DNA of 64,000 nucleotides from an uncultured Acholeplasmatales bacterium (GTDB lineage Bacteria; Bacillota_I; Bacilli_A; Acholeplasmatales; Anaeroplasmataceae), in the NCBI GenBank assembly GCA_944324705.1, contig CALUXI010000008.1:1-64000 (forward strand), given 5' to 3'. Numbering within the stretch: position 1 is the first letter of the stretch; every line of letters begins with the position of its first letter. Shown piece by piece: positions 1-64,000 of this stretch. The notes below the pieces were generated by a model. That model had not been told where the DNA came from. It searched no databases and was given only the letters and a program-made list of their open reading frames with translations. The position numbers and the translations under genes were made by a program.

Positions 1-50
1 TTTTTGCATTGCCTTAATATTATCAATTTTTCATATTTTTATTAAATTTT

Positions 51-965
51 CTATCTTGACATATTACCAGTATGCTTAAAATATTTTCTTACCTCTAGTT
101 TATCATTTTCTAAAGTTTTAGCAAGCTCTTTTATATCATTAAATTTCTTTTCTGGTCTTAAATACTGATAAAAAACAATTTCAATACTCTTACCATAAAT
201 ATTTTCACTAAAATCAAAAATGTTAACTTCAAGTTTTATATTTTCCGAATATTCAACAGTTGGGTTATTTCCTACATTAGCCATTCCTAAATATGTTTTA
301 TCTGCATATTTAACTTTGACTGCATAAACTCCATTTTTAGGTAAATAATAATCAGCATAATTAATGTTTGCTGTCGGGAAACCTATACTTCTACCAATTT
401 CCTTACCTGATATAACTGAACCAATAATAGAGTAATTTCTTCCTAACATTTTACTAACTTCTTCAATATTACCTAAACTTAACAATTCTTTTGTATAAGT
501 AGTTGAAACTCTAATATTATCAATTTGATATTTAGGTATTTCATGAAAATCAAAATATTTAGCTAAATCTTTAATTGTTCCACTAGCTTTAATGCCAAAA
601 GTAAAATCATAACCACAAACTACACTTTTAATACCTAATTTTTTAAGGTTGTTAATAAAGTCTAATTTGTCCATATTTGCTATAGCTTCTGTAAATTCTA
701 CAATAAATAAATAGTCGACATTCATTTGTTCTAAAATTTTAATTTTATGAAAAATTGGCGTAACTTGTCTATAAGGAGAAATCTTTTTTAAAATGGTAAA
801 AGGATGAGGACAAAAAGTTAATACTGCACTTTTTAAATTAAATTCTTTACTTTTATTAATTAATTGTTGATGCCCTAAATGTACACCATCAAAATTTCCT
901 ATAGCACAACATAATTCTTCATTCAAATTAACAAAATTCCCATCTTTAATCCATATGACATTCAT
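51..965 (-). CDS. ribF: Bifunctional riboflavin kinase / FAD synthetase
   Basis: Phosphorylates riboflavin to FMN and adenylylates FMN to FAD in the cytoplasm. The 304-residue length is usual for the bifunctional enzyme. The N-terminal nucleotidyltransferase domain shows the GNFDGVHLGHQ signature (about residues 23-33). The C-terminal riboflavin kinase domain begins around residue 180 and carries GRSIGFPTAN and NGVYAV, the flavokinase loops. The ATG is preceded by AGGAGATGAACTT, a good ribosome binding site. It follows truB by 11 bases, the common Bacillota truB-ribF pair, and is probably co-transcribed with it. No terminator is visible before the left edge, so the transcript may continue out of the window. 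Confidence 0.95.
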   Translation of the reverse strand: MNVIWIKDGNFVNLNEELCCAIGNFDGVHLGHQQLINKSKEFNLKSAVLTFCPHPFTILKKISPYRQVTPIFHKIKILEQMNVDYLFIVEFTEAIANMDKLDFINNLKKLGIKSVVCGYDFTFGIKASGTIKDLAKYFDFHEIPKYQIDNIRVSTTYTKELLSLGNIEEVSKMLGRNYSIIGSVISGKEIGRSIGFPTANINYADYYLPKNGVYAVKVKYADKTYLGMANVGNNPTVEYSENIKLEVNIFDFSENIYGKSIEIVFYQYLRPEKKFNDIKELAKTLENDKLEVRKYFKHTGNMSR

Positions 966-976
966 AAGTTCATCTC

Positions 977-1903
977 CTAATACTTAAATATTGGTCTAAA
1001 TACCTCTACTTGTCTTTCATAAATTGCTAAATCTTTTCCTTTGTATGCTAAGATAAACCTAGTTAATCCTTTTATATCTTTAGCATCCGAATCATTGATT
1101 AAATTTCTCTCATATAAAGTTACACCATTTAAAACAAATTTAACAATCTTTTCACTTATGTTTATTTTATCATATTTTAAATAATTTGTAATCGGTATTA
1201 TAGGAATTTCTTTACTTAATATGTCTTCTAACGGAATACATTTAGTTAAATCTAAATCACCAATTTTAATCCTTCTTAGCTCTTCTACTATTCCATAAGT
1301 ATTTAATTCTTCCCCTAAATCTCTAGCAAAACTTCTAATATAATAACCTTTTTCAACATGTAATAGTAAATCAATATGATACATATTATCTTCATAATAC
1401 AAATTTTTAATAATTTTATAATCTAATAACTTAACATTACGCGGCTGTATATCGACATTTTCTAAATTTCTTGCATATTCATACAATTTTTTTCCATTAA
1501 TTTTAATAGCTGAAATTTTAGGCGGCATTTGCTTATCTTCCTTTAATAATTTATTAATACTAGCAAGAACATCATTAGGATTAATATTAACATTTTTTTC
1601 AGCAATTATTTTACCACTTACATCAAGAGTATCACTTAATTTACCAAAACCTATTTTAACTAAATATGTTTTATCCTCTTTATCTAAAAGGGATAATAGT
1701 TTACAAGCTCTACCAAAAGCTAAAACCATTACCCCAGTAGCATCAGGATCTAGTGTACCATTGTGACCACAAGATTTTATATTATATCGTTTCTTTAAAA
1801 TTTGACACAAATCATTAGAGGTCATATTTTTAGGCTTATCAACATTTAAAAAGCCATCTATTACATCATTACTTAGATTCTTTGTAATCTCTAATCGCTT
1901 CAT
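977..1903 (-). CDS. truB: tRNA pseudouridine(55) synthase
   Basis: Makes pseudouridine 55 in the T-loop of tRNAs. The 308-residue protein has the N-terminal DGFLNVDKP strand and the catalytic block HNGTLDPDATGVMVL near residues 47-61, containing the nucleophilic Asp. Also present are the KIGFGKLSDTLDVSG region and the GYYIRSFARDLGE motif near residue 187. The start ATG follows GAGGAAATGTTTT. The first 35 bases overlap the 3' end of the upstream glycosyltransferase gene, so translational coupling is likely. No PUA domain is obvious at the C-terminus, although about 70 residues follow the catalytic domain. Confidence 0.95.
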   Translation of the reverse strand: MKRLEITKNLSNDVIDGFLNVDKPKNMTSNDLCQILKKRYNIKSCGHNGTLDPDATGVMVLAFGRACKLLSLLDKEDKTYLVKIGFGKLSDTLDVSGKIIAEKNVNINPNDVLASINKLLKEDKQMPPKISAIKINGKKLYEYARNLENVDIQPRNVKLLDYKIIKNLYYEDNMYHIDLLLHVEKGYYIRSFARDLGEELNTYGIVEELRRIKIGDLDLTKCIPLEDILSKEIPIIPITNYLKYDKINISEKIVKFVLNGVTLYERNLINDSDAKDIKGLTRFILAYKGKDLAIYERQVEVFRPIFKY

Positions 1904-3008
1904 AAAACATTTCCTCTAATTTTTTAACTGAATAGTCAATACTATATTGTTCAGAATATGTTATATATTCTTGACTTCTTTTTTCTTTTTCAACTTTGTG
2001 TTCATACCAATAATCAATTCTATCTCTTAAAGATAAAGCATTACCATGTTCAAATAAATTTAATTCATCAATGGCGAATTGATTAGTAGCTGATAATTTT
2101 GAATCTGATATAACAGGAACCACTCCACATCTAAATGCTTCAAGACAACCCAAAGCTTCAATTTCAGCATCAGATGCATGAATATATAAATCCGTCATAT
2201 TAATAATGTCAATTAATTCTTTTTCACTATAAAAACCAAATGAAATAGGATTAGTCAAATCTTTACCTAAATTATAAAGTTGCATATATGTTGGGCCTTT
2301 ACCAGCAAATACAATTTGAATGTTTTTTTCATATTTACTATTTTTTACAGCCTCAATAATTAAATCTTGACGTTTTTCTTCACTTAATCTAGCTATCATT
2401 AAAATAACAAATTTGTTGGTCCATTCTTTCTTTTTTTCAATTACATATTTCTTAAAGGCTGGACTTACACCATTAGATATGACATGCAATTTAGAACTAT
2501 ATTTATTTATTTCTAATTGGTTTTTTAACATATTACTAGGACAATGAATATGGGAAAATTTATTATAAAACTTTCTAAATTTAGTATATATATATTTATT
2601 AATTGCTTCAACCTTATTTAAATGAATAGTTGATGTTATATTTTCTGGTTGAAGATGAAAGGCTGCTGTTGAAGGGATATGATATCTATCACAAATCTTC
2701 TTAGCATAACGTTCAATTTTAAATGGTAACAAGTGATGAACAATATCACTTTTTAAAATAGCCTTTTTTATTTCTTTTTTATTGCATTTTGCAAAATAAA
2801 ATCCTTGAGATTTAGAAACTTGATACAAAATTGGTACTTTACTTACCCCTAAATTATAACCAAATACATCACTATTTTTTTCAACTGTTGAAGCTACAAC
2901 CTGAACAATATGACCCATTTCTATTAATTTTTCGGCAAATCGTTTTGTACTAGTCGCAATTCCATTGCTAGATTCATCGTATGAATCAATAATGAATGTA
3001 ATAACCAT
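1869..3008 (-). CDS. GT4-family glycosyltransferase, possibly glycolipid synthase
   Basis: A 379-residue GT-B fold glycosyltransferase. The N-terminal acceptor domain contains SNGIATSTKRFAEKL (about 14-28). The C-terminal donor domain has VISNGVSPAF, then MIARLSEEKRQDL (about 205) and the E-x7-E-type sugar-nucleotide motif within EIEALGCLEAFRCG (about 283-296). No signal peptide or membrane segment is visible. The sequence style, including FHLQPENITSTIHL, resembles Bacillota 1,2-diacylglycerol glucosyltransferases, so synthesis of a membrane glycolipid is a reasonable guess. Donor and acceptor cannot be read from sequence. It has its own promoter (3054-3082) and a GAGGAG ribosome binding site, and heads the ribF-truB transcript. 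Confidence 0.75.
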   Translation of the reverse strand: MVITFIIDSYDESSNGIATSTKRFAEKLIEMGHIVQVVASTVEKNSDVFGYNLGVSKVPILYQVSKSQGFYFAKCNKKEIKKAILKSDIVHHLLPFKIERYAKKICDRYHIPSTAAFHLQPENITSTIHLNKVEAINKYIYTKFRKFYNKFSHIHCPSNMLKNQLEINKYSSKLHVISNGVSPAFKKYVIEKKKEWTNKFVILMIARLSEEKRQDLIIEAVKNSKYEKNIQIVFAGKGPTYMQLYNLGKDLTNPISFGFYSEKELIDIINMTDLYIHASDAEIEALGCLEAFRCGVVPVISDSKLSATNQFAIDELNLFEHGNALSLRDRIDYWYEHKVEKEKRSQEYITYSEQYSIDYSVKKLEEMFYEAIRDYKESK

Positions 3009-3053
3009 AAATAACTCCTCTTTTAGACAATAAATGTCCGAAATGTATAGTTT

Positions 3054-3082
3054 ATTTTACAATATATCTAATTAAATTACAA
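3054..3082 (-). promoter_or_regulatory. Sigma-A-type promoter for the glycosyltransferase-truB-ribF operon
   Basis: On the minus strand TTGTAA (-35, 3077-3082) and TAAAAT (-10, 3054-3059) are separated by exactly 17 bases. This lies between the pyr operon terminator and the glycosyltransferase start, leaving a leader of about 40 bases. Confidence 0.6.
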
Positions 3083-3092
3083 TAGAGGCAAA

Positions 3093-3114
3093 GAAAAAAC
3101 CTCATTTGAGGTTT
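3093..3114 (-). terminator. Rho-independent terminator of the pyr operon
   Basis: On the minus strand AAACCTC pairs with GAGGTTT around an AAAT loop (3097-3114), followed by a T-rich run. The stem overlaps the pyrE stop codon, so termination follows pyrE immediately. Confidence 0.85.
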
Positions 3115-3751
3115 AATCTTGCCAACTTGGATCATCAGGATTACTTTGAAATTTAATTACTTTCTTATACTCTTCCTGATTAATGTATTTTTCTTCTAAA
3201 GCTACTTCAGCTAAAGCTTCAAAATTAGATAATGAATGATTAATAACATTAGCATTATTTAATCTTACTTTACCTTTTTCTAAATTGTAAGTGAAGATAG
3301 AAGCTATACCTAAAACTTCAGCTCCATTTTCTTTTAAGACATTACAAACTTCAAGAACGGAACCAGCTGTTGAAATTAAATCTTCAATTACTACTACTTT
3401 CTTGCCATTTGGATTAGCACCCTCAATTTGATTTTGTCTTCCATGATCTTTAGCATTAGCTCTAACATAACCCATTGGTAAATTTAAAATATCAGAAACA
3501 TATGCGGCATGAGGAATACCAGCTGTTGAAGTTCCCATAATTACTTCAACCTCAGGATAGTTCTCTTGAATCATCTTAGCTAAGGCCATTTCTACATAAT
3601 TTCTTTTTTCAACATTAGCTAATATTAATCTATTATCACAGTAAATAGGACTTTTAATCCCACTAGCCCAAGTAAATGGTTCACTAGGGCGTAAAAATAC
3701 AGCCTTAATATCTAATAAAACTTTAGCAATATCTTTTTTAAAATCAGTCAT
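3113..3751 (-). CDS. pyrE: Orotate phosphoribosyltransferase
   Basis: Joins orotate to PRPP to give OMP, the fifth step of UMP synthesis. The 212-residue protein has the PRPP-binding motif VVVIEDLISTAGSV near residues 120-133. The usual form is STGGS, so Ala replaces one Gly of the loop. The dimer-interface segment with RANAKDHGRQNQIEG supplies the catalytic flexible loop in trans. The length is normal. It is the last gene of the operon, overlaps pyrF by 8 bases, and its stop codon lies in the terminator stem. Confidence 0.95.
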   Translation of the reverse strand: MTDFKKDIAKVLLDIKAVFLRPSEPFTWASGIKSPIYCDNRLILANVEKRNYVEMALAKMIQENYPEVEVIMGTSTAGIPHAAYVSDILNLPMGYVRANAKDHGRQNQIEGANPNGKKVVVIEDLISTAGSVLEVCNVLKENGAEVLGIASIFTYNLEKGKVRLNNANVINHSLSNFEALAEVALEEKYINQEEYKKVIKFQSNPDDPSWQD

Positions 3752-4427
3752 TTGAAAACTCCTTTACACATCTTAAATATTGTTTAACTGGATCAGGACT
3801 TGCAGTAATTGATCTACCTACAACAATGTAAGTGCTACCTAAGTTCAAGGCATCTTTAGGAGTTGTAACTCTTTTTTGATCGCCTTTTTGATCTCCTTCA
3901 AGTCTAATTCCTGGTGTAACACTTATTAAACCTAGTTCTTTAGCAATACCCGCTTCAAGTGGTGAACATACTATACCATCTAAACCTGCTTTTTTAGCAT
4001 TAGAAGCATAATCATAGACTACATCTTTAACAGGTTTATTTATATCTAATTCATTTCTTAAAGTTTCATCATCAAGACTAGTTAAAATAGTAACAGCTAT
4101 TAGTTTAGTATTAGTACCTTCTAGACCTCTTTTAGCTGCTTCCATCATTTTAATACCACCACTAGCATGAACATTAGTTATATCAACTCCTAATTTAGCT
4201 ATACTGCGCATAGCTTTTTCTACTGTATTAGGAATATCACATAGTTTTAAATCTAAAAATATTTTAAAACCTAGTTTTTTTAATTCTCTAACCATATCTG
4301 GTCCACAAGCATAAAATAATTCCATTCCTATTTTTAAATAAGGATTTAAACCTTTGAATGGTTCTAAGAAAGTGAATAAGTCTTCTTTTGACTTGAAATC
4401 ACAAGCAATAATAACATTATTATCCAT
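3744..4427 (-). CDS. pyrF: Orotidine 5'-phosphate decarboxylase
   Basis: Decarboxylates OMP to UMP. The 227-residue protein shows the active-site block FLDLKLCDIPNTV near residue 60, the D-x-K-x-x-D-I-P core. Cys replaces the common His between the Lys and the Asp, which is not a catalytic position. The C-terminal phosphate-binding region TPGIRLEGD and VVGRSIT is present. I start at the ATG at 4427, because the upstream GTG at 4439 is part of the Shine-Dalgarno GTGAGG. The ribosome binding site lies in the mgtC stop region, suggesting coupling. pyrE follows with an 8-base overlap. Confidence 0.95.
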   Translation of the reverse strand: MDNNVIIACDFKSKEDLFTFLEPFKGLNPYLKIGMELFYACGPDMVRELKKLGFKIFLDLKLCDIPNTVEKAMRSIAKLGVDITNVHASGGIKMMEAAKRGLEGTNTKLIAVTILTSLDDETLRNELDINKPVKDVVYDYASNAKKAGLDGIVCSPLEAGIAKELGLISVTPGIRLEGDQKGDQKRVTTPKDALNLGSTYIVVGRSITASPDPVKQYLRCVKEFSND

Positions 4428-4435
4428 TTTTAACC

Positions 4436-5164
4436 TCACGATATTTCCTCAACATAATTAACATATTCTAAATCTCTTAAATCACTTAAAATTTGAATAT
4501 GCCGCATATTTTTAAAACCTTTATTTTTGTTATATAAATAAATAGTATAAACTGATAAACCAGATTCTTGATAAGCTGGGTTAGCTTCTATTCTTTGAAT
4601 AACAATATTAGTTTTCCTTATATAATTTATTAATTTTTTTAAATCTTGACTTGAATTAAGCTCAATATGAATTGTAAAACTTTTAGACATATCCTTTAAG
4701 TTGGTTTCTAAGCTTTGTAAAATCGTAAACACTAAGAATATCATAACTGTACCAATAATAGCTAAAGTATAAAAACCAATCCCAACAGCCAAACCCACAC
4801 AAGCTGAGGACCATAAGCCCGCTGCTGTAGTTAAACCTCTAATTTGACTACGTGATGTAATCATAATTGTTCCAGCACCTAAAAAACCAATACCAGATAT
4901 AACTTGGGCACCCAAACGAGCTGTGTCCCCTGTATCAAATACTTCAAAAATGTATTGATTAGTCATCATGGCTATACTTGAACCTAAAGTAACTAAAATA
5001 TAAGTTCTCACACCAGCAGCATGATTTCTTGCTGAACGTTCAATACCAATTATAAATGATAGGAATATGGCTAAAGCAATTCTAAAAACTATTGAACCTA
5101 AGGAAATATTTTGTGCCCAATTCCCTAAAAGTTTTGTTAAAGGGTCAACAATTTCTAAAATCAT
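4436..5164 (-). CDS. MgtC/SapB family membrane protein
   Basis: A 242-residue integral membrane protein with about four or five hydrophobic segments in residues 20-145. These include the family signature IGIERSARNHAAGVRTYILV, and ISGIGFLGAGTI near residue 90. A soluble, ACT-like C-terminal tail of about 80 residues follows. MgtC proteins are linked to growth at low magnesium and to control of membrane ATPases, but the transported species, if any, is unclear. It sits between pyrD (51-base gap) and pyrF inside the pyrimidine operon, so it should be co-regulated by PyrR attenuation. It has a strong GAGGTGG ribosome binding site and ends in TGA, which shows UGA is a stop here. Confidence 0.85.
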   Translation of the reverse strand: MILEIVDPLTKLLGNWAQNISLGSIVFRIALAIFLSFIIGIERSARNHAAGVRTYILVTLGSSIAMMTNQYIFEVFDTGDTARLGAQVISGIGFLGAGTIMITSRSQIRGLTTAAGLWSSACVGLAVGIGFYTLAIIGTVMIFLVFTILQSLETNLKDMSKSFTIHIELNSSQDLKKLINYIRKTNIVIQRIEANPAYQESGLSVYTIYLYNKNKGFKNMRHIQILSDLRDLEYVNYVEEIS

Positions 5165-5214
5165 TTATAAAACCACCTCATGTGCTTTTATTTTACAATG
5201 ATTTAAACTTATTT

Positions 5215-6123
5215 TCAATGAGCTTCACCAATAATATTACGCAAATCTGAAATATTTAATTCCTTCATTACTCGATCTAAATCAGTAATTATTTCTTTAC
5301 AAGCATAAGGATTTACTAAATTGTAAGCTCCAATTTCAACCAAACTTGCCCCAGCTAACATCATTTCAATTACATCATTAGCACTACTTATACCACCAAT
5401 TCCAATAATAGGTAATTTAGTTACTTCATAAACATCATAAACCATCTTTAAAGCAATTGGGAAAATAGCCGGACCACTATAACCACCTTTTTTAACGCTA
5501 ATAATAGGTTTTTGTCTTTTTAAATCAATACGCATACCAACTAAAGTATTAATTAAACTAAAACCATCACAACCAGCTTTTTCACAAGCTTTAGCCATAA
5601 CTGTTATATCTATCACATTAGGTGATAATTTAACAATTAATGGTTTTTTAACATGTGGTCTAATACTTTTAATTAAATCGTAAGCTATATCAGGGTCTTG
5701 TCCAAAAGCCATACCGCCACCCTTAACATTGGGACAAGAAATATTAAGTTCAATTCCCCAAACTTCCGGAACTGAATCAAAAGCCTTACAAACATTAATG
5801 TATTCTTCTTTACTATGACCACCAACATTTGCTAAAACTTTACCATTGTATACTTGTTTTAATTTAGGTATTTCTTCTTTTATAACTTTATCCACACCCG
5901 GATTTTGCAAACCAATCGCATTAATAACCCCACATCTACCCTCAGCAATTCTAGGTAAAGGATTACCATAACGAGCATCTTGAGTTGTTCCCTTTAAAGA
6001 AATTGAGCCTAATATATTTAAATCATATAAATCAGAAAATTCATAACCAAAACCAAAAGTACCACTAGCTGGGATAATCGGATTTATAAATTCATTATTA
6101 AAAACATTTATTTTTTTATTCAT
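5215..6123 (-). CDS. pyrD: Dihydroorotate dehydrogenase B, catalytic subunit
   Basis: Oxidises dihydroorotate to orotate using FMN. The class 1B form passes electrons to PyrK and then NAD+. The 302-residue protein has NPIIPASGTFGFG at the N-terminus and the class 1 active-site segment ELNISCPNVKGGGMAFGQ near residue 125, with its catalytic Cys. The FMN phosphate-binding GIGGISS and GASLVEIG lie near the C-terminus. Adjacency to pyrK, with an 8-base overlap, confirms the 1B heterotetramer type. The ATG follows GTGAGGTAATTT. Confidence 0.96.
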   Translation of the reverse strand: MNKKINVFNNEFINPIIPASGTFGFGYEFSDLYDLNILGSISLKGTTQDARYGNPLPRIAEGRCGVINAIGLQNPGVDKVIKEEIPKLKQVYNGKVLANVGGHSKEEYINVCKAFDSVPEVWGIELNISCPNVKGGGMAFGQDPDIAYDLIKSIRPHVKKPLIVKLSPNVIDITVMAKACEKAGCDGFSLINTLVGMRIDLKRQKPIISVKKGGYSGPAIFPIALKMVYDVYEVTKLPIIGIGGISSANDVIEMMLAGASLVEIGAYNLVNPYACKEIITDLDRVMKELNISDLRNIIGEAH

Positions 6124-6844
6124 AAATTACCTCACTAGCCATAAATACAGGTCCTTCTTTACAAACTCTTTTAAAGCCATTAGTAGTCTTAATTGAACAA
6201 CCCATACAAGCTCCAAAACCGCAACCCATTCTAGCTTCTAAGGATAAGTATCCATTATCATTATATTCACTTAAACTTTTTAACATCGGAAGAGGTCCAC
6301 AAGCATAGTAGGTAGTAAAATCAATTTTATTTTCCTTTAAAAAGCTTACAGCATTTCCTTTAAAACCAACACTACCATCATCAGTAGTTAAATATAAGTT
6401 AGTATTTCCTTTGAAAAAATCTAGTAATATAAAATTATCTTTAGTTTGTTCACCATAAACTAAGGTTGGTTTTATGCCTTTCTTATTAAATTCTTTAATA
6501 ACTTTAACAAAAGGGGCTATGCCAATCCCACCAGCTACAAGAAGAGGGTTTTTAGTGTCTAAATTAAAACCGTTACCTAAACCGACTAAAATATCTAAGT
6601 AAGTTCCTTCTTCAAGTTTACTTAAGTCTTTAGTTCCCTCACCTAATATCTTATAAATTAAAGTTAATGTATTTTCATCAAAATCAGCTACACTTATAGG
6701 TCTTCTTAGATAATAATTAGGTAGTTTAAGGTTAACAAATTCACCCGAATTCTTAATACTCTTAGTATTACCTTCTAATTTTAATATGTAGATTAAATCT
6801 GTTAATTTTTTGTTTTCTAAAATTTTAAATTTTACTTCTTCCAT
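6116..6844 (-). CDS. pyrK: Dihydroorotate dehydrogenase B, electron-transfer subunit
   Basis: FAD and [2Fe-2S] subunit that carries electrons from PyrD to NAD+. The 242-residue protein has the ferredoxin-reductase FAD motif YYLRRPISVAD near residue 44 and the NAD-binding GGIGIAPFVKV near residue 104. The C-terminal cluster motif CGFGACMGCSIK is followed by a fourth Cys in RVCKEGPVF. All four cluster cysteines are present. The gene lies 2 bases after carB and overlaps pyrD, so expression is tightly coupled. Confidence 0.95.
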   Translation of the reverse strand: MEEVKFKILENKKLTDLIYILKLEGNTKSIKNSGEFVNLKLPNYYLRRPISVADFDENTLTLIYKILGEGTKDLSKLEEGTYLDILVGLGNGFNLDTKNPLLVAGGIGIAPFVKVIKEFNKKGIKPTLVYGEQTKDNFILLDFFKGNTNLYLTTDDGSVGFKGNAVSFLKENKIDFTTYYACGPLPMLKSLSEYNDNGYLSLEARMGCGFGACMGCSIKTTNGFKRVCKEGPVFMASEVIYE

Positions 6845-6846
6845 TT

Positions 6847-9800
6847 TTAATCCTCATCGATAGTAGAAACTGACATTGTTGTTTCTTCTAATACATTTAA
6901 TAATACATTAACTGTATCAAGACATGTAAAAATAGCTACATTATTATCAATAGCACAACTTCTAATTAATACCCCATCATGCTTACTATTTCGTTTATCT
7001 TCAGTCACAGTGTTAATTACATAAGTAATATAACCTTTTCTAATTTGATCTAATATTTCTTCTGAACCTTCAGATATTTTCTTTAAAATTCTTGTTCTTA
7101 TGCCATTTTTCTTTAAGAAATTAGCTGTACCTTTAGTCGCAACTATATTAAATCCTAAATTATAGAATCTTCTAATTAAAGGCAAAGCATTTTCTTTATC
7201 AAAGTCTGATATTGTAGCTAAAATCGTGCCATAATTTACTACTCTTAAGCCACTAGCTTTTAAAGATTTATATAAAGCTCTATTTAAACTTATATCATAA
7301 CCAATTGCCTCTCCAGTTGATTTCATTTCTGGAGATAAAACAGCATCTAAACCTCTAATTTTAGTAAATGAGAAGGTAGGTGACTTAACATAATGACGAT
7401 GTCTATTTGGTAATAATCCTACATAACCTAAGTCTTTTAATTTTTCACCTAACATAACTTTAGCTGCAATATTAGCAATAGGCACATTTGTTGATTTCGC
7501 TAAGAAAGGCACTGTTCGAGATGAACGTGGGTTAACTTCAATAATAGATACTTTATTATTACCTTCGACTATAAACTGAATATTGAATAAACCAATCAAC
7601 TCTAAACCTATACCAATTTTCGTTGTATATTCACATATTGTTTTACATACTTCTTCAGATAATGAATAAGGTGGATACACACTCATACTATCTCCTGAAT
7701 GGACACCAGTTTTTTCTATGTGTTCCATAATACCTGGAATGAACACATCCTTACCATCACAAATTGCATCTACTTCACATTCTTGACCACTAATATATTT
7801 ATCAACTAATACTGGATGACTAGCATCAAAGTCTAATGCTTCTTTAATGAATGCTACTAAATTTGTTTCATCATAAACAATATGCATCATCCTACCACCT
7901 AGGACAAATGAAGGTCTAACTAAAACTGGATAACCAATTAAATTAGCTTCCTTAATACCTTCTTCTACACTAAATACACCTCTACCTTGTGGCATAGGAA
8001 TATTAAGTTTTAGCATAATTTGTTCAAATTCTTCTCTATCTTCAGCTAAATTAATAGCTTTAGCACTAGCACCTATTAGTTTTATACCGCTTTGTTCTAA
8101 AATGTTAGCTAGGTTAATAGCTGTTTGGCCACCTAATGCAACTATTACACCCTCTGGTTTTTCATATGTAATTATATTCATAACATCTTCATAGGTTAAA
8201 GGTTCAAAATATAATTTATCAGATAATGTATAATCAGTTGAAACAGTCTCTGGATTATTATTAATTACAATAGCTTCGTAGCCTTCTTCTTTAATTGCCC
8301 AAATAGCATGAACTGTTGAATAATCAAACTCAACACCTTGACCAATACGAATCGGACCTGAACCTAAAACAATAATTTTCTTTTTCTTACTTACAATACT
8401 TTCATTTTCATGTTCATAGGTTGAATAAAAATATGGTATATATGATTTAAACTCACTAGCACAAGTATCTATCATTTTATATACTGGGAAAATATTATTT
8501 TCTTTTCTTATTTTAAAAATATCAATAACACTTAAATTACTAATCTTGGCTAAATACTCATCGCTAAAACCATATTTTTTAGCTAATTTAATATTATCAA
8601 TATTTAAAGGATCTTGCTTAATTGTTTTTTCTATTTCTATGATATGATTAATCTTTTCTAAGAAGAAACGATCTATCTTAGTTATTTGATATAAGTCATC
8701 GATTGTAATATCTTTTCTTAAAGCTTCGGCTATTGCATAGATTCGTTCATCATTTTCTTCTTTAATAAATTTAATTAAATCAATTTTACTCATATTTTCT
8801 AATTTATTTAAATTTAAATGATAAACTTTATTTTCTAAAGATCTAACCGCCTTAAGTAAACTTTCCTCAATAGTTCTACCTATAGCCATAACTTCGCCAG
8901 TTGCTTTCATTTGCGTAGATAAATGGCGATTAGCAGTTTGGAACTTATCAAAAGGAAAACGTGGAATTTTAGTTACAACATAATCTAATGTTGGTTCAAA
9001 ACTAGCTTTTGTATTAGCAATATCAATTTCATCTAATAGCATACCACAAGCAATTTTTGCTGAAACTCTAGCAATTGGATAACCTGAGGCCTTACTAGCT
9101 AAAGCACTTGATCTTGAAACCCTTGGATTAACTTCAATTACATAATATTGAAATGAATATGGATCTAAACTAAATTGAACATTACATCCACCCTCAATTT
9201 TTAAAGCTCTAATAATTTTTAAAGCACTATTACGTAACATTTGATATTCTTTATTAGTTAAAGTTTGACTTGGCGCTACAACTATACTATCTCCTGTATG
9301 AATACCAACTGGATCAACATTCTCCATATTACATACAACAATAGCTGTATCATTTTTATCTCTTAATACTTCATATTCTATTTCCTTGAAGCCTTTAATT
9401 GATTTTTCAACTAATACTTCACCAACTGGTGATAATTTTAAAGCATTTTTGGCTAATTCATTAATTTCATCTTCATTATTAGCGAAACCACCACCAGTCC
9501 CACCTAAAGTAAAGGCTGGACGTAAAATAACCGGATAACCAATTTTTAAAGCTGCTTCCTTAACTTCAGTTATAGATTTACAATTAATACTTTCAAGGAT
9601 AGGTTCACCAATTCTTAAGCATAAATCTCTAAATAATTCCCTATCTTCAGCTTGATTAATTGCATCATAACCTGTACCTAATAATTCAACTTGGCACTCA
9701 TCTAAAATACCTTTACGATATAATTGCATACCTAAATTAAGACCAGTTTGACCACCAATTGAACAAATTAAACCATCTGGTCTTTCAAAACGAATTATTT

Positions 9801-10026
9801 TGGCTACATTCTCTAAATCAAGTGGTTCCATATATACTTTATCGGCAATTTTAGTATCAGTCATAATAGTAGCTGGGTTAGAATTAACTAATACTACTTC
9901 ATATCCCTCTTCCTTAAGAGCAAGACAGGCTTGTGTACCAGCATAGTCAAATTCGGCACCTTGACCAATTACTATTGGACCAGAACCGATAACCATTATC
10001 TTTTTTAAATCTCTTCTTTTTGGCAT
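6847..10026 (-). CDS. carB: Carbamoyl-phosphate synthase, large subunit
   Basis: Makes carbamoyl phosphate from bicarbonate, ammonia (from CarA) and two ATP. The protein has 1059 residues from the ATG at 10026. It has two homologous ATP-grasp halves, beginning with [19 protein letters not shown] and, near residue 550, [18 protein letters not shown]. It ends in an MGS-like allosteric domain (about 930-1059) where UMP and similar effectors bind in the family. I prefer the ATG (MPKRR) to the GTG at 10038, since that GTG overlaps the Shine-Dalgarno AAGGAG. The start lies inside the 3' end of carA (22-base overlap). This appears to be the pyrimidine-specific enzyme because of its operon. Confidence 0.97.
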
Positions 10027-11105
10027 TTTGCTTTCCACTCCTTCATTAAATCACGAAAACGAGCAAATAAATATGTACTATCTTCAGGCCCAGCTGCAGA
10101 TTCTGGATGATATTGAACACACATTAAATAGTTTTTATCATCTTTCATACCTTCAGCTTCATTGTCCAATATATTTATATGAGTCAATGTTAAGCCTGTA
10201 TTAGCCAAACTATCTTTATCAATAGCGAAACTATGATTTTGACTAGTAATTTCCACCTTACCAGTCTCTAAATCTTTAACTGGATGATTAGCCCCACGAT
10301 GGCCAAATTTCATTTTATAAGTTTTAGCACCATAAGCTAAACCTATAATTTGATGACCTAAACAAATTCCTAAAATTGGTAATTTGCCCTTTAATTCTTT
10401 AACTAAATTTATAACTGATTTTACATTAGTAGGGTCTCCTGGGCCATTTGATAAAAACAAGCCATCTGGATGATATCTTAAAATTTCTTCTTTAGTTGTA
10501 TTATAAGGAACGACTACTACATTACATCCAAATTCATTTAACTTTCTAACTATATTTAATTTACAACCACAATCAACACAAACTACGTTATATAATGGAT
10601 TTCTAGTTCTTGAATACCATACTCTCTTTGATGATACTTTTTCTACTTGATTTGTAGGATAATTATAATTTCTTAAGTGTTCCATAGCATACTCATGGCT
10701 TTTATCAGCATCACAAATAAATGCTTTCATAGAGCCATAATCACGTATTATTCTAACTAGTTCTCTCGTATCTATTTCAGATATTCCAACAACTTTATTT
10801 TCTTCCATAACATCTGATAATGTTCTTGTATATCTAAAGTTTGAAGGAAGATCATTATACTCTCTAACAATAAAACCTGACATATAAATATTTTTAGACT
10901 CATAGTCTTCATCAGTTAGACCATAATTCCCTATTAAAGGATATGTCATAACTACAAATTGATCACAATAAGAAGGATCTGATAAAATTTCTTGATAACC
11001 AACCATTGATGTATTAAAGACAATTTCTGCTAGTTTTTCTTTTTTAGAGCCAAAACCAACACCAATAAATTCCATACCATTTTCTAAAACTAGTTTTCTT
11101 TTCAT
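10005..11105 (-). CDS. carA: Carbamoyl-phosphate synthase, glutamine amidotransferase subunit
   Basis: Hydrolyses glutamine and channels ammonia to CarB. The 366-residue protein has the N-terminal CPSase small domain ([13 protein letters not shown]) and a class I amidotransferase domain. That domain has the nucleophilic Cys in [14 protein letters not shown] near residue 248 and the His-Glu pair in [15 protein letters not shown] near residue 332. I start at the ATG at 11105 (MKRKLV). The longer frame from 11120 reads through the GGTGGTG ribosome binding site. The spacing to the pyrC stop is a single base. Confidence 0.96.
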
Positions 11106-11106
11106 C

Positions 11107-12303
11107 CTATTCACCACCATAAACTAATTTTCCATCAACAAAAGTATATTTACAAAAACCATATAATTCATAACCTATAAAAGGTGAATTTTTACCTTTA
11201 GATAAAATTTCGTTTTCAGCATATTTATGTTTTTCAAAAATATTAAAGCATGCTATATCAGCAACATTCCCAACCTCTAAACTTCTTGCATCTAAACCCA
11301 TTATCCTACGAGGATTATTAATTAATAAATCATTAAATTTATTTAAAGGAAGAATCTCATTTTTAAATAAATATGTATATACTAAAGGAACTAAAGTTTC
11401 TAAACCAATAATTCCATTTAAAGCTTTAGCATAAGGTTTATTTTTATCTTCTTTTGTATGCGGAGCATGATCAGTAGCTATTACTTCACACGTACCATCT
11501 ATTAAAGCATTAATACAAGCTAATCTATCTTCCTCACTTCTTAAAGGCGGATTCATTTTAAAATTAGGATTATCATTAATCATATCCTTATTTAAAAATA
11601 AATGATGTGGTGTAACTTCACAACTTATTTTTAATCCTTCTTGTTTAGCTTCTTTAATATATTTAAAACTTTCTTTAGTTGACATATGACAAAAATGATA
11701 AGCTCCACCTACATTTTTAACACATGCAATTTCTTTTCTAACTGCTTCTGATTCATTTAAATTAGAGTCAGCAGGATAATTATAATCTTCTGCATGACTA
11801 CAAATTATTTTATTTGCTTCTTTAATTTTAAGTAAAGCTTCTTCTAACAACTTATAATCATTAATACCTCTACCATCATCTGAAAAACCTAAAACATAAT
11901 TACTTAATTCTTTAATATCAGCTAATTCTTTACCCGCTTCACCTTTAGTAATACAAGCATATTGATAAACATTAACTAAAGCATCCTTACTTATTAAATC
12001 CATGATATATTTTAAATCTTTAAGATTATCTGGATATGGTTTTAAATTAGGCATTGCAAATAGAGTTGTTACCCCACCTTTAGCAGCTGAAAGAGTTCCA
12101 GATTTTATTGTTTCTTTACTCTCATAACCAGGTTCTCTTAAATGAACATGTAAATCACAGATTCCGGGACTTATTAATAAATTTGTACAATCGATAACTT
12201 TAGGATTATCTACTTTATCAACTATTAAATTATCTTTTATATAAATGTCTTTTTTAATTAATTTATTATCTTTTATAATATAACCATTCTTTAATAAATA
12301 CAT
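11107..12303 (-). CDS. pyrC: Dihydroorotase
   Basis: Cyclises carbamoyl aspartate to dihydroorotate. The 398-residue amidohydrolase has the metal-binding HxH in DLHVHLREPGYE near residue 49, a further His in CEVTPHHLF and the catalytic Asp in IATDHAPHTKEDK near residue 275. This is the class I Bacillota type. The start ATG overlaps the end of pyrB by 13 bases and follows GGTGAT. It lies between pyrB and carA in the same order as in many Bacillota. Confidence 0.96.
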   Translation of the reverse strand: MYLLKNGYIIKDNKLIKKDIYIKDNLIVDKVDNPKVIDCTNLLISPGICDLHVHLREPGYESKETIKSGTLSAAKGGVTTLFAMPNLKPYPDNLKDLKYIMDLISKDALVNVYQYACITKGEAGKELADIKELSNYVLGFSDDGRGINDYKLLEEALLKIKEANKIICSHAEDYNYPADSNLNESEAVRKEIACVKNVGGAYHFCHMSTKESFKYIKEAKQEGLKISCEVTPHHLFLNKDMINDNPNFKMNPPLRSEEDRLACINALIDGTCEVIATDHAPHTKEDKNKPYAKALNGIIGLETLVPLVYTYLFKNEILPLNKFNDLLINNPRRIMGLDARSLEVGNVADIACFNIFEKHKYAENEILSKGKNSPFIGYELYGFCKYTFVDGKLVYGGE

Positions 12304-13175
12304 TGTAAATCACCATCTAATACCATTGAAATAACTGCCATTCTAACATAAACACCATTAGTCATTTGTTTATATATTCTTGATTTTTCACACTCAACTA
12401 CATCAGAAGCAATTTCAATCTCTCTATTAACTGGAGCCGGATGCATAATGATAGCCTTATCCTTCATTGTTTTAACTCTCTCTTTAGTTAAACCATATAA
12501 ATTATGATATTCTTCTTTAGATAATTGCATCTTATCTTGATGACGTTCAAATTGAACTCTTAACATCATAACTATATCACAAGTTTTACAAGCTTCATCA
12601 AAATCTAAGTGCGGAGCACTACCATCATTGAATTCTTCCGGACCAGATATATATACATCCATTCCTAAACGTCGCATTATATCTATATTTCCATGAGCAA
12701 CTCGGGAATGAGAAACATCTCCAACCATACATACTTTTAAACCTTTAAAATGACCAAATTCTTCATAAATAGTCATTAAATCTAATAGACATTGAGTAGG
12801 ATGATTACTAGCACCATCACCACCATTAAAAATTGGCATTTTAATACTTTCTAATTCTTTAAAATAATTATCTACACTAGAACGTATTACTACTCCATCA
12901 AGTCCTAAAGCTTCAAATGTTCTAACTGTATCATATAAAGTCTCACCTTTTTGTATTGATGATACACTGGCGTTAAAGCTTATAACTTGAATACCTAAGT
13001 TTAACATAGCTACTTGAAAGCTATATTGAGTTCTTGTTGAGTTTTCAAAAAAAAGGGTAGCCATTTTCTTTCCTTCATATTTTTTAGAAAATCCACCCTT
13101 TAGTTTTAATGCATAATTAATAATCTCTTGAATTTTATCTGTTGATAAGTCATGTAATGTAGTTAAACCTTTCAT
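12291..13175 (-). CDS. pyrB: Aspartate carbamoyltransferase, catalytic subunit
   Basis: Condenses carbamoyl phosphate with aspartate, the committed step. The 294-residue protein has the carbamoyl-phosphate loop ENSTRTQYSF near residue 45, the HPTQCLLDLMTIY motif near residue 126 and the HPAPVNREIEI motif. The last Arg of the usual STRTR is Gln here; the key Arg of STRT is kept. No regulatory pyrI is seen, as expected in Bacillota. I start at the ATG at 13175, because the GTG at 13184 is the core of a near-perfect Shine-Dalgarno (GAGGTGATT). It is the first gene after the attenuator. Confidence 0.96.
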   Translation of the reverse strand: MKGLTTLHDLSTDKIQEIINYALKLKGGFSKKYEGKKMATLFFENSTRTQYSFQVAMLNLGIQVISFNASVSSIQKGETLYDTVRTFEALGLDGVVIRSSVDNYFKELESIKMPIFNGGDGASNHPTQCLLDLMTIYEEFGHFKGLKVCMVGDVSHSRVAHGNIDIMRRLGMDVYISGPEEFNDGSAPHLDFDEACKTCDIVMMLRVQFERHQDKMQLSKEEYHNLYGLTKERVKTMKDKAIIMHPAPVNREIEIASDVVECEKSRIYKQMTNGVYVRMAVISMVLDGDLQCIY

Positions 13176-13190
13176 CCTAATCACCTCATG

Positions 13191-13223
13191 AAAAAAAGTC
13201 TTTCTACAAGGCGTAAAAAGACT
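13191..13223 (-). terminator. Attenuation terminator in the pyr leader
   Basis: On the minus strand AGTCTTTTTAC pairs with GTAGAAAGACT (one G-T pair, 11-base stem, 5-base loop), followed by seven T. It lies between the pyr promoter and pyrB, 16 bases before the pyrB start, so it can only work as a conditional terminator. The stem's 5' arm can instead pair with TTAAATGACT near the leader start (8 of 10), an antiterminator candidate. Confidence 0.85.
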
Positions 13224-13247
13224 AATATAATACTAATATTATAAAAT

Positions 13248-13275
13248 TATCTTGTTAGCCTCGCAGGACTATCTT
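13248..13275 (-). promoter_or_regulatory. PyrR-binding anti-antiterminator element
   Basis: The minus-strand leader carries AGTCCTGCGAGGCT (13257-13270), which fits the PyrR binding-loop pattern with conserved CCnGnGAGG. It is followed by AACAAGAT, as in Bacillus pyr leaders. In that system UMP-bound PyrR stabilises this stem so that the terminator forms. The pyrR gene itself is not in this window. Function here is inferred from the motif and its position before the terminator. Confidence 0.85.
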
Positions 13276-13286
13276 AAAGTCATTTA

Positions 13287-13315
13287 ATGATATCATAATT
13301 ATTTTAAATTTACAA
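13287..13315 (-). promoter_or_regulatory. Promoter of the pyr operon
   Basis: On the minus strand TTGTAA (13310-13315), 17-base spacer and TATCAT (13287-13292). The predicted start near 13280 leaves about 105 bases of leader holding the PyrR element and terminator. Confidence 0.75.
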
Positions 13316-13345
13316 GCCTAAATTAAAAAAGAATAGGCTATAGAA

Positions 13346-13378
13346 CAAAAAAGGAAATTAACAAATGCATTAATTTCC
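13346..13378 (-). terminator. Terminator after lemA
   Basis: A perfect 9-base stem (GGAAATTAA / TTAATTTCC), 8-base loop and a run of six T on the minus strand. It ends the pepF-to-lemA transcript just upstream of the pyr promoter. Confidence 0.88.
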
Positions 13379-13400
13379 TCTTAACTTCCATACGAATTAT

Positions 13401-14066
13401 TTAAAAAAATACACTGCGAGCTTGTTCTTTAATTTCTTGACTAGCTGTAAATGGAATTCTTGTTGTATAACCTAATTTAGCAGCTACAATCATCTTAGTT
13501 GGCCATTCTTGAATCTTACTATTCCATGTATAAACAGTATCATTATAAAGTTCACGAGCAGCCGTAATTTCTTTTTGCAAATAGCTATTTTGTCTTAAGC
13601 ATTCTTCAATCTCATTATGAGCTTTTAAATCTGGATATTGTTCAAAAGCTACATTAACTTGACCAAATAATTTATCAATAGCTTGACTTGTCTCATTTCT
13701 AGCAGCATCATCATTTCTTGCACCAGCACGATATTGAGCAATTTTAGTCATTGTATCCTTATCTAAATCAATAGCCTTATCTAATAATTTAGAAGCATTT
13801 TGTAAAATTACAACTCTTTGTTCTAAATAATTATCAATTTGTGATGCATCATGTTGAATTTTTTGTTCTAACTTTCTTAAATATGTTTTAGCATTTATTT
13901 TCATAAATAAGAAAATTAAACCTGGAATAATTGCTAAAACCCATAAAATTACTTCAAAAATTTTAGAACCAACACCTACTTGTACAGGTAATTGTTTTTG
14001 AATAACATTAATATCACGACCATCAGCACTAACAGGACCAGTCATTTCATCTAAACCATTTGCCAT
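13401..14066 (-). CDS. lemA: LemA family membrane-anchored protein
   Basis: A 221-residue LemA-family protein: a short N-terminal segment, one hydrophobic helix near residues 36-55 (FEVILWVLAIIPGLIFLFM), then a long helical domain. The family-typical stretches are YRAGARNDDAARNE and VAFEQYPDLKAHNEIEECL, followed by YNDTVYTWNSKIQEWPTKM. The likely topology is a small outside tail and a coiled cytoplasmic or external helical bundle. No enzymatic function is known for LemA. An excellent AGGAGGAAAAAAT ribosome binding site precedes it. The gene directly follows the unknown 606-residue membrane protein (17-base gap), and the two probably act together. Confidence 0.88.
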   Translation of the reverse strand: MANGLDEMTGPVSADGRDINVIQKQLPVQVGVGSKIFEVILWVLAIIPGLIFLFMKINAKTYLRKLEQKIQHDASQIDNYLEQRVVILQNASKLLDKAIDLDKDTMTKIAQYRAGARNDDAARNETSQAIDKLFGQVNVAFEQYPDLKAHNEIEECLRQNSYLQKEITAARELYNDTVYTWNSKIQEWPTKMIVAAKLGYTTRIPFTASQEIKEQARSVFF

Positions 14067-14083
14067 ATTTTTTCCTCCTATAT

Positions 14084-15904
14084 CTATATTAAATTATAAT
14101 TCATATTGATATATTTTGCAAATAAATTATCATTATCTTCATTGAAATCATCTTCATTTAAATATAAACTTATAAAATTATGATAACGATATTTTTGATA
14201 ATTCATATTGATATTAGTAGTCTCACTTACTTTATTTTCTTTAATTTTACTAATCGCTACATTCGTTTCTCTATTTAATTCGTCATATCTAAACCATTGT
14301 ACAGGAACATCATAAGTTCTACCATTTTGACATAAAACTGGAATATAAACTACTTGAGGAATTTGATCATAAGCATAAGAACTAACTCTATATTGTTTTG
14401 AATTTTTGTAATTATTCATTTTACTTAATTTTAAAATTTGTTTAGTCTTAGCTGCAGGATGAATAAATAATTTACCATCCATATGATTAGCAAAAGCCTC
14501 AGCTTCATAATCAGTAATAATTTCATCTTTAATTCTATCATCAAAATGAGCTTCATTCATTTGATATAAAGGAATAGCTAAAATCGGAGCTAAATCAAAA
14601 TATAATGAATAAAAAGCACTATTAATTGAATTAATATAGTCTTCTTTTAATAAAGAGTAATCATAAAAATTATAGTATTTAGTATAATCAAAATTAATAC
14701 TTGCTAAACTGTGATAACTAACAATATAATTCATCATATTTCGCTTAACAAAGCTAAAATCATCACCATAAGTATCAGTAGCACAAATTAGTTCAATCAT
14801 ATTTTGCTGAGCTAAAGGTGTAAATAACAAACGAAACTCTGTCTCATTGTTTCTATCTACAGCATAAAATAAAGCATCAAATTCGTTATTAGTTAAAGCT
14901 GTGAAATTTTTACCTTCTTTTACAGCTTTTTCGGCTAAATCTTCAATTTCAGCACTTCTTTTTTTAACTAATTTTTCAACATCCTTTTCGTCGTGATCTT
15001 TTTCTAAACCACTAGGATTGCGAGAAAAAGATAAATTAGGAGCTGCCCCATTACCATAAATAATCATAGAATATGTATCATAAAAAGGAGCTGGTGCCGT
15101 ATATGTAGCGGTTAATGTTTGTGATCTCGTTACAGTATGACTCTTACCATCACTGCCTCTAACTCTTTCGGTCCAAGTTACCACTCTATGACCTTCATAA
15201 ACATAATCTCTAATTTGTTCTCTACTAATTAAAACTCTAACAAAAGGATTCTTAGCAATAGAACCTGTAAAAATATCAACAATAGATTCTTTTTTGCTAA
15301 ATTCCCAATCAATATTATAATTATTTTTGATGGCCATCAATTTTTTATAATCCACTTCATAATCTAACTTAATACTTGTTTCTAAACTATTAACAAAATC
15401 AACAAATTGTTTAAAATTTAAAGCATTCCTTAAACCTTCAAGTGATTTCCAAGCTTCATTAACTTTTGTTTGATGCTTAGTTTTTAATTCATTTAATATT
15501 TTATCATATTGTTTTATTTTTTTGTTAATAACTAAAAAATTAATTAATATTGATGCAATAATTACTACTATTCCAATTAAAAATAATAAAATATTTAACG
15601 TGCTTCCTTCACCTTTAAAAAACCAACCATAGGCTCCTATTAAAACTGATATCACACCAGCAATTATTAAAAATATTAGCACACCTCTTAAAACCTTATG
15701 ACCGGTTCTTTTATCTTTAAATTCCTCAATTTCTTTTTCTAAATTTTTAATCTCTTTACTTAAGCTAATATTAGCATCAATATCAACATTCCCCTTTTTT
15801 GTTAAATCTTCAATCAATTTAGTAGCTTTTTCATTTACTTGTTCCTTTAAATCTTTCTTATAAAAATCATAAGGATCAAATTCCAAGCCATTCATATTCT
15901 TCAT
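14084..15904 (-). CDS. Unknown two-helix membrane protein, LemA partner
   Basis: I do not recognise a named family. The 606-residue protein starts with a charged coiled-coil-like stretch (about 10-65). Two hydrophobic segments follow (around 72-93 and 104-127) and a second coiled stretch (about 130-155). The rest is a large soluble C-terminal region with a Thr/Ser-rich patch near 255-285 (HTVTRSQTLTATYTAPAPFY). No signal peptide, Walker motif or obvious catalytic signature is visible. The ATG at 15904 follows TTAGGTGAAAGAT; a GTG 9 bases upstream is inside that ribosome binding site. It is followed at once by lemA, so a joint membrane complex is the main inference. Confidence 0.7.
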   Translation of the reverse strand: MKNMNGLEFDPYDFYKKDLKEQVNEKATKLIEDLTKKGNVDIDANISLSKEIKNLEKEIEEFKDKRTGHKVLRGVLIFLIIAGVISVLIGAYGWFFKGEGSTLNILLFLIGIVVIIASILINFLVINKKIKQYDKILNELKTKHQTKVNEAWKSLEGLRNALNFKQFVDFVNSLETSIKLDYEVDYKKLMAIKNNYNIDWEFSKKESIVDIFTGSIAKNPFVRVLISREQIRDYVYEGHRVVTWTERVRGSDGKSHTVTRSQTLTATYTAPAPFYDTYSMIIYGNGAAPNLSFSRNPSGLEKDHDEKDVEKLVKKRSAEIEDLAEKAVKEGKNFTALTNNEFDALFYAVDRNNETEFRLLFTPLAQQNMIELICATDTYGDDFSFVKRNMMNYIVSYHSLASINFDYTKYYNFYDYSLLKEDYINSINSAFYSLYFDLAPILAIPLYQMNEAHFDDRIKDEIITDYEAEAFANHMDGKLFIHPAAKTKQILKLSKMNNYKNSKQYRVSSYAYDQIPQVVYIPVLCQNGRTYDVPVQWFRYDELNRETNVAISKIKENKVSETTNINMNYQKYRYHNFISLYLNEDDFNEDNDNLFAKYINMNYNLI

Positions 15905-15913
15905 ATCTTTCAC

Positions 15914-16582
15914 CTAACTTCCGCTATCTAAAATTACATACCTAGCTATCAATATCCCTGCAACACTAGGACAAAAGGCTATACTTTGTGGAGTCTTAAA
16001 TCCAGTACTAATAACCTCTTCCTCGCTATATAAAACAGGTATATCAAAAATATTTAAAGCCTTTAGTCTCTGTCTTACTGCCCGAGCTAATGGACATACC
16101 TTAGTTTGATTGATTTTACTAATTTTAAATTTAGTCGGATCTAATTTATTTCCCGTCCCCATCGAACTTATTATTTTTATATTATTAAAATAAGCTCGTT
16201 CAATTATTAATATTTTAGCATTTACATCATCAACAGCATCAATATAATAATCATAATCTAAAGGAATATTGTCAATCGTAGTTTCATCAACCTTAAAATC
16301 ATATTCTTCTATAATTAAATCTTTATTAATATCTTTTAATCTTTCGCTTAAAGCCTTAACTTTTTTTAAACCAATAGTTGAGTCTAAAGCAATTATTTGT
16401 CTATTTTTATTACTTTCAGAGACAACATCAAAATCACATAAACCAATCTTAGTAATGCCACAACGAACTAGGGTTTCGGCTACATAACCACCTACTCCAC
16501 CAAGGCCAAATAACATTACTTTTTTTCTTTGAATATTCTTAAACTTATCTTCACCGATTAAACCTATTTCTCTTTCAAACAT
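15914..16582 (-). CDS. tcdA: tRNA threonylcarbamoyladenosine dehydratase (ThiF/E1-like)
   Basis: E1-like enzyme that uses ATP to cyclise the t6A37 side chain of ANN-decoding tRNAs to ct6A. The 222-residue protein has the nucleotide-binding glycine loop MLFGLGGVGGYVAETLVRCG near residues 24-43, the Asp/Asn/Arg stretch DFDVVSESNKNRQI, and the TcdA-typical MGTGNKLDPTKFKI near residue 140. This is followed by KVCPLARAVRQRLK. It is slightly shorter than the Escherichia coli enzyme, as usual in Bacillota. It overlaps the TtcA-like gene by 19 bases, giving a tRNA-modification pair. Confidence 0.88.
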   Translation of the reverse strand: MFEREIGLIGEDKFKNIQRKKVMLFGLGGVGGYVAETLVRCGITKIGLCDFDVVSESNKNRQIIALDSTIGLKKVKALSERLKDINKDLIIEEYDFKVDETTIDNIPLDYDYYIDAVDDVNAKILIIERAYFNNIKIISSMGTGNKLDPTKFKISKINQTKVCPLARAVRQRLKALNIFDIPVLYSEEEVISTGFKTPQSIAFCPSVAGILIARYVILDSGS

Positions 16583-17406
16583 TTTTCTTTCCTCTTTTCA
16601 TATAAAGAATTAAAATCATTATATTCTTTATATTCATAATAGCCTAACATAGTATCTAAATTAATATTCCCCATTGATTCAAAAATATTATTAGGAATAA
16701 TCGGATTAATTTTCTTTAAATTCTTAATTATATCTTTAATTTCTTTTCTTTTAGAATCAAAGTTTAAATTACTATCACTAAACTTACATGCACAATTAAT
16801 AAATTCTAAATCATTATATTTTACCCAATTTAAAATATCTTGTTCATGAATTAAATACATAGGTCTAATCAATTCTAAACCTTCATAATTATCACTAATT
16901 AGTTTAGGTGGCATAGTTTGAATCTTACCATTATAAAACATTGACATCAAAAGTGTCTCAATAGCATCATTAAAATGATGGCCTAAAGCTATTTTATTAC
17001 ATCCTAATGCTTCAGCTTGTTTATACAAAAAACCTCTTCGCATTCTAGCACATAAAAAACATGGTTTGCCACCCATTAAATCCGAGATAGCAAAAATATC
17101 TGATTCAACAATTTGAGCTTTGACATTTAACAATTTTAAATTAGCTTCTATTTTTTCTCTTACTTCTTTTTTATAGCCTGGATCCATTACTAAATAGCTG
17201 ACCTTAAAAGGAAAATCACTATGTTTATTTAATTCTTCCATTAATTTAGCTAATAAAAATGAATCTTTGCCACCAGACATACAAACTAAAACATGATCAT
17301 TTTCTTTAAGCAAATTATAGGCTTTTAAACCTCTTATAAAGGGTCCCCAAATCTTCTTACGATACGTTGTTATAATAGAACGTTCAACAAGTTGATATTT
17401 TTCCAT
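16564..17406 (-). CDS. TtcA-family PP-loop tRNA thiolation protein
   Basis: A 280-residue ATP-pyrophosphatase. It has the PP-loop VLVCMSGGKDSFLLAKLM near residues 39-56, the Cys pair CFLCARMRRG near residue 115, the ALGHHFNDAIETLLM segment and a third Cys region INCACKF near residue 205. This layout matches TtcA-type iron-sulfur enzymes that make 2-thiocytidine at tRNA position 32. Related PP-loop proteins have other tRNA targets, so the exact nucleotide is uncertain. It follows malQ by 3 bases and overlaps tcdA, which also modifies tRNA. Confidence 0.75.
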   Translation of the reverse strand: MEKYQLVERSIITTYRKKIWGPFIRGLKAYNLLKENDHVLVCMSGGKDSFLLAKLMEELNKHSDFPFKVSYLVMDPGYKKEVREKIEANLKLLNVKAQIVESDIFAISDLMGGKPCFLCARMRRGFLYKQAEALGCNKIALGHHFNDAIETLLMSMFYNGKIQTMPPKLISDNYEGLELIRPMYLIHEQDILNWVKYNDLEFINCACKFSDSNLNFDSKRKEIKDIIKNLKKINPIIPNNIFESMGNINLDTMLGYYEYKEYNDFNSLYEKRKEKCLKEK

Positions 17407-17409
17407 ATC

Positions 17410-18891
17410 TCACCGGTTATATTTGTTTACTAACTTAGCTAATTTATTGGCTACACTAGCCTTAAAATCATTATTTTTAGCAATATAGGACCAATTTTTA
17501 GTACTCAAAGTAGAAGGATGATTCATTCTTGCCTCCTCACCTAAATGCATAATATCTTGCCAAGGAATAATACATATCTTAGCAAGGGAAGCAAATGCTA
17601 ATTCTATTAATTTATCTATTACATCATCTATGTTATCGTAATCATTTTTAATATTTAATTTTTCTAATTCGATATTTAAATCACTTAAAAATGTATTTTT
17701 GGCATCTCCATTTAAGCCTTCTAAATAAGATTTTAAAGGCGAATTATCATGTGTCCCAGTATAACATACATAATTTGTATCATAATTAGATGGTTTATGT
17801 TCATTTAATGGATTTCCATCAAAAGCAAATTCTAATACTTTCATACCCGGGAATTTAGTTTGACGCATTAACTTTCTAACCCCATCATCAATTTCTCCAA
17901 GATCCTCGGCTATTATTTTATAATCTAAAATATCTTTAAATAACGCTATTTTTGGCCCATTTTGCCATTTGCCATTTCTTGCTGTATCATCCCCATAAGG
18001 AATAGCATAATATCTATCTAAACCTCTAAAATGATCAATTCTTAAATAATCAAATAATTTAAACTCATTTTTAATTCTATTATGCCACCAACTATAATTA
18101 TCCTTAGCCATTACTTTCCAATTATAAAGTGGATTACCCCATAACTGACCATCTGCACTAAAAGCATCAGGAGGACAACCAGCTACTTTATTCATTTGAC
18201 CATTAGGTTTTAAATCAAATAATTCTTTATGCATATATAAATCAGCTGAATCATAGCCTAAATATAATGGTATATCTCCTATTATTTCAATACCTTTTAA
18301 ATTAGCATATTCTTTTAATTTTAACCATTGTTTTAAAAAAACATATTGTGTAAATATATAAAATAAATATGTATTATAGTGTTTATCTAAAACAATATGT
18401 TCAATTTCAGTAGAATAATTTACATAAGGTTTTGGCCAATTATACCAAGGTTCATAATTAAAATATTCTTTTAAAGTCATATATATAGCATATTCATGAT
18501 ATTCTTTGTTGTTAACAAATTCTTTAAAATCATCATTATTTTTAAAATTATTAAATGCTTCTTTTAAACATAATGTTTTATACTTAAATAAAATATTATA
18601 ATCAACTCTATCACTAACTTTAAAAGGCATAGAAGCCAAAAAATCTTTATTTAAAATTCCTAATTCAACTAAATTATCTAAATCAATTAAATAAAAATTT
18701 AAAGCCTTACTACAATTAGCTTGATATGGCGAATCCCCATAACCTGTTGGATATAATGGTAAAACTTGCCATAATTTTAGATTAGATTTAGCTAAAAAAT
18801 CAACAAAATCATAAGCTACCTTACCTAAAGTTCCTACCCCATATTTGCCTGGTAAACTTGTAATATGCAACAAAATTCCCGCTTTACGCAT
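17410..18891 (-). CDS. malQ: 4-alpha-glucanotransferase
   Basis: GH77 amylomaltase that rearranges maltodextrins in the cytoplasm. The 493-residue protein shows the family N-terminus GILLHITSLPGKYGVGTLG, the nucleophile segment FDYLRIDHFRGLDRY near residue 285, the acid/base IIAEDLGEI near residue 330 and the transition-state Asp in YTGTHDNSPLKS near residue 382. It overlaps pepF by 8 bases and starts with ATG. Its role fits with glgP and glgB elsewhere in the window, since MalQ trims or rebuilds short glucans released from glycogen. Confidence 0.95.
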   Translation of the reverse strand: MRKAGILLHITSLPGKYGVGTLGKVAYDFVDFLAKSNLKLWQVLPLYPTGYGDSPYQANCSKALNFYLIDLDNLVELGILNKDFLASMPFKVSDRVDYNILFKYKTLCLKEAFNNFKNNDDFKEFVNNKEYHEYAIYMTLKEYFNYEPWYNWPKPYVNYSTEIEHIVLDKHYNTYLFYIFTQYVFLKQWLKLKEYANLKGIEIIGDIPLYLGYDSADLYMHKELFDLKPNGQMNKVAGCPPDAFSADGQLWGNPLYNWKVMAKDNYSWWHNRIKNEFKLFDYLRIDHFRGLDRYYAIPYGDDTARNGKWQNGPKIALFKDILDYKIIAEDLGEIDDGVRKLMRQTKFPGMKVLEFAFDGNPLNEHKPSNYDTNYVCYTGTHDNSPLKSYLEGLNGDAKNTFLSDLNIELEKLNIKNDYDNIDDVIDKLIELAFASLAKICIIPWQDIMHLGEEARMNHPSTLSTKNWSYIAKNNDFKASVANKLAKLVNKYNR

Positions 18892-20653
18892 CTACATCAC
18901 CTAATATATCTTCTAATTCTGATACTAATTCATGTAATCTATTAATAACTGCCATGAAGGTTTCTCTCTTTGTTAAATCAACCCCTGATTTCTTAACTAA
19001 ATTTAATGGGTAATCAGAACCTCCTGATTTTAATAGATTTAAATATGCATTTAATGCCTCTTTATCTTTATTTTTAACTCTTTGATAAATAGCTTGACTA
19101 GCAGCATAACTTGTAGCATATTGATATACATAAAATGGTGTGTTAAATAAATGAGGAATATAAGCCCAAACATATTCTTTATATGGTTCATTATTTAAAT
19201 CAATATTATAATAATCTAAATATAAATCTTTCATAATTTGACTTAAGGCAGCATATGTAACAGGCTTTCCTTCTTCTACTAATTTATGAGCTTCATATTC
19301 AAAATTAGCAAATAAAGCTTGACGATAAAATGTACTTAAAATATTATCTATTTCTTGTTGTAATAAACAAATCTTAGTATTTCTATCTAAATCTTCACCC
19401 ATTAAATAGTCTAACAATAATGATTCATTAAATGTTGAGGCAATTTCAGCTACAAATATTACATAATTACTTGTTTCATATGGTTGATACTCATTTGAAA
19501 ACATCGTATGAATTGAATGTCCGGCTTCATGAGCTAAGGTGAAAACAGAATCTAAATTACCGGTATGATTTAGCATAATAAATGTTCCTTTTTCATAACT
19601 TCCTGTTGAAAAAGCTCCTGTTCGCTTGCCAGGTTGTGGTAAAACATCTACTCTTCCTTCAGCTAAAACCTCATGCGCTTTATGTTCAAATTCCCCACCA
19701 ATTTTTTTAACTGCATTAAAGAATAATTTCTTTGCTTCATTATAATTATAAGTTTTATCACTTTCAGCAAAATTTAAGAAACGATCATATGTATGTATCT
19801 CTTTTAAATTAAAATATTTTTTTCTTAATTCGTAATATTTCTTTACATCTTTAGTATTTTCTCTTGTTGTGTTTATTAAAGTTAAAAACACTTCTTTATT
19901 AATATTATTAATATCTAAATGACTTTCTAAAATAGAGTTATAGTGCCTTAATTTCATATTTACTAATTCAGACTGCATAATACCATTATAAATACTAGCA
20001 AAAGTAGACTTATGATCTGCATAAAATTTAAATACAGATTCAAACACTTTTCTTCTATCTTCTTGTTTAGGTAATGTTTCTAAATAATTTCTAAAATTAG
20101 CCTCGCTTACAAGTATTTTATCACCATTACTTAAGATAACTTCTCTTTCTCTATTATCAGCAACGGCTAAAATATCATGCATTTGATTAAAGTTTCTTAA
20201 AACTCCACTATATTCCCCTAAAATATTTTCAATTTTAGCTTCTAAAACATGTTGACGAGCTTTAAATAATTTATCAAAGTAATAATGATAGGCAATTAAA
20301 TCTTTATCATTATCTAAAAATTGATTAACTTTATCTTCTCCTAAACTAATTAATTCTGGTTCAGCAAAACTTAAAATACTAAATACATCATTAAATATCT
20401 TATGAGTATTACTATACATTTCTTGATTTTTAATATCTTTACTATCTTTAGAATAGTTTAAATTGGCATAAATGGCTACTTTTTCTAATTTAAGTTCTAA
20501 CTTTTTTTCTTCTTTTAAATATTCTTTAAAATAAGTTTTTTCATTAAGTTTACCTGCTAACTTTTTAATTTCTAAAGCATCAACTACTAAACTATTTAAA
20601 TCTTTATTAAAATCTTCATTTGTTTTATAAATTAATTTATAATTCCAATTCAC
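18884..20653 (-). CDS. pepF: M3 family oligoendopeptidase F
   Basis: Cytoplasmic zinc peptidase that cleaves short peptides. The 589-residue protein has the M3 zinc motif FTLAHEAGHSIHTMF near residues 369-383 (HEAGH) with the downstream Glu in FVAEIASTFNE. There is no signal peptide. It begins with GTG at 20653 after a strong GGAGG with 7-base spacing. It is the first gene of the operon pepF-malQ-ttcA-like-tcdA-unknown-lemA. Its promoter overlaps that of the divergent tmcAL gene. Confidence 0.94.
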   Translation of the reverse strand: MNWNYKLIYKTNEDFNKDLNSLVVDALEIKKLAGKLNEKTYFKEYLKEEKKLELKLEKVAIYANLNYSKDSKDIKNQEMYSNTHKIFNDVFSILSFAEPELISLGEDKVNQFLDNDKDLIAYHYYFDKLFKARQHVLEAKIENILGEYSGVLRNFNQMHDILAVADNREREVILSNGDKILVSEANFRNYLETLPKQEDRRKVFESVFKFYADHKSTFASIYNGIMQSELVNMKLRHYNSILESHLDINNINKEVFLTLINTTRENTKDVKKYYELRKKYFNLKEIHTYDRFLNFAESDKTYNYNEAKKLFFNAVKKIGGEFEHKAHEVLAEGRVDVLPQPGKRTGAFSTGSYEKGTFIMLNHTGNLDSVFTLAHEAGHSIHTMFSNEYQPYETSNYVIFVAEIASTFNESLLLDYLMGEDLDRNTKICLLQQEIDNILSTFYRQALFANFEYEAHKLVEEGKPVTYAALSQIMKDLYLDYYNIDLNNEPYKEYVWAYIPHLFNTPFYVYQYATSYAASQAIYQRVKNKDKEALNAYLNLLKSGGSDYPLNLVKKSGVDLTKRETFMAVINRLHELVSELEDILGDVDA

Positions 20654-20679
20654 AATAAAACCTCCAATAATTTGAGACT

Positions 20680-20708
20680 ATTATAACATTTTTTTATTTA
20701 TATTACAA
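20680..20708 (-). promoter_or_regulatory. Promoter of the pepF operon
   Basis: On the minus strand TTGTAA (20703-20708), 17 bases, TATAAT (20680-20685) preceded by TGT, an extended -10. The leader is about 20 bases. Confidence 0.78.
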
Positions 20709-20725
20709 AACGTATTTGCTATAAT
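20697..20725 (+). promoter_or_regulatory. Promoter of tmcAL
   Basis: TTTATA (20697-20702), 17 bases, TATAAT (20720-20725) with an upstream TGC, an extended -10. Transcription should start near 20732, leaving a leader of only about 10 bases. Its -35 region interlocks with that of the divergent pepF promoter. Confidence 0.7.
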
Positions 20726-20741
20726 GGTCTTGGTGATTGAT

Positions 20742-21791
20742 ATGAATATTGTAGGTACTATTTGTGAATATAATCCTTTTCATAATGGTCATTTATATTT
20801 ATTAAAAAAAATAAAAGAAATAGAAAAACCCGATTTGCTTGTTGTTTGTTTATCTACTTATTTTACTATGCGTGGTGACTTAAGTTTGCATAGTCCTAAA
20901 ACTAAAACAAATTATGCTTTAAATGAAGCTGATCTAGTAATTGGATTACCTAGTGTATTAGCTTGTAATAGTGCTACTTATTTTGCTAATAATGCAGTCA
21001 AAGAATTACATAAAGTAAAGGTAAACAAAATATATTGTGGCAGTGAGGAAGCCAATTTAGAAAAATTAAAATCTTTAAATATTGAAAAATTAGATAAGAA
21101 AAATAAATCATATAAAAAAGCTACTCAGGATATTTTAAACATTAAATCTAACGACATATTGGCATACTCGTACTACAATGCCATTGAAAATAATGGCTAT
21201 AATATTGAACTAAATTTAATAAAACGTATCGGCGATATGCATAATACCTTAGAACCTAAGGATGACTACTATACATCTAGTACTGCTATTAGAAATAATC
21301 ATCAATTATTTACTAAATATACACCAAATTATGTAACTAAAGATAATTTGTTAGATTATGAAAAATTATTTCCCTATTTCAAATTTAATATGTTAAATAA
21401 TAGTTTTAATAATTTAAGTTTTATTTCTGATGGTATTGATAAACATATAAAAAACAAAATATTAGCTAGTAATAGTTTTAAAGAATTATTAGAAAAAACT
21501 ACTAATTCTTATTTCACAACTACTAAAATTAAACGTGCAATCTTCTATTTATTATTTAATATTTATAAATATGATAATGATTATCCTTACCTTAAGGTCT
21601 TAGGTTTTAATAATAAAGGTAAAGATTATTTAAATTTCATAAAAAAAGACCTTGATATTATAACTAATAATAAAGAAGGTATTTGTGATATTTTAGATTA
21701 TGAAATTAAAATTGCTACTATCTTAGATTTTATATTTAATACAAATTTAAAAAAAGAGGAACTAAGTCCTCCTATCATTAAAGATTGCTAG
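20742..21791 (+). CDS. tmcAL: tRNA(Met) cytidine acetate ligase (YlbM family)
   Basis: Uses ATP and acetate to make N4-acetylcytidine at the wobble base of elongator tRNA-Met. The 349-residue protein has the nucleotidyltransferase signature GTICEYNPFHNGHLYLL near residues 4-20, then the family-typical STYFTMRGDLSL and SNDILAYSYYNAI. The late motif YYTSSTAIRNN also fits TmcAL. I start at the ATG at 20742 (MNIVG), which follows GGTGATTGAT; the upstream ATG frame runs through that site. It is one of only three plus-strand genes and stands alone, divergent from pepF and convergent with the MATE gene. Confidence 0.88.
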   Translation: MNIVGTICEYNPFHNGHLYLLKKIKEIEKPDLLVVCLSTYFTMRGDLSLHSPKTKTNYALNEADLVIGLPSVLACNSATYFANNAVKELHKVKVNKIYCGSEEANLEKLKSLNIEKLDKKNKSYKKATQDILNIKSNDILAYSYYNAIENNGYNIELNLIKRIGDMHNTLEPKDDYYTSSTAIRNNHQLFTKYTPNYVTKDNLLDYEKLFPYFKFNMLNNSFNNLSFISDGIDKHIKNKILASNSFKELLEKTTNSYFTTTKIKRAIFYLLFNIYKYDNDYPYLKVLGFNNKGKDYLNFIKKDLDIITNNKEGICDILDYEIKIATILDFIFNTNLKKEELSPPIIKDC

Positions 21792-21808
21792 TCAATCTTT
21801 TTTATTTT
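21780..21808 (+). terminator. Terminator of tmcAL
   Basis: AAAGATTG / CAATCTTT stem (8 bases, 5-base loop) followed by TTTATTTTAT. The stem contains the tmcAL stop codon. The T-run lies over the end of the convergent MATE gene. Confidence 0.8.
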
Positions 21809-23259
21809 ATATCAAGTTCACTAACTTCTGGTTCTGGATCAGATAAATGCATATCTCTAAATCCATGATTCCGCAAACCAATAAAGAAAATGACAAAGAA
21901 AATAATTGATAAAATAAGAATTGTAATATTAGAAATACCCATTGCAATACCTGCTACTGTAGGGCCAGAAATTTGAGGGAAAGCATAATGCATAACAACG
22001 ATACTTAAAAGTCTAACCCCAATTCTTGAAAAATTCAAAATAGTAGCCAAGAAAGTTTTACCAAAACCATAAAGTAAACCAAGAACAGCTGAACATAAAC
22101 CTAGAGCTGGAATAGATAATGAGTCAAATACATAAATTTCTTTAATCATATTACTGTAATAAGCACCCTTATCCTTATCTGTATTAAATAAATTGACTAA
22201 AGAATCTATTAATACATATCTTGTTAAAACATATCCTACAGCTGATATAATAATTGCAACTATTAAAAGTCTAACAAATACTCTAATTGGTCTTTTTAAA
22301 TTATGATTACCTAGATTTTGACTAACTATGGAAGATTCACTTTCTTCAAATGTTGAAGTCATACCTGTAACGAGACCAGAAATATTATTACTAATACCTA
22401 GAGCCCCTACAATCAATCCATCTGTTGTTGAGTTATAAAAACCACCAGCTAAGCCATTTACTGAAACTTTACCTAAGTTCATAACAAATTTACCAAAAAA
22501 CATTGGAATTGCTAATTTAAATGTATCAACAACAAATATCTTACGTGGTCTTAAATCACTAAGTTTTATTCTTAAAATATTATTCTTTCTAAACATTAAA
22601 ATAAGACCAATAACAGATAAAATACATTGACTAATTATAGTAGCAACTTCAATCCAAGTTATATCTTCAATTTTAAATACATAAACAAATAATGCTGTTA
22701 AACCTATTTTAATGCCTAAAATCATTAAATTTAAATATAATATTAATTTAGAATTACCTTTAGCTTTTTCAAGGCCTATAAAAACACTATTGATTGTCAC
22801 AAAAACAAGTTCACATAGTTGCAATTGAAAATAGCGAAGACCTAAGGAAATAGCTGAATCAGATAACTGACAAATTATCATAATTGGCTTGGCAAGTGGT
22901 AAAAAAATCAAGATTATTACTATACTTAAAATTAAGGCTAAAGCTAATAAATTTCCACTAGCATGTCTTGCATCTTTAACATAACCCGCCCCATAATATC
23001 TAGCAACTAAAACGCCACCACCAGAGGCTAAACCACCACCAAAGGCACTAAACATATTTTTAATTTGCGCTGTTGAACCAACTGCATTACTAGCTTCGGC
23101 TGATATACCTGCCGTAATCATTTGATCTACTATAGTTGATAAAGAATTTATAAATTGATAAAGAGCTATTGGAAAACAAATTATAATTATTGTCTTCCAT
23201 AAATCACCACTTAATATTAACTTTCTTCTTTCAATTTGTTTTTGTAATTTATTATTCAT
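21802..23259 (-). CDS. MATE family efflux transporter
   Basis: A 485-residue polytopic membrane protein with about 12 hydrophobic helices in two similar halves. The first is introduced by WKTIIIICFPIALYQFINSL and followed by the family-typical STIVDQMITAG. AFGGGLASGGGVLVARYYGAG occurs near residues 74-94 and the second-half equivalent near residue 260. MATE proteins export cationic compounds or drugs using Na+ or H+. Substrate cannot be read. It is monocistronic, with its own promoter and the gpmI terminator upstream. Confidence 0.88.
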   Translation of the reverse strand: MNNKLQKQIERRKLILSGDLWKTIIIICFPIALYQFINSLSTIVDQMITAGISAEASNAVGSTAQIKNMFSAFGGGLASGGGVLVARYYGAGYVKDARHASGNLLALALILSIVIILIFLPLAKPIMIICQLSDSAISLGLRYFQLQLCELVFVTINSVFIGLEKAKGNSKLILYLNLMILGIKIGLTALFVYVFKIEDITWIEVATIISQCILSVIGLILMFRKNNILRIKLSDLRPRKIFVVDTFKLAIPMFFGKFVMNLGKVSVNGLAGGFYNSTTDGLIVGALGISNNISGLVTGMTSTFEESESSIVSQNLGNHNLKRPIRVFVRLLIVAIIISAVGYVLTRYVLIDSLVNLFNTDKDKGAYYSNMIKEIYVFDSLSIPALGLCSAVLGLLYGFGKTFLATILNFSRIGVRLLSIVVMHYAFPQISGPTVAGIAMGISNITILILSIIFFVIFFIGLRNHGFRDMHLSDPEPEVSELDIK

Positions 23260-23277
23260 CTAAATTCACCATGTTAT

Positions 23278-23283
23278 ATTATA
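23278..23283 (-). promoter_or_regulatory. -10 element of the MATE gene
   Basis: TATAAT on the minus strand, 18 bases before the start codon. The leader would be about 12 bases, and the -35 match is poor (CTTTTA region). The ribosome binding site GGTGA follows directly. Confidence 0.5.
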
Positions 23284-23365
23284 GTATTTTTTTCAATATA
23301 TAAAAGGAAAAATTTACACAATAATATAAAACTAGTAAAAAGATTTTATTATCAAACTATAGCAT

Positions 23366-23392
23366 AAAAAAAGACAAGCCATTTTGCTTGTC
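23366..23392 (-). terminator. Terminator of gpmI
   Basis: GACAAGC / GCTTGTC stem with a 6-base loop, followed by seven T on the minus strand, 12 bases after the gpmI stop. Confidence 0.9.
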
Positions 23393-23404
23393 CATTAATC
23401 ATAA

Positions 23405-24976
23405 CTATTTTTCTTCTCTTGTGATAGAAAAAGGATCTTGAGCTTGTTCTTCAGCAGGAACAATTAAAGATTTTGAAGTCATATCTTCTGGAATTGGTAA
23501 ACCCATTAATTCTAAAATTGTTGGAGCTAAGTCTGATAAAATACCATTTCTAATATGTAAACTTTCATCAGTCAAAATTAATGGTACTTGATTTGTAGTA
23601 TGAGCAGTATATGGTTTTCCTTCACCATCAAGCTCACATTCAGCATTACCATGATCAGCTGTAATTAATGCTACACCACCAACTTCTTCTAAAACTTTAA
23701 CTACTCGACCAACACATTCATCAACAGTTTCAACTGCCTTAATAGCGGCTGGAATTACACCTGTATGACCTACCATATCACAGTTAGCATAATTTAAAAT
23801 AATACAATCATATTTGCCACTTCTAATAGCTTCTTCTACTTTATCTGTTACTTCAAAAGCAGACATTTCTGGTTTTAAATCATATGTAGCAACTTTAGGT
23901 GAATCAACTAAGATACGATCTTCACCTTCAACAACTTTATCAACACCACCATCAAAGAAGAATGTTACGTGAGCATATTTTTCTGTTTCAGCAATACGTA
24001 ATTGTGTCTTTTTATTTTCAGCAATTACATCACCTAAAATATGATTTAATTCTTGTAAACCAAATGCTAATTTACCTTTAACTTGATCAGCATATTTCAT
24101 CATACAAACAAATGTTAAATCCTTAGGACCACCTACTGTATTTAAACGATATGGTTTATCAGGATTATAAACAATTCCACTTGGATTAGTTAAAGCAGTT
24201 GAAATTTCAATTGCACGATCAGGGCGGAAGTTAGCAAATACAACACTATCACCATCACCAATCATACCTTCTTCATCAACAATAAATGGAACTACAAATT
24301 CATCTGTTACCCCTTTATCATATGATTCTTCTAATGCTTTAAATGGATCATCATAATGTGGACCTATATTTTTAACCATAGCTTCATAAGCTTTTTCTAA
24401 ACGATCATAATTCTTATCACGATCCATACCATAATATCTACCACCTACAGTAGCAAGTTTAACTTTTCCGTCATTTAAGACCTTCATTAAATAGCTTTGA
24501 GCTGAAGTAGGAGGTACATCTCTACCATCTAAGAAAGCATGATAGTAAACATCTTTAATACCTTTTTCATGGGCTAAATTAGCAATAGCAATTATATGAC
24601 TAGTATGAGAATGAACACCACCATCAGAACATAAACCTAGAATATGGAATTTCTTACCTGTTTGTAAAGCTTTATCAATTGCTTCATTAATAGCTTCATT
24701 GTTAGCAAATTCACCAGTTTTAATAGCATTATTAATTCTTGATAAACTTTGCCATACAATTCTACCTGCACCAATATTCATGTGCCCTACTTCTGAATTA
24801 CCCATTTGACCTTCAGGTAATCCAACAGCTTCACCAGATGCATCTAAATGTGCAGTAGGATATTTTAAAATTAAATTATCTAAGTTTGGCTTATTTGCTT
24901 GACAAATAGCATTGCCAGCAGACTTTGGAGCTAAACCAAATCCATCCATTATAATTAACATTACTGGTCTTTTCAT
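23405..24976 (-). CDS. gpmI: 2,3-bisphosphoglycerate-independent phosphoglycerate mutase
   Basis: Interconverts 3- and 2-phosphoglycerate using Mn2+ and a phospho-serine intermediate. The 523-residue protein shows the metal-binding IIMDGFGLAP at the N-terminus, the catalytic Ser in GNSEVGHMNIGAGR near residue 61, FLDGRDVPPTSA near residue 148, and the C-terminal metal site ALITADHGNAE near residue 445. Length is normal. It is preceded by GAGGTG and followed by a strong terminator. The gene seems monocistronic or follows the toroid-protein gene, 36 bases upstream. The usual gapA-pgk-tpiA-gpmI-eno cluster is not present here. Confidence 0.97.
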   Translation of the reverse strand: MKRPVMLIIMDGFGLAPKSAGNAICQANKPNLDNLILKYPTAHLDASGEAVGLPEGQMGNSEVGHMNIGAGRIVWQSLSRINNAIKTGEFANNEAINEAIDKALQTGKKFHILGLCSDGGVHSHTSHIIAIANLAHEKGIKDVYYHAFLDGRDVPPTSAQSYLMKVLNDGKVKLATVGGRYYGMDRDKNYDRLEKAYEAMVKNIGPHYDDPFKALEESYDKGVTDEFVVPFIVDEEGMIGDGDSVVFANFRPDRAIEISTALTNPSGIVYNPDKPYRLNTVGGPKDLTFVCMMKYADQVKGKLAFGLQELNHILGDVIAENKKTQLRIAETEKYAHVTFFFDGGVDKVVEGEDRILVDSPKVATYDLKPEMSAFEVTDKVEEAIRSGKYDCIILNYANCDMVGHTGVIPAAIKAVETVDECVGRVVKVLEEVGGVALITADHGNAECELDGEGKPYTAHTTNQVPLILTDESLHIRNGILSDLAPTILELMGLPIPEDMTSKSLIVPAEEQAQDPFSITREEK

Positions 24977-25012
24977 TTTTTTTACACCTCAAGTATTATT
25001 TTACTATATTTT

Positions 25013-25855
25013 TTAATTTGTTTCTACAAAATTGTACTTCTTTAAATAATAATAATTAATTACACTTTGTCTAAATGTCCATTTTATTTGAGCTATATCC
25101 CCTTCAGGATATTTATTTTGCCAATTTTTATTATAATCCCAAAGACCATTATTATTTATTGTATTGACTAAATTATTTAAAGCTCTTTCTTTTAAACTAT
25201 TATCTATTTCGATATAATTAGCTAATTCTAAACAATTTAAAATATTTATTTTACTATTATCTATCTTTAGTTCGTTCTTAATACCGGCTTTATTTAAACC
25301 CTTCATTAAAATTGCTTTAAAAATAATACTATCTTCATCTTCTTTAAATTCAGCAATTAAACTAATATTTTTATTATATAAATCTAAAGCCAACTTATAA
25401 TAAGGATTTTTACTATCATTTAACAATAAACTTAAGCCAATAATACCTATCGTTAAACCTATGTTCTTAATGCTAGGATAATTAAATAAATTACTATGAG
25501 CAAACTTATTATTTTCAGGCTCAGCTATTAAATACATACCATCTTCTTGATATGCTTTATGAAATAAGTATGTAAAAGCTCTCTTTACTATTAATTCTCT
25601 ATTCTTATTATCTTCACTAAATAAATAAATTAGTTTTAAAGCATAATAAGTTGTGAAAGCTGTTGAATTAGTATTATAGTTATCAATATATAAGCCATGA
25701 CCAAAACCACCATTACTATTTTGGTATAAAGTAATAGCATCTAAGAAAAACTCTGTATCGCCTAATATGTAATTTAATATTGCTACATCAATATCTTGCG
25801 CCTTATTATATAGTTGTGTTTCTAAATCATTAGCTAAATTTAAACTTAAATTCAT
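25013..25855 (-). CDS. Alpha/alpha-toroid (terpene cyclase/prenyltransferase-like) protein
   Basis: A 280-residue protein of unknown role. It carries a QNSNGGFGHGL repeat motif near residue 44, which resembles the QxxxGG(F/W) repeats of squalene cyclase and prenyltransferase toroids. A later NNNGLWDYNKNWQNKYPEGD segment may be a second repeat. Otherwise it is helical and soluble. It lacks the DxDD or DDTA catalytic motifs of class II terpene cyclases, and no other isoprenoid gene is nearby. Similar stand-alone proteins are known in Bacillota without function. The start follows GAGGGACAAAG. It diverges from the plus-strand orphan and precedes gpmI. Confidence 0.5.
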   Translation of the reverse strand: MNLSLNLANDLETQLYNKAQDIDVAILNYILGDTEFFLDAITLYQNSNGGFGHGLYIDNYNTNSTAFTTYYALKLIYLFSEDNKNRELIVKRAFTYLFHKAYQEDGMYLIAEPENNKFAHSNLFNYPSIKNIGLTIGIIGLSLLLNDSKNPYYKLALDLYNKNISLIAEFKEDEDSIIFKAILMKGLNKAGIKNELKIDNSKINILNCLELANYIEIDNSLKERALNNLVNTINNNGLWDYNKNWQNKYPEGDIAQIKWTFRQSVINYYYLKKYNFVETN

Positions 25856-25868
25856 CTTTGTCCCTCAC

Positions 25869-25897
25869 TTGCAAATATTTCTATTTTTGCATATAAT
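25869..25897 (+). promoter_or_regulatory. Promoter of the plus-strand orphan gene
   Basis: TTGCAA (25869-25874), 17-base spacer, TATAAT (25892-25897). The predicted start near 25904 gives a leader of about 10 bases before the ATG at 25914, as in tmcAL. Confidence 0.78.
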
Positions 25898-25913
25898 TTT
25901 TATTGGTGATAAT

Positions 25914-26627
25914 ATGATTTCTCCTTTATTTTTAACAAATTATTTTAAAGATATAACAAATCAAATACCTAATAAATATTTTCTAAATATTCCTTTAAAA
26001 GATTATGAGATATTTACTATTAATGTCTATTTTTATAATAACTATTATAATTTATTTTCTCGTAAAAATGATTTAAACATATTTGATAATCTAAATAGTA
26101 ACATTTTAGACAATTTAAAATATTATATTAAACTGATTAAAAATGATAACTATAATAAGGAAAGTATCATATTAGCTTACGCTTATATTGCCTATTTATG
26201 TTTAATTAAAAGTAATATAAATCTTAATGATTTAGAAAACTATTATTTACTAAATAACAAAATAACTAAAATAAAATATAACTATTCCTACTATGATTTA
26301 AGACTACCTTACTACATAGTTTTAGATAAAATATCTAGACATATTTTAAACTACCCTGACATAAAAAATTATTTAAAAAAGGCTAGTTATAATTGTTATA
26401 AATATTATGCTTACATATTTAAATTAAATAAATTAAAAGTTATTAATCTAAAAATATTAAGTGAAATATATCATAAAAACTATTTACCAAAAAGCAATAA
26501 ATTTATAAATTTAGATAAAGAATATAATGATATTATATTTTTAGCCATTAAAATCATTAATAGCTTTAATGATTTGCTATATTTTAATAAAGAAAAAACA
26601 TTAATTGAATTAATCAATAACTTTTAA
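25914..26627 (+). CDS. Orphan protein, possibly a degenerate zinc-phospholipase-C-like protein
   Basis: A 237-residue protein rich in Tyr, Asn, Ile and Lys, without signal peptide or clear membrane helix. I do not recognise it with certainty. Its layout (N-terminal helix, central AYAYIAYLCLIKS helix, and a late FINLDKEYND segment) loosely follows the zinc-dependent phospholipase C-like family of Bacillota. The His/Asp zinc ligands expected in the central helix are absent. The start ATG at 25914 follows GGTGATAAT; upstream codons in frame lie across the promoter. It is monocistronic on the plus strand, and its last 18 bases overlap the convergent yqeK-rsfS gene. Confidence 0.55.
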   Translation: MISPLFLTNYFKDITNQIPNKYFLNIPLKDYEIFTINVYFYNNYYNLFSRKNDLNIFDNLNSNILDNLKYYIKLIKNDNYNKESIILAYAYIAYLCLIKSNINLNDLENYYLLNNKITKIKYNYSYYDLRLPYYIVLDKISRHILNYPDIKNYLKKASYNCYKYYAYIFKLNKLKVINLKILSEIYHKNYLPKSNKFINLDKEYNDIIFLAIKIINSFNDLLYFNKEKTLIELINNF

Positions 26628-27518
26628 ATGAGAATATAATTTATCTATTTCCATTCTTTCTCTTTCTTCACTAGTAAAAATTGATAAAATAACTGAGTTT
26701 AAATCAACTAAATACCAATTACTACCTTCGCCTTCCGTACTTCTTATTTTATAAGGTGTATTTTCCATATATTCTTCTAAATAACTAGTTACAGCCTCAC
26801 TTTGTCTTACTGCATTAATAGAGGCTATAACTATGTAGTCATAAAAAGGTGAAACTTCTTTTGTTTCATATATTTTTATATCAGTAGCTCTTACTTTATT
26901 AAGAGCTTCTTTTACTATATCTAATAATTCCACTTGCATTTTCTCCTTATAAGTATTTAATACAGCTAATTGATAAGGATGGGGTATTAAACCCTCCTTT
27001 TTAATTAAATTTATAGTATTTAAAGTAGACATATAAATTGCTGTATAGAATAAACCTCGTTTTACTAAATCCCTACATTTTAAACAATCTTCATATTTTC
27101 TTGTTTCTTCAATATAATCACTTATTAATATTATTTCCCCAAGTTTAGTCATCAGAACCTTACCAAAAGTATGGTATTTAATAGCCTCACTAATTTCTAA
27201 GTCATTACCTATTAAATTAAGATAAGCGTGACTTGAAGCATAAGCATGATATAAAATAGGGCATTCTTCACATTCTCTAATTTCTGTATCAGCTAATAAT
27301 TTTGCCATCTCTTCTTTTTCTTCATACCTATAATAATCATGCATCAAGCCTGCTAAATAAGCTTTATCTTCATCTATGTCATATTTAATAGCTAATTCTT
27401 TAGCGCATTTTGCTACCCCTAAAATATGTTTATAACGGTTTTCATGACTAGTATTTAAATATTTAGTTTCTAATAAATTAACAGCTTTATTAATTTGTTC
27501 ACTTAAGGAAATTGTCAT
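26610..27518 (-). CDS. yqeK-rsfS: YqeK (HD-domain Ap4A hydrolase) fused to RsfS ribosomal silencing factor
   Basis: A 302-residue two-domain protein. Residues 1-190 match YqeK: RYKHILGV with its His (31), the metal pair H60-D61 in GLMHDYYRY, His91 and His97, and the later Asp in ILISDYIEE. This family splits diadenosine tetraphosphate. Residues 196-302 match RsfS/YqeL: FYDYIVIASINAVRQSEAV, then SNWYLVDLNSVILSIF and ERERMEIDKLYSHL. RsfS binds uL14 and blocks subunit joining. In Bacillus these are adjacent separate genes; here they form one open frame with no internal stop. TAGGAGT precedes the ATG. It overlaps yqeH by 20 bases. Confidence 0.88.
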   Translation of the reverse strand: MTISLSEQINKAVNLLETKYLNTSHENRYKHILGVAKCAKELAIKYDIDEDKAYLAGLMHDYYRYEEKEEMAKLLADTEIRECEECPILYHAYASSHAYLNLIGNDLEISEAIKYHTFGKVLMTKLGEIILISDYIEETRKYEDCLKCRDLVKRGLFYTAIYMSTLNTINLIKKEGLIPHPYQLAVLNTYKEKMQVELLDIVKEALNKVRATDIKIYETKEVSPFYDYIVIASINAVRQSEAVTSYLEEYMENTPYKIRSTEGEGSNWYLVDLNSVILSIFTSEERERMEIDKLYSHLKVID

Positions 27519-28569
27519 ACTCTTTTACTCCTAATAAACTTTGATAACCTAATTTAAAACTAAAATCACCAATTAAATCGATTATTAAAAAGCCACCAAT
27601 AAAGATTGTCTTACGTTTATTAACCTTTGTTTCTTCTTCCTTAAAATGATTATTTATTGTAGTAGGTAATAAAGTATCACCAACTTTAGTCAAAGTTTTA
27701 ATTATATTTTCTGTTTTAACTTTATTAACTTTTAATTTTTCAGCTTTATAAATAATTAAACTACCTTTAGTTATATCATTAAAGCTTAAATAAACTAAAC
27801 CACCTAAAAAATATGTATAACTGCCATAAAGCTGATAAGTAATCGGACTTATCTCTTTGCTAGGTAAAACTAAATTATAATATTCTGGTTTAACTTGACT
27901 TAAAATTGATTCTTCACTTATTAAACCCGGTGTATCAATAAATCCCCTATTATCTAGGAAAAACGGAATATTTATTTCTTCTAATGTAGTTCCCGGGATT
28001 TGTGATATAGCTATTGTATCTTCTTTAGCATCTGCAAACTGCTTTAATAAAGCATTTATAAAACTAGATTTGCCAACACTAGCTAAACCTAAAATGCAAA
28101 TATCTCTTTCTTTACGATATAATTCTAAATGCTTAAATAGTTCTGATAAATAATATCCTTTTTTAGCAGATATTAAAAAAATACCTATTACTTTAAAAAA
28201 GATTTTTTCACATTGTTTGCTGACAAAATTTAAGATATTATTCAAATTAAAAGATTTAGGTAATAAATCTATTTTATTTACTACTAATATGACATCTTTC
28301 CCTCTTAATTTATCAGTGATTTCTCTATTAAAAGAAATAGGAAATGAAAAAATATCAATTAAATAGACAAATAAATTTTTCTTTTTTAATTCATAATCTA
28401 TAACTTTAATAAAATCTTTATTAGTAGCAAAAACTTTAGGTATCTCATTATAATGCATCAATCTAAAGCATCTTTTACAATATGGTCTATTTATATCTGT
28501 CGTATAACCAGCTCTATTAGCATCTTCATTTTGAATAATTGTTCCACAACCTAAACATTTTCTAACCAT
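27499..28569 (-). CDS. yqeH: Ribosome biogenesis GTPase YqeH
   Basis: Circularly permuted GTPase needed for small-subunit assembly. The 356-residue protein has an N-terminal treble-clef zinc site (CLGCG near residue 5 and CKRCFRLMHY near residue 32). The G4 motif VVNKIDLLP precedes G1, ILGLASVGKSSFINALL near residue 158, then GTTLEEI (G2) and the G3 sequence DTPGL near residue 216. All motifs are intact. The gene ends in TGA. It overlaps yqeG by 8 bases and the yqeK-rsfS fusion by 20 bases. Confidence 0.94.
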   Translation of the reverse strand: MVRKCLGCGTIIQNEDANRAGYTTDINRPYCKRCFRLMHYNEIPKVFATNKDFIKVIDYELKKKNLFVYLIDIFSFPISFNREITDKLRGKDVILVVNKIDLLPKSFNLNNILNFVSKQCEKIFFKVIGIFLISAKKGYYLSELFKHLELYRKERDICILGLASVGKSSFINALLKQFADAKEDTIAISQIPGTTLEEINIPFFLDNRGFIDTPGLISEESILSQVKPEYYNLVLPSKEISPITYQLYGSYTYFLGGLVYLSFNDITKGSLIIYKAEKLKVNKVKTENIIKTLTKVGDTLLPTTINNHFKEEETKVNKRKTIFIGGFLIIDLIGDFSFKLGYQSLLGVKEYDNFLK

Positions 28570-29116
28570 TTGTTTTATCCTCGTAATTTTTAAATTTTAA
28601 TTTAGATTTTCTGTTAAAAAGAATAGTTAAATTTTTAAATATTGCCTCACCTATGCGATTTATTTTAGTAATTAAAGCTTCTGTATCTCTGTTTAATGGA
28701 TCAACTAATAAACTATTAAATCCCATTCTATTTGAACCAAAAATATCAGTTAATAATTGATCACCAATAAATAATATTTCCTCATTTTTTATATCATTAG
28801 GTAATAATTTTAAAGCTTCTTTAAAGCCTTTTTTAAATGGTTTTTTAGCAAACTTAATATATGGTATATCAAAAGCATTAGCAAAATTACTTACTCTTTC
28901 TTTTTTAGAATTTGAAACTAAAATAATTTTTAAATTTAATTTTAAAATTTCTTCTTTTAGTTCAAACAATTGCTTATTAGGTAATTTTTCATGATAAGGA
29001 ATCAAAGTATTATCTAAATCAAACATAATGACCTTAATTCCTAATTCCTTAAATTTCTTATAATCAATATCATATATTGATTTATAATGGTACGTAGGTA
29101 TAAATTTTTTAAACAT
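28562..29116 (-). CDS. yqeG: YqeG family HAD IIIA-type phosphatase
   Basis: A 184-residue HAD phosphatase with motif I FDLDNTLIPYHEK near residue 32, motif II LVSNSKKER, motif III Lys in FAKKPFKKGF and motif IV FIGDQLLTDIFGSN near residue 115. Substrate is unknown, although in plants and bacteria the family includes phosphatidylglycerophosphate phosphatase-like enzymes. I start at the ATG at 29116. It has no clear Shine-Dalgarno and lies only 10 bases after the greA terminator T-run. The three-gene order yqeG-yqeH-yqeK/rsfS matches Bacillus except for missing aroE, yhbY and nadD. Confidence 0.88.
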   Translation of the reverse strand: MFKKFIPTYHYKSIYDIDYKKFKELGIKVIMFDLDNTLIPYHEKLPNKQLFELKEEILKLNLKIILVSNSKKERVSNFANAFDIPYIKFAKKPFKKGFKEALKLLPNDIKNEEILFIGDQLLTDIFGSNRMGFNSLLVDPLNRDTEALITKINRIGEAIFKNLTILFNRKSKLKFKNYEDKTNG

Positions 29117-29126
29117 CTTAAAACAC

Positions 29127-29147
29127 AAAAAAACAGGAAAACCTGTT
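29127..29147 (-). terminator. Terminator between greA and yqeG
   Basis: AACAGG / CCTGTT stem with a TTTT loop and a seven-T tail on the minus strand. It sits directly after the greA stop and 10 bases before the yqeG start, so readthrough must feed yqeG or a promoter must lie inside greA. Confidence 0.8.
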
Positions 29148-29618
29148 CTATTTAATTGCTAAAATTTTAACTTCTTGTGTTTTACCACCTTCAGTAGTAA
29201 AAGAAATTACATCGCCTTTTTTATGACCTAATAATGCTTTACCAAGTGGAGATGAGTTAGAAATCTTACTGTTAAATGGATCAGCTTCAATAGTACCTAC
29301 CACTTCATAAGTAAATTCACGATTTAATTTAGTATAAATTAATTTTACAGTTTTACCAATAGATACAACATTATCTTTAGTTGCTTCAATAATTTTAACA
29401 TTCTTTAAAATTGCTTCAATTTCAGCAATACGTCCTTCTATTCTTCTTTGTTCTTCTCTAGCTGCATCATAATCGGCATTTTCAGATAAATCACCTTGAG
29501 CACGGGCTTCTTTTAAAGCTTCAATATTACGTGGACGTTCTACAGATTTTAAATTTTCTAATTCTTTTTCAAGTTCTTCTTTACCAGCTACGGTTAATTC
29601 ATAAACATTATTTTCCAT
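29148..29618 (-). CDS. greA: Transcription elongation factor GreA
   Basis: Rescues backtracked RNA polymerase by stimulating transcript cleavage. The 156-residue protein has an N-terminal coiled coil with the tip loop GDLSENADYDAAREEQ (about 45-60), holding the catalytic acidic pair, and a C-terminal FKBP-like domain with SPLGKALLGHKKGD near residue 128. I use the ATG at 29618, because the upstream TTG lies next to the GAGG ribosome binding site. It has a strong own promoter and a terminator and so can be a single-gene unit. Confidence 0.96.
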   Translation of the reverse strand: MENNVYELTVAGKEELEKELENLKSVERPRNIEALKEARAQGDLSENADYDAAREEQRRIEGRIAEIEAILKNVKIIEATKDNVVSIGKTVKLIYTKLNREFTYEVVGTIEADPFNSKISNSSPLGKALLGHKKGDVISFTTEGGKTQEVKILAIK

Positions 29619-29646
29619 ATTCAAACCTCTTTTTTCTATCTTTATT

Positions 29647-29674
29647 ATTATACACTTTTTAATTTATTTTGCAA
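29647..29674 (-). promoter_or_regulatory. Promoter of greA
   Basis: On the minus strand TTGCAA (29669-29674), 16 bases, TATAAT (29647-29652). The -35 touches the end of the upstream metallopeptidase gene. Confidence 0.75.
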
Positions 29675-29675
29675 T

Positions 29676-30383
29676 TTAAATATAATCTTTTATAATCTCA
29701 TGGTTTGCTATTTTAATTCTTTTTTTATATTCAGAATAATTAGGCACTAAACTATATAATAACTTCTTAAAATTAGGACCATGATCACTATAAAATAAAT
29801 GACAAAATTCATGACATATTACTTCATACATTATATCTTCATCATATTTAGCTAAGTAGCTAGATAATTCTATTTCTTTAGTTCTAAAATAACATCGCCC
29901 TAAAAAAGATTTATAATAATTAATACCTTTAAATTTATTTTCTATTTTGCGATTAAATCGTTCATTAAATAACTTTTCAACCTTTTGATAATATGGCAAG
30001 TATCTAGCCTTTAGTTCATTATTATACATTGTTTTTATTGCCTTTTTAATTTTTTCTTCACTACTAGCTCTAATTAAAATAATATTTTCTTTAATTTCTA
30101 CTTCAGTTTTCCTTATTTTATTATCAATAAAAGGATAAAAACAATACTTTTTACCCCATAAATGTAAGGTGTTAAAATCATAATTTTCTTCTTTTAAACA
30201 CACTTCTCTTATCTTTTTTTCATATTGTTGAATAAAAAATTCTATTTCATTTTTATCTAATTTTTTAAATGTAGTTATTTTAAGTAAATGTGGTTTCAAA
30301 TGCAAATACGTGCGCCTTTGATTTAATTTAACTTGAACTTCAACTTTTATGTTTAAAGGCTTATAAAAATATTCATATTTCAC
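29676..30383 (-). CDS. YgjP/DUF45-type zinc metallopeptidase-like protein
   Basis: A 235-residue cytoplasmic protein of the YgjP/SprT-like family. The zinc motif is VICHEFCHLFYSDHGPNF near residues 188-205, giving HExxH with a further His seven residues on. The usual preceding motif ELSSYLAKYDEDIMYE is present. Substrate is unknown; members are presumed proteases. It starts with GTG after TGAGGGCCTTATA and abuts trhP2, so the two are probably translated from the same message. greA follows with its own promoter. Confidence 0.8.
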   Translation of the reverse strand: MKYEYFYKPLNIKVEVQVKLNQRRTYLHLKPHLLKITTFKKLDKNEIEFFIQQYEKKIREVCLKEENYDFNTLHLWGKKYCFYPFIDNKIRKTEVEIKENIILIRASSEEKIKKAIKTMYNNELKARYLPYYQKVEKLFNERFNRKIENKFKGINYYKSFLGRCYFRTKEIELSSYLAKYDEDIMYEVICHEFCHLFYSDHGPNFKKLLYSLVPNYSEYKKRIKIANHEIIKDYI

Positions 30384-31564
30384 TATAAGGCCCTCAACAT
30401 ATCATAAGGTTCTAATTTATAATCCGTCTTAAAATATAATACTTGTCTAGGGTGACGAGCTACATCGACTAAATTACCATCTTCATCATATAATTGTCCT
30501 ACATTAATAATAAATGATGCCTTAGGTGTAAACACTTCAATATCTGAAAAAGATGTAAAATAATTTCTTTGTTCAATTTTACATATTCCATTATTACAAC
30601 TTAAAACTAAGCCAATAAAATTCTTAGTTGGCACTGATAAATTTAAGTCATATAATTGTTCATTAGTTGTGACTTCACCTTTATAAAAACCTGTACTTAA
30701 AAGCCTATTTTCTGCCTTTTTTATCAAATTATAATAAGGTGTAAAATCTTTTATTTCACCATTTTCATAATAATCATCAATTAAATGACGATAACTATTA
30801 GTTATAGTAGCTACATAGTGAATACTTTTCATTCTACCCTCAATTTTTAAGGAATCTATTCCATTATCAATTAACATCGGAATAAATTCTAAAGAACCTA
30901 AATCCTTAGCACTAAATGAAAAATAATCACCTTGAGGATTTATTTTATTTCCATTCTCATATAAATTGTAATTCCATCTACAACTATGAGCACAGCCTCC
31001 TCTATTTGCATCTCTTAAAGTCATATTATTAGATAGCATACATCTACCAGATAGGCTTGAACACATGCCACCATGAATAAAGGCTTCTATTTCAACTTTA
31101 CTTAAAGTTTTTATTTTGATGATTTCGGCCAAACTTAGTTCTCTACCTAATACTACTCTATCAGCACCTAAATTTGTCAATAAATTAACTGCTTCATGAT
31201 TTAAAGTACTTAATTGTGTTGACATATGTACATCTAAATTAGTATTCTCTTTAGCTAATTTAAGCATATAAATACTGCTTGTTATAATAGCATCTACACC
31301 TATTTCATCTAAATATTTTAAATATTCAAGTAAACCATCTAAATCAATATTATGCATAACAATATTACAAGTAACATGAATTTTTGCACCATATTTATGG
31401 GCAAAATTAACAGCTTCTTTTAAATCTTCTTTTGTAAAATTAGAAGCTCTACTTCTTAAAGAAAAATTTGTTCCACCAATAAAAACAGCATCTGCTCCAT
31501 ATAAGATAGCAATTTTTAATTTTTCTAAATCACCAGCCGGAGCCAATAATTCAATTTTTTTCAT
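30383..31564 (-). CDS. trhP2: U32 family tRNA hydroxylation protein TrhP2-like
   Basis: Peptidase-U32-like protein that takes part in forming 5-hydroxyuridine at tRNA wobble position 34. The 393-residue protein begins ELLAPAGDLEKLKIAILYGAD and holds the iron-sulfur-type Cys set in MCSSLSGRCMLSN and RGGCAHSCRWNY (about 168-200). The U32 signature EIEAFIHGG comes just before. Family knowledge comes from Bacillus YrrO. The start follows AAGGAGGAAATAATCA. It overlaps the Cys-less partner gene by 14 bases, the same pairing as trhP1-trhP2 upstream of greA in Bacillus. Confidence 0.88.
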   Translation of the reverse strand: MKKIELLAPAGDLEKLKIAILYGADAVFIGGTNFSLRSRASNFTKEDLKEAVNFAHKYGAKIHVTCNIVMHNIDLDGLLEYLKYLDEIGVDAIITSSIYMLKLAKENTNLDVHMSTQLSTLNHEAVNLLTNLGADRVVLGRELSLAEIIKIKTLSKVEIEAFIHGGMCSSLSGRCMLSNNMTLRDANRGGCAHSCRWNYNLYENGNKINPQGDYFSFSAKDLGSLEFIPMLIDNGIDSLKIEGRMKSIHYVATITNSYRHLIDDYYENGEIKDFTPYYNLIKKAENRLLSTGFYKGEVTTNEQLYDLNLSVPTKNFIGLVLSCNNGICKIEQRNYFTSFSDIEVFTPKASFIINVGQLYDEDGNLVDVARHPRQVLYFKTDYKLEPYDMLRAL

Positions 31565-32408
31565 TGATTATTTCCTCCTTTTGATAAATACTATCTTGAT
31601 AATTAAAACCTTCTGAAACATTCAAATTATTAGTAATTAAATAATTATTTAAAGTTTCCAAATAGTTATCATCTTTTAAATATAATTTAATTAATTCAAT
31701 TAATTTTAAATATGTTTTACTATCAATTGTCAAATGTTCAACATACAAATATTTAATATTTGAATTATTTTTAGCAAACTCTAAATTATTTAAATAATAA
31801 GAACGATAAATATAAGTCCCCATATCTTCAAAAATAGGGAAAGAATCAGTTCTCTTCTCCTCAATAATAGTTAAATTATCTAAAGAAAAAGATAAGTTTT
31901 TTTCTTCCTTATATAAAGATAATAAATTCCTTTTTGAGTTAAACATTAACCTTCTACCAAAACCTAAGTAAAATAAAGGAACATCTATTTTTAAGATATC
32001 CTTATATGGTATTTCTAAACTAGGGCTTATAGCATCTAACCCCAAATTATAATACGTCTTAGCATCTAAATAGTTACAAATCATAGTAAATGGATCGTAA
32101 ATCGTTTTATTTATTAAACCCTGTTTTTTCAATATATTTAAAATGCCTAAATCAGTTATATAATATAAAATATTTAAATCCTTGAGTTTAATAATTAGCT
32201 TTTCATAATCTTCTATTTCTTTTTCCCTAACTAAAACATCTAATCTTAAAATAATCAATTTATCTAAATCTAAAAGTTTAAGAAAGTCCTCATAAGAAAA
32301 AGGACTTAAAAAACTAGGTATATAATTAGCTAATCCTACTAAATAACCATCACAATAATCTTTTAATAGTTTAGCTTCTTTTAAATTCAAAGGACTAGTA
32401 ATAAACAT
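31551..32408 (-). CDS. U32-like partner protein, TrhP1-like
   Basis: A 285-residue protein resembling the shorter U32 homologue (YrrN/TrhP1) that pairs with TrhP2. A TIM-barrel-like stretch and the region DAISPSLEIPYKDILKIDVP (about 125-144) are visible, followed by LFYLGFGRRLMFNSKR. It lacks the cysteine cluster of the catalytic partner, so it is probably a structural or binding subunit. Its ATG overlaps the ffh stop and it overlaps trhP2 by 14 bases. Sequence divergence makes the exact orthology less certain than the position. Confidence 0.7.
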   Translation of the reverse strand: MFITSPLNLKEAKLLKDYCDGYLVGLANYIPSFLSPFSYEDFLKLLDLDKLIILRLDVLVREKEIEDYEKLIIKLKDLNILYYITDLGILNILKKQGLINKTIYDPFTMICNYLDAKTYYNLGLDAISPSLEIPYKDILKIDVPLFYLGFGRRLMFNSKRNLLSLYKEEKNLSFSLDNLTIIEEKRTDSFPIFEDMGTYIYRSYYLNNLEFAKNNSNIKYLYVEHLTIDSKTYLKLIELIKLYLKDDNYLETLNNYLITNNLNVSEGFNYQDSIYQKEEIINEKN

Positions 32409-33829
32409 TAAAATCTAAATGCTCCTTTACCTTTTCCTTTACCTTTTTTAACTTTCTTTTGATTAGCTAAGGAACTATAATTGCCACTTGCTACTTGACT
32501 AGACATTCTTTTCTTTTCATCATCTGACATACTACCAAACTTTTTCATAGCTTGACGCATTGAATTTAGAGAGTTACGTAAATTATTAACTTCCGTTATA
32601 CTTCTACCACTACCTTTAGCAATTCTTTCTCTGCGTTTAGCACTTTCTTCAATTAAACGTGGATTTCTTCTTTCTTTTTCTGTCATTGAACTGATAATAG
32701 CTTCCATATAGACAAAAGCTTTGTCATCAACTTGATTCATGGCTTGTTTAATTTTTCCAAGACCCGGTAAAAAGCCTAAAATTTTTGATAAAGAACCCAT
32801 TCTTTTAATCATTTTAAATTGTTTTAATAGGTCATTATAGTTATAGCTGCCTTGTAACATTTTTTCAGCCATATCTTCCATTTCTTGTTCGTCAATGTTT
32901 TCTTTGACACTATCAATTAAAGATAAGACATCACCCATACCTAAAATACGTTCAGCTAAACGATCTGGGTAAAATGCTTCTAACTCATCTAACTTCTCCC
33001 CTGTTGACATAAGTTTAATAGGGAGTCCTGTTATTTCTCTAATTGAAAGGGCAGCACCACCACGAGCATCACCATCAAGTTTTGTTAAAATAACCCCAGT
33101 TAACGCGATTTTTTCGTTAAATGCTGTAGCTACATTACATGCATCTTGACCACTCATAGCATCAACTGTTAGAAGTATTTCATGAGGACGAGCAATCTCC
33201 TTAATATCTTTTAATTCATCCATCAACTCCTCATTAACTTGTAGACGACCAGCTGTATCGATAATTACTAAGTCACATGATTCTTTAATAGCTCTATTAA
33301 TTCCTTCTTTAACTATTTTACGCGGATTAGTCTTTACACCATCTTCATAAACCGGAACCCCAATTTGTTTACCCAAAGTAACTAATTGATCAACGGCAGC
33401 CGGTCTATAAATATCGGCAGCTATTAACATTGGAGTTTTCTTCATTTTCTTTCTTAGATAAAGAGCAATTTTACCACAAGCTGTAGTTTTTCCGGCACCT
33501 TGAAGACCAACAAGCATTAAGACAGTTAAACCATTTTTATTTAAATTAAGTTCAACTTGTTCATTTCCTAATACATTTTTTAATTCTTCCCGAACTATAT
33601 CAACTACTTGTTGACCAGGATTTAATCCATCTAATATTTTAGCTCCTAATGCTTTTTCTTTAACATTAGCTAAAAATTTTCTTACTACTTTAAAGTTAAC
33701 ATCGGCCTCAAGTAAACTTAAACGCACTTCTCTTAACATTTCATCGATATCAGATTCATGTAATTTACCGCGACCAGTTATTTTTTTCATAGCTTTTTGT
33801 AATCTTTCACTTAATGAATCAAAAGCCAT
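32408..33829 (-). CDS. ffh: Signal recognition particle protein Ffh
   Basis: GTPase that binds signal peptides and SRP RNA. The 473-residue protein has the N-domain four-helix bundle, then the GTPase G1 LVGLQGAGKTTACGKIA near residue 105, DTAGRLQVNEEL (G3), LTKLDGDARGGAALS (G4), and the Met-rich M domain. RNA-binding residues lie in the segment from RMGSLSKIL to SGRSITEVNNL (about 345-420). The basic C-terminal tail (KKGKGKGKGAFRF) is slightly longer than usual. Strong AAAGGAGGGATAAA precedes the ATG. It lies in the ftsY-ylxM-ffh operon, the usual SRP cluster. Confidence 0.97.
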   Translation of the reverse strand: MAFDSLSERLQKAMKKITGRGKLHESDIDEMLREVRLSLLEADVNFKVVRKFLANVKEKALGAKILDGLNPGQQVVDIVREELKNVLGNEQVELNLNKNGLTVLMLVGLQGAGKTTACGKIALYLRKKMKKTPMLIAADIYRPAAVDQLVTLGKQIGVPVYEDGVKTNPRKIVKEGINRAIKESCDLVIIDTAGRLQVNEELMDELKDIKEIARPHEILLTVDAMSGQDACNVATAFNEKIALTGVILTKLDGDARGGAALSIREITGLPIKLMSTGEKLDELEAFYPDRLAERILGMGDVLSLIDSVKENIDEQEMEDMAEKMLQGSYNYNDLLKQFKMIKRMGSLSKILGFLPGLGKIKQAMNQVDDKAFVYMEAIISSMTEKERRNPRLIEESAKRRERIAKGSGRSITEVNNLRNSLNSMRQAMKKFGSMSDDEKKRMSSQVASGNYSSLANQKKVKKGKGKGKGAFRF

Positions 33830-33830
33830 T

Positions 33831-34130
33831 TTATCCCTCCTTTAAGATGTCCCTAATTATATTTAGGTCTTCTTCTTTTAAACTTAATTCCATAATTTTA
33901 TTTATTTTTTTATATAATCCTAATTTTTCTTCAAATTCTAATAATTTATTTTCTGCATGCTTAATCTGATCAAAAATAGCATTACGACTTAAATTATAAT
34001 TTGAAGCAATCTCTGCTAAACTTAAATCTCCTAAATAATAATCAGCAAAATAATTAGCTTGTTTGGGAGTTAAAAGTTTATAATATAAATCATATAAATC
34101 AGCTAAATAAACATTTTTGTCTAAATTCAT
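33831..34130 (-). CDS. ylxM: YlxM/p13-like SRP-associated helix-turn-helix protein
   Basis: A 99-residue protein with a sigma-like helix-turn-helix (LSLAEIASNYNLSRNAIFDQI, about 36-56), preceded by LTPKQANYFADYYL and followed by KHAENKLLEFEEKL. YlxM is always near ffh/ftsY in Bacillota and is proposed to modulate SRP GTPase activity rather than DNA binding. I start at the ATG at 34130. The stop codon of ftsY lies within the ribosome binding site-start cassette GAGGAATAAAATG, so translation is coupled. ffh follows after 1 base. Confidence 0.9.
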   Translation of the reverse strand: MNLDKNVYLADLYDLYYKLLTPKQANYFADYYLGDLSLAEIASNYNLSRNAIFDQIKHAENKLLEFEEKLGLYKKINKIMELSLKEEDLNIIRDILKEG

Positions 34131-34131
34131 T

Positions 34132-35097
34132 TTATTCCTCAAAGAAATCAGCAAATAAACCGTAGAGATAATCTTCAATATCAAAGACCATTAAATCTTC
34201 TAGTCCTTCACCAAGACCTACAAATTTAATTGGTATGCCTAGTTCATGACGAATAGCAAGAACAATACCACCTTTACTTGTACCATCAAGCTTTGTTAAA
34301 ATAATGCCTGTTACATCTGTTACCTCCTTAAAGGCTTTAGCTTGTAACATACCATTTTGACCTGTAGTAGCATCTATTACTAGTAAAGTCTCACATAATG
34401 AATTAGGAGCTTTATTATCAATTACTCTTTTCATTTTCGCTAATTCTTGCATTAGATTTACTTTATTTTGTAGTCTTCCGGCTGTATCGCATAATAAAAT
34501 ATCATAGTTTTCTTTTAAAGCCTTCTCGCAAGCCTCATACATTACGGCTGAAGGGTCACTTCCATTATCCTTAGTGACTATTTCTATTCCTACCCGTTTA
34601 GCCCAAACTTTAAGTTGTTCAACAGCTCCAGCTCTAAAAGTATCACCGGCAGCAAGTAAAACTTTTTTACCCTCTGCTTTATATTTATGAGCTATTTTAG
34701 CAATTGATGTAGTTTTACCAACTCCATTTACCCCGACAAATAGGATAACAGATAAACCTTCTTTATTTAAATTTAAGTTAGCATTAACTATTTCATTATT
34801 AGTGTATAATTCAAACATTTTGTCAATTATTAGCTCTTCTAAAACTTTAGCATCGCTAATTTTTTTATGATTAACTTCTTCACGTAAAGAAGATACAAAA
34901 TCTAAAACTGTATCTACACCTATGTCCGCACCTATAAACACTTCTTCTAAAGCATCAAATAAGTTATCATCAATTTTGCTTGATTTTTCAACAATTTGTT
35001 TTATATTTTTTAATGCGCCTTCTCTAGTTTTATGAAGACCCATTTTATATTTTTTTGATTTTTCCTTATCTTTTTTAAAAAAACTAAAAAATCCCAT
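34132..35097 (-). CDS. ftsY: Signal recognition particle receptor FtsY
   Basis: SRP receptor GTPase at the membrane. The 321-residue protein has a short basic N-terminus (FFSFFKKDKEKSKKYKMG) for membrane contact and lacks the long acidic A domain of Escherichia coli. The NG core shows G1 FVGVNGVGKTTSIAKIA near residue 118, DTFRAGAVEQLKVW, DTAGRLQNKVNLM and the G4 LTKLDGTSKGG. It follows GGAGTGATTAA. Downstream, ylxM and ffh complete the operon. A strong terminator for the separate topA transcript lies just downstream of topA (35173-35202), upstream of this gene's promoter. Confidence 0.97.
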   Translation of the reverse strand: MGFFSFFKKDKEKSKKYKMGLHKTREGALKNIKQIVEKSSKIDDNLFDALEEVFIGADIGVDTVLDFVSSLREEVNHKKISDAKVLEELIIDKMFELYTNNEIVNANLNLNKEGLSVILFVGVNGVGKTTSIAKIAHKYKAEGKKVLLAAGDTFRAGAVEQLKVWAKRVGIEIVTKDNGSDPSAVMYEACEKALKENYDILLCDTAGRLQNKVNLMQELAKMKRVIDNKAPNSLCETLLVIDATTGQNGMLQAKAFKEVTDVTGIILTKLDGTSKGGIVLAIRHELGIPIKFVGLGEGLEDLMVFDIEDYLYGLFADFFEE

Positions 35098-35172
35098 TTA
35101 ATCACTCCGTTCAATGATTAATTATAACAAAATTATAGCTTATAAACAACTAAAAAGGCATAAATGGTATAG

Positions 35173-35202
35173 AAAAAACCATAAGTTAATTCTAACTTAT
35201 GG
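35173..35202 (-). terminator. Terminator of topA
   Basis: A perfect 10-base stem CCATAAGTTA / TAACTTATGG with a 4-base loop, then a T-run on the minus strand, 9 bases after the topA stop. Confidence 0.93.
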
Positions 35203-35211
35203 CCATTATTT

Positions 35212-37476
35212 TTATTCATTCTTATTAGTAGGACAATCCTTATTTGAACAATAAGTTTTACCATCTTTTTTTAACATGATTGAACCACATACCTCACAAA
35301 CTTCATCAGTCGGTTCATCGTTATAAATTGTTCTACATTTTGGGAAATTATCACAAGCATAAAATGCTTTACCTTTATTAAATCCTCTTGTTGCTAATTT
35401 CTTAACTAAATGACCCTTTTTACATACCGGACATAAGACAGGTTTATATTCATCTACCTTATCACATTCTTTAGAACAATATTTAGTGCCATCTTCTTTT
35501 TCTAACATAATAGCTCCACACTTAGGACAATACTCATTAATAGGCTTATCATTATACGCTGTCTTACAAGTAGGGTAATTATCACAAGCATAAAATACTT
35601 TACCTTTATTTCTACCTTTAGAAACAATCTTTTTCACAATATGCCCTTCATGACAATTAGGACAAACTACCCCTGTATCTATATCCTCATCTTGTTTAAT
35701 ATATTTACAAGTAGGATAATTTGAACAGGCAATAAATTTACCAAATTTACCATTTCTTATAACTAAATCAGCCCCACATAAAGGACATTTTTCACCTGTT
35801 TTTTCAGGTTCTACTTTAATCATATTTTGACTAGCTTCATTAAATACTTCTGTAAAATCTTTATAAAACTCTTCTAATTCATTTAATTCAGATTTTTTAC
35901 CCTTAGCTATTTCATCTAAATCAGATTCCATATTTGCTGTATATGAAACATTAAATATCGATGGGAAATAAGCATCTAAACTACTACTTGTCAACATGCC
36001 TTGTTCTGTAGGATAGATTTTTTTATCTTTTATCTCAACATATAAACGTTTAGTAAGTGTTTGCATTGTTGTAGCATATGTAGATGGTCTACCAATACCT
36101 TTTTCTTCCATATCTTTAATTAATGTAGCTTCGGTATAACGAGGTTTTGGTTTAGTCTCATTATCAATTATTTTAATTTCTAAAGCTTCATACGGTGTAT
36201 TAGGACTAAATTCTGGTAATAATTTATTCAAATCTTCTTCATTCTTACCACTGATAGCTAAAAAACCATCAAATATAAGTCTTTGACCAGTAGTTTGCCA
36301 GACAGACTTATAATTAGAAAATTGAACTTTCATATTTTTAAATAAAGCTGGCGCCATTAATGAAGATATGGCTCTATTATAAATTAATTTATATAAACGA
36401 TATTCATCTAAACTTAAATCTTTCTTTATTTCATCTGGTATATAATTAACATAAGTCGGTCTAATAGCTTCATGAGCGTTTTGAGCTAATTTTTGTTTCT
36501 TTTCTTTGGCTTTACCTAAATAACTAGGGCCAAATTTTTCTTTAATATATTTATTACAAGCATCAACAAATATATCTGATAAATGAGTAGAATCCGTACG
36601 CATATAAGTAATTAAACCTACCATTTGCCCGTTGATTTGAATACCCTCATATAATTTTTGGGCAATCATCATTGTTTTAGTTGATGAAAAACCTAATTTA
36701 TTAGCAGCATCTTGTTGTAATGTTGATGTAGTATATGGTGGTTTTGATTCTCTCTTACTATCTTTTTCTTCTCTATTAATTAAATAAAATTTATCTAAAT
36801 TATCAATTAAATCTTCTAAAACTTTACGTTCTAGTATCCTTTCTTTACTACCATTAACTTCAACTAAATTTAATTTAAAATCATTAAATATAGCTTCAGC
36901 TTCAAAATAAGCTTGAGGAATAAAAGCTTTAATCTCTTTTTCTAAATCACAAACTAACTTTAAAGCTACAGATTGAACTCTTCCGGCTGACTTTGATTTA
37001 ATTCTTGATTGTAACAATTTAGATACCTTAAAACCAATAATTCGATCTAAAATTCGTCTAGTTTCTTGACTTGCTACTAAATTTAAATCAATTTTACGTG
37101 GGTTTTCAAAAGCTTTTAATACGGCTGGTTTAGTAATTTCATGAAATTCTATACGATTTAATAAAGACGTATCTAAACCTAATACATTAGCCAAATGATA
37201 ACTTATAGCTTCACCTTCACGATCAGGGTCGGTAGCTAGATAAACATTTTTATTAGCACATTTTTTCTTTAATTCTTCAACTAACTTTTTTTTACTAGGA
37301 TCAATTATGTAGGTAGGCTTAAAATTGTTATCTACATCAACCCCAAGACCATCTTTACCTGAAGTTGCTAGATCAGTAATGTGGCCTTTAGATGATAAAA
37401 CAATAAAATCTTCACCCATATAATTTTCAATTGTTTTTGATTTAGTTGGTGATTCTACTATAATAACGTTTTTCAA
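35212..37476 (-). CDS. topA: DNA topoisomerase I
   Basis: Type IA enzyme that relaxes negative supercoils. The 754-residue protein has the Toprim domain IIVESPTKSKTIENYMG and DPDREGEAISYHL near residue 105. The active Tyr is in GLITYMRTDSTHLSD near residue 292. The C-terminal 185 residues hold zinc-ribbon repeats (Cys clusters near 568-590, 613-636, 647-665, 676-700, 712-750). The third and fourth copies look like a tandem duplication of a CPxC-GHxVKK unit. It starts with TTG at 37476 and has a strong promoter; the ribosome binding site is weak (GAG 9 bases upstream). Confidence 0.96.
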   Translation of the reverse strand: MKNVIIVESPTKSKTIENYMGEDFIVLSSKGHITDLATSGKDGLGVDVDNNFKPTYIIDPSKKKLVEELKKKCANKNVYLATDPDREGEAISYHLANVLGLDTSLLNRIEFHEITKPAVLKAFENPRKIDLNLVASQETRRILDRIIGFKVSKLLQSRIKSKSAGRVQSVALKLVCDLEKEIKAFIPQAYFEAEAIFNDFKLNLVEVNGSKERILERKVLEDLIDNLDKFYLINREEKDSKRESKPPYTTSTLQQDAANKLGFSSTKTMMIAQKLYEGIQINGQMVGLITYMRTDSTHLSDIFVDACNKYIKEKFGPSYLGKAKEKKQKLAQNAHEAIRPTYVNYIPDEIKKDLSLDEYRLYKLIYNRAISSLMAPALFKNMKVQFSNYKSVWQTTGQRLIFDGFLAISGKNEEDLNKLLPEFSPNTPYEALEIKIIDNETKPKPRYTEATLIKDMEEKGIGRPSTYATTMQTLTKRLYVEIKDKKIYPTEQGMLTSSSLDAYFPSIFNVSYTANMESDLDEIAKGKKSELNELEEFYKDFTEVFNEASQNMIKVEPEKTGEKCPLCGADLVIRNGKFGKFIACSNYPTCKYIKQDEDIDTGVVCPNCHEGHIVKKIVSKGRNKGKVFYACDNYPTCKTAYNDKPINEYCPKCGAIMLEKEDGTKYCSKECDKVDEYKPVLCPVCKKGHLVKKLATRGFNKGKAFYACDNFPKCRTIYNDEPTDEVCEVCGSIMLKKDGKTYCSNKDCPTNKNE

Positions 37477-37503
37477 ATTAGTCTCATCTCTTTTCCTTTA
37501 TTA

Positions 37504-37531
37504 AGTATACAAAACAAATTTTCTTTGTCAA
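37504..37531 (-). promoter_or_regulatory. Strong promoter of topA
   Basis: On the minus strand a perfect TTGACA (37526-37531), 16 bases, TATACT (37504-37509). Leader of about 20 bases to the TTG start. Confidence 0.85.
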
Positions 37532-37555
37532 GATAAAATTTAAATGTAAATATAT

Positions 37556-37583
37556 GAAAAAAGCAATACAAGTTGTAATGCTT
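37556..37583 (-). terminator. Terminator of rnhB
   Basis: AAGCATTACAA pairs with TTGTATTGCTT (one T-T mismatch), followed by six T, 18 bases downstream of the rnhB stop. Confidence 0.8.
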
Positions 37584-37601
37584 CATTTATATATAGTCAA
37601 A

Positions 37602-38267
37602 TTAATTCTTTTTTTCATTGATATTATCTAAAGATAATTGGACAATTTTATTATAGAACTTGCTAACTGGGTAATAGGTCTTACGATGAATTTTACAAGG
37701 ACCATATTTTTCAAGAGCTTCAATATGATTTTTTGTACAATAACCTTTATGTTTTAAAAAACCATAATGGGGATATTTAACATCCATTTTAGCCATATAA
37801 TCATCTCTAGTTACTTTAGCAATAATACTAGCGGCTCCAATACTAGCTGATAGGGCATCACCATGAATTATAGAATCATGAGGAATATCTAGTTCATGAA
37901 GTGGCATAGCATCTATTAAACAATATTCCGGCTTTATTTTTAAAGCTTTAATTGCCGCAAGCATGCCAAGTTTAGTAGCTTGATAAATATTAAGTTCATC
38001 AATTTTTTCTTCATCAATAAACACAGTGCTTATAGCTAAGGCTTTCTTTTTTATTATTTTAGCTAATTCCAATCTCTTTTTTGGAGATAGTTTTTTTGAA
38101 TCATTAATGCCACTAATATGTTCAAGAGGAGACAAAATAACAGCCGCTACAACTAAAGGTCCGGCTATAGAACCTCTTCCTACTTCATCAACACCACATA
38201 CTAATTTGTAACCTTCATCATATAGAGCTTCTTCTCTTTCATAAAGATTAATCTTCTGGTCGTTCAT
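37602..38267 (-). CDS. rnhB: Ribonuclease HII
   Basis: Removes ribonucleotides from DNA and RNA primers. The 221-residue protein shows the family N-terminus LVCGVDEVGRGSIAGPLVVA with the catalytic Asp-Glu (about 22-41), the second Asp in CLIDAMPLHEL near residue 118 and the late Asp in IIAKVTRDDYM near residue 150. All DEDD residues are present. It overlaps rbgA by 20 bases, the conserved Bacillota rbgA-rnhB pair. A terminator follows. Confidence 0.96.
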   Translation of the reverse strand: MNDQKINLYEREEALYDEGYKLVCGVDEVGRGSIAGPLVVAAVILSPLEHISGINDSKKLSPKKRLELAKIIKKKALAISTVFIDEEKIDELNIYQATKLGMLAAIKALKIKPEYCLIDAMPLHELDIPHDSIIHGDALSASIGAASIIAKVTRDDYMAKMDVKYPHYGFLKHKGYCTKNHIEALEKYGPCKIHRKTYYPVSKFYNKIVQLSLDNINEKKN

Positions 38268-39123
38268 AACTAATAGCTCCTAACCTTGCATTTTTAACAT
38301 CTTGTAATATTAATCTATAGGTTTTATTTAAGTCAATTTCACCTAAGGACTTCAAGCAACCTCTTTTTTGGCCAATTTCTTCTATTATATCTTTAGTATC
38401 ATTTAATTCATTTAATAAATATCTTTTCTTTAATAAATCAGGATAATTAGCTTTAATATAATCTATTGCATAATAACATAATTCTTCATGAGGTAGTATT
38501 TCATCTTTAATCATACCACAAATAGCCAAATTATAACCTGTTTTTTCATCCTTTAATTTAGGATACAAAATACCTGGGGTATCTAAAATTATATAATTTT
38601 TATCAATTCTTAGCCATGTATTAGTATTCTTTGTAATACCTGGTTTATTACCAACATTTAAACTACTTTTACCAGCTAAACGATTGATGAAAGTTGATTT
38701 GCCAACATTAGGAACTCCAATAACACATATTTTTATTTCCTTATTAATAATCCCCTGTTTTTCACGTTTATCTAAAATAGATTTACTTGCTTTAGCAATA
38801 TAGTTTTTAATTAAACTTATATTTTTACTATTAATCATATCACAATCTAAGGCTAATAACCCTTCAGCATTAAAGTGTTCAATAAATTCTTTAGTTATTT
38901 TAGGATCAGCCATCAATGACTTTACTAATATAATTAAACGAGCTTTATTTTTTATTAAACTAGAAAAAAGAGGATTAGCACTAGATAAAGGAACACGTGA
39001 ATCTCTTAATTCAATTATTAAATCAACCAATTTTAACTTAGCTTCTAACTCTCTTCTAGCCTTAGCCATGTGGCCTGGAAACCAGTTGATTACATTTCTA
39101 TTAATAATTCCATCTTTACTCAT
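38248..39123 (-). CDS. rbgA: Ribosome biogenesis GTPase RbgA (YlqF) with a changed G4 motif
   Basis: Assists late 50S assembly. The 291-residue circularly permuted GTPase has INWFPGHMAKARRELE at the N-terminus, G1 VIGVPNVGKSTFINRLAG near residue 134, GITKNT (G2) and LDTPGIL (G3). The position where family members have NKxD in LNKADxAD reads LIILVKSLMADP here (about residues 63-74), so both the Asn and the Asp are lost. The C-terminal RNA-binding segment GQKRGCLKSLGEIDLNKT is intact. Whether this protein still prefers guanine nucleotides is an open question. It lies between lepB (25-base gap) and rnhB (overlap). Confidence 0.9.
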   Translation of the reverse strand: MSKDGIINRNVINWFPGHMAKARRELEAKLKLVDLIIELRDSRVPLSSANPLFSSLIKNKARLIILVKSLMADPKITKEFIEHFNAEGLLALDCDMINSKNISLIKNYIAKASKSILDKREKQGIINKEIKICVIGVPNVGKSTFINRLAGKSSLNVGNKPGITKNTNTWLRIDKNYIILDTPGILYPKLKDEKTGYNLAICGMIKDEILPHEELCYYAIDYIKANYPDLLKKRYLLNELNDTKDIIEEIGQKRGCLKSLGEIDLNKTYRLILQDVKNARLGAISYERPED

Positions 39124-39148
39124 AACTTACTACCCTCTTTCTTTTAAA

Positions 39149-40033
39149 TTAAAATATTACTTGTTTATCCGGAATGCCAAAATCAGAAAAAGGATAATAC
39201 CGAAGAATAACCTTCCCGATAATATCGTCCTTATTAATGGCACCGAAAGTTCTAGAATCAGTACTATTTAATCTATTATCCCCAAAAACTAGATAAGAAT
39301 CATTAGGCATCACAATCTCATATATATTTTCGGTTATATCTAAACTTAATTTGATATGTTCCCATTCAAGAATTGTCAGCCTTTTTTCAATCAAATCTTT
39401 GCCATTGTACAAATAACCATCACGATAATAAAGTGTATCATTAGGACTGGCTACAATTCTTTTAATGTAAAAGTGATTAGGATCATTATAGTTAGCAGCA
39501 TCAATAACTACAACATCATCATTTTTAGGCTCGTAACCAAAATGCCATAACAAAACTTTATCACCATCATGATAAGTTTGTTCCATTGATCTTCCATCTA
39601 TAGTAACTGGAGTGATTATAAATAAAATAATAAAATTGATGATTACACATATAGAAGCTATAAAACTTAATAAATCATATATTTTATATCCAATATAAAT
39701 CTTTTTTAAATAACTTTTTTTTAATACTTTAAATAGAATACTAGCTCCAATTAAACCAATCAAACAAATAGAACCTAAAACAATTAACCAAACAAAATAA
39801 TAAGCTTCTGGATTTATAAATACTTCATGATTCAAAATCGTATCTGCTGTTAAGTTAGTTAATTTAACAAACTTATCATAATTATAGTAACAATAAGTAA
39901 TAAAGAAAATTAAAAATACTAATTTGATTCCTGCATCAAAAATGGTTTCTTTAAAAATATATTTTTGCCAAATTAAACTTTCAGATTCCTTAATAATGGC
40001 TTTATCTAAATATTTTTTATAAATTTTCTTCAT
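39149..40033 (-). CDS. lepB: Signal peptidase I with extra N-terminal membrane segments
   Basis: Membrane serine protease that removes signal peptides. The 294-residue protein has the catalytic Ser in TIDGRSMEQTYHDGD near residue 150 and the Lys in FYIKRIVASPNDTLYYRD near residue 192. VFGDNRLNSTDSRTFG near residue 248 forms the last conserved box. Bacillota enzymes usually carry one transmembrane segment before the catalytic domain. Here three hydrophobic segments are visible (about 35-53, 80-102, 119-141). I start at the ATG at 40033; the longer frame from a TTG lacks support. It overlaps the end of ftsK by 17 bases. Confidence 0.92.
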   Translation of the reverse strand: MKKIYKKYLDKAIIKESESLIWQKYIFKETIFDAGIKLVFLIFFITYCYYNYDKFVKLTNLTADTILNHEVFINPEAYYFVWLIVLGSICLIGLIGASILFKVLKKSYLKKIYIGYKIYDLLSFIASICVIINFIILFIITPVTIDGRSMEQTYHDGDKVLLWHFGYEPKNDDVVVIDAANYNDPNHFYIKRIVASPNDTLYYRDGYLYNGKDLIEKRLTILEWEHIKLSLDITENIYEIVMPNDSYLVFGDNRLNSTDSRTFGAINKDDIIGKVILRYYPFSDFGIPDKQVIF

Positions 40034-42068
40034 TAGATGACCTACCAAACATACGATCTAATTCAGCTAATGTCACTAATACTTCTCGACCCTTTGTTGA
40101 ACCAGTTTTTGGGCCTAAAATTTGTCTTTGTTCTAAAATTTGTACAATTCTTTGAGCTCTATTAAAACCAAAGCCAAAACTATTTTGAATACTATTTATA
40201 CTTGCTTGACCTTCCATTATGCAATACTTTGCTACTTCATAAATAGTTCCTTCACTCTCTTGATTTAAATTGTCTTTATAAGTAGGAGTTTCGGCAATTT
40301 GTTGTTTTAAATCTGCATGTGTAAACAAATATTGCGGTCTTGATTCATTTCTAATAAAATCACAAACATCATTTATTTCATCATCAGAAATAAAGGCACC
40401 TTGAACACGTTCTGGCAAATCATTATCTTTAATAAGCATATCACCACGACCAAGTAAAGTTTCTGCCCCGCCTTCATCTAAAATTGTATTACTATCAACA
40501 AATGAAGCAACTTTAAATCCAATACGGCAAGGAATATTAGCTTTAATATTACCAGAAACAATTTGTACTGTCGGTCTTTGAGTTGCTACTATCAAATGAA
40601 TACCAGCTGCCCTAGCTTTTTGTGTAATTCTTTTAATAGAATCTTCAACATCACTTGAGCAAGTCATCATTAAATCCGCTAATTCATCAATAACAATAAC
40701 TATATAACTCATATGTTTTAATTCTGTAAATTTTAAGGCTTTACGATTATAATCTTCAATATTTTTAACATGTGCTCTAGCAAGCATTTCATAACGTTTT
40801 TCCATCTCGTCTACAGCCCATTTTAAGGCTCCTGAAGCCATTTCAGGCTCACTAATAACTGGGGTTACTAAATGTGGTATTTCCTCATAGAAGCTCATTT
40901 CTACTTTTTTAGGGTCTACTAAAATTAATTTTAAATCTTCAGGACGATTTTTAACCAATAAACTTATTAAAATGGTATTCATACAAACAGATTTACCAGA
41001 TTTAGTGGCTCCGGCAACTAATAAGTGTGGCATATCATCAATAGCCTTATAAATAGTTTCACCATCAATATTTTTACCAAGCGCTACTCTTAAAGGACGA
41101 CCATCATTAACAAATGATTCATCAATCATATCGCCAAAATATACTGTTTCTGTCTTATCGTTAGGTACTTCAATACCAACTGTTTTCTTACCTGGAATTG
41201 GAGCCAAAATTCTTATTGATTTAGCGCCTAATTCCATTTGGAAATTATCATATAAGTTAGATACTTTATTAACCTTAACCCCAGATTGTAACATTATTTC
41301 ATAACGAGTAAAGGCTGGACCTTTAACATAACTTACAACTTCACCATCAACATCAAAGTCTTGAAGTAATTTATTAATAATTTCTTTCTTTTCAATAATC
41401 CAATCTGGTACTTCATCACTACTAATTTCAGAATGTTTGAATAAATTAAGTGGAGGTAATTCATAATCGTAATTAATTCTTTCTTTAACTGCTGGTTTTT
41501 CCTCTTCTAAGTCAGATATATCAAAACCCAAATTCAACTTAACTTCTGGTTTTTCTTCTTTAACTACGTTTTCTACCTTCGGAATAATAACTTTAGGTTC
41601 TTCAACATTATTTAAGCTTATATTAGGTCGTTTAATTTCTTCGTTTTCTTTATAATATATATGACTTTCAGTCGGTTCAACTTTTCTAAAGCTTAAATCA
41701 TCAGTTTCTTCTACAACTTCTTCCTCTACTTTTTCTTCCTCATATTTAACACCTAGAACTTCTTCACGTTTATTTTCATTTAAAATCTTAAAATCATAAA
41801 ATCTTGTTCCGTGTTTTTTAATTAATTCTTCATCACTTATATGCTTAGAGCCTTTAGGTCTAAAAGCATCATAAGCCTTATCTACATCAACAGTACCTTT
41901 ATTGTCAGGAATCAATAATTTATCTTTTACTTTACTACCAAAATAAGGAGAAGCGGCAATTGTTCTTTCAAAACCTGGTTTAGTCTTTTTTAAACCCTCA
42001 TATTTCGCATCAATTTGCGGAATTTTAAATTTTTCTTCAACTATAATTTTCCTTTCTTTATTCTTCAT
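40017..42068 (-). CDS. Soluble FtsK/SpoIIIE (SftA-like) DNA translocase
   Basis: Moves DNA during chromosome segregation. The 683-residue protein has a Walker A GATKSGKSVCMNTI near residue 350, Walker B VIVIDELADLMM near residue 455, an RGDML element, and a C-terminal winged-helix gamma domain (about 620-683: IQNSFGFGFNRAQRIVQILE) that reads KOPS/SRS-like DNA. Unlike FtsK and SpoIIIE, no transmembrane segments occur; the N-terminal 200 residues are charged and acidic (EEEKVEEEVVEETDD). This is the layout of soluble SftA. It follows GGAGG and overlaps the membrane protein gene upstream by 11 bases. Confidence 0.9.
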   Translation of the reverse strand: MKNKERKIIVEEKFKIPQIDAKYEGLKKTKPGFERTIAASPYFGSKVKDKLLIPDNKGTVDVDKAYDAFRPKGSKHISDEELIKKHGTRFYDFKILNENKREEVLGVKYEEEKVEEEVVEETDDLSFRKVEPTESHIYYKENEEIKRPNISLNNVEEPKVIIPKVENVVKEEKPEVKLNLGFDISDLEEEKPAVKERINYDYELPPLNLFKHSEISSDEVPDWIIEKKEIINKLLQDFDVDGEVVSYVKGPAFTRYEIMLQSGVKVNKVSNLYDNFQMELGAKSIRILAPIPGKKTVGIEVPNDKTETVYFGDMIDESFVNDGRPLRVALGKNIDGETIYKAIDDMPHLLVAGATKSGKSVCMNTILISLLVKNRPEDLKLILVDPKKVEMSFYEEIPHLVTPVISEPEMASGALKWAVDEMEKRYEMLARAHVKNIEDYNRKALKFTELKHMSYIVIVIDELADLMMTCSSDVEDSIKRITQKARAAGIHLIVATQRPTVQIVSGNIKANIPCRIGFKVASFVDSNTILDEGGAETLLGRGDMLIKDNDLPERVQGAFISDDEINDVCDFIRNESRPQYLFTHADLKQQIAETPTYKDNLNQESEGTIYEVAKYCIMEGQASINSIQNSFGFGFNRAQRIVQILEQRQILGPKTGSTKGREVLVTLAELDRMFGRSSNEENL

Positions 42069-42804
42069 TTAAACCAACCTCCAAGTCTTTAATTTCCTCA
42101 CTAGAAGCATCTATTTCATGCATTTCTAAAAACACTTTTTTAGAATATATCTTATAAGTTTCTTCACCAACTATGCCAATTAAAACCAAACATAATTTGT
42201 TAATCAAAATATTAAATGTACCATCTATAACTAATTTCTTAGCCCACCATAACGGATTAATTAAATTAATAACTTTTTTAGCTGCCTGATAAGTAGATTT
42301 AAGTTTATATCTTTTCGTAGCTTTAATTATTTCATTTTCTTCTATTACTCTTTTAGTATCTGTTAAATTTAAAATTGTAGCTACTTTTAAGTTTTTTAAA
42401 AATTTCAAACCTTTATAATCAAAAATACTATCCATCCTCATTTTTATATATTCACTCAATTCTAATATTTCATTTAAAGATAACTCAAAAATAGGATGTT
42501 TAGAGTCTGGATAAAAATCCAAGGCAGTGTCAACTAATAGTTTTGAACATAATTCATAAGTATAATTTATACTTTTAATACCTTTAGTTTTTTTTTCTTT
42601 AAAAGCTAATTTAGTCATATTGATTCTTTTAATAGCATCTTCTTCAGATATATTATCTTTTAATTTAACTAATTTATTTTGTTTTTTTATATTGACTAAG
42701 ACATATAATAAATAAATTAAAAATAAAATAATAATTCCTACTACAACACCACAAAAAAAGCCTATAATCATCGACCAATCAAAACGAATATTGATATTTA
42801 ACAA
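42058..42804 (-). CDS. Unknown membrane protein, ftsK partner candidate
   Basis: A protein of about 248 residues with one strong N-terminal transmembrane segment (about 12-38, MIIGFFCGVVVGIIILFLIY) and a mostly helical soluble region. A second amphipathic or hydrophobic stretch (NILINKLCLVLIGIVGEE) lies near residue 210. I do not recognise the family. The start is uncertain: a TTG at 42804 has GGTGGTG 8 bases upstream, while ATG 42819 lies within that site. It comes immediately before the soluble FtsK gene and overlaps it by 11 bases, so a membrane-anchoring role is a tempting inference. Confidence 0.65.
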   Translation of the reverse strand: MLNINIRFDWSMIIGFFCGVVVGIIILFLIYLLYVLVNIKKQNKLVKLKDNISEEDAIKRINMTKLAFKEKKTKGIKSINYTYELCSKLLVDTALDFYPDSKHPIFELSLNEILELSEYIKMRMDSIFDYKGLKFLKNLKVATILNLTDTKRVIEENEIIKATKRYKLKSTYQAAKKVINLINPLWWAKKLVIDGTFNILINKLCLVLIGIVGEETYKIYSKKVFLEMHEIDASSEEIKDLEVGLNEE

Positions 42805-42895
42805 GCTTTTCACCACCATTTATGTAATTATAACATTTTTTTATTTAAAAATCTCTAATTATAAGTTTTTACTTTATAAAAATATATAAATATGT

Positions 42896-42901
42896 TATAG
42901 T
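42896..42901 (+). promoter_or_regulatory. Extended -10 element of the HAD gene
   Basis: TATAGT preceded by TGT (extended -10), 22 bases before the ATG at 42924. No good -35 is visible. Confidence 0.45.
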
Positions 42902-42923
42902 TTAAACAAAGGATGGAGATTTT

Positions 42924-43700
42924 ATGAAAAAAATAGTTTTCTTAGATTTACAAAACACTATTATTCCTAACATTTGTTTATTAAATAATGAACAAAAAAC
43001 AATGTTAAAGGAAATAAATAATTCTTATAACTTAATTATATCTTCTAGTGTATTTCCTAGTGATATTGAATACTTTTGCAATATTAATAATTTAAACTTA
43101 AATTATACTGCTAGCAGTGGTTCTATAGCTAAAATCAATAATAAAATATATAAAGCATCTTTTACTACCGACTTAAGTCCCTTAGAACAATTCAAAAATG
43201 ACATAAACTTTTTATATTTTGAAGACAATTTTAATTTCTATATCTATAATTATTTAGACTATTTAAAAGCCTTATATCCTATCAAGCCAAATAATACTAT
43301 TTTTATAAATAACTTTAGTGACTTTAAAACTAATGAATTCACAGAAATCGTTCTATATACAAATAAAAATGCTAATTTATTAAATTTATTATATCAAAAA
43401 GAAGACATTAATATTAAGATAATTGGCGAAGATAGATATAAATATTTATTTAGAATTGTTAAAAAACATATCAATAAAGGTTACTTTATACCAAAAATAT
43501 TAAAACTATTTAACACTAATAAAGAAAATAGTATAGCAGTCGGTGATAGTAGAGAAGATTTATCAATGTTTGAACAAGTTAATTTAAAAATTGCTACTAG
43601 CAATGCTGAAGATGATTTAAAAAATAAATGTGATATTATTGTTCCATCTTTCTTGGATAATGGAGCATTAAAATATCTAATTAATAACAAAAAGGACTAA
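42924..43700 (+). CDS. Cof-type HAD hydrolase-like protein with altered motif I
   Basis: A 258-residue HAD superfamily protein. Motif IV AVGDSREDLSMFEQV near residue 207 is intact, and the motif III Lys and the general Cof-type layout are present. Motif I reads FLDLQNTIIPN (about residues 6-16). The nucleophile Asp8 is kept, but the second Asp of DxD, the acid/base, is Gln10. So phosphatase activity is doubtful, though a binding role or altered chemistry is possible. It is one of three plus-strand genes, with GGATGGAG as ribosome binding site, and converges on the MutS-like gene. Confidence 0.75.
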   Translation: MKKIVFLDLQNTIIPNICLLNNEQKTMLKEINNSYNLIISSSVFPSDIEYFCNINNLNLNYTASSGSIAKINNKIYKASFTTDLSPLEQFKNDINFLYFEDNFNFYIYNYLDYLKALYPIKPNNTIFINNFSDFKTNEFTEIVLYTNKNANLLNLLYQKEDINIKIIGEDRYKYLFRIVKKHINKGYFIPKILKLFNTNKENSIAVGDSREDLSMFEQVNLKIATSNAEDDLKNKCDIIVPSFLDNGALKYLINNKKD

Positions 43701-43711
43701 TAAACTAGTCC
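43689..43711 (-). terminator. Terminator of the MutS-like gene
   Basis: GGACTA / TAGTCC stem with a 6-base loop and five T on the minus strand. It overlaps the stop codons of both convergent genes, so it may also act on the plus strand, though the plus-strand tail is not T-rich. Confidence 0.75.
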
Positions 43712-45450
43712 CCATCATTTATAATACCTGAACGTTTAAGAAGGAAGATCGCATTAGTTGATTTTGATTTTCCTTCTTTTAATTTATAATCAAAGGTAAT
43801 ATCTTTATATTCATTTAAATAAGTCTCTGCAAAATGATAGTTAATGATTGTGTTTATTTCACATAATTCAAAATCATGAGTTGAAATAATAAAGTCATAA
43901 TTTAATTCTTCTAATTTTTTAATTAACATTTTTGCCCCATATACTCTATCTAAAGTATTAGTACCTTTAAATATTTCATCAATTAAACATAATTTCTTTT
44001 CTTCATTATTATCTTCAATCATTTCTTTTATTTTTTCTATTTCAGCATAAAATGAAGAAACACCTAAACTTAAATCATCTTTAATTCGTAAAGCTGTATA
44101 TAAAATGTAATTTGGAGCCGAAAAATCTTTAGCTGTAACAATTCTACAAGCATTACTTAATAATATATTTTCACCTATAGTTCTTAAAAAAGTTGTTTTA
44201 CCACTCATATTTGAACCAGTTATAATAGTTCCTTTAGTATAAGAAAAATCATTAGCTACGCAGTTAGGAATTAAAATATTAGTTAAGTCTTTAAATTCTA
44301 ATTTAGTACTATTTCTAGCAATAGTATATTCATAATCAGATACAATATTAGCAAAACTTACATAATATTCTAAATCAGCGATATCCGTTAATATTTCTTT
44401 AACCTCTTCTTCTTTTAATTGCAATTTATTAAATAAAAATTGATAAAGTCCTTCAAAACCTATTATACTATTAAAGATTATTTTAAATATTAGATTATTC
44501 TTAAAAGCTAAAACTTGCCATAAATTTGTTAACCTTTTAATACTTTTTAATTGCTTCAAAAAATAATCTTTATTATATTTTTGGTTAATATAGTTAATAT
44601 CTAATTTAGCTAAACTACTAATAACATATTTAGTATCTTCTAAACTTTTATAAATGTCAGTTATATTCATTAAATTTAATTCATCACGATAAAACGTTTG
44701 ATAATATAAATTTAAAATTAAAGGTATTAAAATACTAATAACAGGTATTACTTTTAAACAAGCTAAAATAATTACTACTATTTCGATAATATAACAAATA
44801 ATTAAACCAATATTTAAATTCTTTTTTTCCCTAAATTTAGAACACAATGTCGCAATATAATCTTTATCTGACATATTATTTACTATTTTAGTGAAACCTA
44901 AACTAGCTTCTAAACTAACTATATCATCACTATTACCAATTTGTTCAATAATCTTAGGATCTACTTCACTATTACCATGACATAATGCATCTGCAACTTT
45001 TTTTCTACCTAAAACTGATCTAGCCGAACTTAGGTGTTCATATAATGAATTTTTACCAAAGACATCAATATCTTCAAGTAAATATTTATCTCTTAGGCTT
45101 AATTTACTAAATTCTTTTTTAAATTCATTACCTTTGTCAAAGAAATTTTTATTATTATTTATTTTATTATTACGTCTTGCATAATGCCTATCATAACTAT
45201 CCTTTATTTGTTCTAAATATCTTTTATTAATATAATACTTATTAGTAAATGGTACACTAACAAAAAATAATATTAAGAATATTAAACTAGTTATTAAATA
45301 TAATAGTTTATAATCTAACGTAAAATAACAAATGATAAAAACTAAAAAAGCTAATATTAAGATAGTTCTTATTAAAGAAACGACATTAAGGATTTTTTTG
45401 TTTTTTAAAGTTTCTTCTTTATAAAATTCTTCTTTTTTAAAATTATACAT
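43705..45450 (-). CDS. Membrane-associated MutS-like ATPase
   Basis: A 581-residue protein with the C-terminal ATPase domain of the MutS family: Walker A TGSNMSGKTTFLRTIGEN (about 408-425), Walker B KLCLIDEIFKGTN (about 484-496) and FIISTHDFELCEI, the conserved His segment. The mismatch-recognition and connector domains of MutS are missing. Two hydrophobic segments lie near residues 23-68 and two more near 197-236. It is therefore likely membrane-bound and not a mismatch repair protein. Related membrane MutS-like ATPases occur in Bacillota without known function. The start follows AGGTGAAGT. It follows glgP but is separated from it by a terminator. Confidence 0.82.
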   Translation of the reverse strand: MYNFKKEEFYKEETLKNKKILNVVSLIRTILILAFLVFIICYFTLDYKLLYLITSLIFLILFFVSVPFTNKYYINKRYLEQIKDSYDRHYARRNNKINNNKNFFDKGNEFKKEFSKLSLRDKYLLEDIDVFGKNSLYEHLSSARSVLGRKKVADALCHGNSEVDPKIIEQIGNSDDIVSLEASLGFTKIVNNMSDKDYIATLCSKFREKKNLNIGLIICYIIEIVVIILACLKVIPVISILIPLILNLYYQTFYRDELNLMNITDIYKSLEDTKYVISSLAKLDINYINQKYNKDYFLKQLKSIKRLTNLWQVLAFKNNLIFKIIFNSIIGFEGLYQFLFNKLQLKEEEVKEILTDIADLEYYVSFANIVSDYEYTIARNSTKLEFKDLTNILIPNCVANDFSYTKGTIITGSNMSGKTTFLRTIGENILLSNACRIVTAKDFSAPNYILYTALRIKDDLSLGVSSFYAEIEKIKEMIEDNNEEKKLCLIDEIFKGTNTLDRVYGAKMLIKKLEELNYDFIISTHDFELCEINTIINYHFAETYLNEYKDITFDYKLKEGKSKSTNAIFLLKRSGIINDGD

Positions 45451-45464
45451 ACTTCACCTATAAG

Positions 45465-45488
45465 AAAAAACCTAAAGCCTAGCTTTAG
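45465..45488 (-). terminator. Terminator of glgP
   Basis: CTAAAGC / GCTTTAG stem with a 3-base loop and a six-T tail on the minus strand, 16 bases downstream of the glgP stop. Confidence 0.85.
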
Positions 45489-45503
45489 ATTTTTTAAATA
45501 TTT

Positions 45504-47924
45504 CTACTTTTTATTAACAAGTGGTTTAGTTTTCCAAATGTCTTCATTATATTGTTCCATAGTTCTATCTGTTGTAAAGTAACCAGACTTAGCAACATTA
45601 GTAATAGCCATATGTAACCATTTCTTTTGATCTTTATATAATTGATTTACTTTTTCATGAGCTTTAACATAAGCATCAAAATCTTTTAAAACAAAGTAAT
45701 TATCATTATATAATAAATTATTTCTAATAATTTCAAATTCATTAGGTGCAACCTTGTCAAAGAAACCATTAGTTAATTCATCTAATACTAAGTGTAGACG
45801 AGGATCATTTTCATAACATGAATAAGGATTATAGTCATGTTTTTGATAGCTTTCATTAACTTCATCCGCATTCATACCAAATATTACAATATTATCATCA
45901 CCAACTAATTCTTTAATCTCAACATTCGCACCATCAAGAGTACCTAAAGTAACAGCACCATTCATCATGAATTTCATATTACCTGTTCCTGATGCCTCTT
46001 TAGAAGCTGTTGAAATTTGTTCAGATACGTTAGCTGCTGGCATAATAGTTTCAGCATATGTTACATTATAATTAACTACAAACACTACTTTTAAATATTT
46101 ATTAGTTTCACTATCATTATTTACTTTATCAGCTATTGTATTAATTAATTTAATAACAGCTTTAGCAAATACATAACTTGAAGCAGCTTTTGCCCCAAAG
46201 ATAAATGAAGTTGGGTAGAAATTATTTCTAAATTCAACATCTGATTTTAAGCGATTATATAAATACATGATATGTAATGCATTCATTAATTGACGTTTAT
46301 ATTCATGTAGACGTTTAACTTGAATATCAAAAATTGAATCAATATCTAAACTTACACCTTGAGAATTATAGATTTTACGAGCTAATACTTCTTTTCTAGC
46401 TTTCTTCATTTTAGCAAACTTAGCTTGTACTTTTTCATCATCGACATAATCTAATAATTTTTCAAGCTTAGTCATATCATGACTGAAATCTTCACCACAA
46501 TATTCTTTAATAATATCTACTAATTCTGGATTAGATTGAATTAACCAACGTCTATGAGTTATACCATTAGTTTTATTATTAAATTTACCAGGATAATAAT
46601 CATTAAATGGTTTCATTTCAATATTCTTAAGGATTTCTGTATGTAAAGCAGCAACACCATTAACACTAAATGAACCATGAATAGCTAGAGCTGCCATATG
46701 AATAGTATTATTCTTAATAATAGCTAATGAATCTAAATAAGGACTATTTTCACCATATTTAGAAGCTATTTCAATCATTAAACGACGATTTATTTCTTCA
46801 CAAATAGTATAAATTCTTGGTAGTAAACCTTTAAATAAATCAAGTGGCCATTTTTCTAAGGCTTCAGCTAAGATTGTATGGTTTGTATAAGCACAACAAT
46901 GTCTAACAATGTTCCAAGCTTTATCCCAATCTAAATGTTCTTCATCAACTAAAATACGCATTAACTCAGGTACAATTAAAGCAGGGTGAGTATCATTGAT
47001 GTGGAAACACATTTTTTTATCTAAATTTGTTACTGTATTATAAATAGCTTTATGTTTTCTAATTGCTGATTTAACCCCAGCAGCAACAAAGAAATATTGT
47101 TGTTTTAAACGTAAGGCCTTACCCTCAATTGTTTCATCATTTGGATATAAATAAGATGAAATTTCTCTTATTTTACGATGATATTCAAAAGCATTATCAG
47201 GATATGTTGAAGCTGGTTCAGCACTCCATAAACGTAAAGTATTTACGATATGATTATTATCACCAATAATAGGTACATCATAAGGCACAGCTTTCACATA
47301 TTCCGCATCTTTATGTAAAACATTTAACTTACCATTTTCTGTATTCATTTCTATATAACCATAGAATGGGATTTCAACCGCATCTTCATCTTTTCTAATT
47401 TCCCATACATGGACATCTTTTAACCAACGGTCAGGATGTTCAACTTGATATCCATTTTTAATACCTTGTTCAAAGAAACCATAACGATAACGAATACAAT
47501 TACCATGAACAGGTAGGCCAAGTGAAGCAACAGAATCCATAAAACAAGCAGCTAAACGACCTAAACCACCATTACCTAAACCGGCATCTGATTCTTGGTG
47601 TTCTACTTCATTTAAATCTAAACCTAAATCATCAAAGGCAGACTTAACAACATCATATACACCAGCGTTCATTAAGTTATTAGTGATCATACGACCCATT
47701 AAGAACTCCATTGAGAAATAATAAACTACTTTACTTTTTGATTTTTTAGTTAATTCTTGTGTGTCATGCCAATCTTTAGCTACATACATTCTTAACATTT
47801 CACCTAATACAACAAATTGTTGGTATGGTGTAGAATCTTCAAAATTAACTGCATATTTGTTTTCTACATTACTAACAAAAGCCTTTTTAAAAGTTTCTTT
47901 ATTTTTAAAGCATAAATATTCCAT
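45504..47924 (-). CDS. glgP: Glycogen/maltodextrin phosphorylase
   Basis: GT35 enzyme that phosphorolyses alpha-1,4-glucan to glucose-1-phosphate. The 806-residue protein has the N-terminal YYFSMEFLMGR near residue 70, GNGGLGRLAACFMDS near residue 117, and the pyridoxal-phosphate Lys segment EASGTGNMKFMMNGAV near residue 645. The length is close to the family norm. The gene has AAGGAG at a good distance and its own promoter. An AAAACGTTTT-centred palindrome lies upstream. Together with glgB and malQ it fits intracellular glycogen use. Confidence 0.96.
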   Translation of the reverse strand: MEYLCFKNKETFKKAFVSNVENKYAVNFEDSTPYQQFVVLGEMLRMYVAKDWHDTQELTKKSKSKVVYYFSMEFLMGRMITNNLMNAGVYDVVKSAFDDLGLDLNEVEHQESDAGLGNGGLGRLAACFMDSVASLGLPVHGNCIRYRYGFFEQGIKNGYQVEHPDRWLKDVHVWEIRKDEDAVEIPFYGYIEMNTENGKLNVLHKDAEYVKAVPYDVPIIGDNNHIVNTLRLWSAEPASTYPDNAFEYHRKIREISSYLYPNDETIEGKALRLKQQYFFVAAGVKSAIRKHKAIYNTVTNLDKKMCFHINDTHPALIVPELMRILVDEEHLDWDKAWNIVRHCCAYTNHTILAEALEKWPLDLFKGLLPRIYTICEEINRRLMIEIASKYGENSPYLDSLAIIKNNTIHMAALAIHGSFSVNGVAALHTEILKNIEMKPFNDYYPGKFNNKTNGITHRRWLIQSNPELVDIIKEYCGEDFSHDMTKLEKLLDYVDDEKVQAKFAKMKKARKEVLARKIYNSQGVSLDIDSIFDIQVKRLHEYKRQLMNALHIMYLYNRLKSDVEFRNNFYPTSFIFGAKAASSYVFAKAVIKLINTIADKVNNDSETNKYLKVVFVVNYNVTYAETIMPAANVSEQISTASKEASGTGNMKFMMNGAVTLGTLDGANVEIKELVGDDNIVIFGMNADEVNESYQKHDYNPYSCYENDPRLHLVLDELTNGFFDKVAPNEFEIIRNNLLYNDNYFVLKDFDAYVKAHEKVNQLYKDQKKWLHMAITNVAKSGYFTTDRTMEQYNEDIWKTKPLVNKK

Positions 47925-47978
47925 GCAATAACTCCTTAATTTTTAACTATTTTTAAGTTGTATTAAAACAACCGCCTA

Positions 47979-48006
47979 ATTATACTATAAAAAGAATTTT
48001 AATTAA
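47979..48006 (-). promoter_or_regulatory. Promoter of glgP
   Basis: TATAAT on the minus strand at 47979-47984 and a weak -35 TTAATT (48001-48006) 16 bases upstream. The leader is about 47 bases. Confidence 0.55.
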
Positions 48007-48041
48007 ATATTTTTTAATAGCTTTTTTCTAAAAAGAATTTT

Positions 48042-48057
48042 ATAAAAACGTTTTTAT
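48042..48057. promoter_or_regulatory. CG-centred palindrome upstream of glgP, LacI/CcpA-type operator candidate
   Basis: ATAAAAACGTTTTTAT is a perfect 16-base palindrome with the central CG typical of LacI-family operators; 12 of 14 positions fit the CcpA cre consensus TGWAARCGYTWNCW. It starts about 35 bases upstream of the glgP -35 element. It could also be a poor terminator of the small upstream gene. Regulator unknown. Confidence 0.45.
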
Positions 48058-48065
48058 TTCCTACT

Positions 48066-48551
48066 TTATACTTTATATAATCTGATTAATTTACTAGGAT
48101 TACTAGCTACAAAATTTAAATTACCTATATTTATATCTACTATTACTTCCGTAGAAGCTACATTAGGAAGCGTAAAAGTAAATGCTATATAATCATTATA
48201 AGTACCATAATAATCAATATTCATTTGATAATATTCAATAAATTTGTTACTTAATGTGGCCTTTAATTGATATTTATGAAATAGATTTAATGAGCCTATT
48301 CCTTGAGGTTCATAATTATTATCTAAAATATCTTCATTATTATTAATACCATTATTTTGATAATAGGCTAAAGATTTTAAATCTTCATAACTAATATCAC
48401 CATTTTCATATACTTTCTCTATAGAATAAATTTTTCCATAATCTCTAGTTTTAGAAAAACCTACAAAATATATTAATAAAAGAATTAAGATAATAAATAA
48501 GATTATAATTATTTTTTTCTTTTCTAAAAGAAATGCTAATACTTTGTTCAT
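48066..48551 (-). CDS. Small membrane-anchored protein between glgB and glgP
   Basis: A 161-residue protein with one N-terminal transmembrane segment (about 13-33, KKIIIILFIILILLLIYFVG) and then an extracellular domain of about 125 residues without cysteines. Inside it, FHKYQLKATLSNKFIEYYQ and AFTFTLPNVAST are beta-rich. I do not recognise a family. The start follows GAGGTGCCTAA. It has its own -10 element, and it is flanked by glgB and glgP. A link to glycogen use is only a guess from position. Confidence 0.6.
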   Translation of the reverse strand: MNKVLAFLLEKKKIIIILFIILILLLIYFVGFSKTRDYGKIYSIEKVYENGDISYEDLKSLAYYQNNGINNNEDILDNNYEPQGIGSLNLFHKYQLKATLSNKFIEYYQMNIDYYGTYNDYIAFTFTLPNVASTEVIVDINIGNLNFVASNPSKLIRLYKV

Positions 48552-48583
48552 TTAGGCACCTCACATTTCTTTATATTTTTAAT

Positions 48584-48589
48584 ATTATA
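48584..48589 (-). promoter_or_regulatory. -10 element of the small anchored-protein gene
   Basis: TATAAT on the minus strand with a poor -35, 33 bases before the start codon at 48551. Confidence 0.45.
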
Positions 48590-48620
48590 AGTGCAAATTT
48601 ATTGGATAAATAATCATACA

Positions 48621-50504
48621 CTATTGTTTATTTTTACTTCTTTTCATCTTTAAAATTGTAATACCAAGTGGTGGAACAGTTATTTCTATAGATTGATCAA
48701 AATTATGAGCTGGTTCATTAATTATTTTAATATCATTACCATTAATTTGACCTGAACCATAATATTTAGTGTCATCTGAATTAATTAATTCTTTGTAAGT
48801 ATTAGTTCCTGGTACCCCTATTCTATAATAATGATATGTATTAGGAGTACAATTTAAAACAATTACTAAATGATCTTTAAAATCCTTCGCATATCTAATA
48901 TAAACAAATATTGATTGATTTGCATTATTAGCATCTATCCATCTAAAGCCATCAGGATTATAGTCAAGTTCATATAAAGCTTTTTCTTTATTGTATAATT
49001 TATTTAAATCTTTAATATAATTATTGGCACCTCTATGTGAATCATAATCAAGTAAATTCCAATCTAGTTCTTTATAGAAAGCCCATTCGCTAAATGGAGC
49101 TAATTCATTACCCATGAATGATAACTTTTTGCCTGGATGAGTCATCATATAACCCATTAACAATCTAAAGTTAGCAAATTTTTGCCAATAATCTCCTGGC
49201 ATCTTATTGAGTATACTACCTTTCATATGAACTACTTCATCATGTGAGAAAGGTAAAATAAATTGTTCATTATAGAAATACAACATGCTAAATGTTAATA
49301 AGTTGTGATGATATTTACGATAAATTGGATCTAACTTGAAATATTTCAAAGTATCATTCATCCAACCCATATCCCATTTATAATTAAAACCAAGACCACC
49401 CATATCACTAGGACGGGTAACCCCCGGATAATCAGATGAATCTTCAGCTATTAATAAAACTCTATCATCTTTAGCAAAAATGAGTCTTGATAAACCTCTT
49501 AAGAAATCACAAGCACCTTGATTTTCCCCTCTATTTTTATTACCTAAATAATAAATAATATTTGATACAGCATCTACTCTAAACCCATCAACGTGGTAAT
49601 AATTCATAAAGAATAAAGCATTAGAATATAAGAATGAACGAGTTGTCCCTTTACCTAAATCTAAATTTGCTGTACCCCATTCATAATTTTCCCTATCTTG
49701 TTCATTAGGATATTCATATAAATATGTACCATCAAACATATAAAGTCCATTCGCATCTTTACATATATGACCAGGTACCCAATCAAAAATTACTCCAATA
49801 TTATTTTGATGGCATTTATCAATAAAATACATTAATTCCTTTGGTAAACCATAACGACTAGTAATTGAATAGTAACCTGTTCCTTGATAACCCCAAGACG
49901 CATCTAATGGATGTTCATAAATAGGCAGTAATTCAACATGAGTATAATGATTATCTAATAAATAAGGAATTAATAAATCAGCTAATTCTTTATAATTATA
50001 AACTTCATCAACACCTTCGCCTAATCTACGCCAAGAGCCAAAATGTAATTCATAAATCAACATTGGTTTTTCATAAGACTTAGGATGAGAATACATATAA
50101 TCCTTATCACCCCATTTATATCCATCAACATCATAAACAACAGAATCTTTATTAGGTCTTAAACCGGAACTAAAAGCATATGGATCAGACTTATATAATA
50201 ATTCATAACCAGTATCAATGACATATTTGTATTTAGCAAATTCTAAATTTTTATCAATTTTTAAATACCAAATACCATAATTGTCTATTTTTTCCATGTA
50301 ATCTTTATCTTTAGCGTAATTGTTCCAACTACCCATAATGCTTACGCTCTTAGCATTAGGAGCATATAAAACAAATTCGCAACCAATTACTTTGCATTTT
50401 TCATCTTTAACTAGATGACTTCCCATTACTTCATATAAGTTAGTGGCCTTACCTTGATCAAAGTAATACAGAAAGTTGCTGTCGATTTTATTTTTTACTA
50501 ACAT
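48621..50504 (-). CDS. glgB: 1,4-alpha-glucan branching enzyme
   Basis: GH13 enzyme that makes alpha-1,6 branches in glycogen. The 627-residue protein has an N-terminal CBM48 domain (CEFVLYAPNAKSVSIMGSWN, about 38-57), the nucleophile segment VDGFRVDAVSN near residue 300, the acid/base LLIAEDSSDYPGVT near residue 352 and the third acid region ILPFSHDEVVHMKG near residue 415. I start at the ATG at 50504, which follows GGAGG; the longer frame runs through this site. No glgA, glgC or glgD is in the window. The promoter overlaps a 22-base palindrome. Confidence 0.95.
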   Translation of the reverse strand: MLVKNKIDSNFLYYFDQGKATNLYEVMGSHLVKDEKCKVIGCEFVLYAPNAKSVSIMGSWNNYAKDKDYMEKIDNYGIWYLKIDKNLEFAKYKYVIDTGYELLYKSDPYAFSSGLRPNKDSVVYDVDGYKWGDKDYMYSHPKSYEKPMLIYELHFGSWRRLGEGVDEVYNYKELADLLIPYLLDNHYTHVELLPIYEHPLDASWGYQGTGYYSITSRYGLPKELMYFIDKCHQNNIGVIFDWVPGHICKDANGLYMFDGTYLYEYPNEQDRENYEWGTANLDLGKGTTRSFLYSNALFFMNYYHVDGFRVDAVSNIIYYLGNKNRGENQGACDFLRGLSRLIFAKDDRVLLIAEDSSDYPGVTRPSDMGGLGFNYKWDMGWMNDTLKYFKLDPIYRKYHHNLLTFSMLYFYNEQFILPFSHDEVVHMKGSILNKMPGDYWQKFANFRLLMGYMMTHPGKKLSFMGNELAPFSEWAFYKELDWNLLDYDSHRGANNYIKDLNKLYNKEKALYELDYNPDGFRWIDANNANQSIFVYIRYAKDFKDHLVIVLNCTPNTYHYYRIGVPGTNTYKELINSDDTKYYGSGQINGNDIKIINEPAHNFDQSIEITVPPLGITILKMKRSKNKQ

Positions 50505-50543
50505 ATTTAACCTCCACAATAAAACCGTTTTTTAACCTCTTTA

Positions 50544-50572
50544 ATTATAACAAATTTCTTTAATTAATTAAA
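50544..50572 (-). promoter_or_regulatory. Promoter of glgB
   Basis: Extended -10 TGTTATAAT with TATAAT at 50544-50549 and a weak -35 TTTAAT (50567-50572), 17-base spacer, minus strand. The -35 and spacer lie in a perfect palindrome. Confidence 0.6.
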
Positions 50573-50576
50573 GAAA
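50555..50576. repeat. 22-base perfect palindrome over the glgB promoter
   Basis: Eleven-base halves (TTTCTTTAATT and its complement) meet without a gap. It covers the -35 and spacer of glgB and ends 5 bases from the -10, a typical operator position. As it lies just after the recX stop it could also be an AT-only weak hairpin. Confidence 0.6.
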
Positions 50577-50581
50577 AAAAG

Positions 50582-51196
50582 CTAATTTAGTATTTTTTCT
50601 AAATCAGCCATAAAATCTGTTTTATTATATCCTTTTCTTAATAAGTAATTAATAATTTTATTTTTCTTATTATAGTAATCTAATTTAGCATATTTATTAG
50701 CTAATTTTACAATTAATTTATTTAAATCAGCACTATCAACAGTTAAATCAGCAACTACTTCTTCTATAATATTATTATCAATATGCTCATTATAATTTAA
50801 ATAATTTTTAATATAATTAAGACCATAACCTCTATTCAATAAATTATTAGCTTTGCTTACAGCATATCTCTTATCATTTAAAAAATCTAATTTAATTAAT
50901 TCATTAATTATATAATCTAAATCAATATTTTCATATTTTTCTTTTAAATAAATTCTAAAATTATAAATTGATTTAGGATATTTTAATATATAATTTTTAA
51001 TCTTACTTATATTTGTATTCAAATTATTAAAGTTAACTATTTCATTTAAATCAATAATTTCTTTACCTTTGACTAAACGATATTTTAATACTGTTTCCGT
51101 AACAAAATTATAAATTTCACCATTTATATTAACTTCATATAAATCCTTTTTTATTTGTTTTAAACTTAATACTTTAAGATTTTGGTCTAAAATCAT
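50582..51196 (-). CDS. recX: RecX family regulator
   Basis: A 204-residue, helix-rich protein of the RecX family, which binds RecA filaments and limits their activity. The family pattern is visible in LIKLDFLNDKRYAVSKANNLLNRGYGLNYIKNYL (about 100-133 in total), matching the F-D-D-x-R-Y-A repeat. The C-terminal part repeats the same three-helix form. The N-terminal domain (about 1-60) is beta-rich and unlike the short forms. It overlaps yitT by 23 bases and is the last gene of the secA-prfB-yitT-recX transcript. Confidence 0.8.
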   Translation of the reverse strand: MILDQNLKVLSLKQIKKDLYEVNINGEIYNFVTETVLKYRLVKGKEIIDLNEIVNFNNLNTNISKIKNYILKYPKSIYNFRIYLKEKYENIDLDYIINELIKLDFLNDKRYAVSKANNLLNRGYGLNYIKNYLNYNEHIDNNIIEEVVADLTVDSADLNKLIVKLANKYAKLDYYNKKNKIINYLLRKGYNKTDFMADLEKILN

Positions 51197-52073
51197 ATTC
51201 TCCGACTACCTCTCTTGTTGAAGCAAAAAAAGTAAAGGCTTTGTCATCAATTTCTTTAATTAAAACTCCTAATTTATAACTTTCACTCTTATTTAAGACA
51301 CAAATTAACATAACTTTATCTTCATTAGTATAACCACCTCTAACCATACTTTCAGTGCAACCTCTTCCTATACTTTTGTAAATGGCATCCTTAATTTGAT
51401 TAGGTTTAGAAGTAATAATATAAGCTGTTCTTTTAGATCTAGCATTTAAAGTAATCATATCAATAATATATGCTGCAAAATAAACACTTAAAATACCAAA
51501 TAAAGCATATTCAAAATTATAGTTTATTGGATCTACAAAAGAAATTCCTCCAATTATACAAATTATCCAATCTGTACCAAACATAGCTAAAGAATATGGT
51601 ATATGTAAGTATTTAGACATTGACTTTTGAATGACATCCATACCACCAGTTGAGCCATTATTTTTTAAACAAATTCCAATTCCAACACCTTGTAAAACAG
51701 AACCACATAGAAAAGCAATTAATAGCTTATATTCACATGTAGCAAGTATTATATCTTGTGGACATATCTGTTCTAAAATAAAAACAAATGTTGGTGATAA
51801 TATGCTAGCCACTATAGTTTTAAAAAAGAAATCTTTACCAATTAAAATCAAACCTAATAATAAACATATACCTTCAATTATATATAAAAAAATAGATTGT
51901 GGCATATTAATAATATCTAAAAGTGGCTTGAAAATAATTGAAATACCTGTAACTCCTCCGGCAACTAAATTAGCTGGACTATAGAAAAAATAATAACCAA
52001 CATCCATAATTAAAACCCCAATAGCAATCAATGCTACTTGTTTCATTTTATTTCTAACTACTTCTTTAGTCAT
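51174..52073 (-). CDS. YitT family membrane protein
   Basis: A 299-residue protein with five to six hydrophobic segments in the first 200 residues and a DUF2179-type soluble C-terminal domain of about 90 residues. Family marks are YFFYSPANLVAGGVTGISII near residue 27 and KNNGSTGGMDVIQK near residue 138. Function is unknown; family members are sometimes called membrane transporters without evidence. It follows AAAGGAG and overlaps the end of prfB by 8 bases and recX by 23 bases. Confidence 0.85.
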   Translation of the reverse strand: MTKEVVRNKMKQVALIAIGVLIMDVGYYFFYSPANLVAGGVTGISIIFKPLLDIINMPQSIFLYIIEGICLLLGLILIGKDFFFKTIVASILSPTFVFILEQICPQDIILATCEYKLLIAFLCGSVLQGVGIGICLKNNGSTGGMDVIQKSMSKYLHIPYSLAMFGTDWIICIIGGISFVDPINYNFEYALFGILSVYFAAYIIDMITLNARSKRTAYIITSKPNQIKDAIYKSIGRGCTESMVRGGYTNEDKVMLICVLNKSESYKLGVLIKEIDDKAFTFFASTREVVGEYDFRPKS

Positions 52074-53172
52074 TCTCTTTCTCCTTTTGCCATTTTAAAT
52101 AACTCATCATAAATGGCAATAATTCGCCATCCATAACAGCATTTACATTATTAGTTTCATATAAGGTTCGGTGATCCTTTACTAAGGTATAAGGACAAAA
52201 AACATATGAACGAATTTGTGAACCAAAATTGATACCCATTTGTGTACCTTTTAAATTTTTAATTTTAGCTTCTTGTTCTTCAATTTGCTTTTCCAATAAC
52301 TTAGACTTTAAAATTTTTAAAGCTACTTCTCTATTTTTAATTTGGCTTCTTTCATTTTGACAAGTAACAACTATACCTGTAGGTAAGTGAGTAATTCTAA
52401 CTGCTGAATCAGTAGTGTTAACAGATTGTCCACCCGCTCCACTAGAATGATAGACATCAATTCTTAAATCTTCATCTTTAATAACAATATCGTTATTTTC
52501 ATTTAATTCAGGAGCTACATCACAAGAACAAAAAGAAGTATGTCTTCTAGCTCCACTATCAAAAGGAGATATTCTAACTAAACGATGAACACCTCGTTCA
52601 CCTTTAAATAAACCATAAGCATTTTTACCCTTTATTAAAAATGTTACTGATTTGATGCCAGCCTCATCACCAGCTAAATATTCCAATACTTCTAATTTAA
52701 AATTCATTTTTGAACAAAATCTTTGATACATTCGATATAGCATACTAGCCCAATCCATTGATTCTGTTCCCCCAGCCCCCGGGTGTAATTCAACAATACA
52801 ATTTAATGTATCATATTCACCATTTAATAATGACTCTTCTTCTGCCTCATTTATTAATTTATTAAAACTAGTTATTTCCTCTTCTAATAAATTATTCATC
52901 TCTTCATCTGTTAAAGAAAGTTCATTTAGTTCTTCTAAATTTTGATATTCACTTTCTAATTTATGATATAAATTAACAGTATCTCTTAAATTGTTTGCTT
53001 CAGCAATGATTGAATTAGCTTTCTTTTGATCATTCCAAAAATTTATATCTGCTATTAAAGCATCTAAAGAGGCTAATTTAGCCTCTTTAGTCTTAATTTG
53101 TAAAGCTTCAGCTAGATCAGCTATTTTTTTCTTAAATGTTTCAAAGTATTTATTTATTTCATAGCGATCCAT
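52066..53172 (-). CDS. prfB: Peptide chain release factor 2, without programmed frameshift
   Basis: Reads UAA and UGA stops and releases the peptide. The 368-residue protein has the stop-codon tripeptide SPF in LVRISPFDSGARRHTSF near residue 207 and the peptidyl-hydrolase loop GGQ in VYHSSGAGGQSVNTTDSA near residue 245. The whole protein is one frame from a well-placed ATG (TAGGTGTTATT upstream), with no in-frame UGA near codon 25. Thus the autoregulatory frameshift common in bacterial prfB is not used here. It follows secA by 8 bases, the conserved Bacillota pair. Confidence 0.95.
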   Translation of the reverse strand: MDRYEINKYFETFKKKIADLAEALQIKTKEAKLASLDALIADINFWNDQKKANSIIAEANNLRDTVNLYHKLESEYQNLEELNELSLTDEEMNNLLEEEITSFNKLINEAEEESLLNGEYDTLNCIVELHPGAGGTESMDWASMLYRMYQRFCSKMNFKLEVLEYLAGDEAGIKSVTFLIKGKNAYGLFKGERGVHRLVRISPFDSGARRHTSFCSCDVAPELNENNDIVIKDEDLRIDVYHSSGAGGQSVNTTDSAVRITHLPTGIVVTCQNERSQIKNREVALKILKSKLLEKQIEEQEAKIKNLKGTQMGINFGSQIRSYVFCPYTLVKDHRTLYETNNVNAVMDGELLPFMMSYLKWQKEKEND

Positions 53173-53180
53173 AATAACAC

Positions 53181-55709
53181 CTACTTATTTAAGCCACAAC
53201 AATTTTTATACTTTTTACCACTACCACAAGGACATGGATCATTGCGACCTACTTTTTTATTTGTTTCTTTATTAACTTTAGGTTTTGGTTTTAACGCATT
53301 ATCAGGAGCATTAGTAGCTAAATTTTTTGTACTATCTTCATCTCGTTTAATGTTTTGTCTAATTTGAACACGCATTAAATAGCGTAAAACTTCAGTTTTA
53401 ATTTTATCCATCATTAAAGAAAATTTCTTAAAACCCTCTTGTTGATATAATTGTAATGGATTTTGTTGACCATATGATTGGAAACCAATACCTTGTCTTA
53501 AACCATCCATTTCATCAATATGACGAGTCCAATTGCTATCTAAAATACGTAAAATAATTGTCTTTAATACTTCTTCAAATACTTCGGCCGGACAACTTTC
53601 TCTTTTTTCATCTAAGATTTGCATTGCAGTATCATTTAAGTATTCTACAATTTCATTTTCATCTAAAGATTTGATTTTTTCTAAATCTACTCTACCTGGG
53701 CCAAAATATTCTTGATTAAATGTATTTGTAATACCCTCATCATCAATATCATATTTATTATTTCCAACAGGTTTAATCTTTTCTGAAACTATAATACTAA
53801 TACCATCCTTAATTAAATTTTTAGCTTGTGGTTCAATACTATCTTCAGAAATAACTTCTGTTCTTTCTTTGTAGAATATTTCTCTTTGTCTACGAATTAC
53901 ATCATCATAACGTAAAACATTTTTACGAGCATCATAGTTATTACCTTCGATTCTTTCTTGGGCTTGTGTAACAACTTTAGTAAACATTTTAGATTCTAAA
54001 GGTTTATTTTCGTCACCTGCACCATTTAGTTTTATTACCCAACTTAGACGTTGTTTAAAAGTATCCCCACCAAAACGAACTAAAAGATCATCTTCAGCAC
54101 TAATGAAAAATTGAGAGAAACCTGGGTCACCTTGACGACCTGAACGACCACGTAACTGATTATCAATACGTCTAGATTCATGACGTTCAGTACCTAAAAC
54201 TGCAAGACCACCTAATTCTTTAACTCCCTCGCCAAGTTTAATATCAGTACCACGGCCAGCCATGTTAGTAGAAATTGTGATTTGTCCTTTTTGACCAGCT
54301 AAAGCTACAATTTCGGCTTCACGAGCATTATTTTTAGCATTTAATACCTCGTGTGGCAAACCAATTTTATGTAACATTTGACTAACTAATTCACTAGTTT
54401 CAACATCAGCAGTACCCACAAGAATTGGTTGACCTAATTCATGGCGGCGTTTAATATCTTCAATTAAAGCATTAAATTTAGCTTTCTTAGTTAGGAAAAG
54501 TAAATCTGGTTTATCAATTCTTATAACTGGTTTATTAGTAGGAACTTCAACTACATACATATTGTATATATCTCTAAATTCCTCTTCTTCAGTTTTAGCT
54601 GTACCAGTCATACCTGATAATTTCTTATACATTCTAAAGTAGTTTTGATAAGTTATAGTCGCAACTGTAACTGTTTCTTTTTTAATCTCTACATTTTCTT
54701 TAGCTTCAATTGCTTGATGTAGACCTTCACTATATTGACGTCCTTTTAAAATACGTCCTGTGAAAGAGTCAACAATTAATACTTCACCATCTTGAACAAC
54801 ATATTCAACACCATTATGGAAAATATAGTTAGCTTTTAAAGCATTATTAATATGATGAACTAATGTTACATATTTAATGTCATATAAGTTATCAACACCA
54901 AAAAACTTTTCTGCCTTATGAATACCACTATCTGTTAAAACAATGGTTTTAGTTTCTATATCTAATTCATAATCTTCATCTTTTAATCTTTTAGCAAATG
55001 TATCAGCTTGAATATAAGCCATAGATTTATCTGTTGAACCACCAGAAATAATAAGTGGTGTACGAGCTTCATCAATTAAAATTGAGTCAACCTCATCGAT
55101 AATGGCATAATTTAATTCTCTTTGTACCATTTGGCTTTTAAATTGAACCATATGATCTCTTAAATAGTCGAAACCAAGTTCACTATTAGTAGAATATAAA
55201 ATATCACAATTATAAGCTGCTTGTTTTTCTTCTCTTGAATAATCTCTTAAATTAAGCCCTACTGTTAAACCTAAGAAACGATAAATATTACCAATTTCCC
55301 CATCTGTTTCTCTTTGAGCTAAATATTCGTTTACAGTAACAATATGAACACCTTTACCAGTTAAAGCATTTAAATAAGCAGGAAATACCGCTGTCAAAGT
55401 TTTACCTTCACCAGTTTTCATTTCGGCAATATTACCACCATGAATAGCAATAGCTCCCGCAATTTGTACTGGGTATGCTTTAAGACCAGTAACTCTATAA
55501 GCTGCCTCACGACATACTGCGTAAGCTTCAACTAAAATATCATCTAAAGTTTCACCATTATTTAATCTATCTTTAAATATAGTAGTTTTATTTTGTAATT
55601 CTTCATCACTTAATTTTTGCATGTCTTCGTCTAATGCTAATACTTTAGTAGCAATTTTTTGACATCTTTTAAATTCTTTACGTCCTGAATCAAAAATCTT
55701 ATTTAACAT
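53181..55709 (-). CDS. secA: Preprotein translocase ATPase SecA
   Basis: Motor that drives preproteins through SecYEG. The 842-residue protein has the first ATP-binding site EMKTGEGKTLTAVFPAYLNA near residue 99, DEVDSILIDEARTPLIISG (Walker B) near residue 205, the second nucleotide site near residue 490 with STNMAGRGTDIKLGEG, and the C-terminal zinc site NDPCPCGSGKKYKNCCG (about 823-839). The start ATG at 55709 is preceded by a hairpin that separates it from the AAGGAG ribosome binding site. A promoter lies at 55776-55804. The order secA-prfB-yitT-recX is one transcript. Confidence 0.97.
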   Translation of the reverse strand: MLNKIFDSGRKEFKRCQKIATKVLALDEDMQKLSDEELQNKTTIFKDRLNNGETLDDILVEAYAVCREAAYRVTGLKAYPVQIAGAIAIHGGNIAEMKTGEGKTLTAVFPAYLNALTGKGVHIVTVNEYLAQRETDGEIGNIYRFLGLTVGLNLRDYSREEKQAAYNCDILYSTNSELGFDYLRDHMVQFKSQMVQRELNYAIIDEVDSILIDEARTPLIISGGSTDKSMAYIQADTFAKRLKDEDYELDIETKTIVLTDSGIHKAEKFFGVDNLYDIKYVTLVHHINNALKANYIFHNGVEYVVQDGEVLIVDSFTGRILKGRQYSEGLHQAIEAKENVEIKKETVTVATITYQNYFRMYKKLSGMTGTAKTEEEEFRDIYNMYVVEVPTNKPVIRIDKPDLLFLTKKAKFNALIEDIKRRHELGQPILVGTADVETSELVSQMLHKIGLPHEVLNAKNNAREAEIVALAGQKGQITISTNMAGRGTDIKLGEGVKELGGLAVLGTERHESRRIDNQLRGRSGRQGDPGFSQFFISAEDDLLVRFGGDTFKQRLSWVIKLNGAGDENKPLESKMFTKVVTQAQERIEGNNYDARKNVLRYDDVIRRQREIFYKERTEVISEDSIEPQAKNLIKDGISIIVSEKIKPVGNNKYDIDDEGITNTFNQEYFGPGRVDLEKIKSLDENEIVEYLNDTAMQILDEKRESCPAEVFEEVLKTIILRILDSNWTRHIDEMDGLRQGIGFQSYGQQNPLQLYQQEGFKKFSLMMDKIKTEVLRYLMRVQIRQNIKRDEDSTKNLATNAPDNALKPKPKVNKETNKKVGRNDPCPCGSGKKYKNCCGLNK

Positions 55710-55718
55710 AATCTCAAG

Positions 55719-55737
55719 GTATACTTTAAAAGTATAC
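55719..55737 (-). promoter_or_regulatory. Hairpin between the Shine-Dalgarno and the secA start
   Basis: The sequence GTATACTTT-A-AAAGTATAC gives a 9+1+9 inverted repeat; a stem of 8 base pairs with a 3-base loop can form. Upstream lies AAAGGAG (about 55741-55747), 32 or more bases before the ATG. Folding would place the site close to the start, so the hairpin may be needed for, or may control, secA initiation. Confidence 0.7.
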
Positions 55738-55775
55738 TTTCTCCTTTCTAAATAATTATATTAATAAATCAAGTA

Positions 55776-55804
55776 ATTATACTATATTTACATCATATTT
55801 TAAA
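55776..55804 (-). promoter_or_regulatory. Promoter of secA-prfB-yitT-recX
   Basis: On the minus strand TTTAAA (55799-55804), 17 bases, TATAAT (55776-55781). Confidence 0.65.
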
Positions 55805-55824
55805 GTAAAACATCTTTTGATAAT

Positions 55825-55851
55825 AAAAAATATCTCCCATTTAAGGGAGAT
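55825..55851 (-). terminator. Terminator of hpf
   Basis: ATCTCCC / GGGAGAT stem with a 6-base loop and a T-rich tail on the minus strand, starting 10 bases after the hpf stop and upstream of the secA promoter. Confidence 0.88.
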
Positions 55852-55860
55852 TGTAATATT

Positions 55861-56388
55861 CTATTTATTTTTTGTTTCTATGATAGCGTAATCACCATCA
55901 TCACGTAAATAAATTACATTTACTTTATGAGTGCTATTGTCTAAATAAACAAAGAAATCATGACCTAACAATTCCATTTGATCAATAGCTTCTTCTTTAG
56001 ACATTGGCTCTAATTCAATGTCTTTACTCTTAACAAGTTTAGGTTCTCTAACTTCAACCCATGCTTGTTCAACTTCTTTTATACCATCTTTAGTTGTTCT
56101 ATCACGTCTAGTTTTATATTTTCTAATTTGACCAACTAATTTATCAATTGAAATATCAATTGCGGCATAAATATCTTTTTCCTTTGATTCTGAACGTAAT
56201 ATTGCTTGTTTAGTTGGCAAAGTAATTTCTACCTTATGATAAGTAGGATATACTTTGCATACAACACGTGCACTTACATCCTCATCTTTAAATAAGTGGT
56301 CTAATTTTTGCAACTTCTTAGTTGCATAATCAACATTTGATTTTGAAGGTTCAAAACCATTTTTTCCAACAACTTCTACTCTAATCAT
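55861..56388 (-). CDS. hpf: Long-form ribosome hibernation promoting factor
   Basis: Dimerises 70S ribosomes into inactive 100S particles in stationary phase. The 175-residue protein has the N-terminal RNA-binding domain (MIRVEVVGKNGFEPS, then LYAAIDISIDKLVGQIRKYK near residue 85) and a C-terminal dimerisation domain (about 125-175: PMSKEEAIDQMELLGHDFFVYLD). This is the long form of Bacillota. AAAGGACTTCAAG precedes the ATG. A leader of nearly 100 bases with inverted repeats and a promoter overlapping a cre-like site lies upstream. Confidence 0.95.
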   Translation of the reverse strand: MIRVEVVGKNGFEPSKSNVDYATKKLQKLDHLFKDEDVSARVVCKVYPTYHKVEITLPTKQAILRSESKEKDIYAAIDISIDKLVGQIRKYKTRRDRTTKDGIKEVEQAWVEVREPKLVKSKDIELEPMSKEEAIDQMELLGHDFFVYLDNSTHKVNVIYLRDDGDYAIIETKNK

Positions 56389-56403
56389 CTTGAAGTCCTT
56401 TCT

Positions 56404-56480
56404 AAGTATAGTTTAAATTTAGGTTGCCCTAGCTATACCTTAAGGTACAATAATATTAAATTTTATATGTATCGTACCTT
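56404..56480 (-). promoter_or_regulatory. Structured 5' leader of hpf
   Basis: Two inverted repeats are visible in the leader: AAGGTAC / GTACCTT (7 pairs, 25-base loop, 56442-56480) and CTATACCTT / AAGTATAG (8 pairs with a bulge, 56404-56441). Between them is a 12-base palindrome TACCTTAAGGTA (56436-56447), which gives an alternative pairing. The half-sites resemble those in the secA leader. Confidence 0.5.
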
Positions 56481-56488
56481 CTAGCTTT

Positions 56489-56517
56489 ATTATAGCATTA
56501 AAACGTTTTCATAGCAA
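56489..56517 (-). promoter_or_regulatory. Promoter of hpf with a CcpA cre-like site in its spacer
   Basis: On the minus strand TTGCTA (56512-56517), 17 bases, TATAAT (56489-56494). The spacer contains TGAAAACGTTTTAA (56498-56511), which matches 13 of 14 positions of the cre consensus TGWAARCGYTWNCW. A repressor bound here would block polymerase. Confidence 0.68.
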
Positions 56518-56523
56518 GCCTTT

Positions 56524-56880
56524 TTACATAAAGCTAAATATTATAATATCACTATTTATTAGTTTATTTAACATATTAAAAACCTCTAATTCCTTAACAT
56601 TAAATTTATCAACAATGATTATATTTTTATTTATTTTATATAATTTAGAATAAATAACACTATATTCATAAACCAAGTAATCAATAATATTATCACTAAT
56701 ATTTTTATACAAATGATAAACTATTAACTTAAAACCATTATCTAAAGGTATTACTTCTCTTAATAAATCCAATTTAATATTACTTAAACAGTCAGCACAT
56801 AAGTATATTTTTCTTCTTAGAAATAATTCACTAAATTTTCTTTCCTTAATGAAAAAATTATGACAATTCTTACAAACCAT
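56524..56880 (-). CDS. Shortened ComFC-like zinc-ribbon protein
   Basis: A 118-residue protein with Cys3-x2-Cys6 and Cys28-x2-Cys31, the four-Cys zinc ribbon that opens ComFC proteins. It is followed by a segment resembling the ComFC linker (IVYHLYKNISDNIIDYLVYEY, about 59-79). The phosphoribosyltransferase part with its PRPP loop is missing. Its position between metK and hpf-secA-prfB matches the comF locus of Bacillota, so it is best read as a reduced comFC. I start at the ATG at 56880 after GGAGGAATAAA; the longer frame runs through the metK terminator. Confidence 0.7.
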   Translation of the reverse strand: MVCKNCHNFFIKERKFSELFLRRKIYLCADCLSNIKLDLLREVIPLDNGFKLIVYHLYKNISDNIIDYLVYEYSVIYSKLYKINKNIIIVDKFNVKELEVFNMLNKLINSDIIIFSFM

Positions 56881-56923
56881 TTTATTCCTCCACATAATTA
56901 ATAGACATTTTTTTAATTTTCTT

Positions 56924-56967
56924 AAAAAAATAAACCTCAAATTAGGATTTAACCTAAAATGAGGTTT
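56924..56967 (-). terminator. Terminator of metK
   Basis: A 15-position stem (AAACCTCATTTTAGG with CCTAATTTGAGGTTT, 13 pairs) and a 6-base loop, followed by seven T on the minus strand, between metK and the ComFC-like gene. Confidence 0.9.
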
Positions 56968-56981
56968 GATAAAAATCAATT

Positions 56982-58133
56982 TTAATTAAAGAACTTTTTT
57001 AATTCTTCTACTTTATCTAAATATTCCCAAGTAAAATCTTTATCGTCACGACCAAAATGACCATAACAAGATGTCTTTTTATAAATTGGGCGTTTTAATT
57101 TTAAATGTTCAATAATACCTTTTGGAGTTAATGGGAAAATCTTTCTTATTGCTTTTACTAAATCTTCCTCACTATATTTAGAGGTATTGAATGTATCAAC
57201 TGCTACACTAGTTGGTTCAGCCACCCCAATTGCATAAGATAACTCAACCTCAGCTCTATGACATAAACCAGCTGCAACTAAATTCTTAGCAATATAACGA
57301 GCCATATAAGAAGCGCTACGATCAACTTTAGATGGATCTTTACCACTGAATGCTCCACCACCATGACTTGCACTACCACCATAAGTATCAACAATAATCT
57401 TACGACCTGTTAAACCACTATCACCAGCTGGTCCACCTATTACAAAACGACCGGTTGGGTTAAATAAGTATTTAGTATCTTGATCTAGCAATTCATTTGG
57501 AATAACTTTTAATACTACTTCTTTTTTTAGATCTGCACTTAAAGTTTCTAAATCAATATTAGGATCATGTTGACTAGAAATTAAAACAGTATCTACTCTT
57601 GTAACTTTATAATTGTCATCATAAACTACTGTTACTTGAGTTTTACCATCTGGTCTTAAATAAGGTAAAGTACCATTTTTTCTAACTTCAGCTAAACGAT
57701 AAGCTAATTTTTGCGCTAACATATAAGCTGTTGGCATATATTCTTTAGTTTCATCTGTGGCATAGCCAAACATCATACCTTGGTCGCCCGCACCTTGTTC
57801 ATGTTCTTTATCATCAACACCTAAAGCAATATCAGGTGACTGAGGATCAATAGCGGTTAGTACTGCCAAGTTATCAGCATCAAAGCCAAATTTTCCTCTT
57901 GTATAGCCAATTTTTGTAACTGTATCTCTAACTATTTTTTGTACGTCCACATAATGAGTCGTTGTCATTTCTCCAAAAACAAAAACCATACCTGTAGTAC
58001 AAACAGTCTCACAAGCTACTCGTCCATTAGGATCATGAGCTAAAACATCATCTAAAACAGCATCACTTATTTGATCACATATTTTATCAGGATGTCCTTC
58101 AGTTACGGCTTCTGATGTAAAATATTTTGCCAT
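56982..58133 (-). CDS. metK: S-adenosylmethionine synthetase
   Basis: Makes S-adenosylmethionine from methionine and ATP. The 383-residue protein has the N-terminal [35 protein letters not shown] near residue 113, and the [17 protein letters not shown] signature near residue 254. Length is normal. The start has AAGGGGG as ribosome binding site and follows the TSCPD gene with no gap. No SAM riboswitch is visible upstream, because the gene is inside an operon. A strong terminator follows. Confidence 0.97.
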
Positions 58134-58378
58134 TATAAAACCCCCTTAATAGCTTTTGTTAATTGATCAACACAAGATGTATTTCTCTCGCGACAAGTAT
58201 TACCTTCTAAAATTTTAACTACTTTTTCCATTTCCATACCTTCACATAATTTACCAATAGCTTTTAAATTACCATTACAACCACCAGTAAATTTTAAATT
58301 ATAGATTTTACCATCTTGATAATCAAATTCAATAAGTCTTGCACACACTCCACTTGGGACAAAACTTTTATGTTCCAT
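58133..58378 (-). CDS. TSCPD domain protein (TIGR03905 type)
   Basis: An 81-residue protein with five cysteines at 12, 34, 45, 62 and 69 and the family pattern [19 protein letters not shown] (about 30-48), the TSCPD form. The domain also occurs at the end of ribonucleotide reductases; the stand-alone form is of unknown role and may bind metal. I start at the ATG at 58378 because the upstream extension is the end of the HD-GYP gene in another frame. The stop-start cassette GAGGAATAAAATG couples it to the HD gene. It abuts metK. Confidence 0.85.
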
Positions 58379-58379
58379 T

Positions 58380-59669
58380 TTATTCCTCCTCATAATTATC
58401 ATAAATATCTGCAAAATCACTAGCAAAACGCATAAAACGTTCAAACAAAATTGGATCATAATATATTCTATATGTATTATTTAATAAGTCAATTGCATTA
58501 GCATGACTAATAGCTCTTTTATAAGGTCTAGGACTTCTTAGAGAAATATACATATCACATAACATTATGATTTGACTTGGTATATCATTAGCATAATTAC
58601 TCATTTGGGTAGTAAATTCCATTGAGTCACTACCTTCTAGATGAGCTCTAATAATATCTTCTGTTTTTCTTTCAAGTTGTAGACGTTTAATAACTAAGCT
58701 ACCTAATTTTGTTTCTTCTTTTAACATTTTAAACTTTTCTTCCTCAGTTAAATCACTAGGAAAATCCAAACTTAATTTAGCCGTTAAATGAATATTAGCA
58801 TATTCTTTAATAAATTCAATATCTTCTTCGTTCTTTCCTAATAAATTGGCTAATTTTTGACTCATTATTTTTAATAATTTTCCATCACTAACTTCAGTTT
58901 TAGTACGTGGTTTAGGACTTAAACTTAATTTAAAGATGTCATTAACAACTTCATTATAACTATTTTCAGCATCTTTTCTTTTTTGTAATTCTTTTTTTCT
59001 TTCTTGTTGTAAATATTCAGACATACTTACAGATACATATAAAACTAACATAAAAATAAGCAAAATAAAAGTTCGCAATAAAATATCTCTAAATTCAAGT
59101 GATTTAAAGAAAGTAATTAAATAACTTTCACCTTCTAAGGCTGCCTCACTAAATAATATGCTATATGTAATACTAAAATGAATAATTGTTACTATTGCTA
59201 AAACCCAAGGATAAACTGTTTTTAATAATTTCTTACTTTGATAAAATGAACAAATAATTAAAGAATAGTAAAGTAAAATATAACCAACTTCACCAAAATA
59301 TGTATTTTCTAATCCTATTTTTAATCTAGTATAAATTAAAATAGCTGATAAAAACATGTAAAAACAACAAATATACATAGCAATTTGCTGCCTTAAATAA
59401 TTTTCTTTATCTTTATATATCATCTTTTTTAAAGTTCTATTTATTAAATATGTAACCGGTAAACATAATACAGTTAATATCCAATTTGATTTTTCCCCAA
59501 TAGATACAATTGTAAAAATTAAGGTGTAAATTAAGTTTGAAAGTAAAACAATATTTTTGATGACGACATTTTTTCTAAATAAGACTTCACAGTCATTTGT
59601 AATATCTATATTATTTTCAAAACCAAAATAATTATTATATAAGTTACTTTGTTTAATTTTCTTTAACAA
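58380..59669 (-). CDS. Membrane protein with degenerate HD-GYP-like domain
   Basis: A 429-residue protein with about six or seven hydrophobic segments in the first 225 residues, a charged coiled linker (about 223-240, EYLQQERKKELQKRKDAE), and a C-terminal HD-GYP-like domain (about 285-420). The late segment MLCDMYISLRSPRPYKRAIS matches the DxYDALTSxRPYRxAxS signature of HD-GYP phosphodiesterases. The HD pair, the HHE and the GYP itself are not conserved (AHLEGSD in place of HHExxDG). It is thus probably catalytically inactive toward cyclic dinucleotides. It starts with TTG after GGTGGTGATAT. Confidence 0.78.
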   Translation of the reverse strand: MLKKIKQSNLYNNYFGFENNIDITNDCEVLFRKNVVIKNIVLLSNLIYTLIFTIVSIGEKSNWILTVLCLPVTYLINRTLKKMIYKDKENYLRQQIAMYICCFYMFLSAILIYTRLKIGLENTYFGEVGYILLYYSLIICSFYQSKKLLKTVYPWVLAIVTIIHFSITYSILFSEAALEGESYLITFFKSLEFRDILLRTFILLIFMLVLYVSVSMSEYLQQERKKELQKRKDAENSYNEVVNDIFKLSLSPKPRTKTEVSDGKLLKIMSQKLANLLGKNEEDIEFIKEYANIHLTAKLSLDFPSDLTEEEKFKMLKEETKLGSLVIKRLQLERKTEDIIRAHLEGSDSMEFTTQMSNYANDIPSQIIMLCDMYISLRSPRPYKRAISHANAIDLLNNTYRIYYDPILFERFMRFASDFADIYDNYEEE

Positions 59670-59685
59670 AATATCACCACCATTA

Positions 59686-59691
59686 ATTATA
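59686..59691 (-). promoter_or_regulatory. Extended -10 element upstream of the HD-GYP-like gene
   Basis: TATAAT preceded by TGT on the minus strand; the -35 position lies in the end of fmt and matches poorly. Confidence 0.5.
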
Positions 59692-59699
59692 ACACATTA

Positions 59700-60614
59700 C
59701 TAGTTAAGTATATCATGTTCTTTAAATATTCTTTGACCATTTAAAAAATTCTTTATGTCTAATTCTTTTTTACCTGGAGCTTTAATCTTAATAATACTTA
59801 AAGCTTTATCTTTAGTTTTAACAATAAATTCTTTATTTAAACTAATAATAGTCCCCGGAGTTTCATTTTCATATTTATCACTTATTCTAGCTTCTAAAAC
59901 CTTATATGGTTGGTTCTTAAATTTAAAATAAGCCCCTGGTTCTAATGCTAAACCCCTTATTTGATTAACTAAATCTAAACTATTTTTATTAAAATCTATT
60001 ATCTCATCTTCTTTAGTTAAAATATAAGAGAAAGTAGCTTGACTATCATCCTGTTTAATTCCTTTATTTTTACCACTTATTATATCTGGTAAAGTTTCAA
60101 TTAATAAATCCCTACCAATTACTGCTAATTTAGCAAATAGCGTAGTTGAATTATCACTAGGCAAAATTTTTAATTCTTTTTGAGCATAAATTACCCCAGC
60201 ATCCATCTTCTTTTCCATTTGCATAATACTAATACCAGTTACTTCATCACCCTCAATTAAGGCTCTTTGAATCGGGGCTCCTCCACGTCTTTTTGGTAAT
60301 AATGAAGCATGAACATTAATTTTATACTTAAATTTATTTAATAAAAAACTAGGTATAAATTGACCATACGCAGCAGTTATTAATATTTCGGCGCCTGTAT
60401 TAAGCAATGGCTCATAATCATCTTTTAATACTTGAGGTTGAAATATAGGTAAATTTAATTCCTTAGCTTTTATTTTAACTGGACTCTCGGTAATTTTATT
60501 ATGCTTACCTAAACTATCTGCCTTAGTAACTACTAATACAACCTCATAATATTTATTTAACATTTCTAAAATTCCAGTTGAAAAACTTGGAGTACCTAAA
60601 AATATGACCTTCAT
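59700..60614 (-). CDS. fmt: Methionyl-tRNA formyltransferase
   Basis: Formylates initiator Met-tRNA using 10-formyl-tetrahydrofolate. The 304-residue protein begins VIFLGTPSFSTGILEML and has the catalytic block INVHASLLPKRRGGAPIQRA near residue 107 with its Asn-His, then GAEILITAAYGQFIPS before it and the Asp in KKMDAGVIYAQ. The C-terminal tRNA-binding domain (about 205-304) is complete. It follows priA by 8 bases, with TAGGAGGTTAT as ribosome binding site, the usual Bacillota order (def is absent). Confidence 0.96.
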   Translation of the reverse strand: MKVIFLGTPSFSTGILEMLNKYYEVVLVVTKADSLGKHNKITESPVKIKAKELNLPIFQPQVLKDDYEPLLNTGAEILITAAYGQFIPSFLLNKFKYKINVHASLLPKRRGGAPIQRALIEGDEVTGISIMQMEKKMDAGVIYAQKELKILPSDNSTTLFAKLAVIGRDLLIETLPDIISGKNKGIKQDDSQATFSYILTKEDEIIDFNKNSLDLVNQIRGLALEPGAYFKFKNQPYKVLEARISDKYENETPGTIISLNKEFIVKTKDKALSIIKIKAPGKKELDIKNFLNGQRIFKEHDILN

Positions 60615-60622
60615 ATAACCTC

Positions 60623-62902
60623 CTATAAATAATTAATTTTAACATAGAAATCTAAATCTTTAATAATTTGATTTAAATAACTAATGTCAGAAAAATCAAT
60701 AAATTTTATATATATATCGTAATTATATTTATTATTATTTTTAAAATAAATGGCTTCACTAGGCCCTAATATAGTTATATTCAAATTCTTTAATTTATCA
60801 ATTAAAATATTAGCATTCATCAAGGCTTTAGTATCTAAAACATCAGATACAGTTAGCTTTAAAAGTTGTTTAAAAGGTGGATTATCAAGTAGTTTTCGTT
60901 TTTTTATTTCCTCATTATAAAAAGCTAAATAATTATTATTACTTGCATATTTTATCACATAATTATCTGGATTATATGTTTGAAATACTACCTTACCTTC
61001 ATCTTTTCTTCCACTTCTACCACTCACTTGTTCAAGCAACATAAAATTATTTTCATACGCATCATAAGTAGGATAATAAAGTCCTGTATCTGCATTAATA
61101 ATGCCAACTAAAGCCACATCTTTAAAATCTAAACCCTTAGCTAACATTTGCGTACCAACTATTATATCTACCTCATTATTATTTATTTTTTGATAATAAT
61201 AATTATAATCATTACCTACACTATCACTATCTACTCTAAGTATTCTAGCCTTCGGAAATAACCTAACTAAATCAGCTGTAATTTTTTCCGTGCCTAAGCC
61301 AACATAACGAATTTTTCGACTACCACATTGTGGACAAATGTTAATTTGTTCCTCCTCATGGCCACATAAATGACAAATTAATTTAGTTCTATTTCTATGG
61401 TATGTTAAAGGCAAACTACAATTAGGACAAGTTATAATATGTCCACAATCCCTACACATAACCGCACTAGCATAACCTCTTTTATTAATAAAAATAATAA
61501 CCTGTTTATTATTTTCTAAGGTATTTTTGATTTCTTCCTGCAAAGCATTTGAAATAGTTGAAACATTTTTATTTTTTAGTTCTTCTCGCATATCAACTAC
61601 TATACTTTTAGGCATATTAACTAAAGTAGCCCTTTTAGTTAAAGTTAATAATTCATATTCTTTATTTAAAGCTTTATAAAAACTTATGATTCTTGGAGTA
61701 GCTGATACTAATAATAATGGGATGTTTTGCATTTTAGCCAATTCAGCAGCTAAAACTCTTGCATCATATGTAGGATTTTGTTCCTGAATATAACTTTTTT
61801 CTTGTTCTTCATCTATTATAATAACACCTAAATTATTAAATGGAACAAATAAGGCTGAACGAGGGCCTAAAACTATTTTTACTTCACCTTTTTTAATTCT
61901 TTCATAAACTGATAATTTTTCTCTTTCCGTTAACTTAGAATGAATTAAAGCTAAACTTTCTTTAAATATTTGTTTAAATAAGGCAGCTATTTGGCTAGTC
62001 AACATTATTTCAGGTACTAAGACAATTGCTTCTTTTCCTTCTTTAATTAATTTTTCAATAAGTTTTAAATAAACTAAAGTTTTACCACTACCAGTTACAC
62101 CATATAATAAATAAGTTTTATAATTATTAATATCTATTTTATTTAAAGCTTTTTCTTGTTCTTCATTTAAAGTAGGTAATTCATAATTTAGATTTAAGTA
62201 AGTATTTTCAACAATCACTTCTTTTTTTAATTCTCTAATACCACCTAAACTTAAACATCTATTAATAACTTGATTACTAAAACCCAGTTCATTTAAAGTT
62301 TTAATCGAAACATAATATTTATCTTTTAAATAATTTAATAATTCATTAATTTTTTTACCTTTAACAACAATGTTATTTAGGTATTTATAATATTTAATTA
62401 CTCCTAATTTAGTCTTCTTATATTTATTTATTAATTCTAAATAATTAAGCTTTATAGCCTCATTAATCTCTTTTTGATATATTCTTAATTCTTTTTTATA
62501 TTCATTAAGTTCTTTAGTTAATAATTCATTTAATTTAGATGATAACTTAGTTCTATCATTAACCTTAATTATAGTCTCTGTTTTATACTTTAATACACTA
62601 GGTATAACAACAGAAATAGCATCTTCTAATGTAGCAAAATAATGTTTTTCTAAATAAAAAACTAATTTTAACATATCATTACTAACAATAGGTTCTAAAT
62701 CAATTAAGCTAATAACCGTTTTTAATTCTTTAAAACTTGACTCTTCTTTCAATTTTAAAACTAACCCTAACTTTTCTCGGTTATTAAAATCAACTACAAC
62801 CCGCATTCCAACTTTTATAATTTCTTCTAATTCCTTTGGGACTAAATAATCAAAAGTTCGGTTAAGACCTTTAGTTTTATCAATTATTACTTCACAAACC
62901 AT
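60623..62902 (-). CDS. priA: Primosomal replication restart helicase PriA
   Basis: Restarts stalled forks by loading the primosome. The 759-residue protein has an N-terminal DNA-binding domain, helicase Walker A YGVTGSGKTLVYLKLIEKL near residue 268, the DEEQ motif (IIIDEEQEKSY near residue 364, where DEEH is usual) and a zinc-binding insertion (CRDCGHIITCPNC near residue 487, and CGHEEEQINICPQCGSRK near residue 512) with eight Cys. AGAGGTAATT precedes the ATG. It lies between the FolT-like gene and fmt. Confidence 0.96.
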   Translation of the reverse strand: MVCEVIIDKTKGLNRTFDYLVPKELEEIIKVGMRVVVDFNNREKLGLVLKLKEESSFKELKTVISLIDLEPIVSNDMLKLVFYLEKHYFATLEDAISVVIPSVLKYKTETIIKVNDRTKLSSKLNELLTKELNEYKKELRIYQKEINEAIKLNYLELINKYKKTKLGVIKYYKYLNNIVVKGKKINELLNYLKDKYYVSIKTLNELGFSNQVINRCLSLGGIRELKKEVIVENTYLNLNYELPTLNEEQEKALNKIDINNYKTYLLYGVTGSGKTLVYLKLIEKLIKEGKEAIVLVPEIMLTSQIAALFKQIFKESLALIHSKLTEREKLSVYERIKKGEVKIVLGPRSALFVPFNNLGVIIIDEEQEKSYIQEQNPTYDARVLAAELAKMQNIPLLLVSATPRIISFYKALNKEYELLTLTKRATLVNMPKSIVVDMREELKNKNVSTISNALQEEIKNTLENNKQVIIFINKRGYASAVMCRDCGHIITCPNCSLPLTYHRNRTKLICHLCGHEEEQINICPQCGSRKIRYVGLGTEKITADLVRLFPKARILRVDSDSVGNDYNYYYQKINNNEVDIIVGTQMLAKGLDFKDVALVGIINADTGLYYPTYDAYENNFMLLEQVSGRSGRKDEGKVVFQTYNPDNYVIKYASNNNYLAFYNEEIKKRKLLDNPPFKQLLKLTVSDVLDTKALMNANILIDKLKNLNITILGPSEAIYFKNNNKYNYDIYIKFIDFSDISYLNQIIKDLDFYVKINYL

Positions 62903-62910
62903 AATTACCT

Positions 62911-63711
62911 CTAAAATAAGCTTATGTTTTCTTTAACTTCTAAAGACATTAAATTTAAACTAACAAAAACTCTTGACAATGATTTTAAAATTAAAAAGAA
63001 AATTATACTTTGAGGGATTAAATAGATTAAATTTTTAGGTAAAGCAATAAATATAAATCTAGTTAAATACATATCATAGCTTGTGTAATTAGCTACAATC
63101 CCCATCCAAATCGTACCTAATATCGCATTAATAAAAATATTAATAAAGATGCGACTAACAAAAACTTTAAAGAATGATAATTTAGTTTTATAAAACATTA
63201 AACCATAGATTAAACAAGATAATAAACTAGATATTGAATAACCTATGAAATAAGGATATGCACTAGGGAATAAAATAAATTCTAAATTATCTACTAAAAA
63301 ACCCATTAACATACCAGCAATAGGACCATAAAGTAAGGATCCGATTCCTAAAAAAATATAGCCAAAACTAATTCCTAAATCTGCAAATCCTGATGGTAAA
63401 GTAATTAATTTTGTTAATAAGACTAATCCTATTAAAGCAGACATCATAACCAAATTTTTAATTTTTTTTAATTCTTTTAAAGCTTGTTTCCAATAAGATA
63501 GATGAAAAAAGCTTTTATAAACATTACTATTATCATAATTAATGTTACTTTTTTTACTTTTAATGATAAATGGTATAAAACATAAAGCAAGTACACTAGC
63601 ACCAATCAAGGAATATAAATAATAGTAATTTACTTTCAATAGAGCTAAAATTGTAAAGGTTAAGAAGTAACCTAACACAAAACTAAATATTGTATATCCA
63701 AATTTGACCAT
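62911..63711 (-). CDS. ECF transporter S component, folate (FolT)-like
   Basis: A 266-residue membrane protein. Residues about 75-260 form the six-helix ECF S-component fold: LGISFGYIFLGIGSLLYGPIAGMLMGFLVD near residues 113-142 in total and the FolT-type LPKNLIYLIPQSIIFFLIL at the end. The first 70 residues add two hydrophobic segments (about 7-25 and 32-50), not found in the usual 170-200-residue S component. Folate is the likely substrate by similarity and by adjacency to fmt, but another vitamin cannot be excluded. It starts after GGAGGTGACCTAA, immediately before priA. Confidence 0.78.
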   Translation of the reverse strand: MVKFGYTIFSFVLGYFLTFTILALLKVNYYYLYSLIGASVLALCFIPFIIKSKKSNINYDNSNVYKSFFHLSYWKQALKELKKIKNLVMMSALIGLVLLTKLITLPSGFADLGISFGYIFLGIGSLLYGPIAGMLMGFLVDNLEFILFPSAYPYFIGYSISSLLSCLIYGLMFYKTKLSFFKVFVSRIFINIFINAILGTIWMGIVANYTSYDMYLTRFIFIALPKNLIYLIPQSIIFFLILKSLSRVFVSLNLMSLEVKENISLF

Positions 63712-63730
63712 TTAGGTCACCTCCTTAATC

Positions 63731-64000
63731 TTATTTTTTTAAATTCAACCATTTTGTTGCCATATTAAACCAATCAGCAACATACGGAATAATGTCAGAT
63801 TCATCTCTTGCTGAATCCTTAGTAGCTAAACCTAAACCGTGTCCGCCCATTGGGAAAATATGTGATTCAAAATTAATATTATTTTTAGTTAAAGCTTCCA
63901 TTAAATAAATTGAATTATAAATAGGGACTGACTTATCTGTCACAGTATGCCATAAAAATACTTCTGGAGTATCTTTATTAACTTCTAGTTCTTCAGAATA
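63731..64000 (-). CDS. Alpha/beta hydrolase (acetyl-esterase-like), C-terminal part, cut by window edge
   Basis: The last 89 residues of a larger enzyme; the frame is open to the right edge and the start lies outside. The Asp region WHTVTDKSVPIYNSIYLMEAL and the His region IFPMGGHGLGLATKDS match the final catalytic residues of acetylxylan esterase/BD-FAE-like hydrolases. The substrate cannot be judged. The stop codon is 20 bases before the FolT-like gene start. Confidence 0.75.
   Translation of the reverse strand, partial: YSEELEVNKDTPEVFLWHTVTDKSVPIYNSIYLMEALTKNNINFESHIFPMGGHGLGLATKDSARDESDIIPYVADWFNMATKWLNLKK

What the first reader, a model, noticed from the sequence alone, without database searches (positions are those of the whole stretch)
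38248..39123. RbgA with a lost G4 (NKxD) guanine-specificity motif
In this circularly permuted GTPase G1 (GVPNVGKST), G2 and G3 (DTPG) are intact, but the segment that reads LNKADxAD in Bacillus RbgA is LVKSLMAD here (codons GTA AAG TCA TTG). Both the Asn and the Asp that contact guanine are gone. The gene is otherwise complete and in its conserved rbgA-rnhB context. Either the GTPase has relaxed nucleotide specificity, or compensating residues exist, or it works without strict GTP control.
Basis: partly seen in the sequence, partly recalled or inferred. Interest (0 to 1): 0.6.

Follow-up and report, generated by a model that had tools for sequence, protein, structure and literature searches.

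The report
RbgA missing its usual guanine-reading aspartate
A protein that helps build the bacterial ribosome has lost the motif normally used to recognise GTP, and in about ten separate losses among its relatives a neighbouring loop always carries an aspartate that may take over the job, so a textbook GTPase rule seems to have a way round it that can be tested at the bench.

Summary
The gene at 38248-39123 (-) is a full-length, single-copy RbgA/YlqF with VKSL where B. subtilis has NKAD. It is not a sequencing error: five genomes of the genus (this one included) read VKSL with different codons; two more read SKSL and TKAL. Nor is it confined to this clade. Of 239 RbgA sequences compared, nearly all from Bacilli and Clostridia, 94 lack the G4 Asp, in about ten independent losses by parsimony. 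Among 79 named reference records, 78 keep it. The Asn slot is more permissive (T, M or C elsewhere).

The main result is a contingency. All 94 Asp-lost proteins carry Asp at the first G5 residue (Asp95 here), against 77 of 145 that keep the G4 Asp; none of 239 lacks both. No other column behaves this way. The catalytic motifs, the N-terminal His and the fold are kept, and the gene is under purifying selection. Best reading: a working ribosome-assembly GTPase whose base pocket was rebuilt on G5, with Asp95 (and usually Ile97) replacing the G4 carboxylate. Whether guanine selectivity is full or relaxed is undecided; no structure coordinates or biochemistry were available.

The parts
38248..39123 (-). 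rbgA (ylqF), complete, 291 aa, ATG start, overlapping rnhB by 20 bp
39067..39084 (-). N-terminal signature WFPGHM with His18
   Evidence: His18 invariant in 179 RbgA
38914..38925 (-). G4 slot, residues 67-70 VKSL in place of NKxD (Lys68 kept; Asn and Asp gone)
38905..38907 (-). Asp73 (in MADP), also present in canonical RbgA; precedes the helix 74-86 and so is probably its N-cap, not a substitute for the G4 Asp
   Evidence: Asp in 94/94 lost and 134/145 kept; secondary structure of the model
38821..38847 (-). G5 loop, residues 93-101 DCDMINSKN
38839..38841 (-). Asp95, first G5 position, present in every RbgA that lacks the G4 Asp
   Evidence: 94/94 against 77/145
38833..38835 (-). Ile97, G5 base-pocket wall position, I/L/V in 75 of 94 Asp-lost RbgA
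   Evidence: wall position as described in PMC7952092
38692..38718 (-). G1 P-loop GVPNVGKST
38632..38634 (-). G2 Thr164
38572..38583 (-). G3 DTPG
37602..38267 (-). rnhB (RNase HII), downstream neighbour
39149..40048 (-). Signal-peptidase-like gene (lepB-like) upstream; name from the sequence, not searched

Best explanation
This is a working RbgA that still binds and hydrolyses a nucleoside triphosphate on the immature large ribosomal subunit, but reads the base differently. The Asp of NKxD, which in ordinary GTPases grips the guanine base through two hydrogen bonds, was lost in ancestors of this family and in several other Bacilli lineages. The loss is tolerated because the adjoining G5 loop carries an Asp at its first position (Asp95 here). 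That carboxylate should lie next to the vacated site and most likely takes over part or all of the guanine contact; a hydrophobic wall (Ile97) usually completes the pocket. Shown here: the motif loss, its recurrence, the strict Asp95 rule, conservation of the catalytic parts, purifying selection, and the fold (by model). Inferred: that Asp95 touches the base, that GTP is still preferred, and that the ribosome-triggered cycle is unchanged.
For: Asp95 in 94 of 94 Asp70-lost RbgA against 77 of 145 Asp70-kept; no sequence of 239 lacks both. Position 95 is the only column nearly fixed in the lost set yet present in only half of the kept set; the next such column is at 92% in the kept set. Minimum-change parsimony gives ten losses and five regains of Asp70; all ten losses fall on, or coincide with gain of, Asp95. 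Asp95 background is 48% of the Asp70-kept branch length (36.2 of 75.7), so roughly 0.48^10 = 6e-4 under independence. I/L/V at 97 is enriched inside the order (52/54 lost, 8/34 kept) and outside it (10/12 lost, 11/79 kept); a SpoIVA study names the residue two after the G5 Ser as part of the base-pocket wall (PMC7952092). His18, Lys68, P-loop, Thr164 and DTPG are unchanged in all 66 Asp-lost sequences checked. dN/dS is 0.10-0.18 between the window gene and three close relatives. The model has mean pLDDT 89, 97-98 over residues 61-80, and 1puj as top structural match. Der, Era, MnmE, Obg, YqeH, IF2, LepA, EF-G and EF-Tu of the same genome keep NKxD, and EngB, HflX and RsgA keep the Asp, so the loss concerns RbgA rather than GTPases at large.
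Against: No coordinates were available, so the distance from Asp95 to the base was not measured. About half of Asp70-kept proteins also have Asp95, so it may merely permit the loss while doing something else. Many branches of the tree are weakly supported, and the paired-contrast tests had only 5-6 usable pairs and were not significant. Ile97 is not universal: 16 of 94 Asp-lost sequences have Lys there.
Confidence: 0.5

Rival explanations
1. Relaxed base selectivity without true compensation. The protein is a functional ribosome-activated NTPase that takes GTP, ATP or other purine nucleotides; specificity no longer matters because the ribosome stabilises the bound state. Asp95 serves the loop structure only.
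For: The G4 Asp slot is poorly constrained once lost (S, N, T, L, K, G, M, Q), the pattern described as relaxed selection in SpoIVA (PMC7952092). Ile97 gives no base-specific hydrogen bond. Catalytic motifs stay intact.
Against: It does not explain why the G5 residue is always Asp and never Asn in 94 Asp-lost sequences, when Asn makes up 61 of 145 in the Asp-kept set. The Asp was apparently regained five times, which suggests some selection for it.
Confidence: 0.27
2. Switch to ATP. The rebuilt pocket prefers adenine, as in SpoIVA or YchF.
For: Known precedents where an altered G4 goes with ATP use (PMC7952092, PMC8779481).
Against: The features that go with ATP preference there are absent: G4 Lys is kept and the residue at G5 Ser+2 is Ile, not acidic; there is no NxxE.
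Confidence: 0.08
3. Pseudo-GTPase. RbgA here works as a structural placeholder on the ribosome and no longer depends on nucleotide.
For: Both base-contact residues of G4 are gone.
Against: P-loop, Thr164, DTPG and His18 are unchanged in all 66 Asp-lost RbgA checked, which is not expected if hydrolysis were dispensable; dN/dS is low.
Confidence: 0.06
4. Escape from (p)ppGpp. RbgA lost tight guanine binding so that the alarmone no longer competes with GTP and blocks 50S assembly.
For: (p)ppGpp is a competitive inhibitor in the RbgA pocket (PMC6912228) and this genome has two RelA/SpoT-domain proteins.
Against: Loss of the Asp would weaken GTP as much as ppGpp, since both carry guanine; other assembly GTPases in the genome keep NKxD; G005 of the same genus has no RelA/SpoT hit yet also lacks the Asp.
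Confidence: 0.05
5. Sequencing or assembly error, or a decaying gene.
For: The window lies in a draft assembly of 55 contigs.
Against: Five genomes share VKSL with different codons, frames are open and selection is purifying.
Confidence: 0.01

Closest known systems
RbgA/YlqF of B. subtilis and S. aureus (PDB 1puj, 6g0z, 6ppk)
   Same: Full-length homology, G4-G5-G1-G2-G3 order, WFPGHM signature, P-loop, DTPG and fold; rnhB as neighbour
   Different: NKAD is VKSL; the G5 loop is DCDMIN instead of SINSVN
SpoIVA, an Era-derived TRAFAC ATPase (PMC7952092)
   Same: G1-G3 kept while the G4 Asp is lost and poorly constrained, with a change in the G5 base-pocket wall
   Different: SpoIVA also loses the G4 Lys and gains an acidic residue at G5 Ser+2; here Lys68 is kept, Ile97 is at that slot, and Asp sits in the Ser slot
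YchF/Ola1, NxxE, ATP-preferring (PMC8779481)
   Same: Ribosome-associated P-loop protein with a non-canonical G4
   Different: Not circularly permuted; keeps an acidic residue in G4; different subfamily
Other Bacilli RbgA that have lost the G4 Asp (NKSS, CKSS, NKAK, TKST, NKFS and others)
   Same: Same Asp loss, with Asp95 always present
   Different: Many keep the Asn; the window's genus mostly loses both and has Leu at the Asp slot

Membership tests
RbgA/YlqF (TIGR03596) | Score above the curated equivalog cut-off over the full profile | tested here: met
   320.6 bits against 208.2, profile 1-276 of 276
RbgA/YlqF (TIGR03596) | Circular permutation (G4-G5 before G1-G2-G3) and N-terminal WFPGHM with His | tested here: met
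   His18 invariant in 179 RbgA. The G4 slot is in place but degenerate; NKxD cannot define this family, since 94 of 239 orthologues lack its Asp
RbgA/YlqF (TIGR03596) | RbgA fold including the C-terminal helical domain | tested here: met
   By model only: 1puj top match, TM 0.86/0.95, rmsd 1.6 over 273 columns
RbgA/YlqF (TIGR03596) | 50S-stimulated GTP hydrolysis and a role in 45S to 50S maturation | not testable with these tools
   Needs purified protein and ribosomal particles
Canonical guanine-specific TRAFAC GTPase | G4 NKxD (or TKxD) with the Asp | tested here: not met
   VKSL
Canonical guanine-specific TRAFAC GTPase | G1 P-loop, G2 Thr and G3 DxxG | tested here: met
   GVPNVGKST, Thr164, DTPG
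SpoIVA-type ATPase | G4 Lys lost and an acidic (or Q/N) residue at G5 Ser+2 | tested here: not met
   Lys68 kept, Ile97 at that slot
YchF-type ATPase | NxxE in G4 | tested here: not met
   VKSL
Pseudo-GTPase | Loss of P-loop or DxxG | tested here: not met
   Both intact here and in all 66 Asp-lost RbgA checked

The most novel reading that the evidence does not exclude
Guanine recognition in a whole set of RbgA proteins has moved from G4 to G5: an Asp at the first G5 position is enough, NKxD is dispensable, and evolution has taken this route about ten times, which makes RbgA a natural series for how a GTPase base pocket can be rebuilt.
Probability: 0.38. Interest if true: 0.72.

Novelty: new variant of a known kind. 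Interest (0 to 1): 0.52.

Why it matters
The Asp of NKxD is described as the main determinant of guanine specificity in TRAFAC GTPases (PMC7952092). Here an ordinary housekeeping GTPase, essential in B. subtilis, seems to do without it in many lineages while its catalytic parts stay fixed. The rule seen in 239 sequences (a carboxylate either in G4 or at the first position of G5, never neither) is simple, was not found in the papers searched, and can be tested with a few point mutants in B. subtilis RbgA, where growth, binding and hydrolysis assays already exist. If it holds, motif-based annotation that treats loss of NKxD as loss of GTP specificity would need a second look, and RbgA would give a worked natural example of moving a ligand contact from one loop to another.

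Tried and rejected
(1) Sequencing error: rejected by five genomes with different codons. (2) A paralogue with intact NKxD elsewhere in the genome: none; other hits are Der, EngB, Era, YqeH and MnmE. (3) Misalignment, with the downstream AD (Asp73) as the real G4 Asp: rejected, since canonical RbgA has both (NKADKAD), Asp73 is conserved in both sets, and the model places it just before helix 74-86. (4) A general GTPase change in this organism: rejected by intact motifs in the other GTPases. (5) Ile97 or Tyr100 as the universal compensator: associated, but not universal (16 of 94 have Lys97). (6) rbgA lost altogether in G003, which would mean dispensability: not shown; the topA contig ends 963 bp further on, so an assembly gap is possible. 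They were repeated with a checked pattern. (8) Independent-contrast tests on the tree: too few supported pairs to decide. (9) A paper I wanted on RbgA mutants (PMC3597669) is not held, so the catalytic role of the N-terminal His rests on my own knowledge.

Full report
What is there. Window 38248-39123 on the minus strand encodes a complete 291-residue RbgA/YlqF. It matches TIGR03596 at 320.6 bits over the whole profile and B. subtilis YlqF (1puj) end to end with E = 2e-74. It lies upstream of rnhB, overlapping it by 20 bp, and downstream of a signal-peptidase-like gene. An AlphaFold2 model has mean pLDDT 89 and finds 1puj, S. aureus RbgA and the RbgA-45S complexes as the closest solved structures (TM 0.86 by query length, rmsd 1.6). 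There is one copy in the genome.

The observation. In the gap-free stretch around G4, B. subtilis reads LLNKADKAD and the window ILVKSLMAD. Residues 67 and 70 are Val and Leu; Lys68 stays. The model keeps the normal G4 layout, a strand to residue 67 followed by a one-turn helix at 69-71, with block-mean pLDDT of 97-98. The codons differ between genomes: GTA AAG TCA TTG here, GTT AAA TCA TTG, GTG AAA TCA TTA, GTT AAA TCT TTA and GTA AAA TCA TTA in four relatives. It is therefore an inherited protein feature.

How far it spreads. In the same genus two more species read SKSL and TKAL; in the same family most read CKSS, NKSS, NKAN, NKAK, NKAT and similar. In an even sample of the class, using a pattern anchored on WFPGHM, 66 of 247 genomes matched NKxD and 21 matched a non-Asp codon in the slot; the remaining genomes matched neither pattern and were not classified. 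The non-Asp cases fall in several families, with motifs such as NKAK, NKAN, TKST, TKSN. Among 79 named reference records, 78 keep the Asp; the exception, NKTG, is a record titled SAR324 cluster. The first position is looser even when the Asp is kept: M in the Oceanobacillus group and T in others. So the Asp loss is the notable event, and the Asn loss an addition. The reference records were best matches to conserved peptides, so they are not a random sample.

The contingency. I aligned 239 RbgA proteins (94 without and 145 with the G4 Asp). At the first residue of G5 (position 95 in the window protein, the Ser slot of SAx) all 94 Asp-lost proteins have Asp. The 145 Asp-kept ones have Asp in 77, Asn in 61, Ser in 6 and Lys in 1. 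No protein lacks both carboxylates. I then asked whether any other column does the same: of 35 columns that are at least 97% one residue in the lost set, position 95 is at 53% in the kept set and the next is at 92%. On a tree built without the G4 and G5 columns, minimum-change parsimony gives ten losses and five regains of the G4 Asp. Every loss is on an Asp95 background or on the branch where Asp95 arises, although Asp95 makes up only 48% of the branch length where the G4 Asp is kept. Under independence the chance is about 0.48^10, or 6e-4. This number is rough, since many branches are weakly supported and the ten events depend on the tree; the supported paired contrasts are too few to test.

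A second, softer association is Ile, Leu or Val two residues on (position 97): 52 of 54 lost against 8 of 34 kept inside the order, and 10 of 12 against 11 of 79 outside it. It fails in the group of small genomes, where Lys is common. A study of SpoIVA describes this Ser+2 position as part of the wall of the base pocket (PMC7952092).

How it most likely works. The triphosphate side of the site is untouched: P-loop, Thr164, DTPG and the N-terminal His18 are unchanged in all 66 Asp-lost proteins checked, and the gene evolves with dN/dS of 0.10-0.18 against three close relatives, with synonymous sites near saturation. This is not a decaying protein or an obvious pseudo-GTPase. In canonical GTPases the G4 Asp makes two hydrogen bonds to guanine (PMC7952092), and the G5 Ser side chain lies beside it (my own knowledge of Ras Asp119 and Ser145, not confirmed in the library). 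An Asp in the Ser slot can therefore put a carboxylate close to the same base edge. I take it that Asp95 first coexisted with the G4 Asp, as it still does in 77 proteins, and then made the G4 Asp expendable. Whether the result is a fully guanine-specific or a more tolerant pocket is not settled.

Alternatives. Relaxed purine selectivity without compensation explains the free variation at position 70 but not the strict Asp at 95. An ATP switch lacks the marks known from SpoIVA (G4 Lys lost, acidic Ser+2) and YchF (NxxE). Escape from (p)ppGpp inhibition was considered because the genome has two RelA/SpoT-domain genes and (p)ppGpp competes in the RbgA pocket; but ppGpp shares the guanine, and G005 has no RelA/SpoT hit and also lacks the Asp. 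Other GTPases of this genome keep the Asp.

Novelty. Loss of NKxD in TRAFAC proteins is known (SpoIVA, YchF). I found no paper describing it for RbgA or describing a G4/G5 exchange of the kind seen here, but only open-licence papers could be searched. I rate it as a new variant of a known kind.

Limits. Many are draft or metagenome assemblies. No atomic coordinates of the model were exposed, so no distance was measured, and there is no biochemical evidence.

Noticed in passing
L243:946-2816 (G006 contig 32, same genus): rbgA lacks its first ~20 codons: the sequence upstream of the KARRE codons is replaced by DNA with a serine-recombinase-like ORF (342 aa from the listed start) and no in-frame start codon. 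This looks like an integrated element with its attachment site in the PGHMAK codons of rbgA, though a chimeric contig is not excluded.
   Followed up: partly
L242:1-963 (G003 contig 6 end): In G003 (99% complete) neither rbgA nor rnhB was found; the topA contig ends 963 bp further on in DNA with short fragmentary ORFs, so absence of the genes is unproven.
   Followed up: partly
L010, L015, L009, L011 (own genome): Asn of G4 is also replaced in RsgA (SKID), EngB (TKSD) and HflX (TKID) of this genome, while their Asp is kept.
   Followed up: no
L103, L105, L106 (G066, G130, G068): RbgA of some genomes in the order has an in-frame TGA in otherwise intact frames, suggesting TGA read as Trp in those lineages.
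   Followed up: no
L199 (record titled SAR324 cluster bacterium): RbgA with NKTG and Asp at the first G5 position, an isolated Asp loss in a long-branched sequence.
   Followed up: no
G000:C10:6898-7227 and G000:C31:12067-12429: The genome has two RelA/SpoT-domain proteins, one long (734 aa frame) and one short (237 aa frame), so (p)ppGpp signalling is probably present.
   Followed up: no
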